NCBI GenBank assembly: GCA_019745975.1
Contig: JAIESQ010000070.1
Span: 1 to 41,320 of the forward strand
Source: Pirellulales bacterium
Lineage (GTDB): Bacteria; Planctomycetota; Planctomycetia; Pirellulales; JAEUIK01
Reading direction: 5' to 3'
DNA: 41,320 nucleotides
The translations under genes and the position numbers were made by a program. Position 1 is the stretch's first letter. Every line of letters starts with the position of its first letter. Below the pieces are notes generated by a model. The model had not been told where the DNA came from. It saw only the letters and a list, made by a program, of their open reading frames with translations, and searched no databases. Below are positions 1 through 41,320 of this stretch, piece by piece.

Positions 1-2
1 TG

Positions 3-89
3 TCTCGCAACCGCAGCATGAAGGGAGAGCCGTTTTTCATGGAATACCAGTTACCGACGATTTCTCAGAAAGTGCAGAGAACAAAATGA
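3..89 (+). CDS. C-terminal end of an unidentified upstream gene (partial)
   Basis: A reading frame is open from the window edge and ends at a TGA that overlaps the ATG of the primase-polymerase gene (ATGA at 86-89). That arrangement is typical of translationally coupled genes, which is the main reason to list it. The visible tail of about 28 residues (ending QKVQRTK) is basic and matches no family I recognise. In mobile elements of this kind the gene before the replication protein is often a small DNA-binding protein, but nothing here proves that. The primase-polymerase frame is also open to the edge, so this could be only a shadow. Confidence 0.3.
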   Translation, partial: SRNRSMKGEPFFMEYQLPTISQKVQRTK

Positions 90-2359
90 AATCGAACGAA
101 GATTATGCATTGCTGTATGCAAAAACAGGCTGGCGAGTGCTCCCTGTCCATGCCTTCGCCGACGGACTCTGTACCTGCGATGACGAGCAGTGCCATTCGC
201 CAGCGAAACACCCGATCACGACGAACGGCTGCAAGGACGCCACGACCGACGTTGAGACGATCAATCGTTGGTGGCGGGAGACTAACGGCATGGCCAACGT
301 CGCCATTGCTACCGGCAACGGTTTGCTCGTGCTTGATGTGGACGCCAAGAGCGATGGGCTTAGTTCGCTCGCCGAATTGGAGCGGGCGAATGGAACATTG
401 CCGCTGACGCCGATGGTCGAGACGGGTGGGGGTGGCAGGCACTACTTTTTTTCGTGTCCAGCCGAAACGTCAATCGGCAATCGTGCCGCAATCGTGCAGG
501 GCATCGATGTGCGCGGGGAAGGTGGATACGTGGTCGCACCACCGTCGCTTCATGCCAGCGGATCCCAGTACCGTTGGGCGACCCCCGATGATACGCCGTT
601 GGCACAAGTCCCGTATTGGTTGCTTGAATTGCTGGCGAAACCACGTACGCCTTCCAACAACGGCGCGGTAGTTTCGACAAAGTTGCTGACCGTGCCCCAT
701 GATTTGGTCAGTGATCCGGGAACGCCGGAAGGTCAACGACATACTCGGCTTTGTCAGTTGGTTGGGGTTCACCTCGCTCGTGGCGAAGCAGCCGAGGACG
801 TGTTGGCTTTGGCATTGGCATGGTCTGAGCGTTGTCAACCGCCAATCGACTTCGCCGACGTTCATCGTGTCGTGAACGATCTGAGCGCAATGAAGCCGTT
901 GGCGGCTGACGAACACGACGAGGCAATCGAAAGCATTCCTCTGCCCGAGGCGCGTGCATGGCCGGCGCTGGGCAACGATGCGTTGCACGGATTGGCGGGT
1001 GAGGTTGTGCGAACGATTGAGCCGCACACCGAAGCCGATGCGGTTGCCATCTTGGTTTCATTGCTGGTCAGCGTCGGCAACTACGTTGGCAGGCGGGCGT
1101 GGTATCGAGTCGAGGGGGATCGGCATCACGCGAATCTGTTTGCGTGCTTGGTTGGCGATTCGAGCAAGGCCCGTAAAGGCACCAGCCTGGGGCGGACGTT
1201 GACCCTTTGGGACGACCGCAATGAGTGGAAAGAAAAGCGGATCGTCAACGGGTTAAGCAGCGGAGAGGGCCTGAAGTGGGCGGTGCGGGACGCGATCGAA
1301 GCGACTGAGCCCGTCAAAGAAAAGGGCAAGGTGGTAGGCTACCAGAATGTAATCAAAGACCCTGGCGTCGATGACAAAAGACTACTGGTGGTCGAAAGCG
1401 AATTTGCCCAAGTGCTGAAAGTCGCCCAGCGGGAAGGCAATACGGTGTCGCCCGTGCTGCGGCAAGCATGGGATAGTGGCACGCTTCGTACCCTCACGCG
1501 AAACGATCCGGCGGTCGCTACCGACGCTCATATCAGCGTGCTCGGTCACATCACGCGCCACGAACTTGAGCGGTTGCTATCCGCGACCGATTGTTCCAAC
1601 GGTTTCGCAAATCGCTTTCTATGGGTGGCCGTGAAACGTAGCAAACTTTTGCCAGACGGCGGTGGGAGGATCGATCTGTCATCGCTACGGGAACGATTGA
1701 GCAAGGCATTGTGCGTCACTGGCGAAATGAGTCGCAGCCCTGCCTGTCGCGATCTATGGCATTCGCTTTACCCGAAACTCTCGGGGGATCGTCCGGGAAT
1801 ATGGGGGGCTGTCACCAGCCGAGCCGAAGCACAGACGCTACGGCTGAGCATGGTATACGCCTTGCTTGACGGCACCACGACGATTGACGAGCCGCACCTG
1901 CGGGCGGCTCATGCCGTCTGGAAATATGCCGAGGCATCCGCACGGCTTCTGTTCGACGACGCCGACGCACTGGCACCGCTGGAGCAGGCGATCTTGGAAA
2001 AAGTCACCGCAACGCCAGGCATCAATCGCAAGGGGTTGCACAAGGCTCTCGGCGGACATGTGCCAGCACGCTCGATGGTCGATTCGTTGGGTAAACTCGT
2101 GGCACTTGGCAAAGCACGGGCTGAGACGGTCAGTACCGGCGGGCGTCCAAGCGAATGCTGGTATCCGGTCGTCGCAACGGCAGCCGTCATTGCGACGCAG
2201 CGAGCAAACGAACAATCGCTATCGCTTGCATTGCCGATTGTTGACCCTTCGCCAACCGACAATGGCACAGAGGCCAAGGATCGTTCGTTCGCTCGGTCGG
2301 TGTCGAGCACCGAGGTGTTGACTGAAGAAGAGTTCGATGCCGAGATCGCGGCAATGTAA
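86..2359 (+). CDS. Primase-polymerase / DUF3987 replication protein of a mobile element
   Basis: A 757-residue fusion. The N-terminal part (about 1-190) is a bifunctional DNA primase/polymerase (prim-pol) domain: a Cys-rich stretch followed by KHP (41-43), the metal-binding DVD (84-86), TGGGGRHYFF (113-122) and GIDVRGEGGYVVAPPS (139-154). Residues from about 300 resemble DUF3987 helicase-like proteins, with a P-loop-like GDSSKARKGTS (357-367) and the hydrophobic-acidic stretch LLVVESEF. The tail (about 635-705) looks like a winged helix. Such proteins start replication of phages, plasmids and integrative elements. The gene points at the 3' end of tRNA-Lys, and its base composition appears less G+C rich than that of its neighbours, which suggests transfer. 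The frame is open to the window edge but has no start codon before 86, so 86 is preferred, supported by the ATGA overlap. No integrase is in view. Confidence 0.85.
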   Translation: MKSNEDYALLYAKTGWRVLPVHAFADGLCTCDDEQCHSPAKHPITTNGCKDATTDVETINRWWRETNGMANVAIATGNGLLVLDVDAKSDGLSSLAELERANGTLPLTPMVETGGGGRHYFFSCPAETSIGNRAAIVQGIDVRGEGGYVVAPPSLHASGSQYRWATPDDTPLAQVPYWLLELLAKPRTPSNNGAVVSTKLLTVPHDLVSDPGTPEGQRHTRLCQLVGVHLARGEAAEDVLALALAWSERCQPPIDFADVHRVVNDLSAMKPLAADEHDEAIESIPLPEARAWPALGNDALHGLAGEVVRTIEPHTEADAVAILVSLLVSVGNYVGRRAWYRVEGDRHHANLFACLVGDSSKARKGTSLGRTLTLWDDRNEWKEKRIVNGLSSGEGLKWAVRDAIEATEPVKEKGKVVGYQNVIKDPGVDDKRLLVVESEFAQVLKVAQREGNTVSPVLRQAWDSGTLRTLTRNDPAVATDAHISVLGHITRHELERLLSATDCSNGFANRFLWVAVKRSKLLPDGGGRIDLSSLRERLSKALCVTGEMSRSPACRDLWHSLYPKLSGDRPGIWGAVTSRAEAQTLRLSMVYALLDGTTTIDEPHLRAAHAVWKYAEASARLLFDDADALAPLEQAILEKVTATPGINRKGLHKALGGHVPARSMVDSLGKLVALGKARAETVSTGGRPSECWYPVVATAAVIATQRANEQSLSLALPIVDPSPTDNGTEAKDRSFARSVSSTEVLTEEEFDAEIAAM

Positions 2360-2529
2360 TCGGTGGCGGGGACGGGGTGCGTTGCGAACGCCAAGCAGCC
2401 ACTCCGCCTCTGTTTTTTTGTTTGCCTATGGAAGCCTCAAGCGTACACTTCCACCGCATGGCGATGGTTGGGCCATTCGTTAGGCCAGGGCTGAACCGGA
2501 GTAAGCAGGTTTTAGCGTTGATGGAAATG

Positions 2530-2568
2530 AAAAAACCGCTTGCTAAGCCTTGCTTAGCAAACGGTTTT
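2530..2568 (-). terminator. Rho-independent terminator of tRNA-Lys
   Basis: On the minus strand, just after the tRNA 3' end, AAAACCG and TTGCTAAG pair with CTTAGCAA and CGGTTTT around a short loop, with one mismatch in the stem. The stem is followed by a run of six T (2530-2535 read on the minus strand). It would end the tRNA transcript and also shield the tRNA from the convergent element gene. Confidence 0.75.
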
Positions 2569-2573
2569 ACAGG

Positions 2574-2646
2574 TGCCCCCTGATGGACTCGAACCATCAA
2601 CCCTCTGATTAAGAGTCAGATGCTCTGCCAATTGAGCTAAGGGGGC
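2574..2646 (-). tRNA. tRNA-Lys, anticodon CUU
   Basis: A complete 73-nt cloverleaf. The acceptor arms GCCCCCT (2646-2640) and AGGGGGC (2581-2575) pair fully, with discriminator A at 2574. The D-arm begins TAGCTCAATTGGCAGAGC. The anticodon stem TCTGA/TCAGA encloses the loop CTCTTAA, giving anticodon CTT (reads AAG, lysine). The T-arm GATGG-TTCGAGT-CCATC is canonical. CCA is not encoded: ACC is followed by T. The 3' end faces the primase-polymerase gene, as expected if the tRNA served as an integration site. Confidence 0.96.
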
Positions 2647-2917
2647 AACGCAATCGTCAACCAGCGCAGCGTGGCCACGCCAATCCGGGCGATCGCGAAC
2701 GTCCATCGTATCGACTCACCGCGCTGGGGCAAGAGCCGACGAGGCGTTTTCGGAAGTCTAAGGACACAGCCGCTTTGTGCTGGGTTCACTTTGAGCCGCC
2801 GGCAAGTTGCTTGCCGCGCCCGCGCCACTGCGGGTAACGTGAGATCCGCGCATGCGGCAACATTTCGCAGGCAACGGCGCCGCGCGCGAGCAACACCGAC
2901 ATCGGGCGACTCCGAAG

Positions 2918-3628
2918 ATGTCCACGGTAGCTTTCAACCGCCAGCAGAGCCGCGACGTCGACCGCCGCGCGATCGAAGAGTTTGGCATGAGCGGCCTGGT
3001 TTTGATGGAGAACGCGGGGCGGGGTGTTGTCGATTTACTCGTGGCGTTGGGCATGGCCGGACCGGTGCTCGTGGCGTGCGGCCGGGGAAACAACGCCGGC
3101 GATGGCTTTGTAATCGCGCGGCATCTCGACTTGCGCGGCTACCAAGTGCGCGTGGCGTTGTGCGGCGCGCCGGTCGACTTCACGCCCGACGCCAGGGCGA
3201 ACCACGAGATCCTGCAACGTGCGGGCGTGTCAATGACGAGCCTAGTCGAAGCGGATGGCGCGCCCATGGATCGCCAGGTCGCGGGCGACGCCCTGCGCGC
3301 GTTGGTGGCGGGCACAAGCTGGTTAGTCGACGCGCTCCTGGGCACGGGCGCGCGGGGCGAACCGCGGCCGCCGCTCGACACGGTGATCGAAACGCTCAAC
3401 GCGGCCGGTGCGCCGATCCTGGCGATCGACGTCCCCAGCGGCTTGGACTGCGACACAGGGATCGCGGCGCGGAACACGATTCGCGCGACGCATACGGCGA
3501 CCTTTGTCGCCAAGAAGATCGGCTTTCTGGCGGCTGGCTCGGAGCGATTCACCGGTCAGGTGCACGTTCTCGACATCGGCGCGCCGCGGCGGCTGATCGA
3601 CGAGGTGCTGCGTGCTACGCGCCGCTAA
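2918..3628 (+). CDS. nnrE: NAD(P)H-hydrate epimerase
   Basis: Single-domain YjeF_N protein of 236 residues. It interconverts the R and S forms of hydrated NAD(P)H so that the partner dehydratase can repair them. Family motifs are all present: MENAGRG (30-36), CGRGNNAGDG (54-63, nucleotide-binding loop), VDALLGTGARGEPR (137-150) and AIDVPSGLDCDTG (169-181). The ATG at 2918 is chosen because homology begins a few residues later; a start at 2852 would add 22 Arg/His-rich residues that do not look coding. The ADP/ATP-dependent dehydratase domain (YjeF_C), fused in E. coli, is absent and must be encoded elsewhere if the pathway is complete. The gene is not clearly in an operon. Confidence 0.9.
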   Translation: MSTVAFNRQQSRDVDRRAIEEFGMSGLVLMENAGRGVVDLLVALGMAGPVLVACGRGNNAGDGFVIARHLDLRGYQVRVALCGAPVDFTPDARANHEILQRAGVSMTSLVEADGAPMDRQVAGDALRALVAGTSWLVDALLGTGARGEPRPPLDTVIETLNAAGAPILAIDVPSGLDCDTGIAARNTIRATHTATFVAKKIGFLAAGSERFTGQVHVLDIGAPRRLIDEVLRATRR

Positions 3629-3666
3629 GCCGCCGCGGGGTCAACTGTCATGCCGGCAAACGCGCG

Positions 3667-4797
3667 TCAATCAGGCGACGTGCTTTGGGGCGTCGTGTCA
3701 CTGGGCGTTGTATCGCTTGGGGGAGAATTGTTGGGCGATGAAGTGTCGGTTGGCGCGGCGGCGCCAGGCGTGCCTAAGGCACGCTCAAGTAGTTGTTCGA
3801 TGCGTGCTAGTCGGCGATCCAATTCATCGAGCCGGCGCTGCAAGGCGTCGAGTTGATGGTCGTCGGCGGCCGGCTTGGCGACTTCGCGCGCCGGCGGCGC
3901 TGCGCCCGCGGGACTCGCGCCGGGAAGCACGATCCGCTTGTGCCGCAAGGCGCCATCCCAGAAATAGCCCAGCTCGAGCGGGCGACCTGGTCCAGTCGCG
4001 GCAACGCGCCGCGCGAGGTCGAGCGGGTCGGCCACCGGCGCATCGTCGAGCGTGAGAATGACGGCGCCGACGGGCAATTCGGCTTCTGCTGCCGCCGAGC
4101 CGGCGAAGACCTCGGCCACGAGCGCGCCGCGCGTGTCGCTCAAGTCGAGCTTCGCGCGCGTGGCTTCGTCGACGGCGACCGCGCGCACACCCAACAGCCG
4201 ACGAGGGACCGCCTGCGCGGGTTGACCTGCATCACCTGGTGGCGCGCCCGGTTTGTCGACGGTGGGGGGCTTGCGCGGTTCGGGTCGCCGACCAAGCGTG
4301 GCAGTCAGGCAGATTTGGACATTGCCACGCATCACATCGAACTCGACTTTGTCGCCAGCGGCAAATCGATGGATTGCCTCTTCAAGATCATCAAGATCAG
4401 TGATCGGCAGTCCGGCGGCGGCGACGATCAGATCGCCTTCGCGAAAATCGGCGGCGGCCGCCGGCCCGGCAGCGACCGACTCGACGACGCGGACGCCGCG
4501 CACGCCTTCAACGTCGTCTGCGATCAGGCCCAGGTAACCAGGATCGCGCGGCGCGGCCGCTCGGTCGGCCGTTTCATCGGCGGCCGCGCGTGCTGGTGGC
4601 AACGTGCGTTCGAGCTCTTCGAGAGCCGGCTGGGCGAGTGCCAGCGAGCTGGCACAACTCCATGCAAGAACGAAGCTGGGGAGCATTACGCTCCACGGTC
4701 GCCGCGGCAATGTGTCGAAGTCGTCGTAGGCGTCTTGCAACAATCCGCTTAATACCCAGTCGATCCGCGATCTGACAAGATTGCGTCGGCGAAACAT
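3667..4797 (-). CDS. Exported protein with two PDZ domains
   Basis: About 376 residues from the ATG at 4797, which has a Shine-Dalgarno-like AGGTGG upstream. A hydrophobic segment ending SLALAQ, about 40-57 residues in, looks like a signal peptide or membrane anchor; an internal ATG at 4686 with GGAG in front would give a more conventional signal peptide. Two PDZ modules follow: one around GYLGLIADDVEGVRGVRV...GDLIVAA and one around LLGVRAVAVDEATRAKLDL...GAVILTLDDAPV. A short coiled coil (DALQRRLDELDRRLARIEQLL) and a Ser/Thr/Pro-rich tail end the protein. There is no protease domain, so it is not a DegP/HtrA enzyme. It probably acts as a scaffold or peptide-binding protein in the periplasm; partners are unknown. 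It is divergent from the GNAT gene. Confidence 0.8.
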   Translation of the reverse strand: MFRRRNLVRSRIDWVLSGLLQDAYDDFDTLPRRPWSVMLPSFVLAWSCASSLALAQPALEELERTLPPARAAADETADRAAAPRDPGYLGLIADDVEGVRGVRVVESVAAGPAAAADFREGDLIVAAAGLPITDLDDLEEAIHRFAAGDKVEFDVMRGNVQICLTATLGRRPEPRKPPTVDKPGAPPGDAGQPAQAVPRRLLGVRAVAVDEATRAKLDLSDTRGALVAEVFAGSAAAEAELPVGAVILTLDDAPVADPLDLARRVAATGPGRPLELGYFWDGALRHKRIVLPGASPAGAAPPAREVAKPAADDHQLDALQRRLDELDRRLARIEQLLERALGTPGAAAPTDTSSPNNSPPSDTTPSDTTPQSTSPD

Positions 4798-4836
4798 GGG
4801 CGCTTCCACCTAGTGCCGTTGGCCCGCTGGTCTCAA

Positions 4837-4842
4837 TATAAT
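4837..4842 (+). promoter_or_regulatory. Candidate -10 element for the GNAT gene
   Basis: TATAAT lies in the divergent gap between the PDZ and GNAT genes, about 90 bp before the GNAT start. No convincing -35 sits at standard spacing. The overlapping minus-strand sequence TATATT could serve the PDZ gene. Confidence 0.35.
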
Positions 4843-4929
4843 CGCGTCGCCACTTGGAGAAACTACCAACGGCAGCTCCGGGCGCTAATCGCTGGCGAAG
4901 CGATCGGATCGCGTTGAAACTTAGGTACC

Positions 4930-5889
4930 TTGGCGATGTCACCGGAAGTCGTGGCTTGCCCCGCGCATTTGCAGCGTACGGCCCTGGAATGCCTGTTTGG
5001 CGACTGGGTGCCGAATTTGCGCCACGACCAGGTGGCCTTCCTGCTCGATACGGCCCGCGACGGCGGGTTGGACAATCTGTTGGCCGTTGTGAGCGATGGC
5101 CAGCTCGCCGGGGCGGTGCTTGGGCGGCCGCTCGGAGGCCACGCGGCATTGGTTTGGCCGCCGCGACTCACAACTGGCAAGACAATCGAACGGATTGGCG
5201 GGGATCGCATCGAGGCGGGTCGCACAATCGACCAGTTGCTCTGCTCGGCCTTGCTTACCCAACTTCTCCAGCGATTGCGCACGGCGGGAGCTGTCCTGGT
5301 GCAGGCGTTGTTGACTCCCGGCGCCGCCAACGACGAAGCGCTGTTGTCGAACGCCGGCTTTAGCCTGCTGGCCGATCTTGATTACATGGTGGGCTTCAAT
5401 CGGCTGGCGCCTGACGATTCGTCCCCACTGGTGTTCGAAGCCTACGCGCCACGGTCGCACACTCGCTTCAAGCAGCTTGTCGAGCGGACGTACGAAGGGA
5501 GTCTCGATTGTCCGGCATTGGACGGTTTGCGCGATGTCGACGACGTGCTGGCAGGGTATCGCGTCACGGGACGATTTGATCCGCGCCATTGGCTGTTGGC
5601 GCACGTCGAGGGCGTCGACTTGGGCTGCCTGGTGTTGGCCGACGATCCGCGGCTCGACCAATGGGAGCTGATTTACATGGGGCTCGTGCCCGAGGCGCGC
5701 GGCCGCCGCTGGGGGCGGTTACTCGTCGCGCACGCACAACGGCTGTCTGCGCGCGCCGGACGTAAGCGGATGATGTTATCGGTCGATCGGGCCAACGCAC
5801 CAGCGGTGCGCACGTACACTCATCTGGGTTTCGTGCGCTGTGACGAACGGCGGGTGATGTTTCGCACGTTGGCAGATCGCAAGAATTGA
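4930..5889 (+). CDS. Tandem GNAT-family N-acetyltransferase
   Basis: 319 residues if the TTG at 4930 is used; the ATG at 4936 is a near-equal alternative. The C-terminal half is a clear GNAT fold: strand ELIYMGLVPEARG, then the acetyl-CoA pyrophosphate-binding RGRRWGRLL loop, then the closing NAPAVRTYTHLGFVRCDERRVMF. The N-terminal half (about 10-150) has the same secondary-structure pattern but a weaker acetyl-CoA motif, giving a double-GNAT layout like that of mycothiol synthase MshD. Mycothiol itself is not expected in planctomycetes, so the substrate is unknown. The gene stands alone between a divergent PDZ gene and a long non-coding stretch. Confidence 0.8.
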   Translation: MAMSPEVVACPAHLQRTALECLFGDWVPNLRHDQVAFLLDTARDGGLDNLLAVVSDGQLAGAVLGRPLGGHAALVWPPRLTTGKTIERIGGDRIEAGRTIDQLLCSALLTQLLQRLRTAGAVLVQALLTPGAANDEALLSNAGFSLLADLDYMVGFNRLAPDDSSPLVFEAYAPRSHTRFKQLVERTYEGSLDCPALDGLRDVDDVLAGYRVTGRFDPRHWLLAHVEGVDLGCLVLADDPRLDQWELIYMGLVPEARGRRWGRLLVAHAQRLSARAGRKRMMLSVDRANAPAVRTYTHLGFVRCDERRVMFRTLADRKN

Positions 5890-6167
5890 GTTTTGGCCGC
5901 GCGCGGCGCCTCGCGACGGCGTAATTCGGCCAATTTGCGCACGCCCGGCAGCTTCGGTCGTGGTAGTTTGGAAGCGCGTGCTCGTACAGATTGTGTCGCG
6001 GATGTCATCGCGCCTCGCGAGACGACAAGTTGTTCACGCCGATCGACAGCGGCGCCAAAAAAATCTTCGGCGCGCGCCGCGGAACGCAGGGGGCGATGCC
6101 GTATGAAATTACGATGAAGGGCCAAGCGCTATGTCGCGCTGCGGCGCGCGGGTTCGTTTTTTTTGCT

Positions 6168-6195
6168 TTGACAGCGGTGCTAGCAGGCGTACAAT
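6168..6195 (+). promoter_or_regulatory. Strong sigma-70-type promoter
   Basis: A perfect -35 TTGACA (6168-6173) and a near-perfect -10 TACAAT (6190-6195) are separated by 16 bp. This is the best promoter match noticed in the window. Transcription would start near 6202, about 330 bp before the DnaA-like gene, leaving a long leader or a separate RNA. Confidence 0.7.
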
Positions 6196-6201
6196 CCCCT
6201 C

Positions 6202-6420
6202 TCTCGCAGCGAACGCCGATCGCGTTGACCAAGGCAGAACCGGGGCAGAAAACCTGGCGAATTTGCCAACGCGGTTCGCTTGATCGAGATTGCGAATGCC
6301 AGGGCCCGAGATGCCCTCCATGCTCGGGTCCGCACCAGGAATGGATTGTCCGTGGTCAGAGTTGCGGCGGCAAAGCAGTCCGCCGACGGCCTCTGAGAAT
6401 CGCCAGTAGCCGCACGTAAG
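6202..6420 (+). ncRNA. Structured leader or small RNA before the DnaA paralogue
   Basis: This stretch follows the strong promoter and has no convincing ORF. Near the predicted 5' end, GCGAAC (6209-6214) and CGCGTTG (6221-6227) pair exactly with CAACGCG (6267-6273) and GTTCGC (6274-6279), a 13-bp helix with a six-base bulge. A second hairpin, CCCGAG/CTCGGG (6305-6310/6323-6328), follows. No clear terminator separates it from the DnaA-like gene, so a regulatory 5' leader is as likely as a free RNA. I do not recognise it as 6S, SRP, RNase P or tmRNA. The rest of the 5890-6530 gap shows nothing I can support. The RNA ends are guesses. Confidence 0.35.
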
Positions 6421-6530
6421 CGGAATCAGCTCTCGAACAGCAGGGCCAGCCCATCCAGAACAGCGCCGCTGCCGCGCGCTCGCTGGCTGGCGGTCCGCGC
6501 ACGACGCGCCGACTTAGGACGAAGCAGGAC

Positions 6531-8081
6531 GTGAAGCTCAGCGATAGGGAAATCGTGACCGCCTTGCGTGCGGCGCTGGCTCAACGGATGGGCCCCCAGC
6601 GGCTGGCGCTGTGGTTTGGCGCCGAGACAGCGCTGGCGCTCAACGGCGATCGGCTGTTGGTGTTGACCCCCAGCCCCTTCTTTCAGGAATGGCTGCGGCG
6701 CAACTTTCGCGCGGAGCTGCAAGCAATCGCGGCCGAAGTCATCGGCCGATCGGTCGCGATCGAGTTTACCGTGGCGACGGGCGCCGACGACGCAGTCCCG
6801 CTGGTGGCGGCCGAAGATCAACAGTCAGCGACGGCCGTGGATGCGACCGGGCACGATCCACGGCCTGCGACCGCGCCGCCGGGGCTGCCGAGGGGGGAGT
6901 CCAATGAACGAGTCACCGATCCGCTGGCCGCGGGGCCAACGGCCGCCACGATGTTCACGATGGCGGTTGCCGGCGCGGTCTCGGCGGCGGGTTCCGGGAC
7001 GCTCAAGCACGCTACGGATGGAGCGGGCCAACGCCCACGGCGCGGGCGGCGTTTCGCGCGGCTCGAGCAGTTTGCCGCCGGTCAGGTGAATCGACTGGCA
7101 CTCACCGCCGCACAGACCGTTGCCGCGCAACTCGGAACCTGGAGCCCGCTCACGTTGCACGGGCCGCCGGGGGTTGGCAAGACCCACTTGCTCGAAGGCA
7201 TCTGGTCGACGGTCAAGGAGCGCCGACCAGAGACAGCGGCCATCTACTTGACTGCTGAGCAGTTCACCACGTCATTTCTCGAAGCGCTGCGCGGGAGCGG
7301 CTTGCCGAGTTTTCGCCGCAAGTATCGCGGCGTCGACCTGCTGATCATCGACGACATCCAGTTTTTCGTCGGCAAGCGGGCGACGGTCCTCGAATTGCTG
7401 CACACGATGAACACGCTCGTCGACGAAGGGCGGCAGGTCGTGTTGGCCGCCGACCGCCCGGTACAGGAACTAACCGAATTGGGGCCCGATGTCGTGCAGC
7501 GACTCACCGGCGGCATGCTCTGCCGGCTCGACCCGCCCGATATCGAAGCGCGGCTGGCGATCGTGCGGCACTTGAGCGGTCAATTGAACCTGTCGCTGCC
7601 TTCCGAAGTCGAAGAGCTGCTCGCAGCGCGTTTGACGCAGGGCGCACGGGAAATCTCCGGCGCGCTGAAGCGTCTGGCCGTCGCGCAGTTGGCGCACGGT
7701 GGGGCGATCACGCTGGAAGTCGCCCAGCAAGTGCTCGTCGATCAATTGCGGCAGACACCGCGAACGGTTCGCCTGCCCGAAATCGAGCGGGCGGTGTGCG
7801 ACCTGTTCGGACTCGATGCCAAACGGTTGCAGACGGGTGGCCGCGCCCGCCAGATCAGCGGCCCACGGGCGCTGGCGATGTGGCTGGCCCGCAAGTACAC
7901 CCGCGCGGCGCTGAGTGAGATCGGCGAGTATTTTGGCTGCCGGAGCCACACGACGGTGATCTCGGCTGAGCGCAAAGTGGGCGCTTGGCTGGCGAATCAC
8001 GAAGAGCTCGGCATGGCCGACGGCACGTGCCTGGTCGAGGACGCGCTGCGACGGATCGAGCGCAAACTGGCCGTGGGCTGA
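6531..8081 (+). CDS. DnaA-family replication initiator paralogue
   Basis: 516 residues from a GTG with AGGA-type sequences upstream. Full DnaA architecture: domain I (about 1-80, MGPQRLALWFG...LTPSPFFQEWLRRNF); a long low-complexity linker (about 85-170); AAA+ domain III with Walker A GPPGVGKTH (211-219), Walker B LLIIDD (270-275), probable arginine finger R324 and sensor-II arginine R373; and domain IV (about 410-516). The DNA-recognition motif reads RSHTTV (471-476) where canonical DnaA has R-D-H-(S/T)-T-V, so the Asp equivalent to E. coli D433 is Ser. The minor-groove Arg (E. coli R399) is kept. There is no dnaN, recF, gyrB or DnaA-box cluster nearby, so this is probably not the origin locus but a second DnaA with shifted specificity, or a transcription regulator. 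The gene ends 31 bp from the convergent permease gene. Confidence 0.85.
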   Translation: MKLSDREIVTALRAALAQRMGPQRLALWFGAETALALNGDRLLVLTPSPFFQEWLRRNFRAELQAIAAEVIGRSVAIEFTVATGADDAVPLVAAEDQQSATAVDATGHDPRPATAPPGLPRGESNERVTDPLAAGPTAATMFTMAVAGAVSAAGSGTLKHATDGAGQRPRRGRRFARLEQFAAGQVNRLALTAAQTVAAQLGTWSPLTLHGPPGVGKTHLLEGIWSTVKERRPETAAIYLTAEQFTTSFLEALRGSGLPSFRRKYRGVDLLIIDDIQFFVGKRATVLELLHTMNTLVDEGRQVVLAADRPVQELTELGPDVVQRLTGGMLCRLDPPDIEARLAIVRHLSGQLNLSLPSEVEELLAARLTQGAREISGALKRLAVAQLAHGGAITLEVAQQVLVDQLRQTPRTVRLPEIERAVCDLFGLDAKRLQTGGRARQISGPRALAMWLARKYTRAALSEIGEYFGCRSHTTVISAERKVGAWLANHEELGMADGTCLVEDALRRIERKLAVG

Positions 8082-8112
8082 GATCGGCTTCGCGACGGGC
8101 GGCAGCCCGCAG

Positions 8113-9441
8113 CTACTCGTGCCGCAGCGCTTCGATTGGGTCCATGGCCGCGGCCCGCATTGCCGGGTAGAGGCCGAATACGACTCCCACGCCGACCGAA
8201 ATCCCGAACGCCAGCGGGATCGACCAGCCCACGATGATCGGCTCGACGGTGCGAATGACCTCTGGCAGATTCTCCACAGCTCCGGGGGCGGTGCGCTCCA
8301 GTGTCCAGCGCAGCAGCGCCACGGCCGGTCGGCAAATCAACCCCCCCAGCACGCCAGTCGCGCCACCGACAACCGACAGTACGATCGTCTCGACGAGAAA
8401 CTGCCGCGTGATGTCGCTGCGCTTGGCCCCCAGCGCGCGGCGAATGCCGATCTCGCGGGTCCGCTCGGTCACCGTGGCCAGCATGATGTTCATGATGCCG
8501 ATGCCGCCAACCAACAGCGAGATCGCGGCGATCAAGCCCATGAACAGGATGAACATCAGGCGCGTGGTGCGGGCCTGTTCGAGCAGTTCAAGCGGCACCA
8601 CAACGCCCGTATCTTGCTGGCGGTGATGCGCGGCCAGCGTCGCCTTGACCAGGTCGGCGGTTTCCAGCACGCGGTCGAGCTCTTTGACGCGCAGGGTGAG
8701 TTGGCTGAGCTCGACGATTTCGCCTTCAAACGAGCCGCTGCGGCGCGTGAAGACTGAGTCGCCGATCAAAGCCCAGAGCGTCGTGATCGGAATGTACACG
8801 TCATCGGCAAAGTCCTGCGCGGCCAACGAACCGCCAATGCCGGCCGTCGGGTTCTTGGGCTCTAGCACGCCGACAACGAGGTACTTTTGTTCCTCGACGT
8901 TGATAGTGCGGCCCAACGGGTCTTCGTAGGGGAACAGCCGCCGCGCGACTTCGTGCGAGAGAACGCAAACGGGCGCTTTGCTCTTGAGCTCGGGTTCGGA
9001 GATGAAGTGCCCACTGTACACGGACAATTGCGTGACTTGGGCATAGTCGGGGGTACAGCCGACCAGGCGGCCGTCGACGAGATGGTCGCCGTACTTGAAC
9101 TGCCGGCGAATCTCGCGCACCGGTAAGGCGCGTTCGATCGTGGGGATCGTCTCGACCAGGCGATCGTAGTCGGCCCGCGTCAAGCCGTACGGGACGGGGC
9201 CACGGATACCAACGGTCGCTTCGTTCGGCGGCTTGATCGAGCGGACGATGATGTTGTCGGCACCTAGTCCTTCGATCTGTTCCTGGGCCTTCTTGCTGAT
9301 TCCTTCGCCGATCGCCAGCAGCCAGACGACGCTCGCCACGCCGATGAAGATTCCCAAAACGGTCAAGAGCGACCGCAGCGGATGCAAGAGCAGGCTCTTG
9401 ATTCCGAGAATCCAGGTTCGCAGCACGATGCCCGAGCCCAT
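8113..9441 (-). CDS. MacB/FtsX-type ABC transporter permease
   Basis: 442 residues with the MacB-like layout: one N-terminal membrane helix (about 20-43, LLTVLGIFIGVASVVWLLAI), a large periplasmic MacB_PCD-type domain (about 45-290), then three C-terminal helices of the FtsX domain. The hallmark cytoplasmic stretch ERTREIGIRRALGAKR follows the second helix. In this family ATP hydrolysis drives conformational change of the periplasmic domain, used for lipoprotein release or export of peptides or antibiotics rather than classic translocation. It lies downstream of its ATPase, 71 bp away, in a probable rhomboid-ATPase-permease operon. No membrane-fusion (MacA-like) gene is adjacent. Confidence 0.9.
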   Translation of the reverse strand: MGSGIVLRTWILGIKSLLLHPLRSLLTVLGIFIGVASVVWLLAIGEGISKKAQEQIEGLGADNIIVRSIKPPNEATVGIRGPVPYGLTRADYDRLVETIPTIERALPVREIRRQFKYGDHLVDGRLVGCTPDYAQVTQLSVYSGHFISEPELKSKAPVCVLSHEVARRLFPYEDPLGRTINVEEQKYLVVGVLEPKNPTAGIGGSLAAQDFADDVYIPITTLWALIGDSVFTRRSGSFEGEIVELSQLTLRVKELDRVLETADLVKATLAAHHRQQDTGVVVPLELLEQARTTRLMFILFMGLIAAISLLVGGIGIMNIMLATVTERTREIGIRRALGAKRSDITRQFLVETIVLSVVGGATGVLGGLICRPAVALLRWTLERTAPGAVENLPEVIRTVEPIIVGWSIPLAFGISVGVGVVFGLYPAMRAAAMDPIEALRHE

Positions 9442-9512
9442 TGTTAACGTCTCGAAAGAGTCTTTTGTTTGATGTGTGGTTACTGTCCGCGGGAAGCGTG
9501 GTAATTGCCGCG

Positions 9513-10205
9513 CTACACTTCGCGCATGCGCTCGTCCGATTGCAACAGCCCGTCGCGCAATCGCACGATGCGTCGCGCATGCCGCGCGACTTCGTCTTCG
9601 TGCGTCACCATGATGATCGTTTTGAAGTCGCGATTGAGCCGATCAAGCAACGCCAGGATCTCGCCGGTGGTGACCGAATCGAGATTGCCCGTCGGTTCGT
9701 CCGCCAGGATGAAGCGCGGGTCGTTGACCAGGCTGCGGGCGATCGCGGCCCGCTGTTGCTGGCCGCCCGAGAGCTGGGCGGGTCGATGTCGCAAGCGATC
9801 CCCCAGCCCGACGAGCTGGGCCAGCTCGCGGCAACGCTGCTGCGCGCGAGAATCGATACGACCCTGATAATAGAGGGGCACTTCGATGTTCTCGAGCACT
9901 GTCAGTTGTTGAATCAGGTTGTACGACTGAAAAACGAAGCCGATCCGTGACGCGCGAATCTCCGAGAGTCGATCGTCCGACATGCGGGCCACGTCGTCGG
10001 GGCCCAGGTAGTAGCTACCGCCCGTTGGTCGATCGAGACAGCCCAAAAGATTCAAGAGCGTCGATTTGCCCGACCCCGACGGACCCATGATAGCGACGTA
10101 ATCTCCCTCGGGCACGTCGAGCGACACGCCGCGCAGCGCGCGCACGACTTCGCCACTGAGGTGATACTCTTTCTTCAGATCCTGGATGCGGGCGGCGAGT
10201 TGCAT
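9513..10205 (-). CDS. MacB/LolD-family ABC transporter ATP-binding protein
   Basis: 230 residues, the usual length for LolD/MacB/FtsE-type ATPases. Walker [10 protein letters not shown] (41-49), Q-loop VFQSYNL, signature LSGGQ (145-149), Walker B ILADEP (166-171) followed by TGNLDS (the D-loop), and switch histidine VTHED are all present, so it should be catalytically competent. It is the cytoplasmic motor of the permease encoded directly downstream. The rhomboid stop codon is 11 bp upstream of its start, supporting co-transcription. Confidence 0.93.
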
Positions 10206-10216
10206 GGCGTGAGTTT

Positions 10217-11101
10217 CTAGCGGCGCCGTTCTTGAAAGCGCCGGCTAGCATCTTCCAGCTTGCGGCGTTCGGCGGGGGTCAGGCTGGCTTCACCTTCGCG
10301 AGAGATCTTCGCCAGTACCTCGTCGACTTCCTGCTGCCAATTGGGCTCGTCGGCTGGTTCTTCGTGCAAGCGCAGCTTGGGTCGCCGCGCGGGCCAGCTC
10401 AGTTTGCGCCCCGCTTTGCCAAGGGGTAGCGCAGGGACGATGCTCCCGAAGCTCCATTGCGTGCGATAGAAGAGCCACCCGTACGCCGCGCCCCCCAGGT
10501 GCGCCATGTAGGCGACGTTGCCGCCGCGCGCGTCGGCGCCAACGGCGCTGGCAATATCCTGCAGGATGTAAAGCCCCACCAAGACGACGGCCGGCACCGG
10601 CAGCAAGCCCCAAATCAGAATGATCCGCTTCGGGAAGTTGCAGGCGTAGATAATCATGACACTACAAACGCCACCTGATGCGCCGACGACCGGCACGTGA
10701 GCGGTGACACCCGTACCCCAGGCGGCCAGTTGTTCGCAAGCTGCCCAAACGAGACCGGCGATCACGATGCCGGTCAGGTACAGCCAGGCAAACGTGCGGC
10801 GACCATAGAGCTCTTCGACATCGCGGCCGAAAAACCACAACGCGAACATGTTCAGTCCCACGTGCCAGATGGTGGTGGTATCGTGGGCGAAACCGTAGGT
10901 CAGAAGCTGCCAGGCGTTCCAGGGGCGCAGGAAGACGTCGGGCTTGAGCGCGAGGATTCTTCCTAGTTGCCCGCGCGAAAAGTAATCGGCCACGAACAGC
11001 ACGATCGTGATCGCCATCAAAACGAACACCATTGGCTGATCGCTGCCGGGAAAGCGGCGTTCGTCGTCGGAGCGATAGTAGTCGCGGTCGTACAGACCCA
11101 T
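10217..11101 (-). CDS. Rhomboid-family intramembrane serine protease
   Basis: 294 residues from the ATG at 11101 (MGLYDRDYYR); the 36 residues possible upstream are Arg-rich and unlikely to be coding. Six or so membrane helices. The catalytic pair is visible: Ser142 in GASGG (140-144) and His201 in AYMAHLGGAAYG. The conserved HVGLNMFALWFFG helix (80-92) supplies the oxyanion-side His80 and Asn84. The soluble tail (about 230-294) carries an acidic/basic helix with SLTPAERRKLEDASRRF, a small C-terminal domain common in planctomycete rhomboids. It cleaves membrane proteins within their helices; substrates are unknown. It is probably the first gene of an operon with the ABC transporter, which makes the exported or membrane-anchored cargo of that system a candidate substrate. 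Confidence 0.9.
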   Translation of the reverse strand: MGLYDRDYYRSDDERRFPGSDQPMVFVLMAITIVLFVADYFSRGQLGRILALKPDVFLRPWNAWQLLTYGFAHDTTTIWHVGLNMFALWFFGRDVEELYGRRTFAWLYLTGIVIAGLVWAACEQLAAWGTGVTAHVPVVGASGGVCSVMIIYACNFPKRIILIWGLLPVPAVVLVGLYILQDIASAVGADARGGNVAYMAHLGGAAYGWLFYRTQWSFGSIVPALPLGKAGRKLSWPARRPKLRLHEEPADEPNWQQEVDEVLAKISREGEASLTPAERRKLEDASRRFQERRR

Positions 11102-11245
11102 GGCGGTCCTGGCGCGAGGGACGGGAGCCGAACGTTCGCACGGCAGAAGCACGCGGCCGGCGCGCCGCGACGACTGAGAATTATACCGACCTGTAGAAGT
11201 TCGGCCCAAGCCCGCGATCGGGTGGAAAACGCACCGGGTCGAGCG

Positions 11246-12394
11246 TTACGGCGTGGCGGCAGCTTGCGCCGCGGCGTCTAGCTCGGCGGCCAGTTCGGCT
11301 TGCCAGCGCGCAAATTGGTCGGCGAGCTGCCGATTCTCTTGCTCGAGCCGCGTCACGTCGCGCCGCGCTTTGGCCAGTCGCGAGTCGAGAGTTTTGCGGT
11401 GCGCGACAACCGCGTCACGTTCGCGCTGGAGTTGCGCCAACTCGGCTTTGACTTGCTGGATTTCGGCGGCACGGAACTTGACTGTCGCCTGGCTATCGGC
11501 CAGCGCCTTCTCCAGGTAGCTCTTATCCTTCTGATCGGCGGCGATTAAGTCGGCGTTCAGGCTGCGTTGGCGGCGGAACTCGTGGAACGAAGCCACAAAG
11601 TCGGTGATCGGCCGCTGATACTTGCCCTCGACCACCCTATCGGGCGGATCGTTGGCCTCGGCCGGCTGGCCGTCCTTGGCATACTCGCTGCGAACCGACT
11701 CCGGCAGGATCGCCAGACGTTCGTCGCGCAATTCAGGGGACTCGGCCGCGAAGAGCGTGGGGTTATCCGAGGGCATCACATCGTGCAGCGACCAGGTACC
11801 GGTGGTGGCCTTGGTCAGGCGGTCCATCTCAGCCGGCGAGAACTTACCAACGGGAGTCAGCGCCACTTGCCGTTCGGCGACGCTGGCAACGCGAAACTCG
11901 CCCAGATAGCTCCCCCCTTCGGCAAGAGGCCGCTCGTCGAAGACATAGAGCACCAGGTTCGGTTCCAGCGCCAGGGGCGCGGCCGCAACGGGGGCCGGCG
12001 CCGGGGCGCCTTCGGCTGGTGGCGCCGGCTCCAAGCCTGCTTCGGCGCCTGGCACCGGGCCGACTGCGGTTTGCACGGGAATCGTGACCCGAACCTCGCC
12101 CGTGTTGGCATCGGGCTGGGCGGGAGTGCAGCCCGACCAGACGCGGCCGCGACCAACCATCAGCTTGGCCAGGTCGTGCCGCAGTTGGCGGACGCTTGCG
12201 ACTTGGGCGTCGATGGCGCCGGCCGCTCCTTCAAGTTTCTGGATGTTCGTGTTGACCTGTTCAAGCTGGCGCTGGTGTTCGTTGTATTGCGCCCACCACT
12301 TGGAGCGCTCCTTGAGGGCCCGCATCGCGCTGTAAAAAAAGACCAGCGCGGTGACGGCGATGAACCCGACCAGGATCTTGTGATAGATGCTCAT
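11246..12394 (-). CDS. Membrane-anchored coiled-coil protein, function unknown
   Basis: 382 residues. One N-terminal membrane helix (about 7-24, ILVGFIAVTALVFFYSAM), then a coiled coil (about 28-75), a Pro/Ala-rich stretch with a central beta-rich module (about 90-215) and a long C-terminal coiled coil (about 285-375, rich in Glu/Gln/Arg heptads). The layout suggests a periplasmic or cytoplasmic rod held at the inner membrane by its N-terminus. I do not recognise a named family. It is transcribed away from the MarR gene and towards the rhomboid operon but is separated from it by about 140 bp. Confidence 0.7.
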   Translation of the reverse strand: MSIYHKILVGFIAVTALVFFYSAMRALKERSKWWAQYNEHQRQLEQVNTNIQKLEGAAGAIDAQVASVRQLRHDLAKLMVGRGRVWSGCTPAQPDANTGEVRVTIPVQTAVGPVPGAEAGLEPAPPAEGAPAPAPVAAAPLALEPNLVLYVFDERPLAEGGSYLGEFRVASVAERQVALTPVGKFSPAEMDRLTKATTGTWSLHDVMPSDNPTLFAAESPELRDERLAILPESVRSEYAKDGQPAEANDPPDRVVEGKYQRPITDFVASFHEFRRQRSLNADLIAADQKDKSYLEKALADSQATVKFRAAEIQQVKAELAQLQRERDAVVAHRKTLDSRLAKARRDVTRLEQENRQLADQFARWQAELAAELDAAAQAAATP

Positions 12395-12602
12395 GCTATC
12401 TTAAGTTGCGCGCCGATCGGGTGCCACAAGTCGATATTAGACTGGCGGTTGGGAACGGTCAAGAAACGGCGGCGGGCCACCAAAATCGCGCCGAGCACCC
12501 CTTGCCGAGGCGGATTCCTTGATCCCGTCAGCAGGCGGCTGGCACCGCTAGCACCGGCACAATCGTTCAAGTCCGAGTGCTTCGCTGTCGAATCATTCTG
12601 CC

Positions 12603-13193
12603 GTGAACCGCCGCGCCGCCACTGTCGCCATCGAGCTGCCGCGCTCCGCCGGATCCATTCCGCGCTGGGTGGCGGTTCTCGAAAACCTCGCCGCGTCGGC
12701 GCGCGGCATCCGCCACGGTCTGGCCAGGACACTGGCTGGCCGAGACGTCGGCGAATCGCAATTCTCGATTCTCTGGAGTTGCCAGCAGGCGCAGCGCGTG
12801 GGCATCAGCCAGTCGGAACTTGCCCAGCGACTGGCGATTTCGACCGCACACATTAGCGGACTGGTCGAACAGTTGCGCCGCGCCGGTTGGCTCGAAGGCC
12901 AGCGCGACCCGCAAGATCGCCGCCGCCAGGTTTGGCGCACGACGCCGGCCGGGCAGGCGCTGTGCGAGCTGCTGCTGGATGACATCACCACCTGGTTGGC
13001 TCGCCGCGGCGCCGCACTCGCCGATATCGATCACGATCAGTTGAACGACTTGGCGACGCGTCTTGGCGCCGCGCTAGCCGACGATGCAGTGCCGGCGCTG
13101 CTAGCAACTCCAGCCGAATCGACGCACAAGGCAAAGGATCAACGCCTCGCCGAACCAAGCGCGCAACGCCATCGAAAGCGAGGTGCTGCGTGA
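12603..13193 (+). CDS. MarR-family transcriptional regulator
   Basis: 196 residues from a GTG. The winged helix-turn-helix covers about 52-115: helix SQSELAQRLAIS, recognition helix TAHISGLVEQLRRAG, and the wing with DPQDRRRQVW (102-111), all standard MarR. The last 35 residues are basic and probably disordered. MarR proteins bind palindromic operators as dimers and usually respond to small toxic or phenolic molecules. Its stop codon overlaps the GTG of the TolC-like gene (GTGA), so the regulator and the efflux protein are probably translated together, and autoregulation of the pair is the natural guess. I could not identify a clear operator in the 208-bp upstream gap. Confidence 0.88.
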   Translation: MNRRAATVAIELPRSAGSIPRWVAVLENLAASARGIRHGLARTLAGRDVGESQFSILWSCQQAQRVGISQSELAQRLAISTAHISGLVEQLRRAGWLEGQRDPQDRRRQVWRTTPAGQALCELLLDDITTWLARRGAALADIDHDQLNDLATRLGAALADDAVPALLATPAESTHKAKDQRLAEPSAQRHRKRGAA

Positions 13194-16100
13194 GCCCTCG
13201 CGCCCAAGCTCAAAGGTCAAGTTGCTTGCCGAGTGCCGCCACTTATTGGCGCCGCGCTACGTTGTCGCTGCTGGTGTTGGTGGCTTTCTGCTCGAGCGGC
13301 GGCTGCACGCGCTACTTCTACCGCAAACAGGCCGACTGCGAAGCCTTCACGCTGGTCTACAAGAAATCGCGCGACCCGCGCTGGGAACTGCTCGACTACA
13401 CGGTCTACTCGCGCCCCGATTCGCGGTTCTTCGACCCCACGAACCTCGATCGCCCGCCGATGCCGATCGACGACATCGCTGCCCACAAGCTGATGCACTG
13501 CGTCGATTGCAAGAACGGCTATCCCTGCTGGCACGCCAACGGCGATACGCCGTTCGTGGCCAATCCGCACTGGAAGGAGTTCTTGCCCATCAACGAAAAC
13601 GGCGTGCTCGAGCTCGATTTGCAGGGCGCCATGCACCTGGGGCGCGTGCACTCGCGAGATTACCAGTCGCAACTGGAGACGTTGTACTTATCGGCACTCG
13701 ACGTGACCTTCGAGCGTTTCCGCTTTGACGTGCAGTTCTTTGGTACGCAAGGAGGGGGCAACTTCAACCAGGGCGAAAATTTCCAGGTGCTGGGACCACC
13801 CGCGGCCGGACGGGCCGCCGGGTCGAGCATTCTGACCACGACCAACGCCTTGAGCGCTAATCGTCTTCTGGCCAGCGGCGGACAGTTCACCACCGAAATC
13901 CTCAACACGTTCATGTGGCAGTTCGCCGGGCCGAATCAATCCAACCCGCTCACCATCGGCAGTTTCGGCTTCGTGCAGCCGTTGTTGCGCTTGGGCAGCC
14001 GCGCTGTCGTGCTCGAGCGCTTGACGCTCGCCGAGCGCACTCTGCTTGGCAACGTACGCGCCATGGAGCGCTATCGCCAAGGCTTCTTCGTGCAGATCTA
14101 CAACGGTCGCGCGGCGCCGCCTGGCCCTTCGCGCGTGGGTGGCTTGACCGGCGGCGCGGGCCTCAACGGGTTCAGTGGCGTCGGTACCAACGGCTTTGGC
14201 CGCATCGGCGGCGTGGCGCAGAACACGGCTGGTGGCGGCGGTTTCACGGGCGGAACTGGCGCCGCGCAGGCCAACGGCTTCCTTGGCTTGCTCCAGGATG
14301 TGCTCAATATCGAGATTCTCGATGCCAACGTGGCGGCGCTGCGCGATAGCCTGGCGCAGCTCAATTCCGCCTACGACGCGGGGCGCATCGATCGCTTCCA
14401 GGTCGACCTCGCGCGGCAGGCCTTGTTCAGTTCGCAAAGCCGGTTGCTGACCTTGCGAGCTCAGTTCTACTCCGACCTCGACACGCAAAAGGTGTCGTGG
14501 GGCCTGCCCCCCGATGTGCCGATCCGCCTGAACGATCCGTTGCTCGACCGCTTCGAGCTGTTGGACGTCAACCTGACCGATTTGCAGAATCGCATCGGCG
14601 ACTTGCTCGACGAGTTGCGCAGTCCGGACGTGGCGGACGCGAGCCTCGCAGAACTGCTCGACCGCAGCGAGCGTGCGCGCAGCGCGGCGGCCGCTCACGT
14701 CGCCGTGGTCGAAGACGACTTCGAGAAGCTACTCGCCGCCAAGCCGGCGCGGTTGCGGGATCTTGACCGCCTGCGCCGCCGCAGCGAGGCCGAAGGCGTG
14801 CAGGTCGGCCCGTTGGCATTTTCGCGCGAATCGTTTTTGGCACGCGTCGCCGAGCTGGAGACCGACCTGAAGTTCCTCGTCGATCGCTTTGAACGCAGCA
14901 GTGCGCTGTTGCAAGCACTTCCCCAGCCGGAAGCGGTCGGCGCCGAGGCCATCGCCGATCTGCGGCAACGCACGACCAAGCTCGTCACCGAACTGTCGGG
15001 CCAGATGCAAGAGCTGATGCTCGTGCAAGCCCGCGCTCGCCTCGACACGCTGACCTTGACGCCGATCGAGCTCGAGCATCGCGAAGCGCTGGAGATTGCC
15101 CGCGAGTTCCGGCTCGATTGGATGAACGCGCGGGCCGCCGTGGTCGATTCGTGGCGGCTGATTCAATTCAACGCGAATCTGCTGCGCAGCGGTCTGAATC
15201 TGGTGGTCAACGGCAGTCTGGGGACCACTCCCCAGCAGTTGCTGCAGCTAGGTGGTTCGAACGGTCAATTGAATGTGGGAGTGCAGTTCGCCGCGCCCCT
15301 GACGCGCCTGGAGGAGCGGAATAATTACCGCCAGTCGCTGATCTCCTTTCAACAGTCGCGGCGCAACTACATGCAGTATGTCGACTCGATCAATTTGTCG
15401 TTACGCAACACGATCCGCACGGTACGGCTCAATCAGCTCAACTTCGAGCTGCGACGCGGTGCCGTGGCCATCGCTATCAACCAGGTTGACTTGACACGGT
15501 TGCGGCTTGTGCAACCGCCGCGACCGGGCGAGACCACTCAGTTCAGCGTTACCACGGCTCGCGACCTGGTCGATTCTCTGACCAATCTGCTCAACGTCCA
15601 AACCGACTTCCTGAGCGTGTGGGTCAACACCGAAGTGCAACGCGCCAATCTCGACTTTGACCTGGGCACGATGCTCTTGACCGACGAGGGCATGTGGATC
15701 GACCCAGGTCCGATTACCGCCGACCTGATAACCGACCGCCATCGTGTCGATCGCAGCCAGGAGGAAATTGGCGGCGCCGGACTGCAGCTCCCCGAGCCGG
15801 GCGCTGGCCCCGACGAACTGCCTGGCGGAAACCCCACCACCGGGTCGAGCACGACGCGGGCGATTCCCTTGATGGCCGACGAAGTGATCGCCTTGATCGA
15901 GCGCGATATCCAGTTCGAGGCAACGCGCGAGCTGATTCGACAGGACGAGTTCGAAGTGCCAACAGGTCCGTACCTGACGGCCGACTCAACGGTGGAAACG
16001 GACACCAACGCGGCCGCGGATACCGAATCAGAGTCCGTCCACAACGCAGTTATCTCTCACGAGTCGGAAACGACGAGCGGCTCGACTGGCACCTGGCAGG

Positions 16101-16285
16101 GCGCAGGCGGCGCCGCGTTCTGGGAGGCGAATCGGCCGCATATTGAACTGGTCGGAGCCTTGGAAGGCGACGACGCCCCTCTGCCCGCGGAGGCCAGTCG
16201 AATTCCCGTCAACTTGCGGCCTCGGGAGCCAAACTCCACGAGCTCGGCAGCGTTGGCGGAGGAAGAGGCCCCGCTCCCCCCCTGA
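13190..16285 (+). CDS. Very long TolC-like outer-membrane lipoprotein
   Basis: 1031 residues, about twice the usual TolC length. The N-terminus is a lipoprotein signal (LLVLVAFCSSGGC) with lipidation Cys39. Residues 40-200 are a separate N-terminal region with a Cys cluster (HCVDCKNGYPC, about 104-114). TolC-type helical hairpins follow in two blocks; between their parts sits a Gly-rich loop (about 315-365) and a long coiled-coil insertion (about 470-640). A Ser/Thr/Asp-rich tail (about 860-1031) probably lies in the periplasm. The membrane part would form the outer-membrane channel of an efflux or secretion system. No membrane-fusion or inner-membrane pump gene adjoins it; the only partner is the overlapping MarR gene. 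Expanded TolC homologues are frequent in planctomycetes, but the role of the extra regions is unknown. Confidence 0.82.
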   Translation: MSPRAQAQRSSCLPSAATYWRRATLSLLVLVAFCSSGGCTRYFYRKQADCEAFTLVYKKSRDPRWELLDYTVYSRPDSRFFDPTNLDRPPMPIDDIAAHKLMHCVDCKNGYPCWHANGDTPFVANPHWKEFLPINENGVLELDLQGAMHLGRVHSRDYQSQLETLYLSALDVTFERFRFDVQFFGTQGGGNFNQGENFQVLGPPAAGRAAGSSILTTTNALSANRLLASGGQFTTEILNTFMWQFAGPNQSNPLTIGSFGFVQPLLRLGSRAVVLERLTLAERTLLGNVRAMERYRQGFFVQIYNGRAAPPGPSRVGGLTGGAGLNGFSGVGTNGFGRIGGVAQNTAGGGGFTGGTGAAQANGFLGLLQDVLNIEILDANVAALRDSLAQLNSAYDAGRIDRFQVDLARQALFSSQSRLLTLRAQFYSDLDTQKVSWGLPPDVPIRLNDPLLDRFELLDVNLTDLQNRIGDLLDELRSPDVADASLAELLDRSERARSAAAAHVAVVEDDFEKLLAAKPARLRDLDRLRRRSEAEGVQVGPLAFSRESFLARVAELETDLKFLVDRFERSSALLQALPQPEAVGAEAIADLRQRTTKLVTELSGQMQELMLVQARARLDTLTLTPIELEHREALEIAREFRLDWMNARAAVVDSWRLIQFNANLLRSGLNLVVNGSLGTTPQQLLQLGGSNGQLNVGVQFAAPLTRLEERNNYRQSLISFQQSRRNYMQYVDSINLSLRNTIRTVRLNQLNFELRRGAVAIAINQVDLTRLRLVQPPRPGETTQFSVTTARDLVDSLTNLLNVQTDFLSVWVNTEVQRANLDFDLGTMLLTDEGMWIDPGPITADLITDRHRVDRSQEEIGGAGLQLPEPGAGPDELPGGNPTTGSSTTRAIPLMADEVIALIERDIQFEATRELIRQDEFEVPTGPYLTADSTVETDTNAAADTESESVHNAVISHESETTSGSTGTWQGAGGAAFWEANRPHIELVGALEGDDAPLPAEASRIPVNLRPREPNSTSSAALAEEEAPLPP

Positions 16286-16329
16286 CGTGGGTTGGGCCGA
16301 CCTCAGTTGCCCGCCCCCCATTGGGGAGG

Positions 16330-16358
16330 TTACCTGCGCCGCTCTTCCGCGCTATAAG
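16330..16358 (+). promoter_or_regulatory. Candidate promoter of a small transcript
   Basis: TTACCT (16330-16335) and TATAAG (16353-16358) are spaced by exactly 17 bp, 45 bp after the TolC-like stop codon. The -10 matches consensus at five of six bases; the -35 is weak (three of six). Confidence 0.35.
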
Positions 16359-16364
16359 TGCAGA

Positions 16365-16514
16365 TGGGGGGACGCAACAGCATGAGTCGGCGCGTGAAAC
16401 CCGGTCGCCGACCCTTGGGTATAGCTGTTGGTGCAGGAACCAGCGGGCTCGAGGCTGCCGCGACAGATTCTCGGCCCGGAGGGACAGCTAGTGCCAGCTA
16501 GTCTGTCCCTTTTT
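16365..16514 (+). ncRNA. Candidate 150-nt small RNA (or 39-codon mini-gene)
   Basis: This interval begins about seven bases after a TATAAG -10 box and ends in a strong terminator, making a self-contained transcription unit in the 410-bp gap after the TolC-like gene. It also holds a 39-codon ORF (16382-16501, MSRRVKPGRRPLG...) whose stop lies inside the terminator stem. That ORF lacks a good ribosome-binding site, so an RNA is slightly favoured over a peptide. The terminator may equally belong to the MarR-TolC transcript. I do not recognise an RNA family. The remainder of the gap to 16695 shows nothing further. Confidence 0.3.
16480..16514 (+). terminator. Rho-independent terminator
   Basis: AGGGACAG (16480-16487) pairs perfectly with CTGTCCCT (16503-16510), extended inside by CTAG/CTAG with a one-base bulge, and is followed by TTTT (16511-16514). 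It ends the MarR-TolC transcript and/or the candidate small RNA. Confidence 0.85.
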
Positions 16515-16695
16515 CATGCGCGGTGACCGATCGTTCTGCGGCCAACTCGCGGGACTCAAGGCTCGTGCAACAACCGTCGTCGCGTGAGACGCGGTAAGAT
16601 TCTCCAACCCTCACGCGAAATCGCACCAGCAAATCATTCGCTGGGCGGGCCTCGAGCTATTCCTGAAAGCCGCCGATCAGCGGTGAATTCTCAGC

Positions 16696-18096
16696 CTAAT
16701 TCCACCACCAGGTGGCTGCCTCATCGCTACCAGCCTTCTCCCGGACTGGTGCCAAAGCGCCCCCATCAGGCTCGGTCTTGCCGGCTGCCGCCCACGAATT
16801 GATGAGCACGCCCCCCGAAGCACTGATGATCCAGTTGCTGCCCTTCTTGAAGAAGCTGGCTTTCGAATCGACCTGTCGCGGCGCCTCGAATTTGGCGGCC
16901 GGCAGCGCGTCGGTCCCAACCAAAGTCGGCAGGCTGCACTCTGCTCGCTCGACCAATCGCTCCTTGGAGACCAGCGCGGCGACAACTGCCAGGTCCATCA
17001 CATTCGACAACTCGGCGAAGATAGGCAACCGCTGCTCAATCTCTTCATAGTGCTTGGTATAGTTGTCTGCCCAGCGCTGAGCCATCGGGCTGGCCTGACC
17101 GGTTTGTTGCTTACGGCCGTCGGGGCCCAATACCGAGTCCTCGGTCACGCATTTGACGCGCGAACCACGCAGTTCCCAGGCGAGCCCGCCGGCGTCGGCC
17201 AGAAGCGGATCATAGTCGGGCTCGAGCCACCAGCGCGGCATCATGTTGCCGCGGCCGCTGGCCATCGTCAGGTAGCTTGGCAGGCCGCGAACTGGCGAAG
17301 GCTCGAAGTTCATCGCCAGACGCTTCATCCGATAGTCGGCGGCCACCAGCACGTGCGCGAAATGGCTCGTGGCGGGCACTCCCCCCACGGTCACCTGCTG
17401 AGGACCCAGGCTGCGTTCGATCCCCGCGATCGTGGCCTTGGGATTGTCGCCGATGCGACCACCTTGCTGATTGAGGAATGTTTGCAAGCGTTCAAGCCCC
17501 TGGGGCGTCGGATCGATCGAGCAACTGATCCCGGAGCGCGAAGCTTCGTCGGCCGAGCGCAACGCAACGAGCAGGTCGTCGAGCAGCAGTACCGGCTTGC
17601 CCGTCGTGGCGCCGACGATCGAACCTTGCGGATCGACGCGCCAACCTTCGCCAAACCCGGCCAGTACGATGTCGTGTTCCTCTGGATAGACAAACAAGTA
17701 CTTGATCTGCTGCAAGCCAGCCAAATAGATCATCGCCTCGTCGAGCGGCTTGCGGTTCTTGACAGCGTCGGCCAGCGCTGCGTCGAGCCGGCGCAGCGAC
17801 ACTTTACGCAAGTCGCTCGGCGCATTGAGGTCGCCCGGTGGCGCGTGCAACGCGCGCGAGTACTCGGCGCTCAACCTCCCGAGGCGATCTTTCTCGACGT
17901 TGTTAATGATGCCGTCGGCATCGATCGATACTCCGCCGACGGCGCGCAGCGAGATGATGGTGCTTGGGACCTGTGGGGTGGGTGGGGGCGGGTTTTGAGC
18001 GCCCGCCGAGCCTCCCGAGGCAACAACTGCCGCCATGCCTACGAGCCAAGTGCCAAGGCCTCGAAACGCGCGCGCCCAGTAGATTGCATTGCGCAT
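16696..18096 (-). CDS. DUF1598 exported protein
   Basis: 466 residues from the ATG at 18096, which is preceded by GGAG at eight bases; the upstream ATG at 18129 lacks such a site. A signal peptide ends around SGGSAGAQ. The body matches the DUF1598 family, known almost only from planctomycetes: the early ISLRAVGGVSIDADGII segment, the KVSLRRLDAALADAVKN helix, the VTVGGVPATSHFAHVLVAADYRMKRLAM block and the MPRWWLEPDYDPL block are all here. The family has no assigned function. The protein is presumably periplasmic. It is transcribed alone, divergent from the dehydrogenase gene. Confidence 0.85.
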   Translation of the reverse strand: MRNAIYWARAFRGLGTWLVGMAAVVASGGSAGAQNPPPPTPQVPSTIISLRAVGGVSIDADGIINNVEKDRLGRLSAEYSRALHAPPGDLNAPSDLRKVSLRRLDAALADAVKNRKPLDEAMIYLAGLQQIKYLFVYPEEHDIVLAGFGEGWRVDPQGSIVGATTGKPVLLLDDLLVALRSADEASRSGISCSIDPTPQGLERLQTFLNQQGGRIGDNPKATIAGIERSLGPQQVTVGGVPATSHFAHVLVAADYRMKRLAMNFEPSPVRGLPSYLTMASGRGNMMPRWWLEPDYDPLLADAGGLAWELRGSRVKCVTEDSVLGPDGRKQQTGQASPMAQRWADNYTKHYEEIEQRLPIFAELSNVMDLAVVAALVSKERLVERAECSLPTLVGTDALPAAKFEAPRQVDSKASFFKKGSNWIISASGGVLINSWAAAGKTEPDGGALAPVREKAGSDEAATWWWN

Positions 18097-18439
18097 CGCC
18101 ACTTCTCCAGTTCGAGCCGGTCGGACCATGGCCGACGGATCGATCGCCTACCAAGCGCCCGTCAGGCCGCCGACACCCGCGACCGTAAAATGCGGACCCT
18201 GGCATCCTCGGTATCAGATTAACCTCACCCTGTTGGCCGGGCAAATAATCTTTGCCACGGCCTATTGGGTGCTCGACAAATCGTTTTTCACCCGGCGGCA
18301 GCCAGTCGCGGGCCCATTGGTTGGCCCACCCCGGCCGCTGTAGACTTCACCTCTTTGCCAAATAATTCACCGGCTGGCGCGGCGCCAGCTAAGGCGCCGC
18401 GTGGGCCTTTGACGAGCGATTGCTCAGGGGAGTTCCCGA
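18097..18439. other. Divergent intergenic region
   Basis: This gap of about 340 bp separates the DUF1598 and dehydrogenase genes and should hold both promoters. No convincing ORF is present. The only structure that stands out is the palindrome at 18373-18389, listed separately. A weak promoter-like pair for the dehydrogenase, TTGGTT (18318-18323) and TAGACT (18341-18346) at 17-bp spacing, is possible. Confidence 0.5.
18373..18389. promoter_or_regulatory. Palindrome, possible operator of the dehydrogenase gene
   Basis: GCTGGCGC and GCGCCAGC form a perfect 8-bp inverted repeat around a single G, 50 bp before the dehydrogenase start. The one-base centre favours a protein-binding site over an RNA hairpin. 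A further GGCGCC copy follows at once (18393-18398). In such G+C-rich DNA it could arise by chance. Confidence 0.3.
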
Positions 18440-19501
18440 ATGGCCGAATATCGCGTCGCCGTGTATCCCGGCGACGGCATCGGACCCGAGGTCACCGCCG
18501 AAGCGGTTCGCGCCCTCGACGCCGCCGCGGCAGTCGCTGGATTCGTGCTGCGTTACACGCAAATTCCCTGGGGCTATGCCTATTGGCAGCAGACCGGGCA
18601 GCTCGTGCCCGACGATTTTCTCGACCAACTGCGCCCGCACGACGCGATCCTGCTCGGGGCGCTTGGGTGGCCGGCGAAGCTGCCGGACCATCTCACTTTG
18701 GCGCCGCTGGTGAAAATCCGTCAGGCGTTCGATCAATACGCCTGCCTGCGGCCCGCGAAGCTGTATCCCGGCGTGCGCAGCGTGCTCGCTGGCAAAGGGC
18801 CCGCGGAAATCGACTTCGTGGTGCTGCGCGAAAACTCCGAGGGAGAGTACCTCGACTTGGGCAACCGGTTTCACGTGGGGCGGCCCGACGAGTTTGCCCT
18901 GCAAACCGCCGTGCACACGCGCAAGGGGGTCGAACGCGTGCTGCGATTCGGCTTTCGGCTCGCGCAATCGCGCCGCAAGCGGCTGACCATGATCACCAAG
19001 TCGAACGCGCTGCGCTACGGCTACGTGCTGTGGGACGACATCCTTGACGAAGTGCGTGGCGATTATCCCGACGTCGCCGCCGACAAGCAACATGCTGATG
19101 CCGCCGCGATGAACTTCGTGCGGCAGCCCGAGCGGTTCGACGTCGTTGTGGCTTCGAACTTGTTCGGCGATCTGTTGACCGACCTGGGCGGTGTCATCTC
19201 CGGCGGGCTGGGTCTGGCCGCCAGCACCAACACCAACCCCGAGCGTGAGTATCCGTCCATGTTCGAGCCGGTACACGGTTCGGCGCCCGACATCGCCGGG
19301 CAGGGAATCGCGAACCCCGTCGCGGCCATCTTGAGCGCGGCGCTGTTGCTCGAGTGGATCGGCCAGCCGCAAGCGGCCACGCGCGTCCGCGCTGCGGTCG
19401 AGCAGACACTCGCCGCGGGTTTGGGCACTCCCGACTTGGGGGGCAAACTAAGCACGCGCGAGCTGGGCGACGAGATCGTCGGCCGGATCGCCGCGACGTA
19501 G
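18440..19501 (+). CDS. Tartrate/D-malate-type decarboxylating dehydrogenase
   Basis: 353 residues of the isocitrate/isopropylmalate dehydrogenase superfamily, with GGGGAG before the ATG. Key features: GDGIGPEV (11-18), WGYAYWQQTG (44-53) and GWPAKLPDHLTL (76-87), which mark the tartrate dehydrogenase/D-malate dehydrogenase branch rather than LeuB or Icd. Catalytic Tyr137, Lys187 (TKSNAL) and the metal-binding Asp220, Asp244 and Asp248 are present; EPVHGSAPDIAG (276-287) is the NAD-binding signature. It should oxidise tartrate, D-malate or a related 2-hydroxyacid with NAD+, releasing CO2 for the malate reaction. It is not in an operon with leucine genes, which fits a catabolic role. The exact substrate cannot be read from sequence. 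Confidence 0.85.
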   Translation: MAEYRVAVYPGDGIGPEVTAEAVRALDAAAAVAGFVLRYTQIPWGYAYWQQTGQLVPDDFLDQLRPHDAILLGALGWPAKLPDHLTLAPLVKIRQAFDQYACLRPAKLYPGVRSVLAGKGPAEIDFVVLRENSEGEYLDLGNRFHVGRPDEFALQTAVHTRKGVERVLRFGFRLAQSRRKRLTMITKSNALRYGYVLWDDILDEVRGDYPDVAADKQHADAAAMNFVRQPERFDVVVASNLFGDLLTDLGGVISGGLGLAASTNTNPEREYPSMFEPVHGSAPDIAGQGIANPVAAILSAALLLEWIGQPQAATRVRAAVEQTLAAGLGTPDLGGKLSTRELGDEIVGRIAAT

Positions 19502-19514
19502 CACTCTGCGCTGA

Positions 19515-21065
19515 CTACACCTCTGGGGAACCGCGCCGTAGTTGCCCAAGCTGTCCGCGCAGCCACATGATTTCGCCACGGGCGAACAGGGCGTAGGCGA
19601 CGACGCCAAGCGCGATTTCGATCGCAAACGCCGCGGCTGGCGGCAACGCGGCGTGCGTTAGCGCCCAGCGCGCTGCGATCACGATGATGCCCATCGCTGC
19701 CGAGCTCGTGGCCGCGGGGCGCAGCGTGGCGAACCAATCACGCGACGGGATTCCGGCGGTTCGCAGTGCGAAAGCCAGGTAGGGCAAGAAAAACACGCCG
19801 GCGACTGCGGTCGCGTAGCCGATCGCGAGTCCCAGCGAGGGATTCTCAATGACCTGACCGAGACTTAACCCGATGAACGAGCCCAGTGCCGCCACTACCG
19901 CCAGTACCAGCGCCCCCAGGCAGAGGCGATCGGCGCGCCCGACCGAAACCAGAATGCTGCCGACGAGGTTAATGAAGCCTTGGGCGAGAATGACCACTGC
20001 CAGCACGCGCAGGAGCACGCCTGCTGGCTCCCAGTTCGCGCCTCCTAAGATGACCATCGTCTCGGGCGCGACGATGGCCAGCCCGACGCCACTGGGGAAC
20101 AAGAAGATCGCAATCAGGCGGTTGAATGCCAGCAGCAAATCGCGGTAGACCGGCGTCGAGCCCGCCGCCCGCGACAAAGCCGGCAGTGCCGCCGCCGTCA
20201 GGGGTGTGGTCACCAGCAGCACCGGCTTCATCATCCAGGCAAAGGCCTGACTGTAGTAGCCGAGCGCGGACTCGGCCGCGCGCACGTCGAGCAACAGCGA
20301 CAACAACAACTTGTCGGAGAGTTGCGCGATCGAGAAAAGCAGCATGGCGATCGTGTAGTACCCCCCAAAGCGCAACAGATCGCCGACCGGCTCGCCGCGC
20401 CACGGAACTCTTGGACGCCAAGGTTCCAGCCACCAAGAGAGGGCAGCCAGCAGCCCGAGTTCGACGTACGTCTGTCCGACCAGCGACCAGACGCCGCAGC
20501 CGAGCCACGCCAGGGTCACGGCCGCCGCGCCTCCGGCGATCTGACACACAAGCCGAGCAACCGCCAGTGCGCCCAGCCGCATGCGGCGTTCGACGAGCGC
20601 TTGATGCGCGGCGGCGGCCGCGCTCAAGAGCGCCGTGCCCGAGAGCGCCAGAGTCAATCCCAACAACTCGGGCTGCGATTTCGACCAGGCCAAGAGCGGA
20701 CCCAGCGCGGCTGTGACGACGGTGGTGATCACCCCGCCCAACACCATCAACCAGAAGAGCGTCGACGTTTGGCCATCGCTCAGTTGGGCCCGCTGTACGG
20801 CACCAATGTTCAAGCCGCCGGTGCTTACGGCGCGCAAGAGCAGCACCCACGGCAGCACCATCCAGAACTGTCCGAAGACTTCGGGCACGAGCAGCCGGTA
20901 GAGCAGCGCATAGAGCGCCACGTGAGCGACCTGGCCGATCCAGCCGGCGGCGGTCGCCGCGAACGTGCCGCCGCGGGCAAGTCGCTTGAGCGCCGCGTCA
21001 GCCGGCTGCGATGCACCGGCTGGACGGTCGACGGGTGGATTGGTCTGGCTCATCGGCAGGAGCAT
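19515..21065 (-). CDS. Polysaccharide flippase (Wzx/MATE-like)
   Basis: 516 residues and about 12-14 membrane helices spread over the whole length, after a short cytoplasmic N-terminus (ALKRLARGGTFAATAAGWIG is the amphipathic lead-in typical of this superfamily). The family flips lipid-linked saccharide units across the inner membrane for exopolysaccharide or surface polymer assembly. The start at 21065 or the ATG four codons later are both possible. No glycosyltransferases adjoin it, so the polymer is unknown. Its stop codon is 13 bp from the convergent dehydrogenase gene. Confidence 0.82.
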   Translation of the reverse strand: MLLPMSQTNPPVDRPAGASQPADAALKRLARGGTFAATAAGWIGQVAHVALYALLYRLLVPEVFGQFWMVLPWVLLLRAVSTGGLNIGAVQRAQLSDGQTSTLFWLMVLGGVITTVVTAALGPLLAWSKSQPELLGLTLALSGTALLSAAAAAHQALVERRMRLGALAVARLVCQIAGGAAAVTLAWLGCGVWSLVGQTYVELGLLAALSWWLEPWRPRVPWRGEPVGDLLRFGGYYTIAMLLFSIAQLSDKLLLSLLLDVRAAESALGYYSQAFAWMMKPVLLVTTPLTAAALPALSRAAGSTPVYRDLLLAFNRLIAIFLFPSGVGLAIVAPETMVILGGANWEPAGVLLRVLAVVILAQGFINLVGSILVSVGRADRLCLGALVLAVVAALGSFIGLSLGQVIENPSLGLAIGYATAVAGVFFLPYLAFALRTAGIPSRDWFATLRPAATSSAAMGIIVIAARWALTHAALPPAAAFAIEIALGVVAYALFARGEIMWLRGQLGQLRRGSPEV

Positions 21066-21352
21066 TTCACTGCGGACATAACGGTTGCGACAGAGTCGCG
21101 GCCCGCAGAATCATAGCCGCCCGGGCGGACCGAAACTGTCGGGCGCGGGGCACACGGTACGACTGTCGCGGCCCACAAGTTTGCGCCATCCGACAAACCC
21201 GGAAAATCGGGAGCCCTTCCCCAGCAGTTAAATTCCACCAGGTTTCGCGTCGATTTCGTTGGGGAACGAAACCATCCGGCCGCCAGAGGGCACGCGGACG
21301 AACCCGCGCACGGCTCACCCCCAGAGTTCTCCCATTCCCAGAGAGCGCAACC

Positions 21353-21703
21353 GTGGTGAAGACAAAGAAGCCCCGCTACGAAGTCACGATCGAACGTCGC
21401 AAGACGGAGCGCCGCCGCGCCGACAAACCGAGCACCGGCCCCAAGGCTGGGCCTGGCCCCGCGACCCCGGCGCTGGAGCGCCGCGAGAAAGTCAACCGCC
21501 GCCGCCAGATCGATCCCACGACCTGCGAGCGGGACTATACCGATGACGAGATCGAGTTCATGCGCGCCCTCGAGGCGTACAAACGCGCCAGCGGCCGGAT
21601 GTTTCCCACCTGCAGCGAAGTGCTCGAGGTGATCCGCAATCTTGGTTATCTCAAGCAGGGCGTGCCGATGACGTCGCACGACGAGCCGGCCTGCGTTGAA
21701 TAG
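21353..21703 (+). CDS. Small conserved protein, function unknown
   Basis: 116 residues from the first of two adjacent GTG codons (21353 or 21356); a GAGAG lies about eight bases upstream. The first half is strongly basic (IERRKTERRRADK, then REKVNRRRQ). The second half is a compact helical block, EIEFMRALEAYKRASGRMFPTCSEVLEVIRNLGY, of a kind I recall as common in planctomycete small proteins; it may act like a DNA- or RNA-associated helical domain, but this is only inference from charge and length. A longer ORF from 21011 is not believed because its extra N-terminus overlaps the flippase gene and looks non-coding. It is convergent with pckA. Confidence 0.65.
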   Translation: MVKTKKPRYEVTIERRKTERRRADKPSTGPKAGPGPATPALERREKVNRRRQIDPTTCERDYTDDEIEFMRALEAYKRASGRMFPTCSEVLEVIRNLGYLKQGVPMTSHDEPACVE

Positions 21704-21776
21704 CGACGAGGCGACTGCGCCCTAACGCGAGTGTGCGTTACCCGACGTCGCGGTAGTACTCCGACTCGGGCTGGCC

Positions 21777-23381
21777 TCAGACGTGGCCGGCGGCCGGCGC
21801 CACGTGGCGGTCGGCGACTTCGAGTACTTCTTCCGTGGCCTGGTCGCGATACTTGCCGAAGTGCTGACAGAACTGCTCGGCCAAGCGCCGCGCAGCCCGG
21901 TCGTAGGCCGCCGGATCGGACCAGGTCTCGCGCGGATTCAGCAGTTCGTCGGGCACACCCGGGCAATTCCGCGGCACGTGCAGGCCAAAGAAGGCATCTT
22001 CCCGAGTCTTGGCGCGCGCTAGCACGCCGTCGTGAATGCCATCGATGATCGAGCGCGTGTACGCCAACTTGATGCGGTGCCCGATGCCGTACGGTCCGCC
22101 CGACCAGCCGGTGTTGACCAGCCACGCCTGGCTTTCGTGCTCGTTGATCTTGTCGGCCAGCAGCCGCGCATATCGCATCGGGTGCCAGACCATGAAGGCC
22201 GCGCCAAAGCAGGCGGAAAAGGTCGCCTGCGGCTCGCTCACGCCCGCTTCGGTACCGGCGATCTTCGCGGTGTAGCCGTTGAGAAAGTGATACATGGCCT
22301 GGGCCGGCGTCAGCTTGCTCACCGGTGGCAGCACGCCGTAGGCATCACAAGTCAGGAACACAATGTTGCGCGGGTGGCCGCCCACGCACGGCACCTTCGC
22401 CCGCCACATGAACTCGATCGGGTAGCTGGCGCGGGTGTTCTCGGTGATCGATTGATCGGAGTAGTCAACTGTGCGCGTCACGGGGTCGAAGGGGACGTTC
22501 TCAAGCAGTGCGCCGTAGCGGATGCAGTGCCAGATCTGCGGCTCCTTGTCGGGCGCCAGGTCGATGCATTTGGCATAGCAGCCCCCTTCGATATTGAAGA
22601 CACCGTTGTCGGTCCAGCAATGCTCATCGTCGCCAATGAGCGCCCGACCGGGATCGGCCGAGAGGGTCGTTTTGCCGGTCCCCGACAGCCCGAAGAACAA
22701 CGACACATCGCCATCGGGCCCTTCGTTGGCCGCGCAGTGCATCGGCAGCACTTCACGCTTGGGCATCAGGTAGTTCATGACTGTGAAGACGCCCTTCTTC
22801 ATCTCGCCGGCATACTGCGTGCCAAGGATCACGATCTCGCCGCGCTCGAACGACAGATCGACGCTCGTCGACGAGGTCATATCCTGCGTGTACTTGTTCG
22901 CGGGGAACTTGCCGGCATTGAAGATTACGTAGTCGGGCTCGCCGAAATGGTCGAGCTCGGCCGGCGTGGGCCGAATGAGCATGTTGTGCATGAACAGCGC
23001 GTGATACGCGCGTCCGCAGATGACGCGCACCTTCACCCGATACTCGGGGTCCCAACCGGCGAAGCCATCGAACACATACACGCGCGAACACAAATTCAGG
23101 TAATCGATGGCTCGCTGGCGGTTGAGCAGAAACGTCCGATCGTCGAGCGGAATGTTGATGTCGCCCCACCAGATGTGCTCGTGCGAGGCGGGGTCGTCGA
23201 CGATGCGTTTGTCTTTAGGGCTGCGGCCGGTCTTCGCGCCGGACCGCGCGATGAGCGCGCCGACCGACGAAAGATGACAGTCGTCGTGCTGAATCGCTTC
23301 TTCGTAGATGAGCGAGGTGCCGCCGTTGCGCACCACGTGCGGGGCTTTGATGCCGTACTTGGACAGATCGAACGAGGCCAT
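21777..23381 (-). CDS. pckA: Phosphoenolpyruvate carboxykinase (ATP)
   Basis: 534 residues, the normal size of the ATP-dependent enzyme. It converts oxaloacetate and ATP to phosphoenolpyruvate, ADP and CO2 in gluconeogenesis. Visible motifs: RSGAKTGRSPKDK (46-58), YAGEMKKG (190-197), P-loop GLSGTGKTT (231-239), kinase-2 motif LIGDDE (248-253), and AYTRSIIDGIHDG near the C-terminus. The GTP enzyme has a different P-loop and length, so the ATP type is clear. The gene is monocistronic with a probable leader of about 200 bases (see the -10 element and hairpin upstream). Confidence 0.97.
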   Translation of the reverse strand: MASFDLSKYGIKAPHVVRNGGTSLIYEEAIQHDDCHLSSVGALIARSGAKTGRSPKDKRIVDDPASHEHIWWGDINIPLDDRTFLLNRQRAIDYLNLCSRVYVFDGFAGWDPEYRVKVRVICGRAYHALFMHNMLIRPTPAELDHFGEPDYVIFNAGKFPANKYTQDMTSSTSVDLSFERGEIVILGTQYAGEMKKGVFTVMNYLMPKREVLPMHCAANEGPDGDVSLFFGLSGTGKTTLSADPGRALIGDDEHCWTDNGVFNIEGGCYAKCIDLAPDKEPQIWHCIRYGALLENVPFDPVTRTVDYSDQSITENTRASYPIEFMWRAKVPCVGGHPRNIVFLTCDAYGVLPPVSKLTPAQAMYHFLNGYTAKIAGTEAGVSEPQATFSACFGAAFMVWHPMRYARLLADKINEHESQAWLVNTGWSGGPYGIGHRIKLAYTRSIIDGIHDGVLARAKTREDAFFGLHVPRNCPGVPDELLNPRETWSDPAAYDRAARRLAEQFCQHFGKYRDQATEEVLEVADRHVAPAAGHV

Positions 23382-23544
23382 CGCGCGAGCACTCTGTTGA
23401 CAAGGGAGGTAGAGCCAGCGGCGCTACTGGCCGCGGGGAGGCAAACCACTTGCAGCCGTGACGGAGCCCACGCGCGCATTGCTTGCCGGGGCGGTACCTC
23501 CACGCACCGAGAAGGGCGAGCCAACGCGAACGGGCGAAGCGACG

Positions 23545-23572
23545 CGACGACCCTACGTGTTAGGTGTCGTCG
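23545..23572 (-). promoter_or_regulatory. Hairpin in the pckA leader
   Basis: On the minus strand CGACGAC-A-CC pairs with GG-GTCGTCG around a nine-base loop, a 9-bp stem with one bulged A. It sits within about 30-50 bases of the expected pckA transcript start, so it would lie at the 5' end of the leader. It is about 165 bp from the start codon, so it is not a simple ribosome-site blocker. Confidence 0.3.
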
Positions 23573-23596
23573 CCGCGTCGGGTTGCGTGCGCGACG

Positions 23597-23602
23597 ATTA
23601 TA
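23597..23602 (-). promoter_or_regulatory. Candidate -10 element of pckA
   Basis: A perfect TATAAT on the minus strand, 216 bp before the pckA ATG. A TTGACG lies only seven bases upstream, too close to be the -35, and no good -35 sits at 17 bp. The rest of the 356-bp gap has only the hairpins listed. Confidence 0.4.
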
Positions 23603-23703
23603 CGCGATCCGTCAAATGCGGCCTAGCAAGCACCACGCGCTGATTCACGGGCGCATTTGTCGCAGGGCCCAACGTGCTAATCGCCGATCCGAGCCCGACC
23701 ACA

Positions 23704-23730
23704 GCGAGGCCGCGAATTTCGCGGCCTCGC
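23704..23730. terminator. Perfect 13-bp inverted repeat after the TolB-like gene
   Basis: GCGAGGCCGCGAA and TTCGCGGCCTCGC flank a single base, eight bases after the stop codon of the minus-strand propeller gene. It lacks a T-run on the minus strand, so it may stabilise the 3' end or work as a factor-assisted terminator. Confidence 0.45.
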
Positions 23731-23737
23731 AGTCGAT

Positions 23738-24871
23738 TCACTCGGGCAATCTGAAATCGCCGTACCACAGTTGGCTCGAGCGGTCGCTTGAGCGCGACGA
23801 GGTCCACATCAGGTGTTGGCCATCGGGCGAGAAGACCGGCAGCACGTCGGCCCCCGGGTGGTCGGTGACGCGCGTGATCGGACCGGGGGTGATGCGACCG
23901 TTTTCGCGGCCACAGCGCATAAGCCACAAGTCGTAATTGGGGCGTGCGGTCGGGTCCGAGTGGTCGGCCCCGGTCCAAGTAATGTAAGGTTCGGTCGGAT
24001 GCCAATAGGGGGCCCAGTTCACGCCGTTGTTGTCGGTCAGCGCCGTTTCGTTCTGGCCGTCGATCCCGATCACGTAAATCTGCAAGAAACCCTCTTGTTT
24101 GCGGTCGCTGCGGAAGACGACCCACTGGCCGTCGGGCGAAATGAACGGACCGCCGTCGTAGCCCTGGGCGTTGGTTAGCTGGCGAACCTCGCTGCCGTCG
24201 GCGTTCATCACGTAGATGTCAGGATCGCCGTCTCGATTGCTGCAAAAGGCAATCTGCTTGCCGTCGGGCGAATAGGCTCCCTCGGCGTCGTAGCCCAGCT
24301 CGGTCGTGAGTTGACGCAGATCGCCGCCGTCGCGATCAACCTCGAAAATGTCGGAGTAGGGGTCGAACGGCCAATCGTAGCGCCGCTTGCGCCCGCTGCG
24401 CGCGTCTTCGGCTTCTTGAGCCCTAGCGGCCGCTTCGGTCTCGGACAACTTGGGATCGAGATGGCTCGACGCGAACAAAATTCGCCGATTGTCGGGGGAG
24501 AAATACGCGCACGTTGTCCGCCCGCGCCCCGTGCTCACGCGCCGCGGGGAGCCGCCGGCGAGCGGCTGCATGAAGATCTGATAGAAGACGTAGTCCGGCG
24601 TGATCGCCTGGTAGACGATCTCCTTGCCGTCGGGCGAAAAGTAACCTTCGCCTGCCTTGATGAAGCCCTTTGTCACTTGTCGCACGTTGGCAAGGAAATT
24701 GCCTTCGAGTGGCGAGGTCGCCGCGTTGGTCGTAGCATCAGCCCCGGCGGCTGGCTCCTGCGCGCCAGCGTTCGGCTGCGTTGCGCCGCGGGCTGTCACG
24801 ATAAGCGCGGCCAACAGCATTGCCCTCGCGATGGGTGTGGCGCGCCCGATCCAGCTTCGGAAATTGATCAC
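23738..24871 (-). CDS. Exported TolB-like beta-propeller (PD40 repeats)
   Basis: 377 residues from a GTG at 24871 with GGGAGA six to eight bases upstream, which puts a good signal peptide (AMLLAALIVTARGATQPNAGAQ) at the true N-terminus; longer starts at 24907 or 25096 are less convincing. The mature part has about five PD40/WD40-like repeats of the type YFSPDGKEIVY, YSPDGKQIAFCSNRDGDPDIYVMNADGS (read as two parts) and FSPDGQHLMWTSSR, closing as a six-bladed propeller like the C-terminal domain of TolB. It probably binds protein partners in the periplasm. No tol/pal genes are adjacent, so it is not called tolB. Confidence 0.85.
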   Translation of the reverse strand: MINFRSWIGRATPIARAMLLAALIVTARGATQPNAGAQEPAAGADATTNAATSPLEGNFLANVRQVTKGFIKAGEGYFSPDGKEIVYQAITPDYVFYQIFMQPLAGGSPRRVSTGRGRTTCAYFSPDNRRILFASSHLDPKLSETEAAARAQEAEDARSGRKRRYDWPFDPYSDIFEVDRDGGDLRQLTTELGYDAEGAYSPDGKQIAFCSNRDGDPDIYVMNADGSEVRQLTNAQGYDGGPFISPDGQWVVFRSDRKQEGFLQIYVIGIDGQNETALTDNNGVNWAPYWHPTEPYITWTGADHSDPTARPNYDLWLMRCGRENGRITPGPITRVTDHPGADVLPVFSPDGQHLMWTSSRSSDRSSQLWYGDFRLPE

Positions 24872-24963
24872 AAGGTTCTCCCGTTCGAGTTCGTCGCCCG
24901 CGGACATTAGATTATAGTTCGCCGCGCGTCGGCTCAACCGCCGCGAGCATACGATCAGAAGAG

Positions 24964-25072
24964 CTGCAAAGTCGGGGACTGGTGCATTTTTCGGCTCGCC
25001 AATGCCATTGCTGGCCAACTCACGCCGGCCGAAAGCGTGTACCAGTCCCCCTCGTATTCTTTGACTTTGCAG
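24964..25072. repeat. 109-bp imperfect inverted repeat (MITE/REP-like)
   Basis: The ends CTGCAAAGTC (24964-24973) and GACTTTGCAG (25063-25072) are perfect inverted copies. Inside them GGGGACTGGT (24974-24983) pairs with ACCAGTCCCC (25041-25050), and TTTCGGC (24989-24995) with GCCGAAA (25028-25034). The right arm has 12 extra bases (25051-25062). The centre contains another small palindrome, CAATGCCATTG. It sits in the divergent gap between the propeller and adenosyltransferase genes. Several matched blocks in the same order make chance unlikely. Confidence 0.8.
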
Positions 25073-25118
25073 TTTCTCCTGAGCATACGAACACAACCCT
25101 CACGCGACTGCGACGCAC

Positions 25119-25682
25119 ATGAAGATCTACACGAAGACTGGCGACAGCGGCGAGACAGGTTTGTTCGGCGGCCCGCGCGTCCGCAAGGATGCTCCGCGCA
25201 TCGAAGCCTACGGCACGGTCGACGAACTGAACGCGATGCTGGGGCTGGCGCGTGCCGAATCGCTCCCGAGTGATGTCGACGCCTTGTTGTACCGCGTGCA
25301 GAACGAATTGTTCGATTTAGGGGCCGAGCTGGCCACGCCCGACGCCGAAAAACGTGGGCTGCGCTCGCTCGGGGCGCCGCAGATCGCCGCGCTCGAGCAC
25401 GCGATCGACCAGGCGGAAGACCCATTGCCCCCGCTGCGGGAGTTCATCCTGCCGGGGGGCAATCGCGGCGCGGCGATCTTGCACGTGGCCCGCACAGTTT
25501 GTCGCCGCGCGGAACGGCGGTTGGTGACGCTGGCGGCAGTTCCCGGCGAACAACTGGCCGCCGAGCCGATCGTCTATCTCAATCGTCTCGGCGATTTGTT
25601 GTTTGTGCTAGCGCGCTTGACGAACCACGCGGCCGGCGTGGCCGACGTGCCTTGGAAGAAGTCGGCCGGCGCCGGCGACTAA
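25119..25682 (+). CDS. Cob(I)alamin adenosyltransferase, PduO type
   Basis: 187 residues, a PduO/MMAB-type ATP:corrinoid adenosyltransferase. It transfers the adenosyl group of ATP to reduced cobalamin, making coenzyme B12. The N-terminal ATP-binding signature is intact (MKIYTKTGDSGETGLFGG, 1-18), followed by RIEAYGTVDELNAMLG (27-42). The C-terminal helices carry the conserved RTVCRRAERR and YLNRLGDLLFVLAR segments (ATP and trimer contacts). Its presence implies a B12-dependent enzyme such as methylmalonyl-CoA mutase elsewhere. The stop codon directly abuts the stop of the convergent glycine-rich gene, with no gap. Confidence 0.95.
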   Translation: MKIYTKTGDSGETGLFGGPRVRKDAPRIEAYGTVDELNAMLGLARAESLPSDVDALLYRVQNELFDLGAELATPDAEKRGLRSLGAPQIAALEHAIDQAEDPLPPLREFILPGGNRGAAILHVARTVCRRAERRLVTLAAVPGEQLAAEPIVYLNRLGDLLFVLARLTNHAAGVADVPWKKSAGAGD

Positions 25683-26450
25683 CTAGCCGGCGTTCGGCTC
25701 CGGCAGCAACGTAGCGCGGTGGGCTTCGAAGCCGAGCCCTTCAACGAAGCGCCGCGCGACCATGTAATTCGACGGCGAATATTCGCGGATATGCTTCTTC
25801 AGCTCTTTGAGCATCGCGTTGGACGTGGAGTTAATCTTGTCGAAGTTGGTCGTGCCCAAGCTGCCGCCCACGGCGCTGCGCTCGGCGAAAAGCTTCTCGA
25901 GTTCTTCGCGATACGGCGCGTAGATGTCGGCCAAAAGGATCTCGGGCCACTGGATCGAACCACTGATCGGATCGAGCTCACTGGTCGTTAGGGGCTTGGG
26001 CTCGCGCTGCTTGGCGAAGCGCACCCAGTCCTCGGGGGTCGGCCGTGGACCGCGCTCTGCCTCGCGAGCCGCGCGGTTGACTTGCCGCATCTGGAAGTAG
26101 GTTTCGGTCGCCTTCATGCGGTTGTCGAGGTCGGCCGAGCGCGCTTGTTCGGCATACACCGCGCCCTGCGCGGTCATCAAGTTGTATTGCCCGGCGGCTT
26201 GAATCGCTGAGCCGAGCCCTTGCAGGTAGCTGCCGGCGATGGTGCCGCCACCACCCCAGCCTCCACCACCCCAACCGCCCCAGCCACCGCCGTAGTAGCC
26301 GCCTCCGGGTCGCACGCCCTGCCAGTAGTTCGGCTCCGGCAGCGGAAGCTGATTGGCACCGCCCGGCGCGGGCTGCCGCTGTGCCATAACCGGAGTCGCC
26401 GCCGCCAAGCTAACTACGACCGCTAGAGCGAGCACCATGTGCGTCTTCAT
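25683..26450 (-). CDS. Glycine-rich exported protein, function unknown
   Basis: 255 residues from the ATG at 26450, preceded by GAGGAG at seven bases; the ATG five codons upstream has no such site. A clean signal peptide (VLALAVVVSLAAATPVMA) is cut near AQ. A Gly/Trp/Tyr-rich stretch (about 47-70, repeats of GGWGG) follows, then a mostly helical domain with QYNLMTAQGAVYAEQARSADLDNRMKATETYF. I recall similar proteins from planctomycetes but know no function. It ends zero bases from the convergent adenosyltransferase gene. A perfect minus-strand TATAAT (26529-26534) may be its -10. Confidence 0.7.
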   Translation of the reverse strand: MKTHMVLALAVVVSLAAATPVMAQRQPAPGGANQLPLPEPNYWQGVRPGGGYYGGGWGGWGGGGWGGGGTIAGSYLQGLGSAIQAAGQYNLMTAQGAVYAEQARSADLDNRMKATETYFQMRQVNRAAREAERGPRPTPEDWVRFAKQREPKPLTTSELDPISGSIQWPEILLADIYAPYREELEKLFAERSAVGGSLGTTNFDKINSTSNAMLKELKKHIREYSPSNYMVARRFVEGLGFEAHRATLLPEPNAG

Positions 26451-26528
26451 CGTCAATCTCCTCACGGCCGGGCCGCGCGTCGTGCCCGCGAACGTATTCT
26501 GGAAAACCTGCCCACAGGCCTGTTTCGG

Positions 26529-26534
26529 ATTATA
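26529..26534 (-). promoter_or_regulatory. Candidate -10 element of the glycine-rich gene
   Basis: A minus-strand TATAAT about 80 bp before the ATG at 26450, in the divergent gap; the plus strand reads TATACT at 26531-26536 and could serve the HEAT-repeat gene. No strong -35 is seen on either strand. Confidence 0.35.
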
Positions 26535-26692
26535 CTACATGGGCGAATCGTCCACTTGGGGGCACGCGAAATCGCGTTCCTGCGGTGGGCTGCCTACACC
26601 ATGATACGCGGCGAACAGCTCGATACTGCCGCTGGTCGCCAGCATTTTCCGAGCATTTTACGCGGCCCTGGCCGCCAAGACGGGGAGTTCCG

Positions 26693-28963
26693 ATGCTGCA
26701 CAGTGGCTTGGGCATGTTGTTGGGGCTGCTGCTGTTAGGCGCCGATCCACACGTCACTTCGCCCGCCCACACGGCGCCGACGCTCGAGAACTACAAGCGG
26801 CAACTGGCCGACAAAGATCCGGCCGTGCGGGCCGCGGCGGTCGAAGGCCTGCCCCATGCCAATCTTCCTTCGCAAGATGTCGTGGTGCTGTTGGCCAAGG
26901 CGGCGACCGACCGCGATGTCGCGGTGCGGCGTTCCGCGCTCGACGCGCTAGGGCACATGGGGCGCGCCGCGCGCGCCGCGGTGCCTGTGCTCGTCAAAGC
27001 GCTCGCCTCGAAGGATCTCGCCGAACGCTACGAGGCGCTGTACGCGCTCGGTCGCTTGGGCGCGGCGGCTAAAGTGGCTCAGCCGCAGATCGAAGCGCTC
27101 CTCAACAATGACGACGCGTTCACGCAAGTAGTCGCCGCCTGGGCGCTAGTGCGCATCCAAGCCCGCAAGCCCGAGAACTTGAAAAGGCAGATTCCACTGT
27201 TGGTCGGCGCACTGGGGAACAAAGACGCGACGATTCGCCGCGAAGTAATTTCGGCGCTGGCGGAAATCGGCGCGCCAGCGGTCGCGGAGCTCTCGGCGGC
27301 GCTCGGCAAGGCGAAGACGCCGACCCACGCCAGCGCAGTCTTGTCGGCCCTGGCGGCGATTGGTCCAAGCGCCGCGCCCGCCGTCGGCGGCGTGCAAGGC
27401 AAGCTGACCGATGAAGATGTCGAAGTTCGCTGGCACGCGGCGCGGGCGCTGGCGTCGATCGGTCAGGAAGCCGAAGCTGCTGTTCCCGAACTCGTCAAAC
27501 TGCTGGGCGATTCGGAGCCGCGCGTGCGTTGGCACGCGGCGCACGCCTTGGGCAAGATTCCGGCCGCTGGCCAGTCGGCCGTCGAACCCCTCATCAAAGC
27601 CATTAGCGATTCCGACCCGCACGTTCGCCGGGCGGCGGTTGTGGCGCTGCGCACCCTTAAGCCCGATCCCACGAAAACACTCCCGTTGTTGGTCAAGCTC
27701 CTCGATTCGAGCGAGCCGCAGGTCGTCGCCCAGGTGCTCGACACGCTGGCCGAGTCGGGCGAGCAGGCGGTCCCCTTCCTGCAAAATGCACTCAACGACG
27801 AGAAGGGTCGCTACTGGGCGTGCCTGGTGATTGTCGAGATCGGCCCGCCAGCCAAGGCCACCGTGCCCGGGCTTACGCAGGCGACGGCCGACAAGGCGCC
27901 CGAAGTGCGCATGCAGGCGCTCAACGCCCTGGCTTCGATCGGGGCTGACTCGGCATCCGCCATCAACGAGATGATCAAGGCGCTCGACGATCCGGTGCAG
28001 CCGGTCCGCACCTCGGCCGCGTACGCGCTGGGCAGTCTCGGCCCGGCCGGCAAAGAGGCGCTGCCGGAACTTACCAAGCGCATCGCCGATGGCGCCACCG
28101 GCGAAGATAAGCTGCTCCCCGCCGTTTGCGCTTGGGCAATGGTGCGCATTGCTCCCGACGACACCGCGGTCACCGATGCGGCCGTGCCCGTCCTCGTGCG
28201 TTCGCTGCAAGCCCGCGATGTACCGCTCGAAGGTGCGCAAGCCGCCGCGCTGGGGCAGTTGAAGTCGGCCGCCGCCGTTGTCGCGCCGGCGCTGCTCAAG
28301 GCGGTCCCCACCGCCAGTCCGGCAGGCGTGGGCAACTTGCTTTCGGCGTTGCACAGCCTCGGGGTAGCCGCGCTTCCGGCCCTCGAAGCTGGCTTGGCCG
28401 ATCCCGAAACGCGCGGCCCGGCAGCCGCGGTGATCCACGAACTGGGAGCCGAAGCGAAGCCGTCCGCCGGGGCGCTGATCAAGGCGCTCGCTGACGAGCG
28501 ACCCGAAGTCCGCCGCGAAGTGCTGTTTGCACTAGCGGCGGTCGGCACCGACACGAAAGCAATTCCCGTTTTGCTCAAGTCGCTGGGAGACCCCGCCGAG
28601 GACGTGCGGCACGCGGCGGCGTTCGCGCTAGGCCGCATGGGGCCGACTGCCAAGGCCGCCATCGCGCCTCTCAAGGAACATTTAGAGAATCACGGTGACG
28701 ACGTGCTCTGTCTGGTCTGCGCTTGGGCCTTGGTACAGATCGATCCGGCCGGCAAAGACACCGCCAAGATCGCGCTGCCGCACCTGATCGAAGGGCTATC
28801 GAGCCAGGTGCCCATGGTGCGGCGCGAAGCCGCCGACGCGCTCGGCGATCTGGGGGCCCGTGCTCGCGAGGCCGTCCCGGTGCTGACCGAGCTATTGACC
28901 GATAGCGACCCAACCGTGGCCGAAGCCGCCAAGGACGCGCTGGCGCGGATCAACAAGAAGTAG
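26693..28963 (+). CDS. Exported HEAT-repeat protein
   Basis: 756 residues from the ATG at 26693, which has GGGGAG five bases upstream and opens a short signal peptide (MLHSGLGMLLGLLLLGADP). The rest is a continuous array of roughly eighteen HEAT/PBS-lyase-like repeats of 37-39 residues. A typical unit reads DVAVRRSALDALGHMG then AVPVLVKALASKD: an Ala/Leu-rich first helix with a conserved Asp and Arg, and a second helix starting AVP. No enzymatic motif is present. Such solenoids are protein-binding scaffolds; with a signal peptide this one would act outside the cytoplasm. It ends 85 bp from the convergent queG gene, with a hairpin repeat between. Confidence 0.85.
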   Translation: MLHSGLGMLLGLLLLGADPHVTSPAHTAPTLENYKRQLADKDPAVRAAAVEGLPHANLPSQDVVVLLAKAATDRDVAVRRSALDALGHMGRAARAAVPVLVKALASKDLAERYEALYALGRLGAAAKVAQPQIEALLNNDDAFTQVVAAWALVRIQARKPENLKRQIPLLVGALGNKDATIRREVISALAEIGAPAVAELSAALGKAKTPTHASAVLSALAAIGPSAAPAVGGVQGKLTDEDVEVRWHAARALASIGQEAEAAVPELVKLLGDSEPRVRWHAAHALGKIPAAGQSAVEPLIKAISDSDPHVRRAAVVALRTLKPDPTKTLPLLVKLLDSSEPQVVAQVLDTLAESGEQAVPFLQNALNDEKGRYWACLVIVEIGPPAKATVPGLTQATADKAPEVRMQALNALASIGADSASAINEMIKALDDPVQPVRTSAAYALGSLGPAGKEALPELTKRIADGATGEDKLLPAVCAWAMVRIAPDDTAVTDAAVPVLVRSLQARDVPLEGAQAAALGQLKSAAAVVAPALLKAVPTASPAGVGNLLSALHSLGVAALPALEAGLADPETRGPAAAVIHELGAEAKPSAGALIKALADERPEVRREVLFALAAVGTDTKAIPVLLKSLGDPAEDVRHAAAFALGRMGPTAKAAIAPLKEHLENHGDDVLCLVCAWALVQIDPAGKDTAKIALPHLIEGLSSQVPMVRREAADALGDLGARAREAVPVLTELLTDSDPTVAEAAKDALARINKK

Positions 28964-28993
28964 CGACCTTCGAGAAGCTGCGTCCGGTCGGGA

Positions 28994-29034
28994 TGGGTGC
29001 CACTGCTGGCTTGTCCAGCAGTGCGAGTGCCAGA
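28994..29034. repeat. Hairpin repeat between HEAT and queG genes
   Basis: CACTGCTGG (29001-29009) and CCAGCAGTG (29015-29023) form a perfect 9-bp stem around CTTGT, flanked by GGGTGC and GAGTGCC. I recall similar stretches between planctomycete genes as interspersed repeats, but could not check copy number. It could act as a bidirectional terminator for the convergent genes. Confidence 0.55.
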
Positions 29035-29048
29035 AAAGCATGTCTCGA

Positions 29049-30209
29049 TCAATTGGCCAGCAGCGCGGCGCGGATTTCACCGCACACCGCCGCGTCAGTC
29101 TCGCTGGCTTGCCGTGCTTCGAGCGCCGAGCGCGCCGCGCTTGCTTTGATTCCTGCACGAGCCAGTTGCCCCAGCGCCCAGGCACATGCACCACGCACCA
29201 GCGGTTCGATATCATCTAGTCCGCGCGTGAGCGCAGGCAGCGCGGATAGGACTGGTTGATTCCCCAACACGAGCGCGGCATTGCGCAACAGCCCCCGGCG
29301 CCGCGCGCGCCACAGCGGCGTCCGGCGATAGCGCCGCCGGAACGCCTCGTCGTCGAGGTCGAACAAGGTTGTCAGTTCCACGGGATTCGAGCCCTCCGTT
29401 GGCGAAAACTCGCGCGCCCGGTCGGCCGGCGCGTGGTTGTTCCAGGGGCATACTTCCTGGCAGATATCGCAGCCAAAGAGCCAATCGCCCAGGCCCGCGC
29501 GCAGATCGTGCGGCACCGGGCCATCCAGCTCAATCGTCAGGTAGCTGATACAGCGCCGACTGTCGAGCACGTACGGCGCCGTGAACGCGCCGGTCGGGCA
29601 GGCATCGAGGCACGCTCGGCAGGTGCCGCAGTGATCGGCCGCAAACGGCGCGTCGGTTGTCAATTCGGCATCGGTCAACAGGGCCGCCAGAAAGAACCAG
29701 CTTCCCGCCTCGCGATTCAACAGCAGCGTGTTCTTGCCGATCCAGCCCAGGCCCGCCAACTGCGCGAACTCGCGCTCCAAGAGAGGCGCCGTGTCGACCA
29801 CGCCGCGCGCCAGGCAACCACCGGCGCGACCGCGCAGATAGTCGGCCAGCGCGTGCAGCCGCTCGCGCACCAGATCGTGGTAGTCGACACCCCAAGCATA
29901 GCGCGAAACGCGCCCCTGGCCGACCCCAGCGGCGCGCGGTTCCACCGTGCCATACGGCATGGCCAGCATCACCAGCGAGCGCACGCCGTCGAGCACGTGT
30001 CGCGGATGGCGATACGCCTCGAGCCGGCCGCCGATCCACCGCATCTCGCCGGCGTGACCCGCGGCCAACCAGTCGACCAGTCGCGGAAACCCCGTCGGTT
30101 CGATCGCCGGGCAGACGCCCACCAGCGAAAAGCCGAGCCGGCGGGCTTCGGCTTTGACGTCGGCCGCCAGGGTTGCGGGGTCCGCGGTACTTAGCGCGTT
30201 TGGCGACAT
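29049..30209 (-). CDS. queG: Epoxyqueuosine reductase
   Basis: 386 residues. QueG reduces epoxyqueuosine to queuosine in the tRNA wobble base, using cobalamin and two [4Fe-4S] clusters. Cluster ligands are visible: Cys194, Cys197, Cys200 and Cys204 (CGTCRACLDACP), and Cys220, Cys247, Cys250 and Cys254 (CDICQEVCPWN). The catalytic Asp139 in VVDTAPLLER is present, as is GWIGKNTLLLN (155-165). The tail (about 300-386) folds as short HEAT-like repeats, normal for the longer QueG type that may contact tRNA. Other queuosine genes are not in view. Confidence 0.95.
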   Translation of the reverse strand: MSPNALSTADPATLAADVKAEARRLGFSLVGVCPAIEPTGFPRLVDWLAAGHAGEMRWIGGRLEAYRHPRHVLDGVRSLVMLAMPYGTVEPRAAGVGQGRVSRYAWGVDYHDLVRERLHALADYLRGRAGGCLARGVVDTAPLLEREFAQLAGLGWIGKNTLLLNREAGSWFFLAALLTDAELTTDAPFAADHCGTCRACLDACPTGAFTAPYVLDSRRCISYLTIELDGPVPHDLRAGLGDWLFGCDICQEVCPWNNHAPADRAREFSPTEGSNPVELTTLFDLDDEAFRRRYRRTPLWRARRRGLLRNAALVLGNQPVLSALPALTRGLDDIEPLVRGACAWALGQLARAGIKASAARSALEARQASETDAAVCGEIRAALLAN

Positions 30210-30302
30210 GCTTTGATGAGGGCTACTTCACGTTGCTATTGAGAACGTTACCATGGATTGTAGCCGCGCTGAGACCGCACGCGATCGATCGGAACGACTC
30301 AC

Positions 30303-30713
30303 ATGACGCGCTCGAATCGAACTCGATCATCACACCAACTGCCCTCTTTCGTATATGCACGGCCGTTAGTCGCACTGGTCCTGACATTGCCGGGCTGCGG
30401 CGGCCCGAAGATTCCACCAGAAGAACTCGGCGAAGTGCTGACCGAGCTGCCAAAGTTGTCCGAGGCCGAGAAGCCGTACGAACGCCCAGAGCTGGTGGCC
30501 GACGGACTCGATGTTCCGGCAGCCAGGTCGGAAGCCCAAGCCCAAGTCGAGACCGAACGCGCCGCGGCGAATGCGTCCACCGAATCCGCGCCTGCTGCGT
30601 CTAAAGGTACGTCGGTGTCGGGCGATTCAGCGGCGGCGCCAGAATCTTCCGCGCCATCCACTGCGCCGGAGTCAGGCAGTTCTCCAGAAGCTACATCGAC
30701 CGAACCCAAATAG
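30303..30713 (+). CDS. Small lipoprotein, function unknown
   Basis: 136 residues. The signal region ends LVALVLTLPGC, with a lipobox and lipidation Cys32. Just after it comes KIPPEELGEVLTELPKLSEAEKPYERPEL, which looks like a conserved motif; the remaining 70 residues are a Ser/Ala/Glu-rich low-complexity tail, probably disordered. I do not recognise a family. It is divergent from queG (93 bp) and convergent with the next minus-strand gene (18 bp). Confidence 0.6.
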   Translation: MTRSNRTRSSHQLPSFVYARPLVALVLTLPGCGGPKIPPEELGEVLTELPKLSEAEKPYERPELVADGLDVPAARSEAQAQVETERAAANASTESAPAASKGTSVSGDSAAAPESSAPSTAPESGSSPEATSTEPK

Positions 30714-30730
30714 CCGTGCTTCTGCACCGC

Positions 30731-32044
30731 TCAATCGGCATCCGACGGAATCGACGGCGCCTCGGCCGGCAGTTGCAGCGCGAAGGCAGCGAACCATTTC
30801 CCGTCCGCCAGCTCGTCGCAGATGATCAGGCAACCGCGGGTTCCTACAAGTTTGATCGAATTGCCGGAACGAAACCCTACCGGCACGCTGGTCAGTTGCG
30901 CGTCGAGCAAGTCACTAGGGCTGGCCGGCCAGTCGCCGTGCGCTTCTCGGAATTTTCCAGCGTGGATCGCTAAGCGCGCACAAATCAAACGCTGACGGGT
31001 GTGGATGCAAGAATTGCGGAGGGATTCGAATCTCCCGCCAAATGCTACCGCTACGCCATAGCGATCGAAATCCCGTTTGACTTGAGCGTGTACCCGTTGA
31101 AAGCGCGCGTCCGCTTCCGGGCCAGAATCATCGATAACCTCAGCGATCTTTCCATAACAGCGTAGCATGACCGTTTGTTGGTCAAGTCGTCGGAGTTGGT
31201 AGGCCGACCCTAGCCTGATTGGGTTCTTAGGACTTGCGCCCTTATTCTCAAGAAGCGTGAACATCGCAGCGCGTTCTGTTTTGATGTAAGGGGCCAACGC
31301 GATCGACTCGTATGTCGTCCGTAATAACTTGTCGAGCGAAGCTAACTGCGCCACGTCCTGCGAGCCGCGCGCGAAGGCAAGCTCGAGCAGATCAAGTGAA
31401 CCAGCAATCGCTTCAAAGCGATACTGCTGGCAAAGAGCATACTCGTGGTTCGTCAGGGAATTAGCGACGGTGATCTTGTCTTGGATCGCCTGCAGCGCGT
31501 CGACTTCGCGATGATCATCCCAGGCAAGTAGCACTCGCGCAGTCAGCAGCGCCTGAAGCTCGGCGTGGCGCTCAAGCCCCGGCAATTCGAACCGCCAGTG
31601 GTATGTCCTCGTTAATCCGGGAGGAAAACGGACTTTGCCTGCCTGCGCTAGGTGCACCAACTCGTCGATCGCCGAGCAATGTTGTCCTACGAAACTGGCA
31701 ACCTCGCTAGACCGGTAGCCGAGTGTGGGGGGGCGGGCTTCGAGGAAACGAGAAAAACCCGTGGCGCGGTAAGGCTCGGCGAGCGGTCCGGTCAACTGCC
31801 GGAACCGATCTCCTGCTGCTGCTTCTTCGGGTGTTGCTGGCGGCAGCTCCGAAGCCCAAACCGGTTCTCCTCGCCTCCGAAGCTCGCTGATGGCAAGATC
31901 GAGTTTGTGCTTAGAGCGGAGGTATAGCGCGCAAGAGGCGCTAAACAACAATGCCGCCACACCGAGCGCCAGCCAGCGCAATTTCACTCGGCCGAACCGT
32001 GCCAGCGTTTTACGCACTGTCGGTCGCATCATTTGGTTTGCCAC
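30731..32044 (-). CDS. Membrane-anchored protein, function unknown
   Basis: 437 residues from a GTG; ATG codons four and five codons later are alternatives. One membrane helix (about 23-45, WLALGVAALLFSASCALYL) is followed by a long soluble, mainly helical region. Near the C-terminus, ARLAIHAGKFREAHGDWPASPSDLLDAQL resembles the stretch in planctomycete pseudopilin-like and similar orphan proteins, but no enzymatic motif is seen. Its base composition appears lower in G+C than that of neighbours, hinting at a separate origin. It is the last gene of a long minus-strand run, 62 bp after the TPR gene. Confidence 0.65.
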   Translation of the reverse strand: MANQMMRPTVRKTLARFGRVKLRWLALGVAALLFSASCALYLRSKHKLDLAISELRRRGEPVWASELPPATPEEAAAGDRFRQLTGPLAEPYRATGFSRFLEARPPTLGYRSSEVASFVGQHCSAIDELVHLAQAGKVRFPPGLTRTYHWRFELPGLERHAELQALLTARVLLAWDDHREVDALQAIQDKITVANSLTNHEYALCQQYRFEAIAGSLDLLELAFARGSQDVAQLASLDKLLRTTYESIALAPYIKTERAAMFTLLENKGASPKNPIRLGSAYQLRRLDQQTVMLRCYGKIAEVIDDSGPEADARFQRVHAQVKRDFDRYGVAVAFGGRFESLRNSCIHTRQRLICARLAIHAGKFREAHGDWPASPSDLLDAQLTSVPVGFRSGNSIKLVGTRGCLIICDELADGKWFAAFALQLPAEAPSIPSDAD

Positions 32045-32106
32045 GCGGACCGGCCCGCAACGATCGCGAGCTTTCCAGCCGTTCCCGCACGAGAACCAGC
32101 CGGCAC

Positions 32107-32424
32107 TTACTGCCCAATCGACGCCAGAAACTCGGCCATCTCCCCCGCCGCGTGCGAGTCTCCCTGCACGCGAGCCGTCTCAATGCCGGTGCGCAGCACA
32201 CCGCGTGCGTCGTCGACGCGCGCCAGCTTCACCAGTTGCTGCGCCAGCATGAAGAAAGCCGGCACATACGGCGGCGCATCGCGCGTCAGCTCTTCGAATT
32301 GCGCGACGCTCGCCGGGTGGTTGCCCTCCTTCTCGAGCTCCAGCGCCAGGCTGTAGCGCAGAAAAGTATCGCCTGGCTCGTCGGCCAGCATCGCTTCGAT
32401 TTTTTCGCGGCGGGTCGGGGGCAT
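32107..32424 (-). CDS. Small TPR-repeat protein
   Basis: 105 residues from the ATG at 32424. It has about two tetratricopeptide repeats: FLRYSLALELEKEGNHPASVAQFEELTRDAP (read as helix pair one) and YVPAFFMLAQQLVKLARVDDARGVLRTGIETA (pair two), closed by a capping helix. There is no signal peptide, so it is cytosolic and presumably binds another protein. The longer reading from 32604 would run through a hairpin repeat and is not believed. Confidence 0.7.
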   Translation of the reverse strand: MPPTRREKIEAMLADEPGDTFLRYSLALELEKEGNHPASVAQFEELTRDAPPYVPAFFMLAQQLVKLARVDDARGVLRTGIETARVQGDSHAAGEMAEFLASIGQ

Positions 32425-32476
32425 GTTCTTGCCAGAGTGTATGGAACTGGTGCGTTTTACGCATCCTACAGATCCG

Positions 32477-32523
32477 GTAGCCGGCCTCTGCGAGGCCGGT
32501 CCGGGGTCGCAGACCCCGGCTAC
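32477..32523. repeat. Double-hairpin repeat, copy 1
   Basis: Outer arms GTAGCC and GGCTAC enclose two adjacent hairpins: CCGGCCTC-TGC-GAGGCCGG and CCGGGGTC-GCA-GACCCCGG. It lies between the LOG-family and TPR genes. A divergent copy of the same layout is at 38933-38988; both share CCTCTGC, then CGGTCCGGG, then GGCTA. This marks an interspersed repeat family of the REP type. Confidence 0.75.
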
Positions 32524-32563
32524 AGAGCCGTAGGACGTGAACAACGTTGCACACATACTACAG

Positions 32564-33823
32564 CTAATCCCGCGCCGGCGGTTGCGGCAGCTCGGGGACG
32601 ACAATTCTGCCCGCGTTCAGTGAGTCGATCAACTGCCGTAGCCGGCCGAGGTTTCGCCGATTGAAGCGGAACACCAGCCGCGGCAAGCTGGCGATCGCCG
32701 TTTCGTCGCGCTCCTCGGAGAGGGGGCCGGTGAGTTTGAATTCTCCTTCGGTCAGAATATCGTCGAACTCAGCCGAGATGGCAGCCAGCAGCTCCTCGCT
32801 CGGCGCCGTCTTCAGTCGCAGCACCAGCTTGTTGCGCACGTAGCGCATGCTGTGATAGACGCGGTAGAAATCGACGATTTCCCGCACTGCCTCGTCGAGC
32901 GAATCAGTCACCTTGTAGAGCGACAGATCCTCGGGTGAGATCATCCGATCGGCCAGCAGGTAGTCAATCACATAGCGTTGGAACGCTTGCCAGAAGACTC
33001 CGCCCGGCGCGTCGAGAAACACGACTGGCACGATGTCGCGCTTGCCCGTCTGCAAGAGCGTGAGCACTTCGATCCCTTCATCGAGCGTGCCGAAGCCGCC
33101 GGGAAACAGGCATACCGCATCGCATTCTTTGACGAACATCAGCTTGCGCGTGAAGAAGTAGCGCATGTGCACAAGCTTTGGATCGCCGGCGATGATCGGG
33201 TTGGCGTCCTGTTCGAAGGGGAGCATGATGTTGAGCCCCATCGAGTTCTCGCGCCCGGCGCCGCGGTGGCCGGCTTCCATGATGCCGCTGGCCGCGCCGG
33301 TCACCACGAGCCAGCCTTGTTCGGCCATAGCACGACCGAACGCTTCGGCCTGCAAATAGGGGGGCTCGGTCGACGGGGTGCGCGCCGAGCCGAACACGGT
33401 GACTTTGCGCTGCGAACGATACGGCGTGAACACCTTGAACGCGTATCGCAACTCGCGGATCGCGCGGCTCAACAATTTGAGATCGCCGCGGCTCGGGGCG
33501 TCGCTGGCCAGCTTGTCGGCAGATTCCTTGATCTCTTGAATCAAATCGGCGATGCGGCTGGGGCGCGCCGCCGGCACGAGCGTCGCGGGGTCGGTCGCCG
33601 CCCCTACCGCGGCGGCTTCGGCTTCGATCGCATGGCCCGCCGCGCGTTTGAGCTGCAAGAGCTCGACCGGCAGCGCGTCGAGCGACACGCTCTCGTCGAA
33701 CGCGGCGTCGGTGGCTTCGGCGGCCGGCACCAGCGCCGCCGGCGCCGCATCGGGCGGTTGTGATCCGTTATGTGCCTGTTTACTTGACGCCGTCGCGGGC
33801 CCCTGCCGAAATTCTTTGCTCAC
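32564..33823 (-). CDS. LOG-family nucleotide phosphoribohydrolase-like protein
   Basis: 419 residues from a GTG at 33823 with GAGAGG seven bases upstream; longer ORF starts lack a good site. Residues 1-100 are Ala-rich and variable. The Rossmann LOG core covers about 135-350: VTVFGSAR (142-148), [14 protein letters not shown] (176-189), and the hallmark PGGFGTLDE (241-249), with [11 protein letters not shown] before it. LOG enzymes release ribose-5-phosphate from cytokinin riboside or other nucleoside monophosphates. The family motif is intact, so an enzyme is likely, though the bacterial substrate is uncertain; YgdH/PpnN-like nucleotide cleavage is the main alternative. It lies 103 bp after pabB in the same direction and may be loosely co-transcribed. 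Confidence 0.85.
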
Positions 33824-33926
33824 CTTGAATCCTCTCACCGTACTCCGCGATCGGGCCAATTCCATGCCGATCGTCCCTGCACTGCCATTATACGCAGCGG
33901 TCCAGTTCGAAGATGGCCCAGTCGCT

Positions 33927-35369
33927 CTACGGCTGCAGTGACCGCAGCAGTCCTTCGGCTTTGTGCCAGGTTTCGGCATATTCGGCCTCGGGAGTGCTGG
34001 CAGCGACAATGCCGCCACCCACCGGTGCTTGCCACCAGCCGCGGCCGGCCGTGATCGTGCGAATCAGAATGTTTGTATCGCAAGTGCCGTCGAAGCCGAG
34101 ATGGCCCAGCGCGCCGCAGTACGCGCCGCGCGCCGTCGGCTCGAGTTCGGCGATGATTTCGGTCGCCCGCACTTTCGGCGCGCCGCTGATCGACCCGCCG
34201 GGAAACGCCGCCCGCAACAAATCGATCGGTCCCTTACCCTCGCGCAGCGTTCCGCGCACTACCGACACGAGATGCTGCACGAACTCGTACGCTTCGACCT
34301 GGCACAGCTCAGGCACGCGAACGCTTTCGGGCGTGCAGACGCGCGACAGATCGTTGCGCAACAGATCGACGATCATCACATTCTCGGCGCGATCCTTGGC
34401 GCTGGCGCGCAGCTCGTCGCCCACGAACAGGTCGGCCACCGGCGACGCGAGCCGGCGCCGCGTCCCCTTGATCGGGCGTGTCTCCACTTCGCGTCCGCGA
34501 ACTTGCAAGAACCTCTCAGGCGAGGCGCTGGCGATCTGCAAGTCGCCCAGATCGAAGTACCCGGCGAAGGTGGCCGGATTGCGCCGCCGCAGTCGCAAGT
34601 AGAGCGACACGGCGTCGTCGATCGCAGGGTACAGGAGCCGCTGCGCCAAGTTGACCTGAAACACGTCGCCAGCGCGGATGTACTCGACCGCGCGGCGAAT
34701 CACGTCGAGATACGCGCGCTCGGAAAAGTTGCTCGTCAAATCCGGCCGGGTCGGCACGCCGAATTGCGGTGCCAGTTGATCGGCAGACAAGCGATCGATC
34801 GCCGGCCGCGCGGGGTGGCGCGGCGCCGGTTCGCTCAACCAGATCTGCACTTCGCGTAGGCGCTCGGCGGCCCGGCGTCTGCGCGCGGCGGGCTCAATTT
34901 CCGGAAACCCCTGCGAGATGATCCAGGCGCGATCGCTGGCGTGATCGAATGCCACGACCACGTCGTAGAGCCCAATCGCCAGCGCCGGCACGCGGAACTC
35001 GTCGAAGCGCGGCGCCGGCAGCCGCTCGAACTGTCGGGCGAGATCGTAACTGAACAAGCCCGCCGCTCCGCCTTGAAACGGCGGCAGCTCGGCAACCGTC
35101 GGCGCTGAAAATGTCGCCATCCGCGCCCCTAACGTGTCGAGCGCGCTGGTTCCCTCGATAGGCAGCTTCAAGAACTCGAATGGCTCGGCCGCCAGGAATG
35201 AATAGCGCCCCAGCCGCGCATCGCCCAGCGCACTATCCAGAAACAAACAATGGCGTCGGGCGGCCAGTCGCAAGAATGTTTGCTCAACATCGGGCGCGGG
35301 GCGCAACTCACACACGAGGGGCAGCCCCGACTCGGCAGCGTCTTTGCTAGCGGCCGCTGGCCCTGTCAT
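33927..35369 (-). CDS. pabB: Aminodeoxychorismate synthase component I
   Basis: 480 residues from the ATG at 35369, which overlaps the stop of the DHPS-like gene (ATGA). Chorismate-utilising fold with late motifs [16 protein letters not shown] (329-344) and [14 protein letters not shown] (389-402). The diagnostic PIKGT (299-303) has the Lys301 that marks PabB; anthranilate synthase TrpE has PIAGT. It therefore makes 4-amino-4-deoxychorismate, the precursor of p-aminobenzoate, and needs an ammonia-supplying PabA plus the lyase PabC, neither visible here. Coupling to a DHPS-like gene ties it to pterin-cofactor synthesis. p-Aminobenzoate is used both for folate and, in C1-metabolising planctomycetes and methylotrophs, for tetrahydromethanopterin. 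Confidence 0.92.
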
Positions 35370-36793
35370 GTGCGCTCCGTCGGCGGGTGCGTTGTCGCCG
35401 ATTCGTCGGCCGGCTCGCGCCGCTGGCGCGCGTGGTGCGATTCCTCGGGGCGCGTCAGGAATCCCCAATCGAGCGATTGGTCTTGCCGGTATTGCTTGCC
35501 GAGCGTCAAGGCGGTGACCGCTTTAGCTAGCTCGAATCCCAGGTAGAAGCTGTGCTCCGGGTCAAGATGGCGCGGGGCCAGCGCCGCAAGCCGCGCGAAG
35601 AGGGCAAACGGGTCGACGTCGTGCAGATGGATGCCCGCGGCCATGATGTGCAGTTGCCCCTCTTCGGCGAAGATCCGGTAATTCGGATCTTTGATTTCCT
35701 GGGCCAGCCGCTCCAAGGCTGCCGCTCCAAAAGGCTGCACCTCAGGGTCGCGCAGCATCACCAGCCGCGGTTCCACATGCTTGGGCAACTGGCGATGGGC
35801 GACCGCTTGCCACACCAACCGCCGCGCCAAGTCGCACTCGCGCACCGACGAGCGGGCCCAGTTGATCACTTGTGTCGTCAGCACGCTGCGGATGCCAACT
35901 TCCTGGCAGAAACCCAACAGCAAGACGTTGACGCCGGCCGAATCGACGTCGGTCAGCTCGGTCAGATTGCCGATCCCCATCAATAGCTCGGCGTCCGGCC
36001 AGCGGCGGCGCACTTCGAGATACCGCCCCAGGCTGGCCGCGAACCCAAAGCCGATCGGCTCCAGAATCGGATCGATGCGAAATCGGGCCCCGCGCGTGTT
36101 CAGCAACTCGAGCGTCGATTCGATCGTTTCCAGGCCACCTCCGGCATCGGGCACGACGACCAGCTCGGCCGGCCAATCGAGCGCCGCCCGGCGATTGCTG
36201 GCGTTGACCGACAACACCAGTTCGGCGCCGGCCGCAGTGGCGGCTGCTGCTTCGCTCGCGTTCATCGTATCGATCGAGACGCGATGGCCGCGATCGCGCA
36301 GGGCGCGTACGGCGTCCGCGACGGTTGTCCACTCATGTGCCGGATCGCAGCCCAGGTCGATCACGTCGGCGCCATCGGCGCGCAAGCGGTCGGCTTCGAC
36401 CAGCAACTCTGCCAGCGGCAGCCGCGGCGCATGATTGATTTCCGCCAGAATCTCGATGTCAAAGCGGCCGTAGTCTGCCAGCGGGGCTTGCTGCCCAAAG
36501 AACTTGGGCAGGTCGCGCAGATCTTTCGGTCCGCAAGCGACCGGCACGCCGGCAGCACACTCCACAGCTTCGAGGTCACCCTGGCACCAACCGGGTAACA
36601 ACACGCGAGTCGTTCCCGGCGGTACGCAGATACGCGACGCGACCCACGCCGGGGTCATGAGCGCCGCCACGCTGATCGCCAGCACGTCGACCGAATAGTC
36701 GAAGCCGACCGAGGCCGACAGCTCGTCGAGCACGCGACGCAAGGCGAACTCTGCCAGCCGGCCGGTGACGAAATGAAGTCGTTCTCGCGGCAT
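35366..36793 (-). CDS. Dihydropteroate-synthase-like protein (DUF6513)
   Basis: 475 residues. An N-terminal domain (about 1-105, DUF6513 type, starting RLHFVTGRLAEFALRRVLDEL as two parts) precedes a TIM barrel related to dihydropteroate synthase: GADVIDLGCDP (141-151), RVSIDTMNASEAAAATAAGAELVLSV (171-196, read as two parts) and PDAGGG (215-220). The classical DHPS residues are only partly kept, so it is not an ordinary FolP. DHPS-related proteins of this kind occur in methanogens, planctomycetes and some methylotrophs, and have been linked to tetrahydromethanopterin-type cofactors, but the reaction is not settled to my knowledge. The last 120 residues form an extra C-terminal domain. Its ATG directly follows the stop of the SDR gene (TAAATG), and its stop overlaps pabB. 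Confidence 0.82.
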   Translation of the reverse strand: MPRERLHFVTGRLAEFALRRVLDELSASVGFDYSVDVLAISVAALMTPAWVASRICVPPGTTRVLLPGWCQGDLEAVECAAGVPVACGPKDLRDLPKFFGQQAPLADYGRFDIEILAEINHAPRLPLAELLVEADRLRADGADVIDLGCDPAHEWTTVADAVRALRDRGHRVSIDTMNASEAAAATAAGAELVLSVNASNRRAALDWPAELVVVPDAGGGLETIESTLELLNTRGARFRIDPILEPIGFGFAASLGRYLEVRRRWPDAELLMGIGNLTELTDVDSAGVNVLLLGFCQEVGIRSVLTTQVINWARSSVRECDLARRLVWQAVAHRQLPKHVEPRLVMLRDPEVQPFGAAALERLAQEIKDPNYRIFAEEGQLHIMAAGIHLHDVDPFALFARLAALAPRHLDPEHSFYLGFELAKAVTALTLGKQYRQDQSLDWGFLTRPEESHHARQRREPADESATTHPPTERT

Positions 36794-37588
36794 TTATCGC
36801 GGGCGGAAACCGCCATCGACGTTGATGATCTGTCCGGTCAGGAAGGCGGCATCGTCGCTGGCCAGCCAGCGCGCCACGCGCGCCACGTCATCGGGCGTCC
36901 CCCACAGTCCGAGCTGCGACTCGCGGACGGCTCGCTTCTGCCAGGCCTCGGAAGCATGCTCGCCCCAAGCGGTCTTGATCCATCCTGGGGCGAGGCAATT
37001 CACGCGCACCTCGGGGGCCAGGCCGAGCGCCGCGCTCTTGGTAAACGCCATGATCGCTCCCTTGGCGAGGCCGAACAACTCGCCGCTGTCGCCCGCCATG
37101 CCCGTGGCGGCCTGATCCCAGCCCATGTTGAGGATCACCCCGCGGCCGGCGGCCTTCATTCGGCGACCGACGAGGCGGGTTAAACCGACCGTGGCGGCGA
37201 CGTCGATGCGCCACAACGCGTCCAGTTTTCGTTCAAAGGGCCAGGCAGCGGCGGCTCCGGTCAGCACATCGACGCCGGCATTGTTGACCCAGACATCGAC
37301 ACTGCCGCGAAACGCCCCGGCCTGGTCGACGAGCTTCGACCACGAGGCCGACTCGGCCAGATCGCAAACCGCGACTTCGGCAGCGCGTCCCAAGGCGCGA
37401 ATCTCGGCGGCCACCGCCAGCGCCGCGTCGCGCGCCTGGCCGGTGTGCACGAAGACATCGGCCCCCGCGCGGGCAAACTCCAGCGCGATGGCGCGACCGA
37501 TCCCGCGTGCTCCGCCCGTGACGACCGCCACCTGGCCGGCGAGCGACGCGGAGACATCTCCACCACGAGAATGAGAAGCTGAGCTCAT
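36794..37588 (-). CDS. SDR-fold protein lacking catalytic Ser and Tyr
   Basis: 264 residues of the short-chain dehydrogenase/reductase family. The cofactor loop TGGARGIG (24-31), NNAG (102-105) and the closing LTGQIINVDGG (250-260) are canonical. The active site is not: the usual YxxxK reads FGLAK, so Phe172 replaces the catalytic Tyr while Lys176 remains, and the usual Ser position is Trp157 in NMGWDQ. The codons (TTC for Phe) are clear in the DNA. The protein may bind NAD(P)H or a pterin without classical hydride-transfer chemistry, or use another acid. It is the first gene of a coupled trio with the DHPS-like gene and pabB; pteridine reductases are SDR proteins, which makes a pterin role conceivable but unproven. 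Confidence 0.88.
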   Translation of the reverse strand: MSSASHSRGGDVSASLAGQVAVVTGGARGIGRAIALEFARAGADVFVHTGQARDAALAVAAEIRALGRAAEVAVCDLAESASWSKLVDQAGAFRGSVDVWVNNAGVDVLTGAAAAWPFERKLDALWRIDVAATVGLTRLVGRRMKAAGRGVILNMGWDQAATGMAGDSGELFGLAKGAIMAFTKSAALGLAPEVRVNCLAPGWIKTAWGEHASEAWQKRAVRESQLGLWGTPDDVARVARWLASDDAAFLTGQIINVDGGFRPR

Positions 37589-37670
37589 GTGGCCGCCGGC
37601 ACTATCGTCAAGAAACGGTTAAGACGACGTTGCCGCGATGTGTCGTTTTGGTCGATGCGGCGCTGTCCAC

Positions 37671-37697
37671 TTGCCCTGGCCGAGATCGTGTTATAGT
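37671..37697 (+). promoter_or_regulatory. Candidate promoter of the FabD-like gene
   Basis: TATAGT (37692-37697) matches a -10 at five of six bases, with TTGCCC (37671-37676) 15 bp upstream. It lies 60 bp before the GTG start in the divergent gap. The spacing is short, so the -35 is doubtful. Confidence 0.35.
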
Positions 37698-37756
37698 GGA
37701 ATCGCGGCAACCTCGACTTTAACAGTTCCCAGCGCGCGGCTCTAGCGGAAGGCATC

Positions 37757-38917
37757 GTGGCGACGCGAAGTGGCCCCATCGATTTGCGAGAACGGCTGAA
37801 GAATTCAGCCTTTGGGCTGCGCGGCTACAACGTCACGAATCTCGGCCGCAGCCGCGACCTGTTGTTGCATCCGGCTTACGGCCCAACCGTCGAGCGCCAT
37901 TTGATCGTCGCGGGGCAGATGGCGGCCGACACCTTGCACCAGCAGGTCGACCTGGTTGCCCGGGTGCGCAGCGCGAAAGAATCGACGCTCGAAACTTTCG
38001 GCGAAGACATCACGCTGATCGTGGCCATGGAACTGGCGCAGCTCGAATTGCTGCGGCAGTTTTTCGACCTCGACTGGCAGCGCAGCAAGCTGGCTTTCGG
38101 CTACAGCCTGGGCGAAGTCGCGGCGCTGATCGCGGCCGACATCTACAAGCTCGAGCACATCCTCGGTCCCCCGCTGGCGATGGCCCCCGAGTGCATCGAG
38201 TTGGCGCGCGATGCCACGATGGGAGTACTCTTCTCGCGCGGGCCCGAACTAAGCAGCGATGCCGTGCACAAGCTCTGCCTCGAAATCAACTCCGAGGGAG
38301 AGGGGATCATCGGCGTCTCGGCCTACCTGTCACCGAATACGCTGTTGCTGATGGGCCAGGGGAACACGATCGACCGCTTCAAGCGACGCATGAAGGAAGC
38401 CATCTCCGCGCAGGTGCACTTGCGCAAAAACGAGCACAAGTGGCCACCCCTGCACACGCCGCTGTTGTGGGAACGAAACTTGCCCAACCGCGCGGCCGTG
38501 ATGCAGCACACGATGCCTGGGGGCTTCAGCGAGCCGCGCCCCACCCTCTTGTCGATGGTCACCGGCAAGGCCAGCTACACCGATTGGAACAGCCGCCAAA
38601 TCCTCAATCGCTGGATCGATCATCCGCAGCGGCTGTGGGACGTGATCTGCGAAACGCTGGCCGCCGGCGTCGAGACGATCGTGCACGTCGGGCCCGACCC
38701 CAACCTCGTCCCCGCCACCTTCCAGCGCCTCAGCGACAACGTCGTTTCGCAGGTGCGTGGTCTCACGCCGTTGCGTTTGCGCTATCGGGCGATGTCGTCG
38801 ATCGCCCGCCGCCAGTGGCTCACCAAGTGGCTCTCGAGCCGGGCGATCCTGCTGCGGGCTCCGTTCATCGAGCATGTGGTGCTCGAAGAATGGCTACTCG
38901 AGCAAAAGCCGGTTTAG
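37757..38917 (+). CDS. FabD-like (malonyltransferase-fold) protein
   Basis: 386 residues from a GTG with GGAAGG four bases upstream. The alpha/beta-hydrolase core has GYSLGE (115-120) with nucleophile Ser117, where FabD has GHSLGE. A candidate catalytic His233 lies in PPLHTPLLW, and VETIVHVGPDPNLVPATF near the C-terminus matches the closing part of the fold. The N-terminal GQG loop that supplies the oxyanion-hole Gln in FabD is not found; the protein begins instead with GLRGYNVTNLGRSRDLLLHP. Malonyl transfer therefore cannot be assumed; it may be an acyltransferase with other specificity. It is followed by a hairpin repeat and then by an enoyl-CoA hydratase gene in the same direction, so a lipid or acyl-CoA role fits. 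Confidence 0.75.
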   Translation: MATRSGPIDLRERLKNSAFGLRGYNVTNLGRSRDLLLHPAYGPTVERHLIVAGQMAADTLHQQVDLVARVRSAKESTLETFGEDITLIVAMELAQLELLRQFFDLDWQRSKLAFGYSLGEVAALIAADIYKLEHILGPPLAMAPECIELARDATMGVLFSRGPELSSDAVHKLCLEINSEGEGIIGVSAYLSPNTLLLMGQGNTIDRFKRRMKEAISAQVHLRKNEHKWPPLHTPLLWERNLPNRAAVMQHTMPGGFSEPRPTLLSMVTGKASYTDWNSRQILNRWIDHPQRLWDVICETLAAGVETIVHVGPDPNLVPATFQRLSDNVVSQVRGLTPLRLRYRAMSSIARRQWLTKWLSSRAILLRAPFIEHVVLEEWLLEQKPV

Positions 38918-38932
38918 CGGTCTGCGGAAGCT

Positions 38933-38988
38933 CTCTAGCCGCCCCTCTGCAAGGGCGGTCCGGGTCATCGACGTGACTCTGGCTAGAG
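38933..38988. repeat. Double-hairpin repeat, copy 2, possible terminator
   Basis: Outer arms CTCTAGCC (38933-38940) and GGCTAGAG (38981-38988) enclose the hairpin CCGCCC/GGGCGG and a weaker GTCA/TGAC one. The order and core words match the repeat at 32477-32523. It is followed by TTCTTTT, so on the plus strand it could end the FabD-like transcript 15 bp after its stop codon. Confidence 0.7.
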
Positions 38989-39074
38989 GTTCTTTTGTCC
39001 ACGTGATGATTGCCAAGGGCGCTGCGCCGACGGATATTCTCCGGCGTTCCACAATCTACTCGGAGGGACACCCA

Positions 39075-39872
39075 GTGAGCAGCTACGAGACCATCTCACT
39101 CGACGTGTCGGCGGCCGGCGTGGCGCGGCTCACGCTCAATCGACCCGAAGCGCGCAACGCGCTCTCGCAACAAATGATCGACGAGCTGCGGCAGGCGGCC
39201 GGCCAATTGGCCACCGACGCGGCGGTGCGCGTGGTCGTGTTGAGTGGCGCCGGCGAAGTCTTCTGCGCCGGCGGCGATCTCAAGGGGATGCAGCAACAAG
39301 TGCAGCGCACCCGCGGCGAGCGCGTCGCCGATGCCACGCAGTTGGCACAGCTCTTGGCCGATCTCGACCGCTTGCCCAAGCCGCTCATCGGGCGGATCAA
39401 CGGCTCGGCGTTCGGCGGCGGGTTGGGGTTGATCTCGATCTGCGATCTGGCGATCGGAGTTACCAGCGCCAAGTTCGCGCTCACCGAAGTGCGCCTCGGC
39501 TTGATACCGGCCACGATCTCCCCTTATGTCGTCGCTCGCTTGGGCGTGCCGCACGCGCGGCGCGTGATGCTCACCGCCCACGAGATGGACGCGGCGGCCG
39601 CGGTCCGGTTCGGGCTGCTCGAGGCGGCCGTCGATCCACTCGAACTCGACGGCGCGGTCGATCGTGAAATTACCGACGTGCTCCGCTGCGCCCCAGGCGC
39701 GGTGGCGCGGGCCAAGGAGCTGATCCGCTTCGTGAGCACACACGACACGGCGGAGAATATCGGCTACACAGCCGAGCGCCTGGCCGACGCTTGGGAGAGT
39801 GCCGAAATCGCCGAGGGAATCATGGCGTTTTTCGAAAAGCGCAAACCCGCCTGGCATGTGCCGCACAAGTGA
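39075..39872 (+). CDS. Enoyl-CoA hydratase, methylglutaconyl-CoA (LiuC) type
   Basis: 265 residues from a GTG at 39075 with GGAGG eight bases upstream; longer ORF starts run back into the preceding gene. Crotonase fold: RLTLNRPEARNALS, the oxyanion-hole segments FCAGGDLKGM and GSAFGGGLGLISICD, and catalytic Glu in LTEVRLGLIPATISPYVV. The latter segment, with PATISPYV, marks the LiuC/methylglutaconyl-CoA hydratase group of leucine breakdown. The first catalytic Glu of classical hydratases is Gly here, which I believe is normal in this subgroup. Other leucine-catabolism genes (LiuA, B, D, E) are not adjacent, so the specific substrate is moderately sure only. Confidence 0.85.
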   Translation: MSSYETISLDVSAAGVARLTLNRPEARNALSQQMIDELRQAAGQLATDAAVRVVVLSGAGEVFCAGGDLKGMQQQVQRTRGERVADATQLAQLLADLDRLPKPLIGRINGSAFGGGLGLISICDLAIGVTSAKFALTEVRLGLIPATISPYVVARLGVPHARRVMLTAHEMDAAAAVRFGLLEAAVDPLELDGAVDREITDVLRCAPGAVARAKELIRFVSTHDTAENIGYTAERLADAWESAEIAEGIMAFFEKRKPAWHVPHK

Positions 39873-39876
39873 GCGC

Positions 39877-40041
39877 TTACTGCGCTTCGGCCAAGCGGTC
39901 GACGAGCGCCAGCGCTTCGTCGCGCGAGCCGCTAACTTCCTTCTCCGGCTGGTCTCTGGGTGCCACGGCGACGTATTACCTGGAAGACGACGCCTTGAAG
40001 ATCGGCTCTTTGACCTCGGAGTTCCAACTGCTGACAATATC
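39877..40041 (-). pseudogene. Possible decayed gene fragment
   Basis: In one minus-strand frame the 237-bp gap after the hydratase gene reads DIVSSWNSEVKEPIFKASSSR, a TAA stop (39976-39978), then YVAVAPRDQPEKEV and SGSRDEALALVDRLAEAQ followed by TAA. Both halves have protein-like composition and the second ends like a true C-terminus. The neighbouring frames look non-coding and a TAG closes the frame upstream, so at most a remnant with a nonsense or frameshift mutation is left. I cannot name the parent family. Confidence 0.25.
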
Positions 40042-40109
40042 CTAACGGTCGATGGGCAGCTACCAAAGTACGGCAGGTTCTCTGCAGTGCGCACGCGCCA
40101 ACGTGGTCG

Positions 40110-41195
40110 ATGGAAGCCAGTCTAGCTCTTCTGCTGCCGATTGCCTTCGCGCTGGTTGGCGCATTTGCGATCTTCGCGCTCTTTGCGCTACAGCGGCGTG
40201 CCAAGCGGTCGCGCCGGCTGGCCCTGCCGCTCATCGCCATCCTGTCAGCGCTCGTGTTTTCGCTGCTCGCCTTCACCTGCGGCGAATTCTACTACCGTTT
40301 TCTCTACGAAGGGACCGACAGCTTCGCTGTTACGACCACCCAGCAGGAGTGGAATACCAGGTATTGGCGCGTAAACAATTGGGGCCTGCGCGACAATGTC
40401 GATTACGCGCCAGTTCCACCGGTCGGCAAGGTCCGCGTGACGTTTCTTGGCGACTCGTCTTTGGCTGGCGCTGGAGTCGCCGATGTCGCCGCGCGATACG
40501 CCAACCGGATTCGCGCGACACACAACGATCGCTGGGACGTGCATGTCTTGGGCGTGCCGGCATCGTCAACCGGGAACGAGCTGGCACTGCTCGCCAAGCT
40601 ATTCCAAGAAAGGCAGTACCAGACCGACCTCGTCGTGCTCGATTACGATTGCAACGACATCGAGGATTTATCCGCCGACTTCAAGAACTGGGCTGGAGAG
40701 CGATTGCAAACCATCGAACGCATGCGCAACAACTTCCTCGTGCGGCACAGCCGCTTTCTGGAAATCGTGCTTACGCGAAACCTATTCTCTGCCTTGTTCA
40801 ACGTCGACGACTATAATCGGGTCATTGAGGGCGCGTATGGCGGTGCGGACTGGAGCCAGCAGGAGTATCGTTTGGACTTGCCGCGAAGATTATGCGCGTC
40901 CCACGGCGCCACGTTTGTCATCGTTTCCGGCTGCCGATACATCGAACGCTATGGCCGCTCCGCGAATGTCCCCTTGTTGAATCCCTGGGACTTCAGCAAG
41001 GATTACGATGAAGCCACGCTGATCGTGAGCCCCAGCGATCGGCATCCGAGTGCTTTTGCACACGGCCTGCTGGCGGAAACGATCGGGCGATTCATCGAAC
41101 CTTATGCCGTCCAGGGACCTCGAACGCCAGTCGAGGCAGAGTTGTCGACGGTACTTGAGTATCTGAAGGCCCACTCGGCGGAGCAAGGTTCGTGA
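40110..41195 (+). CDS. Membrane-anchored SGNH/GDSL-type hydrolase
   Basis: 361 residues. Two N-terminal membrane helices (about 5-27 and 38-56) precede a periplasmic domain. The lead-in WRVNNWGLRDNVDYAP (86-101) is followed by FLGDSS (112-117) with nucleophile Ser116, then LDYDCNDI (177-184) with block-III Asn182, and SDRHPS (309-314) carrying the Asp310-x-His312 dyad. These are the SGNH hydrolase elements seen in membrane-bound esterases/acyltransferases that modify exported polysaccharides, often near MBOAT O-acyltransferase genes. None is in view to the left; the start of another gene may lie just to the right. The start codon has no strong ribosome-binding site. Somewhat lower G+C than the central genes. 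Confidence 0.78.
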   Translation: MEASLALLLPIAFALVGAFAIFALFALQRRAKRSRRLALPLIAILSALVFSLLAFTCGEFYYRFLYEGTDSFAVTTTQQEWNTRYWRVNNWGLRDNVDYAPVPPVGKVRVTFLGDSSLAGAGVADVAARYANRIRATHNDRWDVHVLGVPASSTGNELALLAKLFQERQYQTDLVVLDYDCNDIEDLSADFKNWAGERLQTIERMRNNFLVRHSRFLEIVLTRNLFSALFNVDDYNRVIEGAYGGADWSQQEYRLDLPRRLCASHGATFVIVSGCRYIERYGRSANVPLLNPWDFSKDYDEATLIVSPSDRHPSAFAHGLLAETIGRFIEPYAVQGPRTPVEAELSTVLEYLKAHSAEQGS

Positions 41196-41297
41196 GTTCC
41201 GTGGAAGCTTTGTTACGCACGAATCGAAACAGTCGATAACTAATTCTACTGTCCCAAGTTATCGTCGTTGCTTAACTCGTAAGGGAGGCATGAGGTT

Positions 41298-41320
41298 GTG
41301 TTTCTTCCAGTGATAGAACT
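41298..41320 (+). CDS. Possible start of a further gene (partial)
   Basis: GGAGG (41284-41288) stands nine bases before a GTG at 41298, whose frame (reading FLPVIE after the start) is open to the window edge. The ATG at 41290 is too close to the GGAGG and closes after seven codons. Only eight codons are visible, so no function can be given. Confidence 0.25.

Follow-up and report, generated by a model that had tools for sequence, protein, structure and literature searches.

Known methanopterin islands and their reductases

The known relatives of the operon described here are the dephospho-H4MPT islands of proteobacteria (Azoarcus, Paraburkholderia, Phyllobacterium and others), in which a DUF6513 gene lies near genes for beta-RFAP synthase, mch, DUF447, CitG-like, ATP-grasp and pterin proteins, in sets that vary. 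In 11 of 14 such loci, DUF6513 is immediately preceded by a flavoprotein gene; five of the 14 had been picked because their listing named the flavoprotein, and six of the other nine have it as well. The gene is absent from that position in three Azospirillum loci. The flavoprotein family matched PDB entry 3wis, 'Putative dihydromethanopterin reductase (AfpA)', with 307.6 bits. In contrast, the planctomycete operon has a short-chain dehydrogenase (SDR) gene in this position and additionally includes PabB and PabA. The AfpA/DmrB flavoproteins (PDB 3wis, 4mwg) thus share with the SDR the place directly upstream of DUF6513 and the proposed reaction, but belong to an unrelated family.

Planctomycetes serve as reference organisms when the origin of methanopterin-linked C1 metabolism is debated. 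Literature searches returned no paper for DUF6513 and none combining dihydromethanopterin with a short-chain dehydrogenase; papers from 2005 on methanopterin gene clusters may reportedly discuss the DHPS-like and pabB genes. An excerpt of a 2016 opinion article (PMC5020050) states that Afp was not recognised in planctomycete genomes, and in the tree described in an excerpt of PMC6193120 all planctomycete DHFR homologues group with DfrA and not with DmrA. In the present analysis, TIGR02700 was uninformative as a test for AfpA, as it matched short fragments in 14 of 15 genomes and its cut-off was passed by none, and it was replaced by a search with the proteobacterial flavoprotein itself. This search, with a positive control at 330 bits, covered 31 planctomycete genomes and found no full match to the flavoprotein, fragments of 18.7–20.1 bits being obtained in five of them.

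The three coupled genes of the Pirellulales locus

The window, i.e. the whole analysed stretch of 41,320 nucleotides from a Pirellulales bacterium (assembly GCA_019745975.1, contig JAIESQ010000070.1), carries on its minus strand the genes for the SDR (264 aa; 36794..37588, ATG at 37588, TAA at 36794), a DHPS-like DUF6513/TIGR00284-type protein (475 aa; 35366..36793, ATG at 36793, stop TGA) and a PabB-type chorismate-binding protein (480 aa; 33927..35369, ATG at 35369), the translations of which were checked. The coupling of the three genes, as described in the original prediction, was confirmed: the SDR and DHPS-like genes meet in a TAAATG junction with zero free bases (36791..36796, minus strand), and the DHPS-like and PabB genes overlap in ATGA (35366..35369, minus strand).

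The DHPS-like protein scored 78.2 bits against DUF6513 (PF20123, cut-off 23.9), which represents its N-terminal domain (36524..36784, minus strand), and 35.8 bits against Pterin_bind (cut-off 25.5) over residues 128–201 (36191..36412, minus strand). It remained below the cut-offs of both TIGR00284 (163.1 versus 256.65 bits) and the FolP model TIGR01496 (25.5 versus 162.6 bits) and, as judged from these family models, is a divergent relative of TIGR00284. The best fold matches were DHPS structures, with TMt values of 0.57–0.69 in nearly all of the best 50, for an AlphaFold model of only moderate quality (pLDDT 76.7, pTM 0.57). It had been proposed that a special C-terminal extension of this protein performs an undescribed step; however, the TIGR00284 match extends over residues 113–441 (model positions 152–497 of 497) and thus spans this region, which is therefore not peculiar to the protein.

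The PabB-type protein contains a Chorismate_bind domain (285 bits), yet it scored just under the cut-off of the PabB model TIGR00553 (320.8 versus 328.4) and under that of the TrpE model (370.1 versus 517.7). Its predicted identity as PabB is consequently left unsettled by the family models alone, both curated cut-offs being missed, while it is favoured over TrpE by the genomic context with PabA and beta-RFAP synthase.

The SDR matched PF13561 with 147.4 bits and is closer to FabG/glucose-dehydrogenase models (172.6 bits) than to the pteridine reductase model (NF006598, representing PTR1/FolM; 125.4 versus a cut-off of 288 bits), its best NCBIfam score being that of a glucose 1-dehydrogenase subfamily, under the cut-off of that model. 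Fold comparison retrieved FabG-like and other SDRs, with Z scores of 33 to 34.5 to FabG structures; a pteridine reductase was absent among the best 50 matches, which proves nothing. The classical marks TGxxxGxG, NNAG and the catalytic Lys are present, although LNAG or CNAG replaces NNAG in three of 15 aligned orthologues. Lys176 (37061..37063, minus strand) is invariant in all 15, as is a GWD signature (residues 156–158; 37115..37123, minus strand) near the position of the usual catalytic Ser; an Asp is present within this GWD. The catalytic Tyr of YxxxK is missing, its place being taken by Phe172 (F-x-x-x-K; 37073..37075, minus strand), and Phe occupies this position in 14 of the 15 aligned orthologues and in 45 of 46 relatives' loci. 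Among 106 distinct orthologue sequences, the search pattern caught 99 (97 with Phe, two with Tyr) and missed seven, six of which have Phe by eye and one of which has no visible position. The orthologues form a single clade. The window's SDR thus shares with FabG-type classical SDRs the fold, Rossmann motif, NNAG and Lys, but differs from them in the Phe, the GWD insert and a PGW.xTxWG motif. With PTR1 and FolM it shares the SDR scaffold, the retained Lys and the proposed reduction of a dihydropterin to a tetrahydropterin; in contrast to these, it has Phe for Tyr, a standard G-x3-G-x-G and a low pteridine reductase score, and the G-x3-R-x-G motif and Asp-Tyr-Lys triad of PTR1 were not found (TGGARGIG and F172/K176 in the SDR). 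PDB entry 3itd bears a title that describes the Y167F variant of a different SDR as inactive.

Gene order and co-occurrence in Planctomycetota

Gene order was compared in the best 80 of 529 relatives' loci found by patterns derived from planctomycete sequences, a set that is uninformative on other phyla. Of the 72 loci that include 900 or more bases upstream of DUF6513, 38 have an SDR orthologue as the immediate upstream neighbour (same strand, less than 1 kb), and PabB immediately follows DUF6513 in 45 of the 76 loci that extend 900 or more bases past it. The full order SDR-DUF6513-PabB-PabA-DUF447-beta-RFAP synthase on one strand is displayed by 17 of the 48 loci with 5 kb of downstream sequence. 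This recurrence of neighbours places the coupling beyond chance. In seven of the first 15 genomes the SDR does not adjoin DUF6513. In G130, where the two are apart, the SDR adjoins genes for 4-HFC-P synthase, an amino-acid kinase and a hydantoinase-type protein, and genes of these kinds are likewise present in the Azoarcus C1 island. A search of the relatives' loci for fae and mtdB (tblastn), two genes that were expected to accompany the trio, gave matches in L040, approximately 10 kb from DUF6513.

Across 392 sampled genomes of the phylum, DUF6513 and mch were each present in 50 and co-occurred in 49. SDR orthologues (E <= 1e-57, matches of at least 280 bits, up to six candidates scored per genome) were detected in 47 of these 49 genomes, and the remaining 343 yielded none. 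A single-sequence search of 159 genomes separated orthologues of at least 246 bits from a next match of 135. Since 37 of the 47 SDR-positive genomes belong to the window's own class and most positives are thus kin, few independent events underlie this co-occurrence. Among 159 genomes, the 15 with mch were also those with a beta-RFAP synthase match (E <= 2.2e-21), apart from two marginal partial matches outside them (E 2.5e-4 and 3e-4); the family cut-off was passed in ten of the 15 and missed in five, including the window's genome. The latter genome contains mch (C59) and PabA-DUF447-beta-RFAP synthase (C58). The methanopterin-type route of the original prediction is hence supported, both by the presence of mch and beta-RFAP synthase in the window's genome and by the distribution of DUF6513 with mch. 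Occurrence without any methanopterin gene, which had been named as evidence against this route, applies to at most one of 50 genomes (G201, with DUF6513 and PabB and lacking mch, the one such gene looked for). A genome with a divergent mch, lacking both DUF6513 and the SDR (G386), was for these reasons not counted as a pathway genome.

Two genomes, G387 and G219 (99% and 98% complete), possess mch and DUF6513 but lack the SDR, as do six of 80 further DUF6513 genomes (completeness of the six not given). AfpA/DmrB was not found in G387 or G219 either, and inspection of the surroundings of DUF6513 and mch in both gave no convincing alternative reductase. With both reductases missing, either something else acts in these two genomes or the proposed role of the SDR is wrong.

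Possible roles of the SDR

A role of the SDR in the methanopterin pathway is nearly certain. The trio probably belongs to a (dephospho)tetrahydromethanopterin operon with the SDR as reductase of the last step, and of the functions considered for the SDR, that of a candidate non-homologous dihydromethanopterin reductase is the most likely, somewhat better than an even chance; of the undescribed steps originally ascribed to the SDR and the C-terminal extension, that of the SDR is retained. Gene order, co-occurrence, the clade and the motif were observed; every catalytic step of the following scheme is inferred. PabB, with PabA encoded on another contig, would provide the p-aminobenzoate precursor, and beta-RFAP synthase, whose gene lies elsewhere in the window's genome but shares the operon in many relatives, would convert pABA and PRPP to beta-RFA-P. 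The DUF6513 protein would join this product to dihydropterin diphosphate, and the SDR would finally reduce 7,8-dihydromethanopterin to the tetrahydro form with NAD(P)H, replacing DmrA and the AfpA/DmrB flavoprotein, to neither of which it is homologous. According to excerpts of two papers on PTR1, itself an SDR, the Asp-Tyr proton relay is used when the oxidised form is reduced to the dihydro form but not in the second reduction, from dihydro to tetrahydro, for which water supplies the proton (PMC8996148, PMC1618733). An SDR that lacks the Tyr and keeps the Lys would suit the second reduction only. The chances are evenly balanced that the SDR forms a third class among the dihydromethanopterin reductases, unrelated to the other two: an SDR with a natural Tyr-to-Phe exchange, which would act in a DHFR-like manner with an NAD(P)H hydride and a water proton and would have replaced the flavoprotein immediately before the gene of the condensing enzyme. 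It is seen so far only in Planctomycetota, plasmid records being those searched elsewhere. If correct, the reaction would have three independent solutions, the newest being an SDR that is chemically revealing in its lack of the catalytic Tyr, and one clearly marked gene would now stand for the H2MPT reductase step in planctomycetes.

It is possible, though unlikely, that the SDR acts at another step of this pathway, for example by opening the ribofuranose ring reductively to give the ribitol chain once the DUF6513 protein has carried out the condensation. The co-occurrence and operon data fit this equally, the SDR lies directly upstream of the condensing enzyme, its highest subfamily score (below cut-off) is to a glucose 1-dehydrogenase, and a quinone-methide-like intermediate would presumably require no Tyr. 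However, every organism that makes methanopterin should need a ribitol step, whereas no SDR match was obtained at E 1e-40 in a collection of plasmid sequences with 36 DUF6513 records. DUF447, encoded close to DUF6513 or to beta-RFAP synthase in planctomycetes and proteobacteria alike, is a candidate that both have for such a common step. DUF447 structures bind FMN; the PDB entries found for them here are uncharacterised proteins only. Furthermore, the gap reported for planctomycetes in the excerpt of PMC5020050 is the H2MPT reductase.

It is less probable still that the SDR and PCD form a pair for the repair or recycling of an oxidised cofactor (4a-carbinolamine or quinonoid), by analogy with PCD and dihydropteridine reductase acting with tetrahydrobiopterin. 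A PCD gene lies between the SDR and DUF6513 in L037, L038, L044 and, by homology, L040, closely precedes DUF6513 in L031 and L034, and adjoins beta-RFAP synthase in a Paraburkholderia plasmid. Nevertheless, the first 15 planctomycete loci yielded PCD in six cases and the 80 named loci in one, the SDR being far commoner, and the genomes would still be without a reductase for synthesis.

That the SDR shares the operon by descent only and catalyses an unrelated reaction is very improbable: its separation from DUF6513 in some genomes and its absence from G387 and G219 would agree with this, but it is kept in nearly all pathway genomes even when unlinked and was found in none of the other genomes sampled. 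Least probable of all, and rejected, is a folate-only reading, in which the SDR would be an alternative dihydrofolate reductase: although a DHFR-family gene was not found in ten of 15 mch-positive genomes, the window's among them, the SDR tracks mch rather than the absence of DHFR, given that 16 of 20 mch-negative genomes tested (hand-picked from 144 for good assemblies) had neither DHFR nor an SDR orthologue, while the five mch-positive genomes with DHFR all carry the SDR.

Gene trio and methanopterin-type cofactor synthesis

The SDR (37588-36794), DHPS-like (36793-35366) and PabB-type (35369-33927) genes lie on the minus strand, where the original prediction had placed them, and are joined by TAAATG (SDR/DHPS-like) and ATGA (DHPS-like/PabB-type) junctions. 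The DHPS-like protein, which had been held to be distinct from FolP, is indeed far from it by family models and carries DUF6513 together with a Pterin_bind match. For the third gene, family models alone leave both PabB and TrpE, while context favours PabB. The gene divergent from the SDR (37757-38917) displays a weak likeness to malonate decarboxylase epsilon/FabD-type acyltransferases and has no Pfam match.

DUF6513 was detected in 15 of 159 sampled genomes of the phylum and mch in the same 15, all of which contain a beta-RFAP synthase match at E <= 2.2e-21; ten of these pass the family cut-off, the window's genome lies below it, and two further marginal partial matches fall outside the 15. 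In a larger sample of 392 genomes, DUF6513 and mch were each found in 50, with 49 common to both, the exceptions being G201, with DUF6513 alone, and G386, with just a divergent mch. The divergent DUF6513 gene of G201, a same-order relative, adjoins PabB (locus L299, G201:C1:4275000-4289000), and neither mch nor the SDR was found in that genome. Four of the first 15 genomes have DUF6513 and mch on one contig, at most approximately 5 kb apart. Among the best 80 of 529 relatives' loci (all titled as planctomycetes except one, titled just 'bacterium'), 45 of 76 have PabB no more than 1 kb downstream of DUF6513. Where at least 5 kb of downstream sequence was available (48 loci; same strand, within 6 kb), DUF6513 is followed by PabB in 31, PabA in 28, DUF447 in 31 and beta-RFAP synthase in 29, and all four plus an upstream SDR are present in 17. 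In the genome that the window comes from, contig C58 encodes PabA-DUF447-beta-RFAP synthase, and contig C59 encodes mch alongside an ATP-grasp gene. Thus, these co-occurrences, the relatives' operons and the C58/C59 genes bear out the predicted methanopterin-type route, and the trio is almost certainly part of such cofactor synthesis. Contig C59 additionally encodes Cas9 (1035 aa) and Cas1 a few kb from mch/ATP-grasp (L045, 5889-10009).

Distribution and signature of the SDR

A protein search of the 159 genomes returned one top SDR match (246-556 bits; next, 135 bits) in each of exactly the 15 mch-positive genomes. With a profile, at E <= 1e-57 and scoring up to six candidates in each genome, 47 of the 392 genomes were positive, every one with both mch and DUF6513, while no orthologue was found in 343 others or in the pathway genomes G387 and G219. 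The window's class holds 37 of the 47 positives, which therefore do not represent 47 independent events; outside this class, the SDR occurs in 10 of 12 mch-positive genomes. Of the best 80 of 529 DUF6513 loci, 46 include the SDR within the fetched stretch; among the remaining 34 genomes it lies elsewhere in 28 (26 at >= 300 bits, one as a match split but in a single frame, one truncated at a contig end) and is absent from six, giving 74 of 80. Beyond Planctomycetota, no orthologue was found at E 1e-40 in plasmid records, the sole non-planctomycete data searched.

In a tree, a fully supported branch separates the 15 orthologues from 15 other SDRs of planctomycetes, namely the highest-scoring non-orthologues of the 159-genome search whose loci had been retained. 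The orthologues share three motifs: G-M-x-G-(D/E)-S, PGW.xTxWG, and a GWD that comes after the strand at whose end the catalytic Ser normally lies. The catalytic Tyr is replaced by Phe in 14 of the 15 orthologues and is present in all 15 other SDRs. Across all fetched loci, 97 of 99 distinct orthologue sequences matching the pattern have Phe and two have Tyr, a further seven having missed the pattern. The SDR structure was predicted with good confidence (pLDDT 90.4), and its fold is that of an ordinary SDR.

The SDR as a candidate dihydromethanopterin reductase

In most of the proteobacterial loci read a flavoprotein reductase lies upstream of DUF6513, whereas in many planctomycete loci the SDR is at that place. 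The flavoprotein, which matches PDB 3wis/4mwg ('Putative dihydromethanopterin reductase (AfpA)', 307.6 bits), is directly upstream in 11 of 14 plasmid loci, five of which were picked since their listing named it (six of the other nine carry it), and its gene overlaps DUF6513 in the six annotated loci; it is not directly upstream in three Azospirillum plasmid loci (L284, L286, L291). No full AfpA/DmrB-type match was found among 31 planctomycete genomes, which yielded five fragments of 18.7-20.1 bits (positive control, 330 bits), and the available text of PMC5020050 likewise reports Afp as not recognised in planctomycete genomes. That text describes DmrA in place of Afp in Methylobacterium; as far as the accessible part of PMC6193120 goes, DmrA hardly occurs outside alpha-proteobacteria, and every planctomycete homologue in its tree groups with DfrA. 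No DHFR-family match was found in 10 of the 15 mch-positive genomes, the window's included. Since the flavoprotein precedes DUF6513 elsewhere and was not found in full in the 31 planctomycete genomes, the SDR appears to occupy its place, and on balance we lean towards its being the missing dihydromethanopterin reductase.

The main rival is that the SDR acts at another step of the same pathway. G387, with a DUF6513-PabB-PabA-DUF447-beta-RFAP synthase operon, and G219, with mch, PCD and DUF6513 together, revealed neither the SDR nor AfpA/DmrB, and by sequence the SDR is no close relative of PTR1/FolM. In the available portions of PMC8996148 and PMC1618733, the first PTR1 reduction uses an Asp-Tyr relay and the second, likened to DHFR in PMC1618733, takes its proton from water. 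A Tyr-less SDR acting as dihydromethanopterin reductase would, by analogy, be suited to this second reaction, with water as proton source. Triad mutation significantly reduces PTR1 activity (PMC8996148, as far as available), and loss of the Tyr would therefore not be free even in PTR1. An ordinary ketoreductase role is less likely, since one fold match, PDB 3itd, is titled as an inactive Y167F form of a 17beta-hydroxysteroid dehydrogenase.

PCD genes were also observed in methanopterin islands of one proteobacterium and planctomycetes (L194:2423-2809; L272:2973-3332; L037:11102-11443). Furthermore, a single ORF in L037 (8517-9938) fuses a CitG-like domain to a 6-pyruvoyl-tetrahydropterin synthase domain, and the two are separate adjoining genes in L042.
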